A stretch of DNA of 51,191 bases from NCBI GenBank assembly GCA_005223125.1, contig NJBH01000006.1:110316-161506 (forward strand). The letters run 5' to 3'. Source of the stretch: Promethearchaeota archaeon Loki_b32. GTDB lineage: Archaea; Asgardarchaeota; Lokiarchaeia; Sigyniarchaeales; SOKP01. The notes under the pieces were generated by a model. It searched no databases, was not told the DNA's origin, and saw only the letters and a list, made by a program, of their open reading frames with translations. A program made the translations under genes and the position numbers. Shown here one piece after another: positions 1 to 51,191 of the stretch; the first letter of the stretch is position 1; each line of letters opens with the position of its first letter.

Positions 1-1103
1 TCCTGCTCAATTGCAATACTTGCTAATAAGCCGTTAATTCCAACGGAATCTATATCCATTAGTTCAACTACGTTTGAGATTCCAAAAAATAAAGGGAGTT
101 CAAAATTTTGATACTTATCTTCTGAAATTTTTTTTTTATATAAGAAATAAGTTTCTAATGAATTACAAATACCAGGAGTTATAGGAGTTTCTAATAAAGG
201 ATCAGCTATTAATTTTTTAAAGCCATTATTTTGCAATTCATTCGTCAGTTTAAATAAATTTTTAATACGTATTTCAGGATCTTTAGGAAAATATGCTTCC
301 TTAACATTAGTAGGAAGTATAACAATAGGAATGTTTTTGGGAAGATTTAAGAATTCCTTATAATTACCTAAATCCAAACTTAGAATTAGATCAATATCTT
401 CATCAACAGCGGCATTAATCTCATCGGAATCCATTGAATCAACACTAATTAAAATATTAAAATTAGACCTTACTAATTTAATAATCTCCTTTACTCTATC
501 TGAATTTGGTTTATTAGAAACACAACCAATATCAATTATGTCTGCTCCAGAGCCTATATAGTGTTTAACTTTTTTGAGAATATTATAATCGCTTTTTTCT
601 GTACAGTTCACAATTTCTGCTATAATTGGGGGTGGTAAATTTCTACCAATTATTATTTTAGACTTTTCTTCATTCAAGTAATATGTGTGAAAGCTTAATT
701 GATCTTTTGCTAATTCTAACTGTTTCTTTACTATTTCAGAAAACTCACTTTCTCCTGAAATCTCCATTAATCTATTTGCTGGTATGGTATTAGATAATTC
801 TAAATTCTCTAAATTTTTTAATATAGTTGGTATTTCAGATGCAAACTCGGGTCCTTTCCTAATTTTTATTGAATATTTATCTTCTAAATTCTTAGAATCC
901 CACTGTACAAATCCAGGTATTAATACAATATCATAGTGAGAAATTTCTATTTGTTCTATTATCTTAGATGTTATAGATTCAGTAAGAAAAGCAGAAATTG
1001 TAATTGGTGCTTTTATAATATTTATATTATGCTCTTTAGAAGTTTTTGTTATCTTTTCTATTATATTATAGCTCTGTTGACCAGTAATTATTAGAATTTT
1101 AAT
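1..1103 (-). CDS. Dihydropteroate synthase-like protein, 3' end missing
   Basis: The frame is open from the left edge to 1103, about 367 codons, and I translated it by hand. It begins IKILIITGQQS. A DHPS-like TIM-barrel part follows, with EIVNCTEKSDYNIL, GADIIDIGC, SVDSMDSDEINAA and ADPLLETPITPG. This matches the archaeal dihydropteroate synthase-related family (about 500 residues), which recurs beside tetrahydromethanopterin genes; true DHPS condenses a pterin with an aryl amine. The C-terminus lies outside the window. No ATG, GTG or TTG fits the start: the codon before ATT 1103-1101 is a TAG stop, so ATT, overlapping the stop of the upstream DUF1464 gene, is the likely initiator. The pair is probably translationally coupled. 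The family call is firm; the exact reaction is not. Confidence 0.82.
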   Translation of the reverse strand, partial: MKILIITGQQSYNIIEKITKTSKEHNINIIKAPITISAFLTESITSKIIEQIEISHYDIVLIPGFVQWDSKNLEDKYSIKIRKGPEFASEIPTILKNLENLELSNTIPANRLMEISGESEFSEIVKKQLELAKDQLSFHTYYLNEEKSKIIIGRNLPPPIIAEIVNCTEKSDYNILKKVKHYIGSGADIIDIGCVSNKPNSDRVKEIIKLVRSNFNILISVDSMDSDEINAAVDEDIDLILSLDLGNYKEFLNLPKNIPIVILPTNVKEAYFPKDPEIRIKNLFKLTNELQNNGFKKLIADPLLETPITPGICNSLETYFLYKKKISEDKYQNFELPLFFGISNVVELMDIDSVGINGLLASIAIEQ

Positions 1104-2190
1104 CTAAATCACTCATCAGCTTTTCTTTTTCAAATGGTATAAAAATATCATCCAAGATTGAACCTGTAGCTTCTTTTATTTTTAAATTATCTATAATTGG
1201 TTCGAATCTTCCCCCTATGAGTCCATTGGCAATAAATGCCGCCCCTTGTGCAGCACGTTTAGAAATTTGACTAAAAGATTTCATTGTTCTGACAGGAGCA
1301 ATATCTTTTAATCCACGAATCATTTTTTCTCGAAAATATACTAAATCTGATCCTCTCCCTGCCAATAAAACTTCTTTTATTTTATCTTTAGAAGTAAAGG
1401 ATGAAGATAGTCCAAATACTGCTTTTTTCACACTAGATAGGTAAGCTTTTAGAGCTAATTTTGTTTGATTGTCCTTCTTTGCGAGAAGGGTGATCTCTTT
1501 TAAACTCAAATTGGAATATCCAGAAATATATGCTACACCACCTTTATATATATTCTTTTTATGAATTGTTTTAATAAGATATGCTAGTTCTCCATCAAGA
1601 GATCCACATGCTCTAAATCCCATGATATTTGATCCTCCTATTCCATCAACAATTTGACCGTTTTCAATTGCCAAGACTGCTGTGAAACCATACCCTATCT
1701 CAACCATTATAAAATTTGTATCTTCTGGAGAGATTTTGAATCTTTCAATTTGATCTCTAATTCCAGTAACAGCTGTACAAATTTTATCTGCAGTACCCAT
1801 ATCAATTTTATTAATTTTTTGATGTCTAGGAACAGTAGTTAAATGCTTAACTCCAGGGACAATAATGCCAGCAATTTTTTGAGCTTTAATTAATCTTAGA
1901 ACTTCTCCAAGACCAACCAACTTATTTTTTTCTTTCTGGTCAAATTTTAGTAATGTAAAAAAAATATCTTGTTCTGTTAATTCATGTACATCTTTTAAAG
2001 GAAGCCCAAACCCACTTGGAGCGACCATTAAATCAATATCTTTTACAGAATTTATTATAGTTAAAGCTTTTTGAGGATCAGAAATTAATTCTGTAGTGGG
2101 TAATGAGGTATCTAAAATTATTTTGTCATCTTCTAGCCCGAAGAAATCCCAGCTCTTCGATCCGGGGTCTATACCGAGAACTCTATACAT
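1099..2190 (-). CDS. DUF1464 family ASKHA-type ATPase
   Basis: A 363-residue protein starting MYRVLGIDPGSKSWDFFGLE, the phosphate-1-like opening of the archaeal DUF1464 family, which has the actin/Hsp70/sugar-kinase (ASKHA) fold. Further nucleotide-site-like segments are IMVEIGYGFTAVLAIENG near residues 160-180 and VLLAGRGSDL near 275. Length fits the family (about 350). No signal peptide or membrane segment is seen. It overlaps the start of the downstream DHPS-like gene, so the two form an operon and perhaps act in one pterin-related step. The cellular role of DUF1464 is unknown to me; the pterin link is context only. Confidence 0.8.
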   Translation of the reverse strand: MYRVLGIDPGSKSWDFFGLEDDKIILDTSLPTTELISDPQKALTIINSVKDIDLMVAPSGFGLPLKDVHELTEQDIFFTLLKFDQKEKNKLVGLGEVLRLIKAQKIAGIIVPGVKHLTTVPRHQKINKIDMGTADKICTAVTGIRDQIERFKISPEDTNFIMVEIGYGFTAVLAIENGQIVDGIGGSNIMGFRACGSLDGELAYLIKTIHKKNIYKGGVAYISGYSNLSLKEITLLAKKDNQTKLALKAYLSSVKKAVFGLSSSFTSKDKIKEVLLAGRGSDLVYFREKMIRGLKDIAPVRTMKSFSQISKRAAQGAAFIANGLIGGRFEPIIDNLKIKEATGSILDDIFIPFEKEKLMSDLD

Positions 2191-2402
2191 CGATAATCAG
2201 ACTTAATATATTAATACATTTTAAAAGATTCTATAATTCTTTTTATATTCTATTTTTTTTTAATAATTGCTTTTAACTGAATCTTTTTTTAGAATTAAAG
2301 TTAAAACTATAAAAATTGTGGAAATTTTTACTAATTTAATCTATACATGAAATCTTATACTAAGTTGTAAGATAAGAATTTAAAAAAAAGTGGTGAAAAA
2401 AG

Positions 2403-2933
2403 ATTATTGTTAAAGTTTTTGTATGTAAGATCTGTGGAGAAGCGTTTATTGGGGAAGAAGCTCCAAGTCGATGTCCTTTTTGTGGTGCATTTAAAAAGTA
2501 TTTTGTAGAATCGACAGAGTATGATGATACTGGCGCGTGGGATGTCGAATTAAATGAAAAAGATAAAGCAAATGCTCAAAAAGCCTTAGAAGTTGAAGTA
2601 TCAAATAATATTTTTTATAAATGTGCAAGTAAAAAGACACCAGAATTAGATGGTCAAAAAATATTTAAAATTCTTGCTAAGGTTGAAGCTGAACATGCAT
2701 CAGTATGGAAAAAAATACTCAAACTAGACAAGGTTGAATATCCTAAATATGATAAATGTGTTGCAGAATATAAACCAAATTTAGAAGAATCTCATGCACG
2801 AGAAGATAGAGCTATAAAATTCTATGGTCAGGCTGCTGCTGAGGCTGAAAATGCACGAGTAAAGGAAATATTTAAAGCTTTTGTAGAAGTGGAAACAGAT
2901 CATCTTCATCTCTCGGAAGCCAGACTTAAGTAA
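2403..2933 (+). CDS. Rubrerythrin-like protein with N-terminal zinc ribbon
   Basis: A 176-codon frame that contains no ATG at all, so it is easily missed. It opens with a rubredoxin-like knuckle pair, CKICG (C8, C11) and CPFCG (C24, C27). A four-helix ferritin-like domain follows with di-iron ligands in ALEVEVSNN, VEAEHASVW, ESHAREDRA and VEVETDHLH (two ExxH motifs). Rubrerythrins reduce peroxide in anaerobes; here the metal ribbon is N-terminal. Start: an in-frame TGA sits at 2394-2396 and no ATG, GTG or TTG lies between it and C8. ATT at 2403 (or 2406) follows GGTGA (2392-2396) at good spacing. Alternatively, one extra A in the run 2396-2401 hides a GTG start giving MKKIIVKVFVCKIC. A TATA-like tataaaaa near 2309-2316 may be its promoter. 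The function is clear; the start is not. Confidence 0.82.
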   Translation: MIVKVFVCKICGEAFIGEEAPSRCPFCGAFKKYFVESTEYDDTGAWDVELNEKDKANAQKALEVEVSNNIFYKCASKKTPELDGQKIFKILAKVEAEHASVWKKILKLDKVEYPKYDKCVAEYKPNLEESHAREDRAIKFYGQAAAEAENARVKEIFKAFVEVETDHLHLSEARLK

Positions 2934-3036
2934 ATTGAGTTTTTACATTTTAGCATCAATTATTTTTTAAAAATTATTTAATTTTTTTACTATATACCAA
3001 GTTCCCCTTTGTCAAGGATTTGAAATTGAAAACCTT

Positions 3037-3078
3037 ATTATACATTTTATTTTTTTTTTAATTATTCTAATTAGGAGA
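3037..3078 (+). promoter_or_regulatory. Probable promoter and ribosome binding site of the sulfatase gene
   Basis: A TATA-like ttatacat lies at 3037-3044, followed by a long T-rich stretch, then an aggaga Shine-Dalgarno at 3073-3078, seven bases before the ATG at 3086. Transcription would start near 3065-3070. The Shine-Dalgarno is clear; the TATA call is by eye. Confidence 0.5.
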
Positions 3079-3085
3079 AAATATT

Positions 3086-4594
3086 ATGCCCCAAAAACCG
3101 AATATTATCTTTATGTTAAATGATCATCAAGCTTTTTATGGTCATGGTAAGATGGTTGGAGGTCCAAAAATTCATAGGCCAAATATCGAAAGACTCGCTA
3201 CTGAAGGAATAGAATTCACCCAAGCATATACTGCATGCCCATTATGTGGCCCAGCAAGGCGAACTATGCTTACTGGTTTGTTTCCTCATAATCATGGTGA
3301 AATCAGGAATGAAACAAATCATAAATATGATAAAGAACTTTACTTAAATAGACTCGCAAAAGCGGGATACAAAAATTATTATTATGGAAAGTGGCACGCA
3401 GGGAGGGGTAGTGCCCTTGATTTTCAATGCAAAGGTTTCAGTAGTGGTTCTACATATGGGAATCCATATGCAACTCAAGAATATAAGGATTATTTAAAAA
3501 AACATAATCTCCCTTTTATTCAAGTAAAGATACAAAATAATTTTTTAGGTCCTGAACACCCGTTTGCTAAAGCTCTTGATATTAAAGAAGGTGAACTTTA
3601 TAATCCTATATTTCCTGTATTGTCTCAGGAATTTACAGGAATCATGACTACTCCTAAAGAAACCCATGAAGCTTTTTTTTTAGCTTCCCTAGCTTGTGAA
3701 AAACTGCTAGAAATCGCAGAACGTAATAAATCACACCCATTTCATTTACGTGTTGATTTTTGGGGACCTCATTTCCCATATTATGCGACTCAAGAATATT
3801 TAGATTTATATAATCCAACGAATATCCCTGAACTTCCCAACTTTCGGGATGACTTAAAAGATAAACCAGAGATCTATAAATTGAATCACCATTATCCCAT
3901 AAGTGAAAATGGTGAGTTATTATCTCCAAATCCATTACCTTGGTCAGAATGGCAAAAAGTTTTAGCACTTAATTATGCACAGCAATCTTTAATAGATGAA
4001 GCAGGTGGAATGGTTCTTAATACATTAGAAGAGCTTGGCTTAAAAGATAATACACTTATTATTTGGGCAAGTGATCATGGCGATGCAGTTGGATGTCACG
4101 GAGGCCATTTTGACAAAGGTAGCTATATGCCACAAGAAATGGTCCGTATTCCAATGGTAATAAGTTATCCAGATTATATCCCTAAATGTAAAAAATATGA
4201 TAAACTTGTTAGTAATCTTGATTTAGCCCCTACATTTTTAGATGCCGCTGGAATAGCTTTTAATGAGACTCTTGATGGTCAAAGTTTATTACCTTTATTT
4301 ACACAAAAAGATACTCAATGGCGTGAAGATTTGATGTGTGAAACCCATGGTCATTGGGATAATCATGTAGGCCGTTTAGTTGTGACGGATAGATACAAAT
4401 ATATTTGGAATGACGAGGATATGGATGAACTCTATGATTTGAAAAATGATCCGTTTGAGTTAAAGAATTTAATTCATTACAAAGAATATAAAGATATACT
4501 TGCCAATATGAAAACCCGTTTAAATAATTGGCGTCTAAAAACAGGGGATAACGTAAGAAAAAGTATGATAAAAGGAAAAAAATTAAGAAAGTAG
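3086..4594 (+). CDS. Sulfatase (formylglycine type, alkaline phosphatase superfamily)
   Basis: A 502-residue arylsulfatase-family hydrolase. The maturation motif C-x-P-x-R is present as C54-G-P-A-R58, with Cys54 expected to become formylglycine. The N-terminal metal motif is NDHQ (Asp13) where many relatives have DD. A second metal motif, WASDHGDAVGCHGGHFDKG, lies near residues 327-345, and a C-terminal ELYDLKNDPFE segment is typical. No signal peptide is visible, so it should be cytoplasmic unless exported another way. The substrate (a sulfate ester, or phosphonate-type in relatives) cannot be assigned. Its maturase is probably the radical SAM protein at 27589-28722. It sits alone between the rubrerythrin and the GRE operon. 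Confidence 0.9.
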   Translation: MPQKPNIIFMLNDHQAFYGHGKMVGGPKIHRPNIERLATEGIEFTQAYTACPLCGPARRTMLTGLFPHNHGEIRNETNHKYDKELYLNRLAKAGYKNYYYGKWHAGRGSALDFQCKGFSSGSTYGNPYATQEYKDYLKKHNLPFIQVKIQNNFLGPEHPFAKALDIKEGELYNPIFPVLSQEFTGIMTTPKETHEAFFLASLACEKLLEIAERNKSHPFHLRVDFWGPHFPYYATQEYLDLYNPTNIPELPNFRDDLKDKPEIYKLNHHYPISENGELLSPNPLPWSEWQKVLALNYAQQSLIDEAGGMVLNTLEELGLKDNTLIIWASDHGDAVGCHGGHFDKGSYMPQEMVRIPMVISYPDYIPKCKKYDKLVSNLDLAPTFLDAAGIAFNETLDGQSLLPLFTQKDTQWREDLMCETHGHWDNHVGRLVVTDRYKYIWNDEDMDELYDLKNDPFELKNLIHYKEYKDILANMKTRLNNWRLKTGDNVRKSMIKGKKLRK

Positions 4595-4749
4595 AATTTT
4601 TTAATAAACTTCCTTATAATTCTCGGTATAATTGAATGAGAACCTTAAAGAGAAACTTTTCATTAATTTCTTTTATTTTATTAAAGTTAATATTCATTTT
4701 AGCAAAAATTTTTATTAAAAATAAATTGAAGTTTTAAAAACGGAGTTGA

Positions 4750-4792
4750 TTTAAATAAAATTAGAAGAAGATCTCTTAAATTATTAAGAGAT
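4750..4792 (+). promoter_or_regulatory. Promoter with overlapping inverted repeat ahead of the glycyl radical enzyme
   Basis: A TATA-like tttaaata at 4750-4757 is followed at 4771-4792 by a perfect inverted repeat: atctcttaa, a 4-base loop atta, then ttaagagat. Archaeal transcription starts about 25 bases after the TATA box, so the repeat would cover the start point, a normal place for a repressor operator. It could instead form a 5' leader hairpin. The repeat is seen directly; the role is inferred. Confidence 0.5.
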
Positions 4793-4835
4793 TTAAAATT
4801 ATATTTAATCATTAAGATTGAAAAGGTTGGAAAGA

Positions 4836-7340
4836 ATGAGTAAAATCAATGAAAATAATGTTTACCAAGAAAAAGTACCAAAATTTCCCATTGCTGAACC
4901 GCATGATCTTTCTCCTCGTTCTAAATGGCTTAGAAACTATTTCTATAAGGGATTAGATCGCGAATGGAATAACCAAATTTCACCATTTACTACTGGAACA
5001 GATTGGGATATCATTTTCCATGAGGGAGATTGGTATATTAATCCTGAAATATATTATTATATTCAGATTCTGGGAAAGAATGATCAAGGTGTATTTGCAT
5101 CATCCTATAGATCAATGGCTATACCAGTTGAATTACCAGATAATTTTTGGGAATTATCTCTACCAGAACGTAGAGCTTCATTTTTAGAAAAAGTTATGCT
5201 TGATTATATTCCTCAGGAAATTATTTCTGAAAACGATTTAATTGCAGGAGGAAGATTTAATACCCATTTAAGCAGATGTTTTAATAAGGAAGAAGCGAAA
5301 GAATATTGGAAGAAAAATATAAGAAATAGAGAAGCTGTTTTTAAATACCATAAATCTGGTTTCGGAAATTTAGGAGCGGTGCCTGGTCATCTTATCCCGG
5401 ATTATGAAACTGTGGTAAAAAAAGGGTTTAAATATTTCTATGAAAAAGCTTGTAAAACATATGATAACCTTCGCGAAGAGGAAAAAAATGGCCCTAAAGG
5501 AGAAGAACTTAAGGCAATGATTATCTCAGCAAAAATTCCAAAGAAATTAGCAAAAAAATATGCTGAAGAATGTCGAAGATTAAAAAACGAGGCAAGTAAG
5601 CCTGAAAGGGTTGAAGAACTTGAACAAATGGCAAAAAATTTAGAAAGAGTACCATGGGAACCTGCTGAGACTTTCTGGCAAGGAATTCAAGCAGTTTGGC
5701 TAATTCACATGCAGGTAATGGCTGAAGAATCGTATCCTGGAGCAGGCCTCTCTTTTGGAAGAATTGATCAGTATCTTTGGGATTTGTATAAAAAGGATGT
5801 TATTGAGCAAGAACTATTCACTAAAGAATTTGCAAAAGATATTTTAGGCAGTTTCTGGTTTCATTGTAATACTGTGTATGATGCAATGATTAGAGTTGGT
5901 AATCAGGGAATAATATCAGCATACGGTCAGATTATAACACTTTCTGGATGTGGTCCAAATGGAGAGGATTTAACAAATGAACTTACATACACTATGCTTG
6001 AAGTTATAGATTCATGGTATCCAAGTCTTGAGCCTAAACCTAACGTAAGAATTCATAGAAATTCTCCGGATAAACTTTTGGATATATTAGTAGATATAAT
6101 TGCAAGATCTCAAGGCGCTCCTTTCATTCTGAATTTTGACGAGAGAAGTATTGCTGGAATGGTTAAAGAAGGCATACCTAAAGAAGAAGCTTGGAATTAT
6201 GGTGTAGTAGGTTGCCTAGAAAATACAATGCAAGGTAACGATAGAAGTGGAACTGTAAATTGTAATCCTAATTTAACTAAATCTATAGAATTAACACTAT
6301 GGAATGGCAAAAATATGCCTGGAAATGATATTGTTACTAAATCTGGCGAACAAATCGGACCAGCAACAGGAGATGCTGAAAATTTTCAAACATGGGAAGA
6401 GTTTTATAACGCTTGGAAAGAACAAGTTAAATTTATTATTAAATATAATGTGGATGTAAATAATTTATGCGAAGAGCTTCGAGGTGATTTTATTCGCACT
6501 CCATTCTTGTCATCGATTGTTCGAGGATGTATAGAGCAAGGTTTAGATATTACAAATGGAGGTCCTGAATTAAGATTCGTAACGGTTGAAGGAGTGGGAT
6601 TTGCTACAACAGTAGATTCATTATTATCAATTAAGAAGCTTGTATATGAGGATAAGAAATATACAATGGCACAAATTAAAGATTCCTTAATGAATGACTT
6701 CAAAAGAAACGAAGTAATGCAAACTTATTTAATGAATAAAGCTCCTAAATATGGAAACGATGAAGATGATGCTGATAAATTTTCTAAAATGGTAATGGAA
6801 ACATGGGCTGAAGAATGTTGGAGATATAAAACACCAACTAATTATCAATATCGCCCGGGAATGTTATCATGGAACTACTGGGCTGGAGCAGATGCTAGTT
6901 TTACAATAGCAACACCAAATGGACGGAATAAGGGATCATTTCTATCAAATGCAATCTGTCCCACCGATGGAGTAGATATAAAAGGACCTACAGCAGTTAC
7001 TAATTCTGTTGGTAAAGTATTAGGAGGAAAAACTGAATCTGGAGAATACATTAATTGTTTACCCAATGGAGCAAGCCATACAATTACCTTTAATCCATCT
7101 ATAATTAAAGATCCAGAGCATAAAGAGAAATTTAAAGATTATTTAAGAGGTTATATAGAAAACGGAGGTACTGCCCTACAAATCAATATGCTCGATGCTA
7201 AAATGCTAAAAGATGCTCAAAAACATCCCGAAAATTATAAGAATCTTTTAGTAAGAGTAACAGGCTATAACGCATACTTCACCACCATTGGTAGAGAATT
7301 ACAGGATGAGATAATCGCAAGAGAATCTCATAGAATCTAG
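4836..7340 (+). CDS. Glycyl radical enzyme (pyruvate formate-lyase-like superfamily)
   Basis: An 834-residue glycyl radical enzyme. The thiyl cysteine is in NYGVVGCLENTMQGND (Cys460, with Glu462 two residues on). The C-terminal glycyl loop is LLVRVTGYNAYFTT, radical Gly810. The Cys-x-Glu arrangement is shared by eliminases and decarboxylases such as CutC, glycerol dehydratase and 4-hydroxyphenylacetate decarboxylase, not by pyruvate formate-lyase (Cys-Cys), so the substrate is open. No small accessory subunit like that of hydroxyphenylacetate decarboxylase or benzylsuccinate synthase is encoded nearby. A TTG at 4818 would add six residues (MKRLER); I prefer ATG 4836. The activase follows 54 bases downstream. 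The protein should be cytoplasmic and oxygen-sensitive. Confidence 0.93.
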   Translation: MSKINENNVYQEKVPKFPIAEPHDLSPRSKWLRNYFYKGLDREWNNQISPFTTGTDWDIIFHEGDWYINPEIYYYIQILGKNDQGVFASSYRSMAIPVELPDNFWELSLPERRASFLEKVMLDYIPQEIISENDLIAGGRFNTHLSRCFNKEEAKEYWKKNIRNREAVFKYHKSGFGNLGAVPGHLIPDYETVVKKGFKYFYEKACKTYDNLREEEKNGPKGEELKAMIISAKIPKKLAKKYAEECRRLKNEASKPERVEELEQMAKNLERVPWEPAETFWQGIQAVWLIHMQVMAEESYPGAGLSFGRIDQYLWDLYKKDVIEQELFTKEFAKDILGSFWFHCNTVYDAMIRVGNQGIISAYGQIITLSGCGPNGEDLTNELTYTMLEVIDSWYPSLEPKPNVRIHRNSPDKLLDILVDIIARSQGAPFILNFDERSIAGMVKEGIPKEEAWNYGVVGCLENTMQGNDRSGTVNCNPNLTKSIELTLWNGKNMPGNDIVTKSGEQIGPATGDAENFQTWEEFYNAWKEQVKFIIKYNVDVNNLCEELRGDFIRTPFLSSIVRGCIEQGLDITNGGPELRFVTVEGVGFATTVDSLLSIKKLVYEDKKYTMAQIKDSLMNDFKRNEVMQTYLMNKAPKYGNDEDDADKFSKMVMETWAEECWRYKTPTNYQYRPGMLSWNYWAGADASFTIATPNGRNKGSFLSNAICPTDGVDIKGPTAVTNSVGKVLGGKTESGEYINCLPNGASHTITFNPSIIKDPEHKEKFKDYLRGYIENGGTALQINMLDAKMLKDAQKHPENYKNLLVRVTGYNAYFTTIGRELQDEIIARESHRI

Positions 7341-7394
7341 AAATTTATATTTATTTTCCAATTATTATTAAAACCAAAGTAAAATTTTAAGATA

Positions 7395-8396
7395 ATGGCA
7401 ACGTCTGAAGCTTTAATTTTTCAAATTCAAAAATTTTCAACAGAAGATGGTCCAGGTATCCGAACAACCGTTTTTTTTAAACAATGTCCATTAAAATGCA
7501 TTTGGTGTCATAATCCTGAATCTATACTTAAAACACCTCAACTTGAATGGTTTAAACATAAATGTATTGGATGCAAAACATGTATAGAATCATGTCTACA
7601 AAATACATTATCTTTTGACAATAATGGCTTATTAATAGATAGAGAAAAATGTAATGAGTGTGGAGTATGTGTAGAAGAATGTCCTTCTACAGCATTAAAT
7701 ATGTTAGGTGAATGGTGGACATTAGAAGATCTATTTTATGAAATAGAAAAAGATAAAGTTTATTACACTAAATCTCAAGGAGGCATAACAGTCTCTGGTG
7801 GTGAACCAACACAACAACCTGATTTCATAACTGATTTTTTGAAAAAATGTAAAGAGAATGGAATATCTACTGCTATAGATACTTGTGGATATTCATCCAA
7901 AATCATTTATGAACAAATATTACCTTATGTAGATTTAGTACTTTTAGATATAAAACATATAGATTCTGATAAGCATAAAGAATATACTGGTGTTCCTAAT
8001 GAAGTAATATTAGAAAATGCTATTTGGATTTCTAATAATTTGAAAAGAAATGATAAAAAAATGTGGATTAGGACACCCATTATCCCAAATTATACTGCTA
8101 TAGATGAAAATATTAAAGGAATAGGCGAGTTTATTGTCAGTAAATTAGAAAATTTTCCTGAAAGATGGGATCTTCTTTCTTTTAATAATCTTTGCATTTC
8201 AAAATATGAAAGATTAGATATGGAATGGTCCTTGAAGAATGAACCATTAATGAAAAAGGAAGATATGGAACATTTTCTTAAGATTGCGGAAAATATAGGT
8301 GTTAAAAAACCACATTGGTCAGGATTGACAAAGAGAACCGAGGATGATGATATGAATGCCGATAGAAGTAAAAAATCAACAACACCATCTTGTTGA
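7395..8396 (+). CDS. Glycyl radical enzyme activase (radical SAM)
   Basis: A 333-residue activating enzyme that uses S-adenosylmethionine to put the radical on the upstream GRE. The signature FSTEDGPGIRTTVFFKQCP leads into the radical SAM cluster C31-x3-C35-x2-C38. An inserted two-cluster ferredoxin domain follows, with C57, C60, C63, C67 and C86, C89, C92, C96. The SAM-binding SGGEP comes after. This eight-iron insert marks activases of the eliminase/decarboxylase GREs and is absent in short PflA. The tail ends in TPSC. It is co-transcribed with the GRE (54-base gap). Confidence 0.93.
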   Translation: MATSEALIFQIQKFSTEDGPGIRTTVFFKQCPLKCIWCHNPESILKTPQLEWFKHKCIGCKTCIESCLQNTLSFDNNGLLIDREKCNECGVCVEECPSTALNMLGEWWTLEDLFYEIEKDKVYYTKSQGGITVSGGEPTQQPDFITDFLKKCKENGISTAIDTCGYSSKIIYEQILPYVDLVLLDIKHIDSDKHKEYTGVPNEVILENAIWISNNLKRNDKKMWIRTPIIPNYTAIDENIKGIGEFIVSKLENFPERWDLLSFNNLCISKYERLDMEWSLKNEPLMKKEDMEHFLKIAENIGVKKPHWSGLTKRTEDDDMNADRSKKSTTPSC

Positions 8397-8441
8397 TGAT
8401 ATCCATTAAGAATTTAAATAAGATAAAAAACTTGATAAAAT

Positions 8442-9320
8442 ATGAGTGAAGATAATAATAAATTTGGGTGGGATTCTGAATTTTCAGATGAACTTATTGA
8501 ATTTACTCAACCAGACATAATGGTAAAATTAGTTTCTACAATAGATTTAAGAGGTTGGCCCCATCTTACAATAATTACATCAAATCGGGGGAAAAGTAGA
8601 GATCAAATAGTATGGGGGCAATTTTATGCAGGCACGAGTAAAGAATATGTGCAAAAAGATCCAAAACAAGGAATTTTTTATATGACTACAGAAGCTCCAT
8701 TTAAGTTCATCCAAGTAAAAGCTGATTTTACTCATACTAAAAACGAAGGAGAAGACCTTGACTATTTCAATCAATCAGATTTTTTTCGATATTTTACGTA
8801 TATTAACGTTTATAAAGTTTTTTATAACGATGTTGTTGCTGTAACTCCTATTAGAAATCTACCTCCTGGTAATATACCAAGAAAAATTGTTAAAGCTATT
8901 ATTAAAGAAGCAAAAACTAATATAGAAGAGAAGAGACTAAATGTTATAGGATATAAGCTATTTACTAATAAAATTGGTGTTAGAGCGATAGCATATATCG
9001 ATCCATCTGATGGGTATCCCGTAATTATTCCACATCTTCAACTAAATGCTGTTGATCATAATAGACTATATTTCCCATTGACAGCATTAAAGGAAGATTT
9101 TTTAAAGATCCCTGTTAATTCAAAAGTTGCTGTAATTGGCGCTAATTTCGATATGGCTAGCCAAGTAGTGAAAGGAACATTTACAGGGATTCATTCAGTT
9201 GAAAGCATCGAATATGGATTAATAGATATTGAAGAGATATATAATAGTTCTCCACCTATAGTTGGTAAAATTTATCCTGAAATTGAAACAAGACCAAAGG
9301 TAAACAATTTTACTCTTTAA
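8442..9320 (+). CDS. Split-barrel flavin-binding-like protein (pyridoxamine phosphate oxidase fold)
   Basis: A 292-residue soluble protein 45 bases after the activase. The N-terminal part has the look of the FMN-binding split barrel / PNPOx-like fold: PDIMVKLVSTIDLRGWPHLT, IVWGQFYAGTSKEYVQKDPK and GIFYMTTEAPFKFIQVKADF. A second barrel-like segment near residues 185-260 includes KVAVIGANFDMASQVVKGTF. I cannot name a substrate. Position suggests it is made with the GRE pair, perhaps as a flavin reductase or a product-handling enzyme, but that is inference. The fold call is by pattern, not alignment. Confidence 0.5.
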   Translation: MSEDNNKFGWDSEFSDELIEFTQPDIMVKLVSTIDLRGWPHLTIITSNRGKSRDQIVWGQFYAGTSKEYVQKDPKQGIFYMTTEAPFKFIQVKADFTHTKNEGEDLDYFNQSDFFRYFTYINVYKVFYNDVVAVTPIRNLPPGNIPRKIVKAIIKEAKTNIEEKRLNVIGYKLFTNKIGVRAIAYIDPSDGYPVIIPHLQLNAVDHNRLYFPLTALKEDFLKIPVNSKVAVIGANFDMASQVVKGTFTGIHSVESIEYGLIDIEEIYNSSPPIVGKIYPEIETRPKVNNFTL

Positions 9321-9386
9321 ATTTTTACTTTAGAGAATAACCTAAAAAAGGTCAAGAAGAAGAAAATTACATATTCTCATAATTGG

Positions 9387-10091
9387 ATGAAGATGTTTAA
9401 TTATCAAGACTTCGGACTAAAAGAAGGTAATTTATATGAAATTATAGCTACAACCTATTCTATAACAAAAAACGGTAAGGAAATTAGGCCAAATGCTTCT
9501 TGTATGGGCATTAGAATGATAGAAGGAGAACAAATACAAATATCTCCTTTCTACAATACAATTACTTATAAAAACTTGAAGGAGTATAGTACAATTGCAA
9601 TCAATTTCGTTGATGATGTATATTTATATGCTTTAGCTGCTTTAAAAGAATCAGAATCTCCTATTAATTTGACAGATTTTCCCTTAAAATACTATGATTT
9701 TAAACATTTAGAATCTCGTGCTATGGATGTACCTTATATAAAAAAAGCATGGGGAATTTTAATATGTGAAGTTTCACATGAATTTCAAAAAACTAAAAAT
9801 GATGATCTAGGAGAAGTTATTGTGCCCGTGTTTAAATTAGATGTTATTTTTACTGAAAAGCTTCAAGAAACTCATAAATTATTTAATAGAGCAGAAAATT
9901 TAGCTTTAGAAACAATAATTTTAGCAACTCGGTTAAAAGTTGCAGGAAAAAACCAAAACCAACCTCTTTTTTCTGAAATTTATAAAAAAATAAATGATTA
10001 TAAGGAAAATATTAAAAGATTTGGCAAAAATGAACAAGCACTACAGACAATTGATCTTGTAAGTAGATATATTAATAATTTAATACTTTAG
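9387..10091 (+). CDS. DUF447 family protein (FMN-binding split barrel)
   Basis: A 234-residue protein with the DUF447 pattern: NLYEIIATTYS, KEIRPNASCMGIRM, a STIAINFVDDVYLYALAAL segment and later ESRAMDVPYIKKAWGILICE. DUF447 proteins are archaeal and, in my recollection, recur near tetrahydromethanopterin synthesis genes. That fits here because its 3' end overlaps by four bases the convergent MptD gene. It is also last in the plus-strand run from the GRE, so a role with either group is possible. The family is firm; the role is unknown. Confidence 0.78.
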   Translation: MKMFNYQDFGLKEGNLYEIIATTYSITKNGKEIRPNASCMGIRMIEGEQIQISPFYNTITYKNLKEYSTIAINFVDDVYLYALAALKESESPINLTDFPLKYYDFKHLESRAMDVPYIKKAWGILICEVSHEFQKTKNDDLGEVIVPVFKLDVIFTEKLQETHKLFNRAENLALETIILATRLKVAGKNQNQPLFSEIYKKINDYKENIKRFGKNEQALQTIDLVSRYINNLIL

Positions 10092-10483
10092 GCCTTTTCT
10101 TTGATTTCTTCGATATACATTAAGGGATATTCCAATTCATCAACCCATTCTAATTTAGCTTTTATATTTATAGATTCATACTCAATAAATATTTCTGCTT
10201 GTATTATTTTACCTGTAATCTCATCATAATCAAATTCTGATTCTTTATTCCCTAGAATTTTATCTCTAACTAAATGAATTTTTACCGATTTTACGAAAGG
10301 TTGGCATGATATTGCTGATTCAATTCCTTTTTCTATAGAATTAATTATTTTTTCATCGTTTCGAATAGGGATTCCGCTAAGTATATGATATAAGGTACCT
10401 AATTTAATACCTGTTTCAAAACAAGCTCTTTCTCTCTCACTTAAATCAGGTGAAAAGTAGATTTTTTCATTAGACTTAGGCAT
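10088..10483 (-). CDS. mptD: Dihydroneopterin aldolase, MptD family
   Basis: A 131-residue protein of the archaeal MptD family, which cleaves 7,8-dihydroneopterin to 6-hydroxymethyl-dihydropterin and glycolaldehyde in methanopterin/folate synthesis. The landmarks are ERACFETGIKLGTLYHILSG with GIPI after it, and IHLVRDKI later. Length matches the family (about 120-130). It starts six bases after the stop of the beta-RFAP synthase gene on the same strand, so the two form an operon for the two halves of the H4MPT pterin. The 3' end overlaps the DUF447 gene by four bases tail to tail. Confidence 0.85.
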   Translation of the reverse strand: MPKSNEKIYFSPDLSERERACFETGIKLGTLYHILSGIPIRNDEKIINSIEKGIESAISCQPFVKSVKIHLVRDKILGNKESEFDYDEITGKIIQAEIFIEYESINIKAKLEWVDELEYPLMYIEEIKEKA

Positions 10484-10489
10484 TTGTGA

Positions 10490-11500
10490 TCAATCTATAT
10501 ATTCTATTTTTGCTCCAGTATTATTAGGCTTACAAATATAGATATGTCCTCTTCCATTCTTTTGACTTTTTTGAACATCTCTCAGTAATATTTCAGCTTC
10601 TTTATCGGATTCTACAATGCCCACTATGCTTGGTCCAAAAGAGGACATACCATAAGCTTTTAATCCTTTATCCTCAAAAAATTTGAGAAGATCTTTAACA
10701 ATCTTATGCTGTAATTCAATTTCAATTTTTTTAAATCCTATACCTTGAATTCTTTTTAAACCTTCCCCAAAGCACTCTAAATCATTTTTAATAATACCAG
10801 GCAATATCTTCATTACCACTTGATGCGATACTTCATTTACTTCATTTTTAGGAATTGGGGCATAATTTTGAAAAACACTGATCTCTTCATCACCATAAGC
10901 ACCCTTTTTAACATTAGGAATGACAAGAACAAATCTCCAATCTGCAGGTATATCATGTCTAAAAATGGTTAATGCCGGATTAGTCGAAGTTGATGCTGAA
11001 GATGGTAAAAAAGTTTCTTTTTCTTTCCCATAACCAAAATCATGTCCACCATCTAAAATAAAACCACCGGTTTTGAAACCTCTCCATCCAATTCCAGAAG
11101 TTCCCCCTCTTTCTACTAATTTAGTTAAATCTTTATGCGTTAAATGACTGAAATCCTTCAATTTCGTTATAGCTGTAGCTATAGCTAAAGATAATTGTGT
11201 TTTTGAGCCTAAACCTACGTGTGATGGAAAATATCTTTTAAGATTGAAATGAAAATTCTTATTGCTAATATTATATCGTTTAAATACCTTAGAAGCTATT
11301 TCATTGATTACTTCTATTGATTCTCGATAATATTTATGAGCTTCTATTTTAAATTCTTCAGCACTATTAGAAGCTTCAAAAACTACATTAGGACGGTCTA
11401 ACATAAGACCAATACCGCCATCTACCCTACCGGTGTATCCATTCTCATCTATTAAAGAGAGGTGTATCCTACAAGGGGTTGTTATCCTTAAAGAAGTCAT
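10490..11500 (-). CDS. beta-Ribofuranosylaminobenzene 5'-phosphate synthase
   Basis: A GHMP-kinase-fold enzyme that joins 4-hydroxybenzoate (or pABA) to PRPP, the committed step of H4MPT synthesis. Seen: LRITTPCRIHLSLIDENG at the start, RVDGGIGLMLDRPN, the GHMP loop SHVGLGSKTQLSLAIATAI, the conserved RGGTSGIGWRGFKTGGFILDGG and SSFGPSIVG near the end. I start it at ATG 11500 (337 residues), not at a TTG 51 bases upstream. The family begins close to RxxTPxRIH, and the TATA-like box at 11556-11563 is too near the TTG. It forms an operon with mptD. Confidence 0.9.
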   Translation of the reverse strand: MTSLRITTPCRIHLSLIDENGYTGRVDGGIGLMLDRPNVVFEASNSAEEFKIEAHKYYRESIEVINEIASKVFKRYNISNKNFHFNLKRYFPSHVGLGSKTQLSLAIATAITKLKDFSHLTHKDLTKLVERGGTSGIGWRGFKTGGFILDGGHDFGYGKEKETFLPSSASTSTNPALTIFRHDIPADWRFVLVIPNVKKGAYGDEEISVFQNYAPIPKNEVNEVSHQVVMKILPGIIKNDLECFGEGLKRIQGIGFKKIEIELQHKIVKDLLKFFEDKGLKAYGMSSFGPSIVGIVESDKEAEILLRDVQKSQKNGRGHIYICKPNNTGAKIEYID

Positions 11501-11555
11501 ATTTTTCTTTTTTAAATTAGGGGATTCTAGACTATAAATAAGAATTTTCAAAATA

Positions 11556-11605
11556 ATTTAAATGTATTATAAACTTTTATTCATAGTTTTTAGAATATAG
11601 GAGGA
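11556..11605. promoter_or_regulatory. Divergent promoter between beta-RFAP synthase and AIR-synthase-like genes, with strong RBS
   Basis: Two back-to-back TATA-like boxes: tttaaatt read on the minus strand at 11563-11556, and ttataaa on the plus strand at 11567-11573. For the plus gene, aggagga at 11599-11605 is a near-full Shine-Dalgarno and fixes the TTG start at 11616. The two pterin-linked units could be controlled together. Confidence 0.5.
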
Positions 11606-11615
11606 TTTAAGTAAT

Positions 11616-13007
11616 TTGAGCGATTTAGAAGGCTTGACTCGGAATTTAATACAAAAGGGATACTCAGAACAACAGATTCTTGAAAGGATTGTTCAAGAAT
11701 ACCAAGATTTTAAAGATATTGATAATTCTTTAGCAGTTAAGCTTGCTAAAGCAATTTTTGAAGAGTGTATCAAGAGTGATATCAGATCTGTATCAGAGCC
11801 TTTTGTAAAAGAATTACTTGATATTAATAAGGCAAATGTCTCTATAGGAAAGCAGGGTGTTGGATGTAGAGGTGCAGGAGACTTTTTCGTCCATAAATTA
11901 ATAACAGAGTTATCAGAAACAGATTATAAAGCATTTTTATCTCCAACTTCATTAGATGATTCGGGAGCAGTTCGCATGCTAGACATTAAAGGATTTAAAG
12001 ATCAACCATTTGAGCTTGAGGATTTAATAATTGTATCAAAAATGGAGGGAATTCATTCACGCCTCAGCGATTTCCCATTTATTTGCGGGTTTCATGTAAC
12101 TCGAGCTGCTTTAAGAGATTTATATGTTAAAGGAGCAAAACCTATATCTATAATGATTGACAGCCATCTTGGGGATGATGCAGATGTAGGTAAATTATTT
12201 GATTTTATAGCTGGTGTATCTACAATTTCAGATTTAGCGAAAGTTCCAATAACTGCGGGTTCAACATTAAGAATTGGAGGGGATATGGTAATCGGTAATA
12301 GATTAGTAGGTGGAATAAGCGCAATCGGTATTTGTAGAAGATTATTAGCTAGGAGAAATATACAAGTAGGAGATCGGATCTTAATGTCTGAGGGTGCGGG
12401 AGGGGGAACTATTACCACTACCGCGATTTATTCTGGAAATCATGAGGTTGTAAGAGAAACGATGAATATTAAATTTCTTGAAGCTTGTGAAATTATTTTG
12501 AACTCTGATTATATCAATGAAATTAGGGCTATGTGTGATGTTACCAATGGAGGCTTAAGAGGAGATCTATATGAAATTAACTATGAAGCTAATTGTGGAG
12601 TTAATATTTATGAGGAAAAGGTAAGAAAGCTTGTAAATCCAATTGTGTTAAATATGTTAGAAAAGGTTGGAGTTGATTATTTAGGCGTTTCTTTAGATGC
12701 TCTTCTAATTTATTGTTCTGAATCGGTGTCAGCAAAAATCATTGCTGATCTCGAAAGAAACAATATAAAATGTAATGAAATAGGTTATGTAGATAATTCG
12801 AACCAAGTTTTTCTAACTTACACAGGTAAAGAAAAAAAAAAAATTTTACCAAAATTCAGAGAATCTGCCTATACTAAAATAAAACAAGAGGTTGGAGAAG
12901 ATAAACCCGAATCCCTCGAAAAAATGGAAAAGAGTATTGAAAGGGCAGCTAAAGAAGCAGTAAAAAAGCGTCAAAGGATAATTGAATATATTAAAAAACA
13001 GAACTAA
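11616..13007 (+). CDS. AIR synthase-related (PurM-like) protein
   Basis: A 463-residue protein with a PurM/SelD-type ATP-binding fold: the glycine-rich SIGKQGVGCRGAGDFFVHKL near residues 78-97, LDDSGAVRM, GDMVIGNRLVGGISAIG, GDRILMSEGAGGGT and DVTNGGLRGDLYEI. An extra helical N-terminus of about 75 residues and a lysine-rich C-terminus are typical of the methanogen 'AIR synthase related' group rather than purine-pathway PurM (about 340 residues). It probably makes an acyl-phosphate or iminophosphate intermediate, but the substrate is unknown. The TTG start is fixed by the aggagga at 11599-11605. It is divergent from beta-RFAP synthase, which suggests a cofactor role. Confidence 0.8.
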   Translation: MSDLEGLTRNLIQKGYSEQQILERIVQEYQDFKDIDNSLAVKLAKAIFEECIKSDIRSVSEPFVKELLDINKANVSIGKQGVGCRGAGDFFVHKLITELSETDYKAFLSPTSLDDSGAVRMLDIKGFKDQPFELEDLIIVSKMEGIHSRLSDFPFICGFHVTRAALRDLYVKGAKPISIMIDSHLGDDADVGKLFDFIAGVSTISDLAKVPITAGSTLRIGGDMVIGNRLVGGISAIGICRRLLARRNIQVGDRILMSEGAGGGTITTTAIYSGNHEVVRETMNIKFLEACEIILNSDYINEIRAMCDVTNGGLRGDLYEINYEANCGVNIYEEKVRKLVNPIVLNMLEKVGVDYLGVSLDALLIYCSESVSAKIIADLERNNIKCNEIGYVDNSNQVFLTYTGKEKKKILPKFRESAYTKIKQEVGEDKPESLEKMEKSIERAAKEAVKKRQRIIEYIKKQN

Positions 13008-13019
13008 ATATAATGATTA

Positions 13020-13850
13020 TTAATTTAAGTCTAAGACTTCATTCATTGACCCTGATCTAAAACCTTCAATATCAATTGTTATATATGTAAACCCTAGTTC
13101 CTTTAATTTACTTTTAATTAATTCCAAATTTTTAGCTGTTAAAACATTAGCTAAATCGTCAGGTAAAAATTCGATACGAGCAAGATTTTCTTCATGTAAT
13201 CTCACCCTTAATTGCCTTAATTCAAATCTATTCTTGAGAAATCTTTCAGCTTCTCTAATCATATCTAGCTTTTTTTCATTTATGATTTGACCATAGGGAA
13301 TTCGTGATGAAAAGCAAGCCATCGATGGCTTGGATTGAACATCCAGATCAAAAAGTTTACTTATTTGACGAATTTCAGTTTTATTTATATTGTAATCAAT
13401 GTAGGGTGTGGAAATGTTTAATTCCTTTAATGCTTGCATTCCAGGCCTATAATCCGAAAGATCATCAGCATTTGAACCATCTAATATAATATCAAACTTT
13501 TTTAAATTTTTGATTTTAAGTATATCATTATACAGCCCCGTTTTACAAATATAGCACCTATTTGAGGGATTACATTGAAATTCTTTGTCTTCTAATGGAT
13601 CACGTTCAATAATTTTATGTTCTATACCATAATTATTAGCAAATTGGGACGCTTCTCTAATTTCTTCCTCAGGATAAAGATTTGAACGTTCAGTTATAAG
13701 TAACGTATCTTTAGCATACTTATTAGTTAGGAACGCCAAAAGGGAACTGTCAACACCTCCTGAAAAAGCCACAATAACCTTTTTTCCTTCTAAAAAAGAT
13801 TTAAGTTTTTTAAGTTTAAGATTTAGATTCTTGGATATTTCCACATTCAT
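13020..13850 (-). CDS. larE: LarE-type ATP-dependent sacrificial sulfur transferase
   Basis: A 276-residue PP-loop protein. The pyrophosphatase loop is VIVAFSGGVDSSLLAF. Family motifs follow: ERSNLYPEEEI, NPSNRCYICKTGLY, DGSNADDLSDYRPGMQAL and SMACFSSRIPYG. LarE supplies sulfur for the nickel-pincer nucleotide of lactate racemase and other enzymes. LarB and LarC are not in the window. CNPSNRCYICK carries several cysteines, so a cluster-bound sulfur mechanism is possible rather than sacrifice of one Cys; I cannot decide. I chose ATG 13850 over the TTG two codons upstream. It is convergent with the AIR-synthase-like gene, 12 bases apart. Confidence 0.87.
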   Translation of the reverse strand: MNVEISKNLNLKLKKLKSFLEGKKVIVAFSGGVDSSLLAFLTNKYAKDTLLITERSNLYPEEEIREASQFANNYGIEHKIIERDPLEDKEFQCNPSNRCYICKTGLYNDILKIKNLKKFDIILDGSNADDLSDYRPGMQALKELNISTPYIDYNINKTEIRQISKLFDLDVQSKPSMACFSSRIPYGQIINEKKLDMIREAERFLKNRFELRQLRVRLHEENLARIEFLPDDLANVLTAKNLELIKSKLKELGFTYITIDIEGFRSGSMNEVLDLN

Positions 13851-13947
13851 TTTCAATATTTTATTATTATATTAAGTTAAATCCTTTTAACACACTATTT
13901 TAAAAAAAAGAAAAAAAAATAAGGTTTGTGATTATTATTTAAAGTTT

Positions 13948-15240
13948 TTAGTAGAAATCTGCTTTAATTTTTTGAAGTTTACTTACTTTGTAAAAATTTC
14001 CTATCATACTACTACCAAGGATCGCAATTATAATTCCAATAATAACCCAAAAGTAAATTATGTAAGCTAAATTGCTGGTATCAAATGGAATAATAGAGAT
14101 AGTTCCTCCTGAAAAGAGAGAAATTGGAAAGATTTGAGGTGCACTCAAAAGCACTAAGAAAACAGGTACATATGCTATTGAGTAAAGAGCTTCAATTACT
14201 AGCATTACTTGTTGACCAGTATTATTTCTAACTCCAATAATTAATCTAATTAAGTTCATTAATCCACTAATAACCATTAGCAGTCCAAAGACCTTTAACC
14301 ACTCCAAGAATTCAGGCTCAAATAATCCCTGAATGTTTGCAAAAGGTTGTATTATAATAAACAATCCGAAAACTAATCCTGCAATAGCTCCAAAAATCAA
14401 TTCTCCAAGTGAAACGGGATGTTTTTTCCCCAATTCCTTTTTCATTCTAGTAGCTTCCTTTCTTTCTTCTTTACGCTGTTTTAATCTTTCTAATCTATCT
14501 TCTCTTCGCATTTTTGCTTCTAAAAGCTTTTGTTCTCTTCTTAATTCTGCAGCTGCTAATTTCTCTTGCCGTAGATCCTTAATTTCAGCAAATTTTTCTT
14601 CTATTCGTGATCGTGCTTTAGTGATGGTTGCTTTTGCTCTTTGCCTTGCTTCTTCTAATTTAATTTTAGTATATTCTTTTGTTTCCTGTAATCCTTTTTC
14701 CGATATATGGAATGGAAAAATCAACGCCAATCGTGAAGGAATAACTCCAAAATCTTCAGGTAAAAATCCCTCCATAGAAAAATAGACAAATAGTACAGTA
14801 ATCACTATAGCAGTTATCAAGCAACCTATCCACATACCAGTAAACATACCTCCTAAAGTTTTTAGCCAGGTCAATGGTTGGAAGATGAATTGAAAAATTG
14901 AGACAAGAATATTTATACCTATAACAATTAGAAAGAAAAACAGCATGGTTCCTATATAAAAATCAAGAAGTTCTTCTGTTATGTATAATCTTGGTGTGCC
15001 TCGACGTTTGTATTCTTTAGCAATGCCCTCAGGTGAACCAATTTGAATTAAAGCTTGCTGTATATCCATATCGGTTGGTTCTTGCCCATTTGCGATATTT
15101 TTTGCTTCATTCAATATCTCCTTTTCTAAATCTTCTAAAATTTTTTTAACTTCCACTTTTTTTAGTTTTAGCCATTCAGGAAGTTTTTTTCGAACTTGAA
15201 TAAGATAATTATTTATCATTTCGTACTCAGAATAACTCAT
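13948..15240 (-). CDS. HAAS-domain membrane protein with long central coiled coil
   Basis: A 430-residue protein. Residues 1-85 form a HAAS-type helical domain (RKKLPEWLKLKKVEVKKILE, then GSPEGIAKEYKRRGTPRLYI). Two membrane helices lie at about 93-118 and 131-156. A highly charged heptad-like stretch at about 187-278 follows (EEARQRAKATITKARSR, EAKMRREDRLERLKQRKEER). About four more membrane helices fill the C-terminus. It is a paralogue of the protein at 18689-19738, which lacks the long coil. HAAS proteins usually pair with PadR regulators, but none adjoins this gene. Function unknown; a membrane anchor or signalling role is inferred. Confidence 0.7.
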   Translation of the reverse strand: MSYSEYEMINNYLIQVRKKLPEWLKLKKVEVKKILEDLEKEILNEAKNIANGQEPTDMDIQQALIQIGSPEGIAKEYKRRGTPRLYITEELLDFYIGTMLFFFLIVIGINILVSIFQFIFQPLTWLKTLGGMFTGMWIGCLITAIVITVLFVYFSMEGFLPEDFGVIPSRLALIFPFHISEKGLQETKEYTKIKLEEARQRAKATITKARSRIEEKFAEIKDLRQEKLAAAELRREQKLLEAKMRREDRLERLKQRKEERKEATRMKKELGKKHPVSLGELIFGAIAGLVFGLFIIIQPFANIQGLFEPEFLEWLKVFGLLMVISGLMNLIRLIIGVRNNTGQQVMLVIEALYSIAYVPVFLVLLSAPQIFPISLFSGGTISIIPFDTSNLAYIIYFWVIIGIIIAILGSSMIGNFYKVSKLQKIKADFY

Positions 15241-15448
15241 TTTTCAACATTCAATTTGTTTTTTATGATTTATGTTTATAATTAGAGCTAATGCTAGTTA
15301 TTTATTAAAATTAAGGGAGTCCATTTTTCAAGATCTTTAACATAATTACTTATTCTTATAAAAGGTGGAGCATTCAAAATTTAACTTTTACTTTAAAATT
15401 CTAAAAATTCAAAATAAAAGAAAAGAAATGTAAGATTAATTCTAATTT

Positions 15449-16228
15449 TTACCACTTAAAATCAGGATTGAAAAAGAGAAGCGAATTTAATTTTTGTAAT
15501 GTAATAAATACTATTACGTAATACCATGCTAGAGAGGAAAACATCATTATCCATTCAAGAAGCTGTCTTGTTAATGGTGCTGGACTTATTAGAAATAATA
15601 ACCCTGCTGTTGACGGTCCGAAAATCATAAAATACCCAACAGTTTTAGGAAAAATTCTTTTCCTTAATACTATAGCTAAACCTGTGAAAAAAGCACCAAC
15701 AGCAAATCCACCAAATGCTGATGAAGAGACATAGATATGTAAGACAAATGGAGAACGATCTAAACTAAATACTCCAACAAAAAACATACCTATAACCCCT
15801 ACTAAAAGACTAGCTACACCAATATATCCAAAAATTCTTCTAAATAGGACAGTGTAATATTCTTTCTTAGAGTTATCTAATTTATGATTTTGATGTGTAC
15901 TATATAATCGACTTAAATTTAAAATTAAAGGTATAACGAAAATAGAACTTAAAATGCATGTGAGATCTAATATAAAGGGAGCAGGAGTAAATCTTGTCGA
16001 ACCCAAATCACTTATCCAATTGTCCCAAATACTATACTCAAAGCCTCCAAATCTTATCGCAATTATTAATCCAAAAATTAACCCCGGTAAAAATGTAAGT
16101 AAACTAATGTAAATTGAAATTTTGACAATTTTAGGCTCTGTGAGCTTATCATAAATGTATTTACTGTTTCTTCTCATTTTAATGAAAATTGGATCTATAA
16201 AATCTCTATACGAACTTTTCTGGCCCAT
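15449..16228 (-). CDS. DUF998-like six-helix membrane protein
   Basis: A 259-residue integral membrane protein with about six hydrophobic helices. The loop IWDNWISDLGSTRFTPAPFI after the first helix resembles the SDLG..P..F signature of DUF998 membrane proteins. The N-terminus (about 38 residues) is basic and cytoplasmic by the positive-inside rule. I know no defined function for the family. It stands alone with about 210 and 250 bases of AT-rich spacer on its two sides, where I see no further gene. Confidence 0.55.
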   Translation of the reverse strand: MGQKSSYRDFIDPIFIKMRRNSKYIYDKLTEPKIVKISIYISLLTFLPGLIFGLIIAIRFGGFEYSIWDNWISDLGSTRFTPAPFILDLTCILSSIFVIPLILNLSRLYSTHQNHKLDNSKKEYYTVLFRRIFGYIGVASLLVGVIGMFFVGVFSLDRSPFVLHIYVSSSAFGGFAVGAFFTGLAIVLRKRIFPKTVGYFMIFGPSTAGLLFLISPAPLTRQLLEWIMMFSSLAWYYVIVFITLQKLNSLLFFNPDFKW

Positions 16229-16479
16229 ATTATTTTACCCTTATTATTATCTTATTAACATTCCGTAAATATAAAATTTATTCTACCCGGAAACTAAATT
16301 CAAATTATACTTAACCCGTCTCCTTAAATATAAAATTAAATTACCGTTATTTAATTGTTTTGAAATCGTTAATTCTTCTATAGTTTAGTAAACAAAAATT
16401 GCATTTATAGTATTATATTAATAATATTAATTTATAAACCAAAATCAAATTTTTTATAATAAATTATAATAGAGAGTTC

Positions 16480-17997
16480 TTAAGACTTAATTATCACTTT
16501 ATTATGTTTTGTATCAGAGTCATATCTAACCAGAAAGATTTTACCTACAAGTTCTTGCTTCTCTAGGCCTAAAAGTGTTTCTGAATTTGCTGTGATAAAA
16601 GCAAAAGTACGTTCTCCGCTTTCTAAGAACCCCCATACAACACCCCATTCTGGTAAGCCTTTTCGATCATAAATAATTGTATAGGCATCTATTGTAAGAT
16701 ACCCATTCGCTTTTTCTATTGGTTCTGGTAAAATTTTTGCTTCAATTATTTTTTGAGCATCACTGCTTTTTTGTTCTGTCCAAGACTTAGCAGGAGGTTC
16801 ATTTCCATATATCCCAACTGATTCTGATGTATTATATCCTCCATTAGCTAATATCATTATTTTCATCTTTGGGTCTTTTTGGATGAGATTTACTGCTGAA
16901 ACAATCGGATGTAGGGAATAACTACTGAAAGGCCCACCAAAAAATGAAAGGCCCCCAGTTATAGTCAAATCGCGTGGATCATCTTCAGGAATACCAATTT
17001 CTTGCCTAGCAATCTCAACCATACAAGGAAAACAGCTATACAGATCAAAAGCATCAATATTATCGAGTGTTAGACCTGCTTGTTTCAAAGCTAGTCGTGA
17101 TGCTTCTCTTATTGCTGGAGAATCATATAGCTGAGAACGTTGAGTCATATAAAAAATATTGTTTAGATCAACACCCCCCATTGGATAAATCCAGTATTTT
17201 CTATCAATACCAAGATCTTGTGCTATTTTTTCATTTGTCATTATAATTGCTGCTGCTTGATCTACATAAAGATTGGCAACCATACGTTTTGTGTATGGGT
17301 GACACACGATGCGATTATCAGAACTAGGAGTAATTATTTCTTCAGCGTTAAACCGGTTTTGAACCCAAGCATAAGGATTTTCAGAAGCGACTTCAGAAAA
17401 ACGTTCATATCGCTTACCTATATGTTCTAAGTGCTCTTTCAAACTTCTACCAGATGCTGCTCTTAAAGCTGTTTCAATTAAAGCGTAGATATAAGTAGGA
17501 TTATTTAGCTTATAGCTATTTTCAAACTTACTCAAGTAAAAAATGATTGCTTTACGAGCTTTGTTTGCCGCTCCTGGAGGCGGTTTTGGCCAATCTAAAG
17601 TAACTTTACCTTTATTAGCACGGTATCTAGAATAAGATGCCTCTCCTCCAGCTATAAGTATTGTTTTGCTTTCACCTAAGGATATCGCTTTAGCTGCTTT
17701 ATTGACTAATAATTGAGGTGTGTTACCACTAATAGGAGCAATATATTTGTGAGCTGGTTCGATTCCAAGAATTTTACTCAGTTTCCCGGAAGGATCCTCA
17801 TATATCCAACTAGAAATAGTTGACATATAGATTGTATCAATAATGTCTCGTAAACTATCTCCTCCTGATGCGTTAAGGACATTTTTACATGCTTCAGCAA
17901 CTAGTCTAAGCGGATCAAGAGGTTGATCCACATCTTTTCGTTGTGTAATTTGAGCTGCTCCTACAAGAACCGGAGTATTCATAACCATTTTAACCAT
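16480..17997 (-). CDS. Thiolase-like protein, type 1 (SCP2-thiolase family) with extra C-terminal domain
   Basis: A 505-residue thiolase-fold protein (MNTPVLVGAAQITQ; GESKTILIAGGEASYSR; DAFDLYSCFPCMVEIA; GGLSFFGGPFSSYSLHP; ILANGGYNTSESVGIYG). The usual acyl-accepting cysteine region reads ISGNTPQLLVN, with no Cys (S90-G-N). The C-terminal CxG is NGGYN. So the two canonical catalytic cysteines are absent, although YSCFP keeps a Cys. Residues about 420-505 (YTIIYDRKGLPEWGVV; FLVRYDSD) look like the additional C-terminal domain of thiolase-like protein type 1. It probably binds acyl-CoA; the reaction is unknown. Three ATGs are near the start (17997, 17988, 17982); I keep the first. Confidence 0.78.
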   Translation of the reverse strand: MVKMVMNTPVLVGAAQITQRKDVDQPLDPLRLVAEACKNVLNASGGDSLRDIIDTIYMSTISSWIYEDPSGKLSKILGIEPAHKYIAPISGNTPQLLVNKAAKAISLGESKTILIAGGEASYSRYRANKGKVTLDWPKPPPGAANKARKAIIFYLSKFENSYKLNNPTYIYALIETALRAASGRSLKEHLEHIGKRYERFSEVASENPYAWVQNRFNAEEIITPSSDNRIVCHPYTKRMVANLYVDQAAAIIMTNEKIAQDLGIDRKYWIYPMGGVDLNNIFYMTQRSQLYDSPAIREASRLALKQAGLTLDNIDAFDLYSCFPCMVEIARQEIGIPEDDPRDLTITGGLSFFGGPFSSYSLHPIVSAVNLIQKDPKMKIMILANGGYNTSESVGIYGNEPPAKSWTEQKSSDAQKIIEAKILPEPIEKANGYLTIDAYTIIYDRKGLPEWGVVWGFLESGERTFAFITANSETLLGLEKQELVGKIFLVRYDSDTKHNKVIIKS

Positions 17998-18068
17998 CTT
18001 AAATATTACTTATCTTAAAATGCTATTGGAAACTTATGAATATAATACTGGAGATCACAATGCAAAGA

Positions 18069-18095
18069 TTTAAATACTATATATTATATAGTATT
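18069..18095 (+). promoter_or_regulatory. TATA box with overlapping perfect palindrome, candidate PadR operator
   Basis: A TATA-like tttaaata at 18069-18076 runs into a perfect 23-base palindrome at 18073-18095 centred on T18084 (left arm aatactatata). A regulator bound there would block TBP or polymerase. It lies 42 bases before the PadR-like gene, so autoregulation is the simplest reading. AT-only palindromes can arise by chance in such DNA, but this one includes a matched C/G pair and 11-base arms. Confidence 0.55.
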
Positions 18096-18137
18096 CATAG
18101 AATATTATTTATAATATAAAACTACAAAAATGAGACA

Positions 18138-18692
18138 ATGGAGTTGAAAAATATGATAAAACGTGTAAAAGAATTAGATTCAAAAGCTTTAATAGCATCC
18201 AAAGAGTTCAGAGATTATGTAGAAAAGCAAGAAACTGAAATTAATAGAGGTATAAGTATACTTTGTATATTATCTATAGTTTCTCAAGCTGGTGAAGAAG
18301 GTTCGCATGGTTATAAAATCTTAAAAGACTTAACAGAACAAACAAACGATATGTTAGTTATTGAAGAAGGTACACTTTATCCCATATTGAGAAAATTAGA
18401 GAATGAAAATATAATAAAAGCCAAAAAAGAAGAATCGGGAAGGAGAAGAAAGTTTTACAGTATTACAGGTTATGGAAAAAAGATTTTTAATCACCTTGCA
18501 GGATTTTACAGTAAATTAACAGAAGCTATAGCACCGTTGTTTGATGTTAAAGTTAATTTAAAATCAGAAAAATATTTGTTTTGTCCCATGTGTGCTAATA
18601 AAATCGAGCTTTCAAATTTAGAACTTCGTTTTTGTGATGTATGTGGACATAATATTGAAAAAGAATTAAAAGAGAGAGGTTTAAAAAAATGA
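18138..18692 (+). CDS. PadR-family transcriptional regulator with C-terminal zinc ribbon
   Basis: A 184-residue regulator. The winged helix at about 40-125 has the PadR pattern: GSHGYKILKDLTEQ, the recognition-helix segment EEGTLYPILRKLENENIIKA, and the wing ESGRRRKFYSITGYGKK. Residues about 150-172 add a treble/zinc ribbon with CPMCANK and CDVCGHN, unusual for PadR, which normally ends in a dimerising helix. The gene overlaps the HAAS membrane gene by four bases (ATGA), the classic PadR-HAAS pair. An alternative start at ATG 18153 has ggag at 18140-18143 upstream. It probably represses its own promoter through the palindrome at 18073-18095. Confidence 0.87.
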   Translation: MELKNMIKRVKELDSKALIASKEFRDYVEKQETEINRGISILCILSIVSQAGEEGSHGYKILKDLTEQTNDMLVIEEGTLYPILRKLENENIIKAKKEESGRRRKFYSITGYGKKIFNHLAGFYSKLTEAIAPLFDVKVNLKSEKYLFCPMCANKIELSNLELRFCDVCGHNIEKELKERGLKK

Positions 18693-19738
18693 GTGAAAAA
18701 GAAATGCAGAATATTATAAAAGAGTACTTGAAAAAAGTAAAGTCAAAATTACCTGAATGGTTGAAAGACAAAAAAGAACATGAGGAAATCTTGGCAGAAC
18801 TTGAAGAACATATTTGGAATAAAGCAGAAGAATTATCCAATATGGGTCAACCCACAATGGAATCAGTAAAATCTGCCATTACTCATATGGGAACACCAGA
18901 GAGTATTGCTAAAGAATATAAACGTCGAGGTACACCAAAGTATTATATTACAGAGGAACTATGGCAAGGTTATTTAAAAGTGTTAGGAATTGTGTTTGCT
19001 GTTATATTCGGAATTACATTAATTTCACAAGTTATAGATTTCGTTTTTGGGAATGTCAGCATAGGTGAATTAGTCGGTAATATATTTCAAGGAATACAGA
19101 TAGGTTTTCTTTCTTCCTTTGTGATTATTTCTATAATCTTTGTAGCCCTATCAATGGAAGGTTATTTTCCTGAAGATTTTAAATCTAAAGGTCTACTTGA
19201 GAAGGAAAGAAAACAACTTGAAATTGCGAGAGAAAAAGGAATTTCGATTTCAGAAATTAAGAAGAAACCTGTAAAACCTTTTATTAAACCTGTAGGTGAA
19301 ATTATCGGTGGTGCCATCGCAATTGTGATTGGGATTTTCTTTTTAGCACAACCAATTCCCGCTATTACAAGTTTAATTGATCCCGAATTTCTATTATACC
19401 TTCAATTTGCGGGTTTGTTTATTTTAACTGAAGGAATCTTAGACATAAGTCGAGGATTAATAGGAAATAGACAGATGATAACTCAACAGGTTATTCATGG
19501 TATTACGATAGTAGTAAAATTAGCCTCAATTTCAGTTGTTATTTTGATTATGAATCGACCAGATATATTTCCAATATTAGTTGTTGATGATCCTACAGAT
19601 GCTCTTATAAATATTGGGCTTGCACCAGAATATTATGCGCTTTTTAGAGGAATAGCAGGCTTATTAATAGCTTTAGTAGCACTGAGTACGATTGAAGACT
19701 TCTACAAAATCTATAAGGCTGAAAAATATAAAAATTAG
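18689..19738 (+). CDS. HAAS-domain membrane protein coupled to PadR
   Basis: A 349-residue protein. The N-terminal HAAS domain covers residues 1-90 (KSKLPEWLKDKKEHEEILAE; MGTPESIAKEYKRRGTPKYY). Two membrane helices lie at about 93-118 and 127-155. A short charged linker (EKERKQLEIAREKGISI) follows, then about four C-terminal helices. It is a clear paralogue of 13948-15240: both share TPESIAKEYKRRGTP-like and VALSMEGYFPEDF-like segments. Translation is coupled to the PadR gene by a four-base overlap. In known pairs PadR controls or senses the state of the HAAS membrane partner; the ligand is unknown. Confidence 0.75.
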   Translation: MSEKEMQNIIKEYLKKVKSKLPEWLKDKKEHEEILAELEEHIWNKAEELSNMGQPTMESVKSAITHMGTPESIAKEYKRRGTPKYYITEELWQGYLKVLGIVFAVIFGITLISQVIDFVFGNVSIGELVGNIFQGIQIGFLSSFVIISIIFVALSMEGYFPEDFKSKGLLEKERKQLEIAREKGISISEIKKKPVKPFIKPVGEIIGGAIAIVIGIFFLAQPIPAITSLIDPEFLLYLQFAGLFILTEGILDISRGLIGNRQMITQQVIHGITIVVKLASISVVILIMNRPDIFPILVVDDPTDALINIGLAPEYYALFRGIAGLLIALVALSTIEDFYKIYKAEKYKN

Positions 19739-19798
19739 TATTAAACAATATTTTTTTTTAATTTTTAAAAAAAAGTGATGTAAATATTTTAAAATTCA

Positions 19799-22051
19799 TT
19801 AATAAGAAACGTGTGTGGCACTCATATTAACTAAACGTGGCAAAATTATGCACGATTGGGATCCTGGGGCTAAACCCGTAAGTAAGGTATTATTAGCAAT
19901 ATTGTATTTCAAATAGTTATTTGCTAATGGAGCTCCTGTATTTGGGTTTGCAGCATATCGTGGGTAATTAGAGCTTGATATTGCTACTCTAATTTTATGC
20001 CCCGGCGCAAAAACGTAGGCACTTGTCCAACAATCAACGAATAATTCATAAACATCTTTTTGACTGCCTGACATAAAATCTTCAGTAGTATAACCATTCC
20101 TAGACCTTACGGTTAGTGATCCATCAGTTATTAGCATTGAACGCCCATCTGGATAAACATCAGTTAACTTTACTGTGAAATCTGTATCTGTACAGTTTGA
20201 AGTAACGAATAAATTCCCCCAAATTCTTCCTACAACTTCTACTGCTTCTATTAATTCGGATGTTTCAAATATCAATACATCTGATCTATCCTCTACTGTT
20301 CTCTGATCCATTGGACCATAGAGATCAAATGGTTGATTTTGGCCTCCTAAGTTTGGTACTGGATCTCTTGGATCAAATAAGTATGTGAAATTTTTGTTAA
20401 TTGAGGGGAGTGTACTATTTATTAAACCTCCTGTTGATGTAAAATACCATTTATCCTCTACATACTCAAGAGGATAATCATATGCATATCGCCAGTAATT
20501 CCATTCATCTGAAAGGGTATCAACGTCTCCCATTAAATAGTAGGCAACTCTCGCTCCATCCCAATTTATTGATTTACCTAGGAGGGCAGCATCGAAAACT
20601 TCTTGTTCCCAATTTAGAGTTAGATCAAAACCATTTGAGTTTTTTGGATATTTTAATTCACCTTGTTTTATTGACATATGGTTCACGTGAGTCCATGGGC
20701 CCATAATTAATTTTTGATGGCCTTTCGCCGTTTCGGTACCTAAATCATCGTAACCAATATACCCCTCAATAGTTCCTTGAAGGAAATGATCATACCAACC
20801 TCCTACATGAATTCCATATACTGAGATATTAGAATAATGAGGTCCTATTTCTATTGATAAAGAAGTCGAGTTATACAAAGTGTCGTTTTTAGGAAGATAG
20901 TTAAACAATGTGTTTATCTGGTATTCGTAATTTTCAGGAGCCGTACTTTCAATCCAGGTTTCTACTGAAGATTTATGAAAAGATCCTTGATATATCGCAT
21001 GATCAAACATTTCTGGGGTGCCATACCATAGTTGTTGGGCAACTAATCCATCAGGAGCCATTCCGGCATAATAATACTGATTCAAACAGAGAGCTGATGG
21101 TCCTGCACTTGCTATTTTACCATTACACCAACTTCGATCTAATATCCAATTAATTGTATCAACACCATCTAGATATGACTTAGTAAATAGCAGAAAATTA
21201 GTACCCCCTTCTGAATCATATGTTCCTCTTAAATCCTGTATTACAACATGGTAATCTTGAGTTGAATAAAGCTGTAAAGCAAGATCATCCGCCCAACCTG
21301 ATTTACCATAGGGAGTTCTTATAAGGACAACAGGTCTTGGGGCACCAAATGAGCCAGGAGCAAGATAAACATCAGTAGCTAATTTTACTCCGTCTCTCAT
21401 TTCAATCATATAAGTTTTTTTCTCTGGTGGGGCATAAACAGCTGAAAGGGATAAAATTGTAGAAGGGAATGCGATTAATAGGAACATTAACGCAATCTTA
21501 GCAGCTTTCGGGAATTTATTAACACGTCGTTTGTCATATTTTTCTATTAGTTTAGAAAGCGAGAGAGAAGATGTTTTGAATCCATAATGTAAAAAAGTTA
21601 AAATACTTATTCCTACTGCTGCAATTGAATAAAGATCTACTTCAATAAACAGAAACCAGATAATTCCTATTAATGGAGCAAATATATTAATAATTCTTCC
21701 AAATATATTTACTGGTTTTAATCTAAGATTATCTCCGATTTGCCTTATAAAGTTGCTACTCACTAAAAGCGAATAAAAACATATATAAATTGTTATGGGG
21801 TAGAATATCATTCCAGACAATACTATTGAAACTTGTTTAATACTAAAGTAAATTTTCTCATTTTTTGTGAAGAGTTTTGTTCGTTCTGTTTGTTCTTCAT
21901 GACTATTTTTATAATAGTTGAAATAATAACTTACAACATAGATTCCCCGAAAAATTACTAATAATAGCAAGTTAGTGATGAATATTTGTTCGAGATTTAG
22001 ATACCCTAAAGTATAAAGTTGATAGAATATCATTATAATCCAATTAATCAT
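19799..22051 (-). CDS. Membrane-anchored CocE/NonD (S15-type) hydrolase
   Basis: A 750-residue protein. About five membrane helices lie in residues 1-206. An alpha/beta-hydrolase of the X-Pro dipeptidyl peptidase/cocaine esterase family follows: MRDGVKLATDVYL, RTPYGKSGW and IQDLRGTYDSEG. The nucleophile region is IASAGPSALC (Ser319, a GxSxL elbow rather than the usual GxSxGG). The acid is in VGGWYDHFLQGT and the histidine in GPWTHVNHM. A C-terminal jelly-roll domain begins near residue 590 (VGRIWGNLFVTSN; GHKIRVAISSSNYPR). An odd number of N-terminal helices would put the catalytic part on the outside if the N-terminus is in. Likely a secreted-face peptidase or esterase. Confidence 0.83.
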   Translation of the reverse strand: MINWIIMIFYQLYTLGYLNLEQIFITNLLLLVIFRGIYVVSYYFNYYKNSHEEQTERTKLFTKNEKIYFSIKQVSIVLSGMIFYPITIYICFYSLLVSSNFIRQIGDNLRLKPVNIFGRIINIFAPLIGIIWFLFIEVDLYSIAAVGISILTFLHYGFKTSSLSLSKLIEKYDKRRVNKFPKAAKIALMFLLIAFPSTILSLSAVYAPPEKKTYMIEMRDGVKLATDVYLAPGSFGAPRPVVLIRTPYGKSGWADDLALQLYSTQDYHVVIQDLRGTYDSEGGTNFLLFTKSYLDGVDTINWILDRSWCNGKIASAGPSALCLNQYYYAGMAPDGLVAQQLWYGTPEMFDHAIYQGSFHKSSVETWIESTAPENYEYQINTLFNYLPKNDTLYNSTSLSIEIGPHYSNISVYGIHVGGWYDHFLQGTIEGYIGYDDLGTETAKGHQKLIMGPWTHVNHMSIKQGELKYPKNSNGFDLTLNWEQEVFDAALLGKSINWDGARVAYYLMGDVDTLSDEWNYWRYAYDYPLEYVEDKWYFTSTGGLINSTLPSINKNFTYLFDPRDPVPNLGGQNQPFDLYGPMDQRTVEDRSDVLIFETSELIEAVEVVGRIWGNLFVTSNCTDTDFTVKLTDVYPDGRSMLITDGSLTVRSRNGYTTEDFMSGSQKDVYELFVDCWTSAYVFAPGHKIRVAISSSNYPRYAANPNTGAPLANNYLKYNIANNTLLTGLAPGSQSCIILPRLVNMSATHVSY

Positions 22052-22114
22052 AAACTTATATTGAGACTAAGTTATTAATAAAATTATCTGTAATTTGAAG
22101 AGAGTTAATCACAT

Positions 22115-23548
22115 ATGGGAAATATAAGGCAAGTTTCTAAAGATAATAAACGTCGAAGATCTTTAGGTGTTCATTTAACTTCAACTGAAATTTTCCATAA
22201 ATATATATTTCCCGAAATAAAAGAGAAACTCTGGGAATATACATGGATAGATTTATATGCTGGAGAAGGAAATTTAATTTTGCCAATTTTGAGCCAAATT
22301 TTATTAGAAAAAAGAATCCAATTTTTTAGTGATCATATTTTTATATTTGATATTCAACCAGAAATGATACAAAAATGCATTTTCAACGCTGAAAATTATG
22401 ATATCCCTCCAGAGGTAGCCAAAAAAAATATTAGGTTAAGGGATAATTTAGAGAGCTTTCCAACATTTTTGAAGGCTGCTCAATTCCCATTGTTTCATAT
22501 AACAAATCCGCCATATCTCTATTTAGGATATATAAGAAAGCATAAAGAGACTCAAAAATACTTGGATTTTTTTAGAGGTAAAAATGAAGGCTATCAAGAT
22601 TTATACCAAATTGCCATGATTAATGATTTGAGAAATGAAATTGGGAATTTAATTTACATTATTCCGTCAAATTTTTTATATGGTGCATCTGTTTCAAATA
22701 AATTCCGAAGGGATTTTCTCAAATACTACAAAATTACTAAAATAAAAATATTTGAAACAAAAATATTTGAATTCACAGGAACAAACATCTGTATTGGTTT
22801 TTTTAAAAAGAAGGAAGTACCCAAGGTTGAAAATTTAGAATTTAAAGGAGTTAAAATAAAGAAAAATAATAAAATTATTGAGAAAATGTACGTTCTTAAG
22901 CCAGATAATAAATATCGTGCCGGATTTGAATTTGATGATTTTCTCAAAAAATTTCATGTTCAATATCCTCTAAAAATTAAATATTACTTAATGAAAGGCG
23001 ATATTTTAGAAAATGAAGGGGACAATGAAATTAAAGTAATTGATGCAAATAATTATCAAAACAATGAATATAAAAAGCTAAATCTTAATATCAATGATAA
23101 ATTAAAAGAAAAAGTCGAATCTAATATTTTGTATATTAGAACTGTTGATACAGGTTCTTATAATGGACGGGTTGGATTAGGATTTATTACTGAAGATTTT
23201 AAAGTTAAGGGAATTTATGTTTCAGGAAATACGTATAGAACTCATCCAATTCATATTTTTTTAGAGCCAACAATTACTCAAAAGGATCAAAAATTATTAA
23301 AGAACTACTTTAATTTTATATTAGAATCGTTTAGAGAAAAGCTAGATAGCGAATTTCTAACGACCTATAAATATTCTGATGCGGAATATACAAGAAAATA
23401 TTTGGGTCTTACTCAAGCAAGATCATTAATAGAAACATTCCCTATTATTAACATGAATTCAGAGAGTAAAGCAATCTTAAATTATCTTATAAATAATAAG
23501 AAATTTGATGAACTACTTTTATTTTTAAAGAAAATCAAAAATTTTTAA
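22115..23548 (+). CDS. Class I SAM-dependent N6-adenine-type DNA methyltransferase, solitary
   Basis: A 477-residue protein. SAM motif I is DLYAGEGNLILP (residues 46-57) and the catalytic motif IV is NPPY (131-134). They precede a segment typical of N6-adenine methyltransferases (NLIYIIPSNFLYG; ETKIFEFTGTNICIGFFKK). The C-terminal half (about 240-477) has no nuclease motif I can see and is probably the target-recognition part. No restriction enzyme or specificity gene is adjacent. It is likely an orphan DNA methylase, although motif order alone does not exclude RNA or protein substrates. It is divergent from the S15 hydrolase, 63 bases away. Confidence 0.75.
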   Translation: MGNIRQVSKDNKRRRSLGVHLTSTEIFHKYIFPEIKEKLWEYTWIDLYAGEGNLILPILSQILLEKRIQFFSDHIFIFDIQPEMIQKCIFNAENYDIPPEVAKKNIRLRDNLESFPTFLKAAQFPLFHITNPPYLYLGYIRKHKETQKYLDFFRGKNEGYQDLYQIAMINDLRNEIGNLIYIIPSNFLYGASVSNKFRRDFLKYYKITKIKIFETKIFEFTGTNICIGFFKKKEVPKVENLEFKGVKIKKNNKIIEKMYVLKPDNKYRAGFEFDDFLKKFHVQYPLKIKYYLMKGDILENEGDNEIKVIDANNYQNNEYKKLNLNINDKLKEKVESNILYIRTVDTGSYNGRVGLGFITEDFKVKGIYVSGNTYRTHPIHIFLEPTITQKDQKLLKNYFNFILESFREKLDSEFLTTYKYSDAEYTRKYLGLTQARSLIETFPIINMNSESKAILNYLINNKKFDELLLFLKKIKNF

Positions 23549-23565
23549 TTTAATTTGATCTTAAA

Positions 23566-24438
23566 TCAAATACTAGCTAAGATGACAGCAATTAGTCCTA
23601 AAAAGGCACCTATTTTTAAAAATAAACTTATTTTTGAAAAATCTTTTTTATCTAAATTCTTTCTAGGCATCAATATTGCAGCATAAAATATTAATAATAT
23701 ACCAAATATCATTGAAATTGAAAAAGCTAATCGATTCAATAATTCAGTGAATGCTGCTAGTATGAAGAATAATATAGATATAAAAGCAAAAGTCATAGAG
23801 AAATAGGGTGTTTTTTTTAATCCTATTTTGATGGCTAATGTATTTACACCTAACTCTTTATCACCTTCAATATCTTCACATCCTTTTATAACTTCACGAG
23901 ATAGCAAAAGAAAGAAGCTATTTAAAAAGAAGAAATAAATGTAGAGGGGAATTAAAGAACTATTTAGAATTGCTCCATATATAAAGCCTATGGAAAAAGA
24001 AATACTTACGACTATATTGCCAAAAAAGCCGCTTTTCTTACCCCATTTTGCATATACCCATCCCATAAAACCAAAAAATATTGCGATAACTACATTTAGA
24101 AACGCTAAATTGAAAATTAAACTATGGGCAATTGAAATTATTATCCCTAAGAATAGAGTTCCAGCAAACAAGTATTTTGCTTGAGGTAAAGTTATTGCTC
24201 CTCTAGGGATTGGTCTTTCTGGTCTATTAATCTTATCAATTTCAATATCATAAATATCATTTATTACCATCCCAGAACCAGCTATAAAAAAATAAGTTAA
24301 TGCTCCAAGTATAATATTAATAATAATTTTTTCAAAACTTACCCCTGCTCTTGTATTTAAGATTCCAATAATAACGGTAAAACTTCCCATTATATCATTA
24401 ATTGGTCTAAGAATTTCGAAAGCATCTTTAAATTTCAT
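23566..24438 (-). CDS. Digeranylgeranylglyceryl phosphate synthase (UbiA family)
   Basis: A 290-residue integral membrane prenyltransferase with about eight helices. The first Asp-rich motif is NDIYDIEIDKINRPERPIPR and the second is DIEGDKELGVNTLAIKIG, both needed to bind prenyl diphosphate through Mg2+. It adds the second geranylgeranyl chain to GGGP, the step after its upstream neighbour. Last gene of a four-gene minus-strand operon, 13 bases after the GGGP synthase gene. Other UbiA enzymes (menaquinone, heme O) are possible by motif alone, but the operon makes the lipid role strong. Confidence 0.92.
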   Translation of the reverse strand: MKFKDAFEILRPINDIMGSFTVIIGILNTRAGVSFEKIIINIILGALTYFFIAGSGMVINDIYDIEIDKINRPERPIPRGAITLPQAKYLFAGTLFLGIIISIAHSLIFNLAFLNVVIAIFFGFMGWVYAKWGKKSGFFGNIVVSISFSIGFIYGAILNSSLIPLYIYFFFLNSFFLLLSREVIKGCEDIEGDKELGVNTLAIKIGLKKTPYFSMTFAFISILFFILAAFTELLNRLAFSISMIFGILLIFYAAILMPRKNLDKKDFSKISLFLKIGAFLGLIAVILASI

Positions 24439-24451
24439 GATAATTCTAACT

Positions 24452-25288
24452 CTATTTTATTAAATAATTCTTTTTATGAGTTTTTCCAGTATTTTTAATT
24501 TCATCAATAATTTCTTTTAAAGAGTTTCCATTATCTTTAAGGATGTGATTTTCGATGAAAGTACCCATAACAATAATATCTGCTCCAGCTTCCACAAAAG
24601 ATCTAGCATCTTCTTTATTATCAACTCCTCCTCCAGCAATTATAGGAATATTTAAAACTGACGAACAAGTTTTTATATGTTCTGTTGGAATTCTCTCACC
24701 ACCAGAACCAGCCTCTAAATATATAATTTTAAAACCAAACATCTCTGCCGCTAAAGCATAAGCGGCTGTTAATTTAGGTTTTTTTCTAGGTAGTAATTTG
24801 GCATTTCCTATCCACCCCGCACTCCCTCCAGGTTCAATTATTAAGTATGCCATCGAAATATATTCTAAGTTAAAAGATTTAATTGTATATGAAGCAAGTG
24901 CTTGTTGACCGACTATGGAATAAGGATCTGATGAGTTCAATAATGACATAAAGAATAATGCATCAGCATACTGAGATATATTACTAATACCTCCAGGAAA
25001 AATAATTATAGGCACTTTAACTTTGCTTTTTATTGTCTGAATTGTTTTATCAACAAAGTTTTGATCAAAAACAGTACTTCCACCAATTAAAATTGCATCA
25101 GTTCCTGCATCTTCTGCATATTTTGCCATTTTAGCAGCTTTAATTGGACTTTGTCTTAATGGATCTGGGTCTATTAAAGAAAATTGTAAAGTTCCTTCAT
25201 TATTAATTTTTTTAATCAAATATTCATAAGTACTTTTTTCTATATATTCATCAATTACAATATCTACCATATCATTCACAATTTTCAT
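24452..25288 (-). CDS. Geranylgeranylglyceryl phosphate synthase
   Basis: A 278-residue TIM-barrel GGGP synthase, the enzyme that makes the first ether bond on sn-glycerol-1-phosphate. Seen: FSLIDPDPLRQSP near the start, GTDAILIGGSTVF, VPIIIFPGGISNIS, ADALFFMSLLNSSDPY, YLIIEPGGSAGWIG, YLEAGSGGERIP and the phosphate-binding IIAGGGVDNKEDA with IIVMGTFIE. Length fits archaeal group II enzymes plus a short N-terminal addition. The start is separated by one base from the stop of the geranylgeranyl reductase gene, so the two are coupled. Confidence 0.95.
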   Translation of the reverse strand: MKIVNDMVDIVIDEYIEKSTYEYLIKKINNEGTLQFSLIDPDPLRQSPIKAAKMAKYAEDAGTDAILIGGSTVFDQNFVDKTIQTIKSKVKVPIIIFPGGISNISQYADALFFMSLLNSSDPYSIVGQQALASYTIKSFNLEYISMAYLIIEPGGSAGWIGNAKLLPRKKPKLTAAYALAAEMFGFKIIYLEAGSGGERIPTEHIKTCSSVLNIPIIAGGGVDNKEDARSFVEAGADIIVMGTFIENHILKDNGNSLKEIIDEIKNTGKTHKKNYLIK

Positions 25289-25289
25289 T

Positions 25290-26678
25290 CTATTTATTTT
25301 TTTTAGTACTTACAATCATTTTTTTAATTTTATCATAAATTTCAATAACCTTTTCTTTCCAATTGGAAAACTGATTTAGATTTTTAGGGAAATTTTTATA
25401 AAGTTTCGAAATCTCGTTCATTCTTATTCTAAGATAATTTAGATCTAATAATAAATTCGGATTAGAAATTCCTTTAAAAGCTTTAACTGCCATATTTACC
25501 AAAGATAAGTTTAACTCACCGCTAAAGGAAATTTCTAGAATTTCTTCTCCAGTTAATAAATCACGTTCTAAGCCAAAATTCAAATCTTTATTTGAAAGTG
25601 ATTGAAGAACAATTCTTAATAAATCTAATGAAGCAAATTCAGCTCCAAAACTAGTCATTACATTGTAATTATAATCCCATAATTCATTTATAGAATTATT
25701 ATTGTTTTCTATAGCGTGAACTGCTGAATTTGCAGCATGATATCCAGCTCGCATTGATGGATCTATTCCGCCACCATGAAGTGGATTGACTTGACATGCT
25801 GAATCTCCTACAAGGATAAATCCATTATCAGCACAGGACCATAGTGGTCTTCTAACAGGAACAACACCCCCTCCTGACGAAAGAATATCAACTTTAGATG
25901 TTTTAATAAATTCATTATATACATTCATTTTATAGAGATCTTTTACTTTACCTCGATAATCCATAAATGCTCCAATTCCGATATTTACTGATGATTCATT
26001 TTTTGGAAAATACCAAATATATCCTCCTGGTGCTTTTTCTTGATCAAGAATTAAAGTAATATATTCAGGATCTTGAACTTCTTGGTCTTTAGGTGAAAAT
26101 TTCACTATCTCTCTATAACATAAAATACTATCTTCTCTCAAAACATCCTTTTCAATTAATGAACTTCTAACTTTTTTTCTTAAAGGAGAGTAAAAACCAC
26201 TAGCATCAATTATAATATTTGCCCTGAGATCCACCTTTTCTCCATTTTCTAATTTAACTTGAACGCCATTAATAGTTCCATTTTTATATAATAAATCTAA
26301 AACCATAGTTTTATCCAAGAATTTGTTTACACCGGCATCAAGAGCTTCATTTAATAATCTTTGTCCAAATTCTAATCTATTTACAATATAACCTGTTTGC
26401 TTTGGATCTACGAGGTTAATACATTTTTTAAGATTTGGCGAATATAGTTTCGCTCCTTTTATATGGCATGATAGCTCTTCATCTTTTGGATGGTTTATTT
26501 TTAAAATGTCAAAAATTTCATTTCCTACAGCATCACCACATATTTTATCTCCAATATCTTCTCTTTTCTTTCTATCAATTAGACATACATTTAAACCCTT
26601 CTTTGCAGTAAATCTTGCAGCGGTGGTTCCGCCTGTACCAGCTCCGACTATTATAACATCAAAAAATTTGTTTTCCAT
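25290..26678 (-). CDS. Geranylgeranyl reductase family flavoprotein
   Basis: A 462-residue FAD-dependent oxidoreductase that saturates the isoprenoid chains of archaeal lipids. The Rossmann motif is VIIVGAGTGGTTAARFTAKK. The family signature GDKICGDAVGNEIFD follows at about 40-55. Further FAD contacts are the GFYSPLRK segment and the C-terminal FILVGDSACQVNPLHGGGID. The last 120 residues are helical, as in the family. It stands between the kinase-like gene and GGGP synthase in the lipid operon, so archaeol precursors are its likely substrate. It needs a reduced ferredoxin-type donor, not encoded here. Confidence 0.93.
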   Translation of the reverse strand: MENKFFDVIIVGAGTGGTTAARFTAKKGLNVCLIDRKKREDIGDKICGDAVGNEIFDILKINHPKDEELSCHIKGAKLYSPNLKKCINLVDPKQTGYIVNRLEFGQRLLNEALDAGVNKFLDKTMVLDLLYKNGTINGVQVKLENGEKVDLRANIIIDASGFYSPLRKKVRSSLIEKDVLREDSILCYREIVKFSPKDQEVQDPEYITLILDQEKAPGGYIWYFPKNESSVNIGIGAFMDYRGKVKDLYKMNVYNEFIKTSKVDILSSGGGVVPVRRPLWSCADNGFILVGDSACQVNPLHGGGIDPSMRAGYHAANSAVHAIENNNNSINELWDYNYNVMTSFGAEFASLDLLRIVLQSLSNKDLNFGLERDLLTGEEILEISFSGELNLSLVNMAVKAFKGISNPNLLLDLNYLRIRMNEISKLYKNFPKNLNQFSNWKEKVIEIYDKIKKMIVSTKKNK

Positions 26679-26731
26679 AATAAATTATAATTTAAATAAC
26701 TTCTTGAGATATATTATTAAATTTTATGGGG

Positions 26732-27487
26732 TTAAAGGAAAGTTAAAGTTAAAAGGTAAATAATTATTGTACTGCCAATGGGAACAGTTAAATCGTCATA
26801 AGTGCTTGGAGAAATTAGTTCGATAAAAGTTGCAATAAGACTAGTAATTAGAGAATATATTAAAACAGTAGGTAAAGACAAAGGATCCTGAAAAGTAGGA
26901 ATTAACAAACCAAATAGGTAAAACGAGAGAAAGCATAATAGATATGCTGTGGTAAAAAATGTTAATGAACCCTCTAGTGTTCTTTTTGAATTTGTCCAAG
27001 GTAGACTTATACCAATCTTTCCCCAACGTTTTCCGATAATTGAAGCTAATGTATCAGCGACTATCATTATTAATACTCCTGCGATTGGAAAGTAGAATTG
27101 ATCGGGAGAAAATATCCCGAAAATGAAAACTAAAGATGTAATTGAAAGACAATAAAAAAAAGGACCTTGCAGAAAAGCTCTTTTTAATCCTTCTTCTTGT
27201 TCCTCAGATATTGCATCATATAAATCTTTTAGTTGTTTCACTTTTGATTCTTTTGAACTTAAATAAACAAACACAGTTAATGTTCCTGCAACAATTGTAG
27301 GCCAAAATGGCCAAAAATAAAATGGAGAGCTTAATATTGCTAATCCTGCGAACATATGAACAGCCTTTCTCGCTGAAAATTTAGATATTTTTTCTTTTTT
27401 ATACAAAAAAAGGGGGATAAAAATCGTCAAGAGAACATAAAAGAATGTAATTCCGACAATTCCAAGGTCAGTGAAAATGTTACTCAT
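26732..27487 (-). CDS. CTP-dependent polyprenol/diacylglycerol-kinase-like membrane protein
   Basis: A 251-residue protein with about seven membrane helices. Conserved spots are FSARKAVHMFAG near residue 38 and the Mg/CTP region MIVADTLASIIGKRWG followed by SKRTLEGSLTFF. These match dolichol kinase, yeast Dgk1 and plant phytol/phytyl-phosphate kinases (VTE5/VTE6) in the CTP_transf_1 superfamily, rather than the CDP-archaeol synthase (CarS) family. First gene of the lipid operon. Likely it phosphorylates an isoprenoid alcohol or unsaturated archaeol; a cytidylyltransferase role is the alternative. Confidence 0.72.
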   Translation of the reverse strand: MSNIFTDLGIVGITFFYVLLTIFIPLFLYKKEKISKFSARKAVHMFAGLAILSSPFYFWPFWPTIVAGTLTVFVYLSSKESKVKQLKDLYDAISEEQEEGLKRAFLQGPFFYCLSITSLVFIFGIFSPDQFYFPIAGVLIMIVADTLASIIGKRWGKIGISLPWTNSKRTLEGSLTFFTTAYLLCFLSFYLFGLLIPTFQDPLSLPTVLIYSLITSLIATFIELISPSTYDDLTVPIGSTIIIYLLTLTFL

Positions 27488-27588
27488 TTTAGTATCAAAT
27501 CGTATAATTGTTAAACCAAAAAAGTATTCTTACTTTAAAGACTTTATTAACACATGCGATTTTATTACAAATAAGAATATGAAAGTTC

Positions 27589-28722
27589 TTATATTAGCAT
27601 TTTTGAATTACTTTCATGTCCACTTCTTATTTTATCAGCAATAATCTTAAATCGAGGCAAAGCATGTATGTAAAATTTTTTCCATCCCTTACATAAGACG
27701 CTTAATATATTTGAATTTTGAGATTTTCCTATACGGAACTTTTGGCAATCTCCATTGCATAAATTAATGAAAGGACATGAATTACAGCTTAGATGCCATT
27801 TAGATTTTTGTTGACCAAATTTATGATAAATTGGCGATTTTAAAAGATCTTCCCAAGTATCTTCAAGTATATTCCCTAATAAAAGGTCTTTTCGAACAAA
27901 AAAATCACAAGGATAAACACTTCCATCATATTCTACTACGAAATATTGACAACAGTCTGTCCCCATATGACATACATTATATCGCTTATATACCAAATAT
28001 TCCAAGATTGAATCAAAAAGACGAATAGAAATTTGATTTATATCTTCTTTTATCCATAGATCAAATAGATCACAGAGAAAAGTCCCCCATTGGTCACCTG
28101 TTATAGAAAAAGGCTGTGGATTATTGTTTTGATCAAATTCAACGCAAGGAATATATTGATGGTAATAAAAACCTTGATCTCGTAGAAATTGATAAATTTC
28201 ATCTGCTTTTTTTACATTTTCATTGTTTACAAGAATTAGAATATTGAACTCAACCTTATTCTGCCTTAAACGCTCAATACCACGCATAACTAAGTTATGA
28301 GTTGGTTTTTTACCTAAAGTTTTTCTATAGTAATCGTGTAGATAGGCAGGTCCATCAAGACTTACTCCAAGTAGAAATTTATATTCACTGAGAAACTTGG
28401 CTAAATCGTCCGTAATAAGAGTACCGTTTGTTTGAAGTCCATTACTTATAACTGCCCCAGAGGGTGCATAGAGTTTTTGAAATTCTATAGCTTTTTTAAA
28501 GAATTTTAACCCTATTATCATTGGTTCTCCACCTTGCCACCCAAACGCATAATTATTATTTTGATTTGTCTGCATATAGCTTACTATCATTGTTTCTAAT
28601 ACTTCATCTGACATACGAGGAGTACCCTCTACATTTTCAAGGTGATCTATATAAAAGCAGTATTTACATCTTAGATTGCAATCTGCTGAAGCTGGTTTAA
28701 TTAACAATGAAAAGGGGTTCAT
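27589..28722 (-). CDS. Anaerobic sulfatase-maturating enzyme (radical SAM, SPASM)
   Basis: A 377-residue radical SAM protein. The SAM cluster is C15-x3-C19-x2-C22 in ASADCNLRCKYCFY. GWQGGEPMI gives the GGEP motif and LLGVSLDGP a family strand. The C-terminal SPASM region has CHMGTDCCQYFVVEYDGSVY then CDFF, and later CNSCPFINLCNGDC, enough Cys for two extra clusters. anSME oxidises the sulfatase Cys (or Ser) to formylglycine. The sulfatase at 3086-4594 has Cys in the right motif and is the obvious client. Relatives mature peptides, so a second client cannot be excluded. Confidence 0.88.
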   Translation of the reverse strand: MNPFSLLIKPASADCNLRCKYCFYIDHLENVEGTPRMSDEVLETMIVSYMQTNQNNNYAFGWQGGEPMIIGLKFFKKAIEFQKLYAPSGAVISNGLQTNGTLITDDLAKFLSEYKFLLGVSLDGPAYLHDYYRKTLGKKPTHNLVMRGIERLRQNKVEFNILILVNNENVKKADEIYQFLRDQGFYYHQYIPCVEFDQNNNPQPFSITGDQWGTFLCDLFDLWIKEDINQISIRLFDSILEYLVYKRYNVCHMGTDCCQYFVVEYDGSVYPCDFFVRKDLLLGNILEDTWEDLLKSPIYHKFGQQKSKWHLSCNSCPFINLCNGDCQKFRIGKSQNSNILSVLCKGWKKFYIHALPRFKIIADKIRSGHESNSKMLI

Positions 28723-28849
28723 AATTTAAGTTTTAACACATCTTAAAGTTCTAAAGCACTTTTTAATATTATGTATAAAATTTTATAAAGATTTATAATT
28801 TCGAGCTAATTTATTAGAGTAATGAATACATTATGTTAATTTTAGAAAT

Positions 28850-30115
28850 ATGCTTAGAGTAGGATTAATAGGCTGTGGTGATATTGCAAACCTAAATGTT
28901 TTAGGTTATCTTCATTCTCCAAAAACCGAACTTGTTAGTGTGGCAGATATAAATATTAAAAATGCCGCTGAAAAACTTGAAAGATGGGGCTTGAGGTCAT
29001 TAAAGGTCTACTCTGATTACCGTAAAATGGTTGATCACGAGGATTTGGATATTGTGGAAATTTTAACGCCTCATCATCTTCATGGAACTATGACAGAATA
29101 TTGTGCGAGAGCAGGAATTTCTGGAATTTCAGTACAGAAACCGTTAGCGCACACTATTACTGATTGTGAAAAAATAATTCAAGTTTGTAAAGAAGAAAAT
29201 GTTATATTGAAACTTTATGAGAACTTTAGATTTTACCCCGTATATGTAAAAGCAAAAAAATTATTAGAACAAGGTATAATAGGAGAACCTTTAAATTTTA
29301 GAATAAACACCATAAGAACTGGAGGTCCTAGTATGCCATTAGATATTAAAGCTCTTATCTGGCGTCGTAAAACTGAACTCTGTGGAGGGGGTTCATTGAT
29401 CTATGATGATGGAATCCATAAATTTTCTATGGCATTATGGTTAATGGGTGAAGAAAGGGTTGAAAGTGTATATTGCTGGATTGATTTCTTTTCTACAGTA
29501 CAAGATTCTCCTAGTAATATATTTTGGAAATATCCAAGGAAGAATTTAAATGACCCACCTAAGCATGGTTCTATGCAATTCACACTTGCTCCAAATCTAT
29601 ATTATCCAAGTAATTATTATGATTGTGATGAATTTATTGAGATTTCAGGAACAAAAGGTATTATGTGGATAAATCAATGTACTTCCGGAGGTAATTTTCT
29701 TTCTAAAAATCCTCAATTTCCGCCAATTGTAGTATACACTGGAGGAGAAGATAACTCTTATGGAGAAGATTTACCACGAGATTGGAGATATTCTTTTATT
29801 AATTCAACTGAACACTTTATTAATGTTATAAAAAATGGAGGAGAACCAATATATACAGGAGAACAGGGTAGAGACTTATGTATATTTGCTAAAATGCCAC
29901 ATATTTCTTATCAACAAAATCGAATTGTATTTTGGGAGGAAATATCTGTTGAAAGCGAAAAGGATCAATCTTGTATTGTAGAAAAACCAATGGATGTTGA
30001 TGGGGCTATATTTAGAAAATTTCTAAGAAATATACGATTAGATTTCAAGAAAGGGGTAAAGGAAGGGCTAGAACATAAAGTTTTAAAATTTGATAAAGAT
30101 ATATTACTAGAGTAA
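28850..30115 (+). CDS. Gfo/Idh/MocA family dehydrogenase (copy A)
   Basis: A 421-residue NAD(P)-dependent oxidoreductase of sugar or inositol type. The Rossmann start is VGLIGCGDIANLNVLGYL. The usual EKP motif reads ISVQKPLAH, so Glu is replaced by Gln while the Lys is kept. The catalytic D-x3-H is in LIYDDGIHKFSMALWLMGE. The C-terminal substrate domain carries DEFIEISGTKGIMWINQ. The last 55 residues extend beyond copy B. Its paralogue lies tail to tail four bases away. The substrate is unknown; a sugar or cyclitol is likely. Confidence 0.88.
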   Translation: MLRVGLIGCGDIANLNVLGYLHSPKTELVSVADINIKNAAEKLERWGLRSLKVYSDYRKMVDHEDLDIVEILTPHHLHGTMTEYCARAGISGISVQKPLAHTITDCEKIIQVCKEENVILKLYENFRFYPVYVKAKKLLEQGIIGEPLNFRINTIRTGGPSMPLDIKALIWRRKTELCGGGSLIYDDGIHKFSMALWLMGEERVESVYCWIDFFSTVQDSPSNIFWKYPRKNLNDPPKHGSMQFTLAPNLYYPSNYYDCDEFIEISGTKGIMWINQCTSGGNFLSKNPQFPPIVVYTGGEDNSYGEDLPRDWRYSFINSTEHFINVIKNGGEPIYTGEQGRDLCIFAKMPHISYQQNRIVFWEEISVESEKDQSCIVEKPMDVDGAIFRKFLRNIRLDFKKGVKEGLEHKVLKFDKDILLE

Positions 30116-30119
30116 TTGT

Positions 30120-31220
30120 TTAATCAAGAAATATCTCTTTCCCTTTTTCAACGGATTTTATTGCACTCAAATTGAATTTTAATATTGATCTCGCCTGTTC
30201 ACCAGATAGTATTGGATTTTTATTGTTCTTTACAGCCTCTATAAAATAATTCGTTGCATTAATAAAACTATATTTCCAATCTTTTTCGAAATCTCTATAT
30301 GTTTCTACTTTACCATCTCTAATAATCACGATAGGAGGAAATATTTCTGATTCTGACATTTTATTTCCTATTGATGTGCCTTGGTTTATCTTCATAATCC
30401 CCCGACTAGCTATAATTTCAATAAATTCATCAACAGGATAGTATTTTGAATCAGAAAAATTCATCTCTGGTAACAATGCAAATTCCATATTACCATATTG
30501 AGGAACTAAATGTTCTTTATTTTGTTTATATTTAAACATCACATAGGCAGGAGCATCAAGACCTTGATATTTATCTGTCCATACGAAAACTTTTTCAATT
30601 TCTTCATTAAAAAACCACCATGCTAAAGAAAAAGCGTGCCATCCATTATCCAATAGAATTGGTGAACCACCATGCGCACCACCAATTTTTTTAGGATCTT
30701 TTCGCCATTTTTCAGCACTTTCTGGGATTTCCCAACCCCCTTTAGCACCAATAGCAGTCTTAATTCGAATTGAGGATGGATCACCAATGTAATCACTATC
30801 CAATAATTCTTTTGCTTTCATGATATGAGGTGCAAAAATAAAATTCTCATAAATTGAAAGAATTGATCCTGATTGTTTACAAGCCTCAATCATCTTATCA
30901 GCTTCTTCTAAAGTCAAGGCCATTGGTTTTTGTACAGAAATTCCTTTGATTTCATTCTGAGCGGCATAAACGGTCGCAACATTATGAAGGTGATGAGGTA
31001 AAAGTATCTCAACAATATCTAAATCTTCATTATCTAACATCTCCTTATAATCAGAATATATTGGGATATTCTTATTTAAACTAAATTTTTTAACTTTTTG
31101 CTTAGCTTTTTCAATAGTTCTATTACATAGACATGTGATTTCTACGTCTGTTCTATTTAAATATCCAAGAACATTTAAATCGAATATGACACCCGTTCCA
31201 ATTATCCCTACTTTTAACAT
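30120..31220 (-). CDS. Gfo/Idh/MocA family dehydrogenase (copy B)
   Basis: A 366-residue paralogue of the convergent neighbour: VGIIGTGVIFDLNVLGYL, DIVEILLPHHLHNVA, ISVQKPMAL (again Gln for the Glu of EKP) and the D-x3-H as PILLDNGWHAFSLAWWFFNE. The shared DEFIEIIASRGIMKINQGTS shows a duplication followed by inversion or insertion. It should oxidise a polyol or sugar with NAD(P). Two such enzymes can work in sequence on one substrate, as in inositol or keto-sugar pathways, but no sequence sign tells which. Confidence 0.88.
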   Translation of the reverse strand: MLKVGIIGTGVIFDLNVLGYLNRTDVEITCLCNRTIEKAKQKVKKFSLNKNIPIYSDYKEMLDNEDLDIVEILLPHHLHNVATVYAAQNEIKGISVQKPMALTLEEADKMIEACKQSGSILSIYENFIFAPHIMKAKELLDSDYIGDPSSIRIKTAIGAKGGWEIPESAEKWRKDPKKIGGAHGGSPILLDNGWHAFSLAWWFFNEEIEKVFVWTDKYQGLDAPAYVMFKYKQNKEHLVPQYGNMEFALLPEMNFSDSKYYPVDEFIEIIASRGIMKINQGTSIGNKMSESEIFPPIVIIRDGKVETYRDFEKDWKYSFINATNYFIEAVKNNKNPILSGEQARSILKFNLSAIKSVEKGKEIFLD

Positions 31221-31310
31221 AAAATATTCAAACTGAGAATAATTAATTAAATTTATATAATTTCTATTTGTAAATATAGTTATCTAAAGAAGGATAGAAG
31301 GTAATTACTA

Positions 31311-32213
31311 TTGATTGATGAATTATATCAGTATCTTAAATCGTTTTTTGAAACAAGTAAGCTCAATCTTCTTCATGAAAATTATGGTGGAAGACGGATA
31401 TTCTCCGATCCTATAATTGGCGTTGCTAGAGGTGATGATCCAATTTTTCAGAAATTCAAAGAGGTTGTAGGACCAGAGCACTTATCACCTCGTGAACTAT
31501 GGCTAGCTGAAGGTCAAGAAAATCTATTAGCTTCAAATCTACGTATAATTTCGATAGTTTTTCCTTATGTTGATAAAATTCGCAAGGAAAGCAAGAATGT
31601 AAAGAAATTATTACGAGTTACACTTCCTGCAGAGATTTATTCTGTCGGAAGGAATTATGCGAACATATTTAAACAAGAAACCTGTAAGAAAATAATTGAA
31701 TTTTTTAATGAAAAAAGTTATAAAGCGGTAGCTGGTATGCTAAGCGAATCATTTACTATAATGGTAAAGGGAAATTTTTACTCCACATGGTCAGAACGCC
31801 ATATGGCATTTGCTACAGGTTTGGGAACTTTTAGTTTACATGGATGGTTGATTACTGATGTTGGTTGTAATATTAGGTTAGCTTCTGTTGTAACTGATGC
31901 GCCTTTTAAAATTACTCAAAGAAAAAATGATGATCCTTATGCAAATTGCTTATATTATTCAAAAGGGACTTGTAGAGAATGTGAAAAGAGATGCCCTGCT
32001 AATGCTATTGATGAAAATGGTCATAATAAAATAAAATGTCGTGATTATGGGCAAAAAATTGCAAGAAAAATAATAGCTCGTATTGGTCCAATATTGAAAC
32101 CTCATATCCGTTGTGTGAATTGGAAATTAAGACCCCCTAGTTATCCTGTTGGATGTGCATTTTGTCAATTTGAAGTTCCATGTATGGATAAAAATCCAAC
32201 AGCAAAAATGTAA
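31311..32213 (+). CDS. QueG-like / reductive-dehalogenase-like double Fe-S protein
   Basis: A 300-residue protein. The core WSERHMAFATGLGTFSLHGW with LITDVGCNIRLASVVTDAPF matches the corrinoid-binding part of epoxyqueuosine reductase (QueG) and reductive dehalogenases. Two cluster-binding groups follow: C213, C221, C224, C228 (CRECEKRCPANAI) and C243, C268, C282, C285, C291. No twin-arginine signal is present, so it is cytoplasmic. It lacks the HEAT-repeat tail of QueG, and archaea usually make archaeosine, so a different reduction is likely. TTG start. The next gene is 30 bases downstream. Confidence 0.72.
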   Translation: MIDELYQYLKSFFETSKLNLLHENYGGRRIFSDPIIGVARGDDPIFQKFKEVVGPEHLSPRELWLAEGQENLLASNLRIISIVFPYVDKIRKESKNVKKLLRVTLPAEIYSVGRNYANIFKQETCKKIIEFFNEKSYKAVAGMLSESFTIMVKGNFYSTWSERHMAFATGLGTFSLHGWLITDVGCNIRLASVVTDAPFKITQRKNDDPYANCLYYSKGTCRECEKRCPANAIDENGHNKIKCRDYGQKIARKIIARIGPILKPHIRCVNWKLRPPSYPVGCAFCQFEVPCMDKNPTAKM

Positions 32214-32243
32214 ATAAGTTAATTAAATTATGATAGAGTCATC

Positions 32244-33005
32244 ATGTTTAAACATGCAATTGTGAGAAATGTAGCAAGAAAGTTTCAAGATGGTATAACA
32301 TCTTGTAATTTAGGAAAACCTGATTATAATAAGGCAGTTATTCAGCATTCTGATTATATTAAAGCATTGAAAAAATGTGGTCTAAGAATCTTTCAATTGA
32401 ATGCTGATGAAAAATTTCCTGATTCTACTTTTGTTGAAGATACTACTATTGTTAATAAAGATGTAGCAATAATCACTAATTTAGGTGTAACAAGTAGAAA
32501 AGGTGAAGAATTAGAAATAAAAAAAGTTTTAGAGAGATTCTACGATAATATTGAGTATATTAAGAATCCTGGAACACTTGAAGGTGGAGATATCTTAAAA
32601 GTAGAAAATCAATATTATATAGGACTTTCTAAGCGAACAAATAAAGAAGGGGCAAAACAATTAACAGAGATCTTAGAAAAATATGACTATTCATGCTCAA
32701 CTATACAATTAGTTAACTTCCTTCATTTAAAAACTGGAGTGGCATATATTGGGGATAATAATTTAATTGTATCCGGAGAACTTATTGATAATCCCATCTT
32801 CAAGAAATGTAATATAATCAGAGTTGATTACGATGAGGGTTATGCAGCAAATTGTATAAGAGTAAATAAATATGTCCTAATTGCAAAAGACTTTAAGAGA
32901 CTTAAAAATTCAATATCAAATTTAGGATATAAAATACTTGAAATTGATATGTCAGAATTTAGAAAGATGGATGGAGGGCTCTCTTGTTTATCTATTAGAT
33001 TCTAA
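32244..33005 (+). CDS. Dimethylargininase/arginine deiminase-family hydrolase
   Basis: A 253-residue guanidino-group-modifying enzyme. The substrate/catalytic acid region is FPDSTFVEDTTIV (E65, D66), with LEGGDIL near 112-118. The catalytic His is H161 in VNFLHLKTGVAYIG and the nucleophile Cys248 is in MDGGLSCLSIRF, five residues from the end. The pattern is that of DDAH (Nw,Nw-dimethylarginine dimethylaminohydrolase), which gives citrulline and dimethylamine. Related enzymes act on arginine or agmatine-like substrates. Length fits DDAH (about 255). It is probably co-transcribed with the QueG-like gene. Confidence 0.88.
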   Translation: MFKHAIVRNVARKFQDGITSCNLGKPDYNKAVIQHSDYIKALKKCGLRIFQLNADEKFPDSTFVEDTTIVNKDVAIITNLGVTSRKGEELEIKKVLERFYDNIEYIKNPGTLEGGDILKVENQYYIGLSKRTNKEGAKQLTEILEKYDYSCSTIQLVNFLHLKTGVAYIGDNNLIVSGELIDNPIFKKCNIIRVDYDEGYAANCIRVNKYVLIAKDFKRLKNSISNLGYKILEIDMSEFRKMDGGLSCLSIRF

Positions 33006-33089
33006 TAGTATTTAAATAAGAAGGAATATATTCTTTCTATTTTTTATCAAATAATTTTATATAATCTCTATATGTAAAATTAATTAATA

Positions 33090-34757
33090 ATGTCAATCAA
33101 GAAAGAAGAATTGAATCCTAGAAGAGCTTATGAAAGGGCATTATTTTTAGGATGTGGATATTCCTATGAGGATTTAGAAAGACCTAAAATTGCCATAGTG
33201 AATTCTTGGAATTCTATTAATCCAGGTCATATACACTTACTTAAATTGGCTCAGATTGTTAAGGAGGGTGTTAAAGAAACTGGTGGGACTCCGATGGAAT
33301 TTAATACTATTGCTATTTGTGACGGTATTGCTAATTCAGGAAATTTCTCTAAATTTGTCTTACCCTCTCGAGAGATAATTGCTGCATCTATTGAGTGCAC
33401 TATAAAGGCTTACAATTTCGATGGAATGGTTATGTTATGTTCTTGTGATAAAATTATCCCAGGAATGCTTTTAGCAGCAGCAAGATGCAACATTCCTACA
33501 ATCTTTTTAACTGGTGGTATTATGCTTCCTAAAACCTTTCGAGATGGACCACTTAAGGGTAAAACTTTTGTAACTTCTGATGTTAAAGAAGCAATTGGGG
33601 AGTATAATGCTGGTCTAATCTCAAGGGAAGATTTATTTCTAATTGAATCAGAAACATGTTGTTCTCCTGGAGCCTGTAATATGATGGGTACAGCAAATAC
33701 TATGGCGTGTATTGTTGAAGCTATGGGACTTTCTTTACCAGATTGTGCAACATTGAGCGCAGTTAGTAAAGAAAGAGAAAATATTTGTAAAGAGACTGGT
33801 AAGGTAATTATGAATTTAGTTGAAAGGGATTTAAAAGCTCTAGATTTCATCACTCACGATTCAATTGAAAATGCAATTAAGGTTGCTTTGTCATTTGGTG
33901 GATCCTCTAATATGATATTACATTTATGTGCATTATCGCATGAGATAGATGGCAATTTAAACCATTTTGATTTTGATAGAATTAGCAAATCTGTTCCTCT
34001 ATTAGCCATATTCAAACCAAGTTCGGAATATACTCTCTCAGAGTTTCATGAAGCAGGAAGTGTTAAAGTTTTGATGAAAAAATTGTCAAAATTGTTGAAT
34101 TTATCAACGAAAACTGTTTTAGGTTTAAGTCTTAAAGAATATCTTGACAAGGTTGAATTTTATGATCATCAAATTATCAGGAGCTTAGAAGATCCAATCT
34201 TGAGGGAAGGAGGAATTGCTATATTAAAAGGAAGTTTAGCACCTGAAGGAGCAATTATTAAACAAAGTGCGATCGATCCTAAAATGAAATATTTTAAGGG
34301 CCCCGCTAAAGTATTTGAATGTGAGGAAGATTTAAAAAATGCTTTATTATCAAATACAATTGAAAAAGGAGATGTATTAGTTATACGTTATGAAGGCCCA
34401 AAAGGTTCTCCAGGGATGAGAGAGTTATCAATTCCAGCAGCGATTTTAGTAGGGATGGGATTAGGTGATTCAGTAGCAATGATAACTGATGGAAGATATT
34501 CTGGGGCTACGAGAGGTCCTTGTATTGGGCATGTTTGTCCTGAAGCATTTGAAGGAGGACCGATAGCAGTTGTTCAAAATGGAGATGAAGTAGAAATTGA
34601 TATTGATAATCGAAAATTAGATTTATTACTTCCTCAAGAGGAAATTGAGAGACGATTAAGCGATTGGGAAAGACCTGAAGCAAATATTAAAACGGGATAC
34701 TTAAACATTTATAGAAAAATCGTAAGCTCCGCGAAATATGGAGCATATTTAAAATAG
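33090..34757 (+). CDS. ilvD: IlvD/Edd family dehydratase (dihydroxy-acid dehydratase-like)
   Basis: A 555-residue Fe-S dehydratase. Seen: [12 protein letters not shown], the cluster region [11 protein letters not shown] (C117, C119), [20 protein letters not shown] (C196 in GAC) and the C-terminal [14 protein letters not shown] and [17 protein letters not shown]. Dihydroxy-acid dehydratase makes 2-keto acids for valine and isoleucine. The region that usually reads SDGI..G.EGM is [19 protein letters not shown], so it is a divergent branch. Sugar-acid dehydratases belong to the same family, and the neighbouring dehydrogenases make such a substrate possible. Eleven bases separate it from the M28 gene. 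Confidence 0.78.
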
Positions 34758-34768
34758 TAATCTGAATT

Positions 34769-35908
34769 ATGATAGATAAGGCGCGTATAGAAAATAACTT
34801 GAAAGAGTTTTCTTTTCCAAGATTATCTGGAACAGAATTTGAAAAGAAATCTTTTAATATTATGAAGCAAAAAATCGAAGATTTAAATCTTATTCCGTTA
34901 ATTCAAGAATTCTCATTTAGCACTTTCTATTCAAGAATCTATCCAAAATTATCTTTAACCTTATTAAGCTGGCTTCTTGTAGTCTTATTTTTAAATTTCC
35001 ATGTGATTTTTACTATTGTTAATTTATCTTTAATTTTTATTTTAATTTTAATTCTAATTATATTTACACGAAATCCAGAGACAATTAAGGTAGGACGTGA
35101 ATATCATTCTCAAAATTTATATGTGAAATTAACGTCTCAATCTAAGAATTCAAACTCAGATTATAATATTTTCCTCTTATCACATTTAGATTCAAAAGGA
35201 CAAGCATTCTCAATAAAAATACGCATCCAATTGTATTATATATGGATACTTTCTTTTCTTTTAACCCTATTTATTATCCTGCTAACTGAAGTTTTGCTAT
35301 TATTATATTTTTTTTCAATTTTAATCTTGAGCATTAATTGCATAGCATCTCTATTGATTTGGTTGAATACAACCAATAATAAATCTAAAGGAGCAATAGA
35401 TAATGCATCTGGAATATCATGTGTATTAGAATTGCTACATTATTATTCAAATCCGAAAAATAGGCTTAAAAATTATGATATGTGGTTTGTGTTTACCGGT
35501 GCAGAAGAATCTGGTACTATGGGAGTAAGAAATTTCTACAAGTATATGAGAGATTTTGATAGAGAAAAGACTTTTATATCAAATTTTGATTCAATCGCTA
35601 ATAGAGTAAATTTATGGGATCATGGCCTCCTTACAAAAAAAAATATTAAATCTTTCGAATACCTTTTACAAAATAAAGAAATAATGAATATAGTGAAAAC
35701 AAGAAGATTCTACATTGGTACATATACTGACGGTTTATTTCTCCTAAATAAGGGTTTCCAAGGTCTAGGTAGTGGCGATAAAAGCACCTATAATTATGTC
35801 CATTCTATTAATGATGATGTAGATAAAGTAAATATTAATATTTTGAAAAAACTCTGCCAATTTTATACAATTTTATTAAATGAAGTTGATATTAATTTTC
35901 AAAAATAA
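34769..35908 (+). CDS. Membrane-embedded M28-like peptidase (copy A)
   Basis: A 379-residue zinc aminopeptidase-like protein. The metal ligands are in LLSHLDSKG (H139, D141), KGAIDNASG (D211), TGAEESGTMG (E246/E247), ISNFDSI (D274) and YVHSINDDVDK (His near 347). Unusually, two hydrophobic pairs are inserted: residues 60-100 ahead of the first ligand and 155-200 between the first and second ligand. The active site is therefore held at the membrane. It is a paralogue of 45566-46855 with the same layout. The client peptide is unknown. Confidence 0.8.
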   Translation: MIDKARIENNLKEFSFPRLSGTEFEKKSFNIMKQKIEDLNLIPLIQEFSFSTFYSRIYPKLSLTLLSWLLVVLFLNFHVIFTIVNLSLIFILILILIIFTRNPETIKVGREYHSQNLYVKLTSQSKNSNSDYNIFLLSHLDSKGQAFSIKIRIQLYYIWILSFLLTLFIILLTEVLLLLYFFSILILSINCIASLLIWLNTTNNKSKGAIDNASGISCVLELLHYYSNPKNRLKNYDMWFVFTGAEESGTMGVRNFYKYMRDFDREKTFISNFDSIANRVNLWDHGLLTKKNIKSFEYLLQNKEIMNIVKTRRFYIGTYTDGLFLLNKGFQGLGSGDKSTYNYVHSINDDVDKVNINILKKLCQFYTILLNEVDINFQK

Positions 35909-35955
35909 TCTTAGAGAGCGGATTAGCAATCGAGTTTAATAGGAAGGAATTAGGG

Positions 35956-37464
35956 GTGGTTATGACTCCCCCTAAAACAGCAGAATATATAATATCAAGA
36001 TTAGGGGATATTAAAAATAACCAGAAAATTTTAGATCCATGCGTTGGACCAGGCATTTTTATTAAAAAATTAATAGAATTCGGAGTTGCAAAGAATCAGA
36101 TATTTACATATGATATAAATTCAAGTTTTAAAAGTGAAATAGAACCACTCGGAGTTTCTTTTAAAGCACAGGATACACTTATAGCTTTATATCCAGATTC
36201 ATATAATGAATTCGATTTTATTATAGGAAATCCTCCATATCTAAATAAGGCAAGTGCTTATGTTCGTAAAAATAAATTAAAACTAAGAAAAATTTATGGG
36301 AAAATAAACGCTCATGAAACGTATGCAATGTTTATTGTTAATAGTATTTGGCGTTTAAAAGAAGGAGGAAAATTGGGTTTTATTACCAGTGATTCATTTT
36401 TAACTCTAAGTACCCATAAAAAACTAAGGAAATTTATTCTCAATAATTGTATAATTAATGAAATTCTTTTAGCTCCAAAAAATTTATTTTCTGATCAAAA
36501 GGTAAGTACAAGTCCCGTTATTGTCATTTTAACAAAATGTTCTGGCCAGAAAAATAAAAAGATTAGAGAAAATAATGTGATAAGGATAATCCCTAGAGTA
36601 AATAACGAGGATGATTACCAATCTCCCTCCCATGTTAATGAATTAAGGCAAATTAAATATAATTCTTTACCATTTAACATATTTTATACTAATGTTGATG
36701 AAGAAGTTATTGAATTATTTGAAAAAGCCCCTAAGTTAGAAGAATTCTTGAAAGGTTTTATTGGAATGCACACACATAATAATAGAAAATATATTGCTGC
36801 TATTGAAGGTACAGAACTAGCTGAGGTGTTTAAAAACAGAAATATAAAGAGCAATGATTCGAGTAAAAAATTTAATATTATTGAGAGAAAAGTTTTTGAA
36901 ACAGGTAAATGGAAGCCTTATTTAAAACGAGGTGGAGCAGATCAATATTATCGACCAATAATGGAAGCCTTGGATTGGAGTGAAGAATCTATAAAAATTT
37001 ATGATATTCCAAAAAATGTACCATTTGAAGAGGAAGGGATAATAATAAGCGGAGTAAGCTCAAGATTAGCAGCACGTTATATGCCATGGGGATGCTATTG
37101 GGATTCTAATAAAGCAATCGGATTTATTAAAAAAAAATCTATGTCCATTACATATATGCTAGGTTTGCTGAATAGCTCTTTATATAATTATCTGGCAAAA
37201 GGAATTATCAATAATACTAGTAGTATACAAATTACTGGTGTCCATGCATTACCCTTTATTGAACCTGAATATGAGATTAAAGAAAAAGTAGAAATTATTG
37301 TCAAGTCAATTATTAAAAATAAAGAGAAAAACTTGAAATATGATTATAATAAAGAGCAAAAAGTAATTGATGATGTTATTTTTAGCTTTTATGCTCGAAA
37401 ATTTAAATTCCCTAACAATTTAAAGCAAAAATTAGATCAGGAATATTCAATTTATTGCAATTAA
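35956..37464 (+). CDS. N6-adenine-type DNA methyltransferase, Eco57I-like, solitary
   Basis: A 502-residue methylase. It begins at the X-motif (MTPPKTAEYI). SAM motif I is ILDPCVGPGIF (residues 25-35) and catalytic NPPY is at 92-95. GKLGFITSDSFLTL and FSDQKVSTSPVIVI are typical of type IIG/Eco57I methylases. The C-terminal half (GGADQYYRPIMEALDW; ISGVSSRLAARYMPWGCYWD) resembles target-recognition domains of type IIG enzymes. No N-terminal PD-(D/E)xK nuclease is present, so it probably only methylates. GTG 35956 follows aggaagg at 35941-35947; ATG 35962 is the alternative. It overlaps the convergent TPP gene by four bases. Confidence 0.83.
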   Translation: MVMTPPKTAEYIISRLGDIKNNQKILDPCVGPGIFIKKLIEFGVAKNQIFTYDINSSFKSEIEPLGVSFKAQDTLIALYPDSYNEFDFIIGNPPYLNKASAYVRKNKLKLRKIYGKINAHETYAMFIVNSIWRLKEGGKLGFITSDSFLTLSTHKKLRKFILNNCIINEILLAPKNLFSDQKVSTSPVIVILTKCSGQKNKKIRENNVIRIIPRVNNEDDYQSPSHVNELRQIKYNSLPFNIFYTNVDEEVIELFEKAPKLEEFLKGFIGMHTHNNRKYIAAIEGTELAEVFKNRNIKSNDSSKKFNIIERKVFETGKWKPYLKRGGADQYYRPIMEALDWSEESIKIYDIPKNVPFEEEGIIISGVSSRLAARYMPWGCYWDSNKAIGFIKKKSMSITYMLGLLNSSLYNYLAKGIINNTSSIQITGVHALPFIEPEYEIKEKVEIIVKSIIKNKEKNLKYDYNKEQKVIDDVIFSFYARKFKFPNNLKQKLDQEYSIYCN

Positions 37465-39278
37465 ATTTTTTCTCCCTTACTTTCTTGTTCATATTTCTTT
37501 CTTCGGTCTTTTAAATATTCTGGTATTGGAATATCCCACCAACCCACAGCAGGAGATCCAGTGAAGGGATATTCCCTTTGAACTTCAATTTCTATCACTG
37601 CTGGTTTTCCTGACTTAGCAGCTCTTTCAAGTGTAGGAATTATCTCGTCTTTTCTAGAAATTTTTTCAGAATAGCACCCAAATGCTTCACCGATTTTAGC
37701 AAAATCAGGAGAATATGTATTTCCATCTTTATCATGAAAGGCTGTACCATAACCCCGATCTTCACCAAAAGCTGCTTGTTGTAAATCCTTAATTGCAATC
37801 CAACCATGATTATTAAGAACAATAAAGAAGATATTATCAAATCCGAGTTGAACCGCCATTGACAATTCTGATATAGTCATCATAAAATCCCCGTCTCCAA
37901 CAAGTGCAACAACTTGTCTATTTGGTTTTCCTATATCTATTGAACCTAGTTTAGCTCCAATTGCTGCCGGAATACTATAACCCATTGTTGAGAAACCACC
38001 AGCAGTAAGACATGTTTTAGGTTCATAAAACTCTAAGTCTTGGAGCATCTGAGCTTGCACATTTCCAGAGCTAGTTACTACTACAGCATCTCGGTCAAAA
38101 AACTTCCTAACCTCCCTTAAAACGGTAGATATCATTACTGGGATTTTTGAATCATCTCGATTTTCATCGAGAAATTTAAACCACTTAATTTTCTCTTCTT
38201 GAATTTCTTTAAAGTAATCAGTATTCTTATAATTCCTTGAATAATCTCCTAATTCCTCTAAAATCTGGTTCAGACAAGCTTTAGCATCCCCAACTATTCC
38301 TAATGTAATTGGATAATTCTTCCCAATTTCATGAGGGTCGATGTCAATTTGAATAAGTTTTGTTGGTGGAATGGAAAAACTTACACCATCTTTATATGAA
38401 CTCGCAGTTTCATCAGCGAATCTACAACCTATTGCTAGGATAATGTCAGCTGTAGAAGTCATTTTTAATCCAACCGTTGTACCTTTTGAACCAGCTGACC
38501 AACAATAAAGTGGATGAGAATTATCAATAATATCTTTACCCATCATAGTAACCACTACTGCTGCACCTATTTTTTCTGCTAGTACTTTTATCTCCTCGCT
38601 AGTATTTGAAGAGATTGCTCCTCCACCTATAAATAAAACAGGTCTTTTTGAATCTTTAATTAATTGTGCTGCTTTCTTTATAATCTCAGGATCGCCCCTT
38701 ATACGTCCAATTGGTCTTCTTTCTAAAGGTTCTGGAATTTTTACTTCGATAGAATTCGCTTGTACATCCATAGGGAGATCGATATGAACTGGTCCTCTTC
38801 TTCCTGTTAACATAATATTAAAAGCTCTCTGCATTATTGTTGCAAGTTGTCCTACTGTATCAACCTCAAAACTACGTTTTACTATAGGTTCCAAAATTTT
38901 GGGCATACTAGAATCCTTTTTTCTCTCAATTTCTTGGAGTACACCTTTCCCTCTCATATGAACATGAGTATCTCCAGTAATTATAAGACAAGGAAAAGAA
39001 TCAACAAAAGCATCGGCAATACCAATTGCTGTATTAATTGCTCCAGGTCCAATTGAAGTAAAAACACATAGAGGCTTTCCAGTAACTCTATAATATCCCA
39101 CTGCGAGATGAACTCCAGACATCTCTTGCTTAGGCTGAATCAACTGAATTTTATCCTTATCTTTGAAGAAAGCATCTACAAGCGGAAGATTTCCGTGACC
39201 AGGGATTCCGATAATATATTTCACTCCCTCCTTTATTAAATATTTGGAGATAATCTCTCCACCAGTATACTTTGGCAT
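37461..39278 (-). CDS. Thiamine-diphosphate-dependent enzyme, acetolactate synthase/IolD-like
   Basis: A 605-residue three-domain TPP enzyme. The activating Glu is E52 in QPKQEMSGVHLAVGYYRVTG. The middle domain has RPVLFIGGGAISS. The ThDP motif GDGDFMMTISELSMA runs on to FIVLNNHGWIAIKD. It could be the large subunit of acetolactate synthase, but no regulatory subunit is near and the C-terminal VGWWDIPIPEYLKDRRKKYE resembles the WWD-P ending of IolD (trihydroxycyclohexanedione hydrolase). Nearby Gfo/Idh dehydrogenases would suit a cyclitol route; the IlvD-like gene would suit branched-chain synthesis. The family is firm; the reaction is not. Confidence 0.82.
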   Translation of the reverse strand: MPKYTGGEIISKYLIKEGVKYIIGIPGHGNLPLVDAFFKDKDKIQLIQPKQEMSGVHLAVGYYRVTGKPLCVFTSIGPGAINTAIGIADAFVDSFPCLIITGDTHVHMRGKGVLQEIERKKDSSMPKILEPIVKRSFEVDTVGQLATIMQRAFNIMLTGRRGPVHIDLPMDVQANSIEVKIPEPLERRPIGRIRGDPEIIKKAAQLIKDSKRPVLFIGGGAISSNTSEEIKVLAEKIGAAVVVTMMGKDIIDNSHPLYCWSAGSKGTTVGLKMTSTADIILAIGCRFADETASSYKDGVSFSIPPTKLIQIDIDPHEIGKNYPITLGIVGDAKACLNQILEELGDYSRNYKNTDYFKEIQEEKIKWFKFLDENRDDSKIPVMISTVLREVRKFFDRDAVVVTSSGNVQAQMLQDLEFYEPKTCLTAGGFSTMGYSIPAAIGAKLGSIDIGKPNRQVVALVGDGDFMMTISELSMAVQLGFDNIFFIVLNNHGWIAIKDLQQAAFGEDRGYGTAFHDKDGNTYSPDFAKIGEAFGCYSEKISRKDEIIPTLERAAKSGKPAVIEIEVQREYPFTGSPAVGWWDIPIPEYLKDRRKKYEQESKGEKI

Positions 39279-39479
39279 TTTATAATCTATTCAATTCTTA
39301 AGTTTTTATTGAATATAATGTGATATTATAAAAATAGATATTAGTTTGTTTATCAGCAACTGTATAGAAATTTTTTTTCAACAAAATTAACTTGAAAATT
39401 CAATATCCCCCTTCTTTTTATAAGGCAAATATCAAGAGTTAAACATATATAAAGTAAGAAGTTATAAAATTCTGCTTAA

Positions 39480-40820
39480 TTGTTGGGTAAAGTGCCTTCC
39501 GTCTTAGAAAAGATTCGAATTTTAGGAGAAAATTCTAAATATGATATATGTGCCAGTACTGCTTCCAGTCGTACAAATAAATATCCAAAACTATTTGGAG
39601 ATTCAAAGAAATGGATTGGGGCTACAGCAAGTGCGGGGATTTGCCATAGCTATTCTCCAGATGGTCGATGTATGAGCCTTTTCAAAACTCTATACACTAA
39701 TAAATGTATCTATAATTGTAAATACTGTTTTTCTCAAAGTTGTAGGCATAAGATGAGCTTTACTCCAGAAGAATATGCTCGTACGTTTATGAAACTCTAT
39801 TCGATGAATGTGGTTGAGGGTGTATTCATTTCATCAGCGGTTTGTGGTAGTGCCGATGATACAACCGAAGAAATGCTGGAAGCGATTCGACTTCTTCGAT
39901 TTAAATATAATTTTCGGGGCTATGTACATTTTAAGTGTTTACCGGGTGTAAGCCAATATCTTCTAAAAGAAGCAATAAGTCTATCAGATAGGATTTCAAT
40001 CAACTCAGAAGCGTCAACTAAAGAGCATCTTGCTGAAATTGCAGACCAGAAAGATTTTAAAAATGATATCATAATGCGTCAACGCTGGTTAAAACAAATT
40101 CGTGTCAAACATAACGATGAAACACTAAAATTCATGAAAGATTTGAAACAAGATAATCAATTAAAATACCAAGAAGCAATGATTAAGGAACGAAGAGAAG
40201 ATGGATATAAAAAGTTCAGATGGGATGGTGCTCCAATTCTTAATAGTGGACAAACAACCCAGTTTGTAGTGGGTGCCGCGGAAAGTGAAAGTGATTATGA
40301 TCTACTTAAAAGAATTGATTGGGGATATAAAGAAATTGATCTTAGGAGAGCATATTTTTCTTCTTTTATACCGATAGAAGGAACACCGTTAGCAAGTAAA
40401 CAAGCTGCTCCTTTAACAAGAGAACACCGATTATATCAAAGTGATTGGCTACTGCGGATCTATCATTATAAATTAAAAGATTTAAAAGAAATATTGACTG
40501 AAGACAATAATTTACCTATAGGTGATCCCAAAATTCACTTGGCAAGACAATACTTTAAGGATCATGGACCAGTGGATCCAAACTTAGCTGGTTTCCAAGA
40601 GTTATTAAAAGTTCCGGGAATTGGTCCAATCTCTGCTAAGCGGATAATCAATTTACGATCCCGAAAATTTAAATTTAAACGCCGACAAGATCTAAAAGCT
40701 GTGGGTGTTGTGCTTAAAAGGGCTGATCCTTATCTGTTATTAAACGGAACAAATCAAACTACCATTCAAAATTTCATTGATCCAAATAATAGTAAATTTT
40801 TACAGAGGGAAATTGTATGA
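39480..40820 (+). CDS. Radical SAM protein, putative DNA modification/repair type
   Basis: A 446-residue protein of the radical SAM group usually linked to a uracil-DNA-glycosylase-like or DUF4130 partner. ICASTASSR and ATASAGICHSYSPDGRC come before the cluster C76-x3-C80-x2-C83 (CIYNCKYCFSQSC). VHFKCLPGVS and RISINSEAST are family segments. A helix-hairpin-helix DNA-binding motif, LLKVPGIGPISAKRIINLRS, sits near residues 377-396. The chemistry has not been established to my knowledge. TTG start. The stop overlaps the next gene by four bases (ATGA). Confidence 0.87.
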   Translation: MLGKVPSVLEKIRILGENSKYDICASTASSRTNKYPKLFGDSKKWIGATASAGICHSYSPDGRCMSLFKTLYTNKCIYNCKYCFSQSCRHKMSFTPEEYARTFMKLYSMNVVEGVFISSAVCGSADDTTEEMLEAIRLLRFKYNFRGYVHFKCLPGVSQYLLKEAISLSDRISINSEASTKEHLAEIADQKDFKNDIIMRQRWLKQIRVKHNDETLKFMKDLKQDNQLKYQEAMIKERREDGYKKFRWDGAPILNSGQTTQFVVGAAESESDYDLLKRIDWGYKEIDLRRAYFSSFIPIEGTPLASKQAAPLTREHRLYQSDWLLRIYHYKLKDLKEILTEDNNLPIGDPKIHLARQYFKDHGPVDPNLAGFQELLKVPGIGPISAKRIINLRSRKFKFKRRQDLKAVGVVLKRADPYLLLNGTNQTTIQNFIDPNNSKFLQREIV

Positions 40821-41479
40821 AAAAGGAGATAAATGAAAAAGATCCATTACAAGTCGTTGGATGTGCTAAAGGCCATTCACATGAAGAATTAATACATAAT
40901 TTGCCTCGTCATTATAATTATACACCAAACCTCATCCAGAAGATTAAAGAAATACCAGAAGTTATCTTACGTAATTCAGGTACTTTAATCGCAAAGAAGG
41001 TTAATCGTATGATGAGAGAAGTGACTACTGAAGCATATCGTTCTAAACAGTTTACTCGTACTGAAATGAATAATCGAGGCGTCCTATTTGGAGTTGTATT
41101 ACTCAAACATCGAGTGATGGATTTAGTCTTAAAGTATTTTCATGAAAGATGGCCAGAGTGCATAATTTGTTTGTACAATGAACATTCTGGTAAAACGGGG
41201 ATTATAAATGAAAGAGGGGTGATTCAAGAGATTGATTCTACTCTAAAAAATGTTGTAGAAGGAGTTAGTAAAAATCATTCAGTAATTCCATATTTTGATG
41301 ATATCCAATTTTCTGGTAGAGAAATCTTCGAGACGCTGTACAAGTCACAATTTATTTCTGAAAGAGAAAACCAGAATTACTTCAAACGGATGATCCCTGA
41401 TAAATGTTTTGAATTACCCGGGATGAGAGGTGGTGTAGAAAAACGTTTTCGAAACAAAAAAATTAATGATTATCTTTAA
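40817..41479 (+). CDS. Partner protein of the radical SAM repair-type enzyme (DUF4130-like?)
   Basis: A 220-residue protein translationally coupled to the radical SAM gene through the ATGA overlap. The N-terminus is DPLQVVGCAKGHSHEELI. A central helical stretch HRVMDLVLKYFHERWP is followed by IICLYNEHSGKTGIINERG. That segment resembles the end of DUF4130 proteins, which normally partner this radical SAM family, but the rest does not match from memory. The C-terminus is basic. It probably helps bind or process nucleic acid with its partner; I cannot give a fold with certainty. Confidence 0.6.
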   Translation: MKKEINEKDPLQVVGCAKGHSHEELIHNLPRHYNYTPNLIQKIKEIPEVILRNSGTLIAKKVNRMMREVTTEAYRSKQFTRTEMNNRGVLFGVVLLKHRVMDLVLKYFHERWPECIICLYNEHSGKTGIINERGVIQEIDSTLKNVVEGVSKNHSVIPYFDDIQFSGREIFETLYKSQFISERENQNYFKRMIPDKCFELPGMRGGVEKRFRNKKINDYL

Positions 41480-41700
41480 TTTCATATTATTTTCAAAAAC
41501 AATTCTATTGATGAGAATAAATTTTATGTGTAACTGTACTTAAAGCTGAAAGTATTTAATCTTCTTAGGCTTTGGCTTTGCTGATAATTTATCAAATGAT
41601 TTTAATTGGGTTCAAGGTTAATCAAAAATAAAACGTATAAATTTACAGAATTCTTTTCTATCACTTAATTAATCTAAAAATAGAGGTGTAAAATAATAAT

Positions 41701-41925
41701 ATGTCAAAATGTCCATATTGTAAGAGCGAAGTTTCTTTAGAAGATTTTTTCCATCATTCTTCAAAAATAACGAAAAAAGGAAAGCCTAAAATAAAATTAG
41801 GAGAATTTAAAGGAGTGCAAATGAAACAATGGTTAGGAAAAACCAAGAGCGTTCTAGTTTATGTAAGAATGTGGGCGTGTCCATTGTGTGATACTATTTT
41901 AGGTTTTTCTGAATTTCATTTGTAA
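41701..41925 (+). CDS. Small zinc-ribbon protein
   Basis: A 74-residue protein with two knuckles, SKCPYCKSE at the N-terminus and WACPLCDTILGF near the C-terminus, enough for one structural zinc ribbon. Between them is a basic stretch (KITKKGKPKIKLGEFKG). There is no hydrophobic segment. A T-rich tract follows at about 42020-42035 and may end transcription. Function unknown; nucleic acid or protein binding is usual for such ribbons. The 220 bases upstream hold nothing I recognise. Confidence 0.65.
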   Translation: MSKCPYCKSEVSLEDFFHHSSKITKKGKPKIKLGEFKGVQMKQWLGKTKSVLVYVRMWACPLCDTILGFSEFHL

Positions 41926-42118
41926 TTAGCTGAAAATGTAATTAATATAATGTATAATAGTTTAAAGAAGGAAATTTGTCTTGTTGTAGAAAAATATAAT
42001 TCCTAAAAAAAGTATTTAATTTTTTTTTCCCTTTTACCCCACTTTAGATAAAATCTCTTTAATCTTATTCACTTGTGATTGTGAAAATCTGGAGTTCACA
42101 TTCTTTTTTTTAAAGAAA

Positions 42119-42286
42119 ATGGGTATTACTTTAATTGTCGTTCCCCACACATTAGATTATGATGAGTTTCAGAATTATATTGAGGAAGAATATAAAAAAC
42201 TAACGGGAAAGGAAATAAAAACCAAATATAAATACAATTGGAAAACGTTTAAACGAGAAAATCTAGATTTATCAAAGTTTTTATAG
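42119..42286 (+). CDS. Possible 55-residue small protein
   Basis: A short ATG frame, MGITLIVVPHTLDYDEFQNY followed by a lysine-rich tail ending DLSKFL. Codon use looks ordinary for the window, but there is no convincing Shine-Dalgarno and the frame stays open upstream without a start codon. It lies in the only gap above 300 bases (41926-42301), whose first half is AT-rich with a T tract at about 42020-42035. It ends 15 bases before the convergent CooC-like gene. I do not recognise it; it could be a chance frame. Confidence 0.3.
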   Translation: MGITLIVVPHTLDYDEFQNYIEEEYKKLTGKEIKTKYKYNWKTFKRENLDLSKFL

Positions 42287-42301
42287 TACACTCAAAAAAC
42301 C

Positions 42302-43081
42302 TTAAATAATAGTAGAATATAATTGTTTTACCGTTTTATATGGTTTGCTCTCATTAGGTAGGTCTAGGAGATTTTCCCCGACTATATTCATTCTACTGAT
42401 TTCATCGCTATTTTCAATAAACCCAAGGAGCTTTACATATTCTTCTTTAATGTTAGCAACTTCTTTTTCTAAAATATCTCTTAAGGAGTTTTCTGGAAAA
42501 CGATTCCCAAGGATCCATATGTTTTCAAATCGTAAATCTACCTCTTTCGATACTTCTAATATCCGTTTCATAGTATGGATTCCCATTTTAGAGGGATCGC
42601 TTACAATAACTAAATCTGTTACGGTACGACCCGTTTTTCGGGCAAAATATTCAAGCCCCGCGGGAGCATCGATGAGTACGATATCATAGTTTTTCGCTAA
42701 TATATCGATGATGCGTTTCAAATAATTATTAATGCTACAATAGCATCCCTCTCCTTCTGATCGACCCATTTCTAAAATATCGAACAGATCCATTTCAATG
42801 AGGGCTTCAAATACCTCGGATTCGACGATTTGATCTTTAGACACCTCGAGAGGTATTTGTCTTTTTTGAATTTTACGTTTCAGCTCAGCCATTTTACCTC
42901 CGACGGTTTCTTTAAAATGAATGTCTTTCCCGATGATGTCTCCAATGTTTGCATCGGGATCGGCATCAATTACGAGGATGTTAAGGTCTTTAAACTTTTC
43001 AAGGAGATACTTTAGCATTAAGACGAGGAGGGTGGATTTTCCTACCCCACCCTTTCCGGAAAATGATATAATTTTTTTCAT
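42302..43081 (-). CDS. cooC: CooC-like P-loop ATPase (nickel insertion type)
   Basis: A 259-residue MinD/SIMIBI ATPase. The deviant Walker A is SGKGGVGKST (residues 8-17), VIDADPDANIGD is switch I, and IVLIDAPAGLEYFARKT is Walker B/switch II. C113-x-C115 in GEGCYCS matches the metal-binding CxC of CooC, which loads nickel into CO dehydrogenase. No CODH/ACS gene is in the window. Other MinD-like maturation factors lack this CxC, so the call is fairly specific. The gene looks somewhat richer in G+C (about 40% in several lines) than the genes beside it. Confidence 0.82.
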   Translation of the reverse strand: MKKIISFSGKGGVGKSTLLVLMLKYLLEKFKDLNILVIDADPDANIGDIIGKDIHFKETVGGKMAELKRKIQKRQIPLEVSKDQIVESEVFEALIEMDLFDILEMGRSEGEGCYCSINNYLKRIIDILAKNYDIVLIDAPAGLEYFARKTGRTVTDLVIVSDPSKMGIHTMKRILEVSKEVDLRFENIWILGNRFPENSLRDILEKEVANIKEEYVKLLGFIENSDEISRMNIVGENLLDLPNESKPYKTVKQLYSTII

Positions 43082-43227
43082 TAGAATTATCTCAAAATTA
43101 GTCTTTAATCTTTATGTAAAGAAAATTGAATTAAGATTAAAAATTTATTATGAATAATTCAAAACTTAAAGGGGTAGAATTGAAAGAATTATAAATTCAA
43201 TTAATAGAGAAATTAATAAATAATAAA

Positions 43228-44115
43228 TTATCTTCTTGATTGTCCTCTTGATTGCCCTCTTGATTGCCCTCTTGATTGCCCTCTTGATTGATCTCTTGAT
43301 TGAGTTTGTTGATCTTGGCGATATACAGGAACAATTTTAGATGTAAATTCTTCTAAAGTATATGGAAACTCTTCTTCACTTGATATTTTGCCTAGCTCTA
43401 ACATTATCTGTCTTGCCAAAAACCAAAATGCCAAACCTAAAGCCTTTTTACCACGGTTATTTGCTGGAACCGCAAGATCTATGCCTGTAAGAGTATCATC
43501 GGTATCAAACAGAGAAACTACTGGAATTCGAGCCAATTTAGCTTCACGCAAAACTACTTTATCGGCATGAGGATCAACAATTACTACAACACTCGCATCT
43601 TTTATATATGTGTCAATAATAGGATTTGTAAGTGAACCAGGAATAAACCTTGTGGTTATCCCTCTACACCCCAAAACTTCACAGAACTTTTTTACTGGTT
43701 CTTTCCCATATCGTCGAACAGAAGTAACAATAACTCTATCGCTTCCTTCTTCAACGTACTTACTTAGAAATTTAGCTGCAATTATAAGCCGCTCATCTGT
43801 TTGTGTTAAATCAATAACATATAATCCATAATTAGTTTGTCTATAAATAAATCGTCGAGCATCTCCCGTTAATAATTTTGTTCCAATATGTATGCCACAA
43901 CTTAAGTAAAGTTGTTTTCTTTCTTCATCTTTATCGATTAATTCTTCTTTTACTTCAATTCCTGCTTTAATATCTTCAGTATCTAATAAGTCAAGTTCTT
44001 CTTCTAAATCTAAATCTTCTTCAAAATCTATATCTAAATCCTCGCTAAAATCCTTTATCTCATCGTTTTTTTTCTTACTTTCAGGTTCTTCAGTTTTCTT
44101 TTTCTTTCGAGCCAA
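43228..44115 (-). CDS. rps2: Ribosomal protein uS2 with acidic N-terminal and repeat C-terminal extensions
   Basis: A 295-residue small-subunit protein; archaeal uS2 is usually near 200-230. The core (residues about 68-265) has LYLSCGIHIGTKLLTGDARR, YGLYVIDLTQTDERL, FIPGSLTNP, VVIVDPHADKVVLREA and IPVVSLFDTDDT. Ahead of it is a basic KKKKTEEPESKKK segment, then a run of Asp/Glu (EDLDIDFEEDLDLEEELDLL). The tail is a six-fold QSRG-type repeat. Both extensions are probably exposed on the ribosome. It is a single gene, with no neighbouring RNA polymerase or enolase genes as in many archaea. Confidence 0.93.
   Translation of the reverse strand: MARKKKKTEEPESKKKNDEIKDFSEDLDIDFEEDLDLEEELDLLDTEDIKAGIEVKEELIDKDEERKQLYLSCGIHIGTKLLTGDARRFIYRQTNYGLYVIDLTQTDERLIIAAKFLSKYVEEGSDRVIVTSVRRYGKEPVKKFCEVLGCRGITTRFIPGSLTNPIIDTYIKDASVVVIVDPHADKVVLREAKLARIPVVSLFDTDDTLTGIDLAVPANNRGKKALGLAFWFLARQIMLELGKISSEEEFPYTLEEFTSKIVPVYRQDQQTQSRDQSRGQSRGQSRGQSRGQSRR
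43231..43302 (-). repeat. Six tandem 12-base repeats coding the uS2 tail
   Basis: Six in-frame 12-base units read on the minus strand as caatcaagaggg with small changes: one QSRD, four QSRG and one QSRR, directly before the stop at 43228-43230. The repeat keeps the frame, so its copy number can change by slippage without breaking the gene. Confidence 0.9.
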
Positions 44116-44346
44116 AATGGTAGCCTTATTTATTTTTTTCTTACCTTGAATAGATTAAACTATTTTAAAGTTTAACAAATTAGTGAATATATAATTGAAT
44201 ACATGATAACTTTAATATTTTATTGAGTAGCTTTTTCTAAAACCTTAAGAACTAAAGTTTTAATATACCACAATAATTTTAATTATTAATATATCTTATG
44301 GAATATAATTATAATATAGTAATTTAATTCTGTAATGGTTTGAATT

Positions 44347-44835
44347 ATGACATCCTATCGATTAATTATTGGTATCCTTGTTGGTATCACACTTAGTTTT
44401 TTTACAGTATTTTTCTTTAACATGATGGTTATTGTGGACCAAATTAAATTATTATCAGGGACCAATTTAACAAAAATAGCGTCCTTATTAATAGGAGCAA
44501 ATTTTGATTTCGATATGATCTCTTTTTTCTCTGGATCTCCTTCCATCCTTGGTTTTTTCGCTCCAGAGTTTTTAGCATGGATCTTCATAGGCTATATTAC
44601 AGGAACTATAGCAAAAGGTTTAAAACGAGGCACAATAGCAAGTATTTTGGTAGTAATTGTAGTTTTATTGATTTGGATTATATTAAGCATTATATCTGGT
44701 CAAGATTTAATGGCATTATTTCAAGGAACTCAATTAACTGAAACATTAGGTGGAATAATCAGTGCACTTGTCGGAGTATTACTAGGAGGGTCAGTTGGGG
44801 GATTAGTTAGTGGCCCATATGAAGAATTTTATTAA
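44347..44835 (+). CDS. Small four-helix membrane protein
   Basis: A 162-residue protein with about four hydrophobic helices: residues 6-33, 65-90 (FFAPEFLAWIFIGYITGTIA), 96-117 (IASILVVIVVLLIWIILSII) and a glycine-rich one at 133-155 (GGIISALVGVLLGGSVGGLV). The loops carry few charges. I do not recognise the family. About 230 bases of featureless AT-rich DNA separate it from uS2. It stands alone and its function is unknown. Confidence 0.65.
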   Translation: MTSYRLIIGILVGITLSFFTVFFFNMMVIVDQIKLLSGTNLTKIASLLIGANFDFDMISFFSGSPSILGFFAPEFLAWIFIGYITGTIAKGLKRGTIASILVVIVVLLIWIILSIISGQDLMALFQGTQLTETLGGIISALVGVLLGGSVGGLVSGPYEEFY

Positions 44836-44997
44836 AATCGTAATAAATTTTATTTTCAAACATTAAAGTAAATCATTCTACTAATTCATATTCATTATTC
44901 GATCTATAGATTTAATCTGTTGATCTCTTAGTTGAATGGAAATTTACTGAATTAGATAATAAATAAAACTTAAAGTATTGGTTAATTATAAAAAATA

Positions 44998-45534
44998 ATG
45001 GATGAAAAAGAAGAAATTTTACCCGATCGGGAATTTGTATTAAATGTATTGAAGATTTTAAAAATCCCACTTTCAGTTCGACGCCATTCAGAGAAAGTCG
45101 CCGATAAAGCAATACAAATTGCAAATAAATTAAAAAATGCTCAAGTTAATATGAATTTAATTGAGATTGGTGCTTTACTACACGATATTGGGAGAACAAA
45201 AACTCATGACTTCAAACACGCTCTAATAGGAGGAAAAATTTTAAGACAAAGAGGTTTTTCCGAAAAACTTGCAAGAATTTGTGAAACTCATATTTTAGGA
45301 GGTTTAGACAAAGATGATGCTAGAAAATTTGGATTACCTATAAGAAATTATTTGCCAGAGACTTTAGAAGAAAAAATAATATGCTTAGCAGATAAACATA
45401 TGGCCGGTACGAGAGAAGTCTCAATTCAAGAAAGATTTAATCGATGGTTTCAGAAATACGGTAGGAGTAAAATCTTAATAAAATCAAAAAAACGAATCGA
45501 AAAGATTCAAAAAGAAATTAAAGGATTAATGTAG
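44998..45534 (+). CDS. HD-domain (HDIG) phosphohydrolase
   Basis: A 178-residue archaeal HD protein. The metal and catalytic residues are H30 (SVRRHSEKVA), H62-D63 (GALLHDIGRTKTHDF), H98 (CETHILGG) and D132 (CLADKHM). The layout fits the small archaeal HDIG proteins (TIGR00295-type). It should hydrolyse a phosphate mono- or diester of a nucleotide; the substrate is unknown. The C-terminus is basic (KSKKRIEKIQKEIKG). Confidence 0.85.
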   Translation: MDEKEEILPDREFVLNVLKILKIPLSVRRHSEKVADKAIQIANKLKNAQVNMNLIEIGALLHDIGRTKTHDFKHALIGGKILRQRGFSEKLARICETHILGGLDKDDARKFGLPIRNYLPETLEEKIICLADKHMAGTREVSIQERFNRWFQKYGRSKILIKSKKRIEKIQKEIKGLM

Positions 45535-45565
45535 CAACCTTTCTAATAATTTTTTCTTTATATAT

Positions 45566-46855
45566 TTAAGTTGTATCACATTTTAGTTCCTGACTTTTAC
45601 ATAAAACTTCATAGTCTCTATCTAAAGAGAGGAGCACATTTTTTATTATCATGCATGTTTCCTTCAATATTTTAGGATCTACCTTATCAGGAGTATCAAT
45701 TTTATTATGAGAATACTTACTACCCGCTCTTGTAACAATATCAATAGAATCAAATCCTCTTAAATGAAATGGAACAGAATCAGTATGAGCACCTGTAGAT
45801 AAATGAAATCCTTTGATATTTACATTTTCTTCTTTTGCAGCTGTATCTAAATATTTACTGAGTAAAGGAGCAATTTTCTTTTGAGGTAATACTCCATAGG
45901 ATTTTAAATACTCTACTTGATTTTTTTGTTCACATGAACAAGAGATCATATCTAAATTAATTTGAAAAACTCTACCTTTCACAAACTCGCCTTCATGATT
46001 GTTTACAAATACTCTAGACCCCATTGTTCCTAATTCTTCTGCAGAGAATTGACAAAACCATGTATTAAAGTTATGAAGAGGATTTTCTTTAAGATATCTG
46101 CTTATTTCAAAAACTACTGCCATTCCAGAAGCATCATCTAAAGCACCTGGTGAATTATTATGAGTGTTTAAAAATATCAGAAAGATGTTTGAGATAGAAA
46201 TAAGTATTGTAAAAGCCCATATTCCACTTCCTACTACCAAAAGATTTATCTTAATTATTGTATAGGTGCGAATAAATAATAAAATAAAAAATAGCCCTAG
46301 AAAAATCCCTCCATATAACCAAATTCTATAAAAAAAAACCCTCCAATATGTTTTAAAAGTTTGAGACTTAGAATCTAAATGAGCAGAAATTATTATATCC
46401 CCGGCTTGATCTTCTGTTAGCTTTTTTGCTGGTAATTTTATAAAGACATTAGTAGCGGAAATTGTCTTTCCATAATATTCTCCCCAGAATCCAGAATTTT
46501 CTGGATGTTTTAAACCTTTTATAATTAGGAAAACTACAATTGCCATTATTCCACTTATAATAATTGTAATATAAAGGTTAATATAAATAAACATCAAGAT
46601 AAATAACGAAAAGGTTAAGTTGATAACCATTATTAAATTTATAAGTGTAGTAGAATAGAAATCAGAAAATTGGAAAGGCTCTTTTTGAATTATTCGATCA
46701 TCATAACCAATGTCTTTAAAAGTCTTAATTGTTAAATCAACAGCTTTTTTTTCTCCACTTGTTCCAGCAAGGCGAGGAAAGCTAAAATCTTTAACAAAAT
46801 TATATATTCTATCAACATTAAACGATTGATCTTGTTTGGAATTTCTAATACTCAA
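45566..46855 (-). CDS. Membrane-embedded M28-like peptidase (copy B)
   Basis: A 429-residue paralogue of 34769-35908 with the same plan. The metal ligands are IISAHLDSKS (H159, D161), PGALDDASG (D240), SAEELGTMGS (E273/E274), QINLDMIS (Asp near 297) and YSHNKIDTPDKVD. Hydrophobic helices at about 68-113 and 173-230 interrupt the catalytic domain. It keeps more canonical M28 spacing than copy A, including TGAHTDSVPFHLRG. TTG start. Likely a membrane aminopeptidase of unknown target. Confidence 0.84.
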   Translation of the reverse strand: MSIRNSKQDQSFNVDRIYNFVKDFSFPRLAGTSGEKKAVDLTIKTFKDIGYDDRIIQKEPFQFSDFYSTTLINLIMVINLTFSLFILMFIYINLYITIIISGIMAIVVFLIIKGLKHPENSGFWGEYYGKTISATNVFIKLPAKKLTEDQAGDIIISAHLDSKSQTFKTYWRVFFYRIWLYGGIFLGLFFILLFIRTYTIIKINLLVVGSGIWAFTILISISNIFLIFLNTHNNSPGALDDASGMAVVFEISRYLKENPLHNFNTWFCQFSAEELGTMGSRVFVNNHEGEFVKGRVFQINLDMISCSCEQKNQVEYLKSYGVLPQKKIAPLLSKYLDTAAKEENVNIKGFHLSTGAHTDSVPFHLRGFDSIDIVTRAGSKYSHNKIDTPDKVDPKILKETCMIIKNVLLSLDRDYEVLCKSQELKCDTT

Positions 46856-46944
46856 TTTTTTCTAAAAGGATTTGAATTTTAATAAATTATCTCTATTTTT
46901 ATTATAGTATTAGAAATTTATGTTTTATTATTTCATTTTATAAT

Positions 46945-47550
46945 TTAGCTCAAATTCTTTATTTTTTCTATGACTATTTTTTGAATATTTTCTTGTACAA
47001 TCTCGATTATATCATCTGAGCTAATAATATGATAATTTTCTTCTTTAGCACGTGTAAGATAAAGATTTCTTACTTTAGCTAAGAAAGAACTATCCTCAAA
47101 TTTTTCCAAATCTTCAGCTTCTTTTCTTGCTAAAGCAATTTTTGGGTTAATATCTAAAATCATTGTAATGTCCGGTAACCCTACAAATTTGTTGATTTCT
47201 TTAACCCAATCAACAGTAATTTTATCTGATTGAACAGATTGATATACTATTGAAGATTCTATATATCGATCAGAAATAACAATATACCCTTCCTCGAGTT
47301 TATTCTTTATTTCATTTTTATAATGGAGATCTCTATCAGCAGCAAATAGTAATGCGTCTGTAGTAGGGGGAATTTCCTTATTTTTCAAAAATTCTCTTAT
47401 TAATATTCCAATTTTACTTTGTGAAGGTTCTTGAGTCAAATAGACTTTAAAACCTTTACTTTCTAAGAAACCTTTGAGGAGGTGACTATGAGTTGTAGTC
47501 CCTGCCGCATCCCCGCCTTCCAGTGCAATAAATAAAGCTTTTTGTGTCAA
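46945..47550 (-). CDS. tmk: Thymidylate kinase with altered Walker A
   Basis: A 201-residue dTMP kinase: FIALEGGDAAGTTTHSHLLK, LTQEPSQSKIG, ALLFAADRDLHY, VISDRYIESSIVYQ and ITMILDINPKIALARKEAED. The P-loop reads GGDAAG-T-T where nearly all P-loop kinases have GK[ST]; Thr18 stands in place of the Lys. The DRY motif and LID region are intact, so the gene does not look decayed. It makes dTDP for DNA synthesis, or the altered loop marks a sub-branch that uses another residue. TTG start. Confidence 0.85.
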   Translation of the reverse strand: MTQKALFIALEGGDAAGTTTHSHLLKGFLESKGFKVYLTQEPSQSKIGILIREFLKNKEIPPTTDALLFAADRDLHYKNEIKNKLEEGYIVISDRYIESSIVYQSVQSDKITVDWVKEINKFVGLPDITMILDINPKIALARKEAEDLEKFEDSSFLAKVRNLYLTRAKEENYHIISSDDIIEIVQENIQKIVIEKIKNLS

Positions 47551-47743
47551 TATTTTTCAAATAAATTTATTTTGCTATAGAATGAACTCGTCTAAAATTT
47601 AGAAATTATTTATCAATAAGGACTTATTTATTTTATTTTTAATTAACTAAATTTATTAATAATTTAACAGAATAAACCATCAATTAATACTTTTAGAAAA
47701 TTTTTACCAGTAAAATTAAAATAATTAAATTATCTTATTAAAA

Positions 47744-48136
47744 ATGAGAGAAATGCGTAAAAATAAGAGATTCGCATACTGCAATAATTGTGAGAAAGAA
47801 ATTTTCAAACCAAAAAGAAGATCATTTGAGAGTATGTATTACAACATCTGGATTCTTGTGATAATCTCTTCATTAGGTTTTGCAATTATCCCTTTTCTAA
47901 TTTATCACTATTACATTGTGAAAAAAAATATTTGTCCTTATTGCCAACATCAATTAGAACTTTACGAAACAAGAGAAGAAATTCCTGATCCAAAAGCTCA
48001 AATCACAAGGATCCTTCAAACTATTGAACAAGAAAAAAATGAAAAAGACAAAGGGTTAAAATGTCCCTTTTGTCAAGAAGAAATAAGTAACCAAGAATCT
48101 ATTTGCCCAAAATGTGGAGCTTCTCTTAAAGAATAA
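47744..48136 (+). CDS. LITAF-like zinc-ribbon membrane protein 1
   Basis: A 130-residue protein. CxxC knuckle C13/C16 (YCNNCEKE) is followed by a hydrophobic stretch at about 34-59 (YNIWILVIISSLGFAIIPFL) and a second knuckle C64/C67 (CPYCQHQ). This is the split zinc ribbon with a membrane-dipping segment seen in LITAF domains. A coil-like linker leads to a second ribbon, C107/C110 and C121/C124 (CPFCQEE; CPKCGASL). First of three tandem genes with the same plan. Function unknown. Confidence 0.6.
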   Translation: MREMRKNKRFAYCNNCEKEIFKPKRRSFESMYYNIWILVIISSLGFAIIPFLIYHYYIVKKNICPYCQHQLELYETREEIPDPKAQITRILQTIEQEKNEKDKGLKCPFCQEEISNQESICPKCGASLKE

Positions 48137-48188
48137 AAATATATAAGAAAATTACCATTCATTATCTTAAAGTCTGAAGTGAAAAAAA

Positions 48189-48566
48189 ATGACAACTTTA
48201 AATCCTACTGGATGGTGCCCCCGGTGCCAGCAGAATGTGTTATTGAAACGCGAAGAAATTGACACGTGTTTAGCAATTATTTTATTGATTTTTACGGCGG
48301 GAATAGGTTTAATAATTTACCTTGCAATACACTATAGTAAAGCAGAGGATAGGTGTATACATTGCAGCGCAAAAATCACTGCTCCTCAAACTCAGAGTCC
48401 TTATATCTCTCAACCTCAAACACAACAAACTTCATATTCTACATCCGTAAATGTTTCTGAAGAAGTAACCGGTTTTAAACCTAGTTATTGTGCACTTTGT
48501 GGAGAAAAATTAGATAGTGGAACAGGTTTTTGCCCAAATTGTGGAAGTCAAATAACAGATAATTAA
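48189..48566 (+). CDS. LITAF-like zinc-ribbon membrane protein 2
   Basis: A 125-residue protein: C10/C13 (GWCPRCQQNVLLK), hydrophobic 27-48 (CLAIILLIFTAGIGLIIYLA), C56/C59 (RCIHCSAK), a Gln/Ser/Thr-rich linker (residues 62-92) and a C-terminal ribbon C101/C104/C115/C118 (YCALCGEKL; FCPNCGSQ). It is closest to the third gene: both have the FTxGIGLxIYxA core and CIHC. A TATA-like atatataa near 48138-48146 may give it its own promoter. Likely a membrane-surface zinc protein. Confidence 0.62.
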   Translation: MTTLNPTGWCPRCQQNVLLKREEIDTCLAIILLIFTAGIGLIIYLAIHYSKAEDRCIHCSAKITAPQTQSPYISQPQTQQTSYSTSVNVSEEVTGFKPSYCALCGEKLDSGTGFCPNCGSQITDN

Positions 48567-48687
48567 TTTCTTTTTATTTCCTTTTCAAGTATTAGAAGCT
48601 GTTTTAATCATTAAATTTAAAAATTGGACTCCACATTTTTTTAATTCAATGAAAATCTCCTTTTAATTAAATTAAAAAAAGCAATTT

Positions 48688-48695
48688 GGAGTGAT
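48688..48695 (+). promoter_or_regulatory. Strong Shine-Dalgarno of LITAF-like gene 3
   Basis: ggagtgat, close to the full complement of an archaeal 16S 3' end, six bases before the ATG at 48702. It fixes that start and supports the gene as real. Confidence 0.7.
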
Positions 48696-48701
48696 AGAAA
48701 A

Positions 48702-49067
48702 ATGTATTGTCCAAAATGTAATAAAAATGTATACACTAAAAAAAATGACTTCAATATTGGATTAGCAATATTTTTAGCAATATTCACTGGAGGGATTGGT
48801 TTATTAATTTATGTTGCTGTTTATTTAGATAGGGAACATAAACCTCGTTGTATTCATTGCGATTCAATCTGTTATGAACAAAGAGAAAATAATCAACCAG
48901 TTTCAAATTATCATGTGATTAGTACTTCTAATCAAGGACAAAGTCAAAAACTCATCTTAGAATCACATAAAAACGAAGAAAGTTCAAAATTCTGTTATAA
49001 TTGTGGATCTGAGCTAGATCAAAGTGAAAATGCTAAATTCTGTGCACTTTGTGGGAGTTCAGCCTAA
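48702..49067 (+). CDS. LITAF-like zinc-ribbon membrane protein 3
   Basis: A 121-residue protein: C3/C6 (YCPKCNKNVYTKK), hydrophobic 19-41 (IGLAIFLAIFTGGIGLLIYV), C50/C53 (RCIHCDS), a polar linker and a C-terminal ribbon C98/C101/C114/C117 (FCYNCGSEL; FCALCGSS). CPKCNKNVYTKK and the spacing to CIHC (43 residues) are very near the LITAF pattern. Alternative reading: a plain single-pass membrane protein with two independent ribbons, but the first ribbon has only two Cys on each side of the helix, which favours the split-ribbon model. Confidence 0.64.
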   Translation: MYCPKCNKNVYTKKNDFNIGLAIFLAIFTGGIGLLIYVAVYLDREHKPRCIHCDSICYEQRENNQPVSNYHVISTSNQGQSQKLILESHKNEESSKFCYNCGSELDQSENAKFCALCGSSA

Positions 49068-49086
49068 TAATTTATAATTTTTTTTA

Positions 49087-49992
49087 TTATTTTTTTTCTT
49101 TTAAAATCTTCATAAATTCATAAAAATATTCATAAGAGTTTTTAAAATGATTATCTTCTTTAGAATATTCTAAAGCTTCAGAAAAAAGTTTTGTAAACCC
49201 CTTTAAATCTTTATTTTTAATTGTATTTTTATATTCTTTAATTAGATCTTCGAAAATATCTAAAATTTCATGAAATTCAGCATTTTCTATTTGTATTTCA
49301 CCGAACATTTCCATTTCACTTTGAATAATACTTTCAGCTAATACTTTCTGTAATAAAAAAGTTGTACCAGTAAATCGAGTTAATTCATTTAATGGCTCTT
49401 TTGTTCTTTTAAGTAAATTTAAGAATAAAATATTGAGCATATGTGGTACACCAAGGGTTAAAGCTATCCTGGAATCATGTGTGTTAGGTGTAGTTTCTGC
49501 AACAATAAATCCATCTGATCTAAATATATCAATAAGTTCATTAATGATTTCATCATATTGTTCTGTTCCCCCAATTTTCAGTAGAAGGATGACATAATTT
49601 TTCATATTCTTAATTCCCGGTCCAAACATTGGATGAATTGATAAACAGTTGATAGGATAATTTTTATGACCATCACTTAAGATTTTATATACTTCTTGTT
49701 TTAAGGACGTTATATCAAAAATTAAGGAATTTTTTTTCATCAAAGGTGTAATTTTTTTAATCATTTTTGAAGTAGAATGAATAGGTACTGAAACCATTAC
49801 TATATCAGCATTTTCAACACTTTTTTTAAGATCGAGTTCAAATTTTACTCCTAAATCTTTAGCAACTATTTTCAATTTTTTTTCATCCCTAGCAAATAAT
49901 GTAATGTCAAATCCGTGTTGTTTAAAATATTTCCCAAAAACTCTACCCATTCCACCAGAACCACCAATAATCGTAAAATTTTTACCTAGCAT
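49087..49992 (-). CDS. tyrA: Prephenate dehydrogenase
   Basis: A 301-residue NAD(P) enzyme of tyrosine synthesis. The nucleotide fold is FTIIGGSGGMGRVFGKYFKQ, then DIVMVSVPIHSTSKMI, the family's SLKQEVYKIL and SIHPMFGPGIKNM (catalytic His), and THDSRIALTLGVPHML. The C-terminal helical dimer domain is present, with no fused chorismate mutase or ACT domain. It touches the AroE gene (shared base at 49992), so the two aromatic-pathway steps are coupled. Confidence 0.9.
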   Translation of the reverse strand: MLGKNFTIIGGSGGMGRVFGKYFKQHGFDITLFARDEKKLKIVAKDLGVKFELDLKKSVENADIVMVSVPIHSTSKMIKKITPLMKKNSLIFDITSLKQEVYKILSDGHKNYPINCLSIHPMFGPGIKNMKNYVILLLKIGGTEQYDEIINELIDIFRSDGFIVAETTPNTHDSRIALTLGVPHMLNILFLNLLKRTKEPLNELTRFTGTTFLLQKVLAESIIQSEMEMFGEIQIENAEFHEILDIFEDLIKEYKNTIKNKDLKGFTKLFSEALEYSKEDNHFKNSYEYFYEFMKILKEKK

Positions 49993-50861
49993 TATTTCAT
50001 CCCAAGAAATTCAATTATTTTATTTTTCATTAGATCAATATTTGGTTTTTTGTTAGTCCACCACTCAAACGCTAAAGCACCTTGATTAACTAACATATCC
50101 AATCCCCCAATTGTATTGCATCCGATTTTTGTTGCATCTTTCATCAATTTGGTTTCTAATGGGTTGTAAACTATATCATAAACTATTAAGTCTTTATGCA
50201 AAAATTCCGCTGGAATGGGTGATTTTTCAACACTAGGATACATCCCTAGGGGAGTGGTGTTAATTAAAATGTCAGCTTTTTTAGATTCCTCCTTTAAAAC
50301 ACTAATGCTATTCCTTTTTCCTTCAACCTTTATGCTAAAATTTTTTTTTAATTCTTTTGCAAGCTTTATTGCTCTTTTTTCAGTTCGATTAGCAATGATT
50401 ATTTTATTTATATCTTCAGCTAAAATATATGTTAAAGCTCTTGCAGCTCCTCCAGCTCCTAATATTAAGAGATTTTTTCCTGATGTCGTATACCCTGCAT
50501 TTATTAGCGCATTCTTAGCTGCCTCTGCATCTGTATTTCTCCCACTTAGATTTCCATTATCATTTTTTATGGCATTAACAGCGCCTATTTTCTGTGCTAT
50601 AGGATCAATATCATCTAAATAATTCATAATTTTTTGTTTAAAAGGGAGCGTCACATTAATTCCTTTTATATTAAATGCTCTAAATCCCTTCACAGCTAGA
50701 TTCAGATTATTGGGAGAAACCTTGAACGCTAAATAAATATAATTAAGTTTTAGCTCACGTATAACTGCATTATGCATTATTGGACTCATAGAATGTTCAA
50801 TAGGATACCCAATAACACATAGCACTTTTGTATGACTAGAAATAATATCCTTCTCTGACAT
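49992..50861 (-). CDS. aroE: Shikimate dehydrogenase
   Basis: A 289-residue NADP enzyme that reduces 3-dehydroshikimate. Seen: CVIGYPIEHSMSPIMHNAVI at the N-terminus (shikimate-binding S-x-S/P), INVTLPFKQKIM with the catalytic Lys, GRNTDAEAA with the catalytic Asp, NLLILGAGGAARALTYIL (NADP loop), IIANRTEKRA, LINTTPLGMYPS and the end segment GGLDMLVNQGALAFEWWT. Length fits. Upstream of tyrA in the same unit. Confidence 0.95.
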   Translation of the reverse strand: MSEKDIISSHTKVLCVIGYPIEHSMSPIMHNAVIRELKLNYIYLAFKVSPNNLNLAVKGFRAFNIKGINVTLPFKQKIMNYLDDIDPIAQKIGAVNAIKNDNGNLSGRNTDAEAAKNALINAGYTTSGKNLLILGAGGAARALTYILAEDINKIIIANRTEKRAIKLAKELKKNFSIKVEGKRNSISVLKEESKKADILINTTPLGMYPSVEKSPIPAEFLHKDLIVYDIVYNPLETKLMKDATKIGCNTIGGLDMLVNQGALAFEWWTNKKPNIDLMKNKIIEFLGMK

Positions 50862-50885
50862 GTTAATAATATTTATCTAAGTACA

Positions 50886-51191
50886 TCATTCTATAATCTC
50901 ATCATTAAAATGATTCTCAAATTCCTTTGATCTAACCCTCGTAGCTTCTTTATATCTGTCAATACGGTTTTCCCATGTAGCATCCACGTTAAAAGCTACC
51001 TTCGCAAATTCAATTGATTTAATTGCTCTAGCCAAACCCTCTTGATCTTCGGGACTATAAATTTTTATGGGATCTCCAATAGCAATATTATTTGGAGGAA
51101 TAAAGGAATTAGCCGGAACAACAGTATTCGCATGAACAAAAGCACCTACAGCCACAGCTGCACCAGATTTCACAGCCGCACCTTGTAAAAT
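50886..51191 (-). CDS. Hexapeptide-repeat protein, gamma-carbonic-anhydrase-like, 5' part missing
   Basis: The frame stays open to the right edge (reading ILQGAAVKSG at 51191-51162), so a GTG at 51173 is internal and only the C-terminal 101 residues are in the window. They show the end of a left-handed beta-helix (AAVKSGAAVAVGAFVHANTV, then VVPANSFIPPNNIAIGDPIK) followed by a C-terminal helix. This is the pattern of gamma-carbonic anhydrase-like hexapeptide proteins. The zinc histidines would lie upstream, so activity cannot be judged. It may be co-transcribed with aroE (24-base gap). Confidence 0.7.
   Translation of the reverse strand: MLQGAAVKSGAAVAVGAFVHANTVVPANSFIPPNNIAIGDPIKIYSPEDQEGLARAIKSIEFAKVAFNVDATWENRIDRYKEATRVRSKEFENHFNDEIIE

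Follow-up and report, generated by a model that had tools for sequence, protein, structure and literature searches.

We have identified three consecutive ORFs on the plus strand of the window (the whole 51,191-nucleotide stretch of DNA that was analysed), which encode small proteins of 130, 125 and 121 aa, named P1, P2 and P3 (Table 1). All three have the same layout: a CxxC knuckle that starts at residue 3-13 is separated by an uncharged hydrophobic stretch (about 25-30 residues) from another CxxC knuckle, after which a linker leads to a CxxC-CxxC ribbon at the C-terminus. The domain cysteines are C13/C16 and C64/C67 in P1, C10/C13 and C56/C59 in P2, and C3/C6 and C50/C53 in P3, with inner CxxC-to-CxxC gaps of 47, 42 and 43 residues, respectively. 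The C-terminal C4 ribbons correspond to C107/110/121/124 (P1), C101/104/115/118 (P2) and C98/101/114/117 (P3). The linker that leads to them is Q/S/T/P-rich in P2 and charged in P1. A preliminary description of this DNA had reported three consecutive plus-strand genes with the CxxC-hydrophobic-CxxC layout and a second ribbon at the C-terminus; the ORFs and their coordinates proved exact, and a C4 ribbon is present in each of the three proteins. Its suspicion of an Asgard-like genome is borne out by a P1 orthologue with 75% identity in a Candidatus Lokiarchaeota MAG. An Rfam search of the window gave no match. Additionally, positions 44347-44835 of the window encode a small membrane protein (162 aa) of very high hydrophobicity, which is conserved beside an HD-domain-like gene in most of the relatives' loci.

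Table 1 Coordinates (in the window) of the P1-P3 genes and their parts
Feature	Position	Strand	Basis and remarks
P1, class A paralogue, 130 aa	47744..48136	+	ORF; LITAF-like domain followed by a linker predicted to be helical and a C-terminal ribbon
P1 split zinc ribbon, CNNC (47780-47791) ... CPYC (47933-47944)	47780..47944	+	C4 invariant in both family alignments
P1 hydrophobic stretch, predicted helices residues 30-42 and 48-58, break around G45	47834..47920	+	AlphaFold2, block pLDDT ~72-90
P1 C-terminal zinc ribbon, CPFC...CPKC	48062..48115	+	Pfam DZR/zinc-ribbon matches
P2, class B paralogue, 125 aa	48189..48566	+	ORF; PF10601 21.9 bits (under cut-off); family profile 95.6 bits
P2 split zinc ribbon, CPRC ... 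CIHC	48216..48365	+	Family alignment
P2 hydrophobic stretch, predicted helices residues 26-35 and 39-50, interrupted at AGIG	48264..48338	+	AlphaFold2, block pLDDT 88-92
P2 C-terminal zinc ribbon, CALC...CPNC	48489..48542	+	Pfam Zn_Ribbon_1; small zinc ribbons matched in structure searches
P3, class C paralogue, 121 aa	48702..49067	+	ORF; PF10601 14.1 bits only; family profile 80.1 bits
P3 split zinc ribbon, CPKC ... CIHC	48708..48860	+	Family alignment
P3 hydrophobic stretch, central GGIG	48750..48827	+	Sequence; 45-domain alignment
P3 C-terminal zinc ribbon, CYNC...CALC	48993..49052	+	Pfam Zn_Ribbon_1, 26.6 bits (cut-off 25)

P1-P3 are real genes under purifying selection. The layout is not due to chance, because orthologues are found throughout the family with their order and neighbours preserved, the dN/dS ratio across the three genes against two relatives is 0.12-0.22 (0.17-0.22 for P1 alone) and the domain cysteines are invariant. 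The invariance of these four cysteines, seen in alignments of 45 and 92 sequences, is partly a product of selection, as family members were collected with a CxxC-gap-CxxC filter. A central glycine of the hydrophobic stretch is shared by at least 90% of the family sequences, Lys/Arg residues occur on both flanks of the stretch in all classes, the inner gap ranges from 40 to 47 residues and the mean length of the hydrophobic core is 18-27 residues, depending on the class.

A family profile built from 45 diverse domains matched in all 65 genomes of the host's Lokiarchaeota family (hereafter f1), with 1-8 matches per genome, and in another family within that order, f3 (3/8 genomes). No convincing full-length match was found outside f1 and f3 in the 228 Asgard genomes searched, and by profile the family appears with confidence only in Lokiarchaeales. 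The tandem array itself, for which the preliminary description had proposed an Asgard-wide survey, is conserved across f1, and a tandem pair occurs in two of the f3 genomes. In the genomes inspected, the array adjoins tmk (divergent) on one side and aroE/tyrA or another gene (convergent) on the other; the array is therefore an old, vertically inherited unit. The orientation of these neighbours offers no operon or functional partner at the locus, and neither an ESCRT gene nor any other telling neighbour was found beside the array in the loci inspected. One genus of the family has a conserved small ORF of 72-84 aa on the opposite strand, between the two tandem genes (L061:4315-4569, L062, L067 and L075).

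Altogether, the host genome carries five members of the family: P1-P3, a domain-only protein of 88 aa (L001, class D) and a protein of 154 aa (L002, class E), the classes being set by gap length and motif. The extra C-terminal ribbon is present in four of these five paralogue lines. P2 and P3 are 34% identical to each other, while P1 is only 17-20% identical to either of them. In a tree of 73 columns, the P2 and P3 lines fall together in a single clade (100/100), and class A, to which P1 belongs, joins the dispersed class E with a support of 93/70, which is below the threshold of the tree tool. An equal tandem expansion of three sisters was consequently rejected: of the earlier suggestion of a family expanded in tandem, the conserved array stands, but its three genes are unequally related, with P1 nearer to a dispersed line. 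Class D (about 85 aa, the domain alone; L001:1492-1758 and L083) supplies most of the highest LITAF scores, and beside its gene are a conserved small zinc-ribbon gene and then an apparent archaeal S-adenosylmethionine synthetase gene. The class E gene (L002:207-671 and L084) is divergent from a MiaB-like methylthiotransferase gene in several genomes. On contig C49 of the host genome (L120:3555-4010, minus strand), we also observed a protein of 151 aa with CxxC, a longer hydrophobic region resembling two helices, CCxxC and a C-terminal ribbon. Its gene is divergent from that of a Ras-like small GTPase, and it is perhaps a two-helix relative of the LITAF-like family.

The affiliation with LITAF claimed in the preliminary description is supported in part. 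The Pfam family PF10601 (zf-LITAF-like, curated cut-off 23.8 bits) ranks first among Pfam families for the domain, being matched at E<=0.01 by 41 of the 45 diverse members (best 6.2e-8), with the next family matched by 7/45; as these members are mutually related, they do not amount to 45 independent tests. P1 scores 30.8 bits as a whole protein and 24.0 bits as the domain alone, with an alignment spanning positions 6-69 of 70, whereas P2 and P3 fall below the cut-off. Shuffles in which residues were permuted within segments, with the CxxC knuckles and the hydrophobic block kept in place, still matched at E<=0.01 in 10/45 cases, and about the curated cut-off was reached by 22/45 members versus 2/45 shuffles. 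The layout alone therefore earns a part of the score, and residues beyond the layout add to it. In a profile-profile alignment, a check proposed at the outset, hhalign aligned the family with human LITAF over 63 columns at a probability of 77%, but 6/200 layout shuffles of LITAF scored as high (p ~0.03); the agreement of the human sequence used with the published one (PMC5142333) covers its length and four Cys positions. Among genomes, PF10601 was matched over the cut-off in 51/228 Asgard genomes (all f1), 2 of the 596 bacterial genomes, which represent three phyla, and 0/14 controls. The bacterial matches include a protein of 84-85 aa encoded beside a ferredoxin-like gene in two genomes of one phylum (L101:1471-1728 and L102:1492-1746; 31-32 bits, over the cut-off); another small bacterial protein scored 22.8 bits. 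The human LITAF domain, used as query against viral contigs, found no relatives, and neither P1 nor the family profile had a relevant match by sequence among solved structures. In the literature searched, of which coverage was partial, no mention of LITAF in archaea, Asgards included, or in bacteria was found.

AlphaFold2 was run on the protein chains of P1 and P2 alone, with 92 and 68 aligned sequences. In both, the hydrophobic stretch is predicted as a pair of helices, each 10-13 residues long, that are separated at the conserved glycine; a shallow hairpin would require such a break. Short strands are predicted at each knuckle (block pLDDT 72-92 in the hydrophobic stretch and first knuckle; pTM of the whole model 0.40). 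A normal transmembrane helix, which the earlier proposal had named as the contrary outcome, is thus not what was predicted: the models show two helices with a break between them and no single spanning one. For the P1 model, the best-ranked fold in the PDB was aIF2-gamma (66 columns, 1.5-1.6 A, E 1.6); the extent of this match would fit, suggestively only, a single ribbon formed from both knuckles and aligned with the zinc knuckle of aIF2-gamma. Fold searches of the PDB and of viral models gave no match at E<=0.001; the best viral match, A0A2Z4GYZ6 (E 2.7e-3), has no name and a poor rmsd, and was set aside.

Human LITAF is monotopic and binds one zinc (PMC5095921, PMC5142333), and we favour, on the strength of the models, a domain that works like LITAF, i.e., as a zinc-clamped monotopic anchor. 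The shallow hairpin is preferred because of the predicted helix break, the aIF2-gamma match, the Lys/Arg residues on both flanks and the accord with the measured topology and zinc binding of LITAF. The uncharged stretch of 25-30 residues counts against it, being long enough for an ordinary transmembrane helix. P1-P3 could accordingly be single-span proteins with cysteine knuckles on both sides of the membrane: the N-terminal CxxC would be external or engaged in a disulphide or an inter-subunit zinc site, with the other CxxC and the C-terminal ribbon on the inside. Prokaryotes commonly have proteins that combine a zinc ribbon with a single helix, and the class means of the core (18-27 residues) would suffice for one crossing. 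We nevertheless consider this arrangement unlikely, as the helix is interrupted at the conserved glycine in the AlphaFold2 models, positive residues occur on both sides of the stretch and the gap length is kept within 40-47. Moreover, all four cysteines are co-conserved in every paralogue, which is the same argument as Ho et al. used for LITAF (PMC5142333).

With a probability of roughly 0.55, we thus regard P1-P3 as three of the host's five members of a set of Lokiarchaeales small membrane proteins that are built like LITAF, are anchored by a zinc-clamped shallow hairpin and serve as paralogous membrane-surface adaptors. Besides the length of the stretch, the whole-model pTM of 0.40, the shuffles that still match PF10601, the lack of an ESCRT gene or other telling neighbour in the loci inspected and the near absence of PSAP/PPxY motifs speak against this view. 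The two CxxC knuckles would jointly bind one zinc at the cytoplasmic face, and the bound zinc would clamp the hydrophobic stretch as a hairpin of two short helices with a glycine break, seated in the inner leaflet rather than crossing the membrane. In P1-P3, the linker would display the second zinc ribbon, which most likely docks partner proteins; ribbon and linker together would most simply represent a docking arm. As adaptors of the membrane surface, the three paralogues may also favour curvature, and human LITAF is known to support the curvature of endosomal membranes (PMC8353527).

The mechanism of the domain has to be kept apart from its ancestry, i.e., from the question of whether the family and eukaryotic LITAF share a common descent or reached the same layout by convergence, and our confidence in the answers to this question is expressed on a separate scale from that for the hairpin and the single span. 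Judged by sequence, shared ancestry is plausible but not established. We consider it fairly probable that the family is a convergent look-alike with a LITAF-like mechanism, which originated inside Lokiarchaeales, from a generic membrane protein with a zinc ribbon, and has no link to the eukaryotic gene. Its confinement with confidence to Lokiarchaeales (all of f1, a minority of f3, nothing convincing in other Asgard genomes) points in this direction, as do the scores obtained by shuffles and by some bacterial proteins, and an hhalign score to human LITAF that beats just 194/200 layout shuffles. Against convergence, real members outscore the shuffles about tenfold at the cut-off, and the Pfam profile alignment covers the whole domain.

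That the family is truly homologous to eukaryotic LITAF, either by descent from an Asgard ancestor or by transfer between Lokiarchaeales and eukaryotes, appears doubtful. Homology would account for nearly half of the diverse members reaching about the Pfam cut-off and for the contrast between Asgard genomes on the one hand and bacterial and control genomes on the other; in the hhalign alignment, an IPF motif of P1 also lies near the position of the IPF of LITAF. It is weakened by the restriction to one order and by the lack of both the His that precedes the second CxxC in LITAF and the N-terminal proline-rich region, and the domain is too short for a reliable tree. Rather improbable is the further reading that a homologous zinc-clamped monotopic anchor existed in Asgards before endosomes, in the form of paralogous membrane-surface or curvature adaptors. 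This eukaryogenesis reading is possible and is not favoured, because Lokiarchaeales are the only Asgard lineage in which the family was found with confidence; for the same reason, the bearing on the origin of eukaryotic membrane adaptors that had been claimed for this locus is speculative.

The Lokiarchaeal group is known for its ESCRT homologues and small GTPases. With a conserved and expanded LITAF-like set in every f1 genome, the idea of a shallow membrane anchor clamped by zinc would become testable in prokaryotes; a bearing of this set on eukaryogenesis would require that its homology to eukaryotic LITAF be established.

Published descriptions present LITAF domains as eukaryotic (PMC5142333, PMC5095921); in LITAF/SIMPLE, two strictly conserved CxxC pairs enclose a hydrophobic region of about 22 residues. 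The archaeal family resembles LITAF/SIMPLE and CDIP1 (PF10601) in the succession of CxxC, a hydrophobic stretch of about 22-27 residues and CxxC, with an inner gap of 40-48 residues (48 in human LITAF, C99 to C148; PMC5142333), and in a predicted non-spanning anchor, both flanks of which are expected to be cytoplasmic. Unlike in these proteins, where the domain is C-terminal, it is located at the N-terminus in the archaeal family, four of five paralogue lines of which carry the extra C-terminal ribbon, and the genes form a tandem array. The centre of the hydrophobic stretch is G-x-G in the archaeal proteins versus a Cys-rich core in LITAF/SIMPLE and CDIP1, and the HxCPxC histidine of LITAF is missing in the window proteins. 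The proline-rich N-terminal region of LITAF, with PSAP and PPxY, binds ESCRT-I and Nedd4 ligases; the archaeal family has no such region, and a motif search of 109 family sequences found no P[ST]AP and one PPxY (PPSY), so that docking to ESCRT or Nedd4 through these motifs was rejected. BRI3 (PF10164) is a weak match for P2 (18.9 bits, under the cut-off of 25.9) and is matched by only 4/45 members. Generic DZR (PF12773) and Zn_Ribbon_1 (PF13240) modules resemble the C-terminal ribbon of P1-P3 and explain this module only; they differ from the N-terminal domain, which a membrane segment divides in two.
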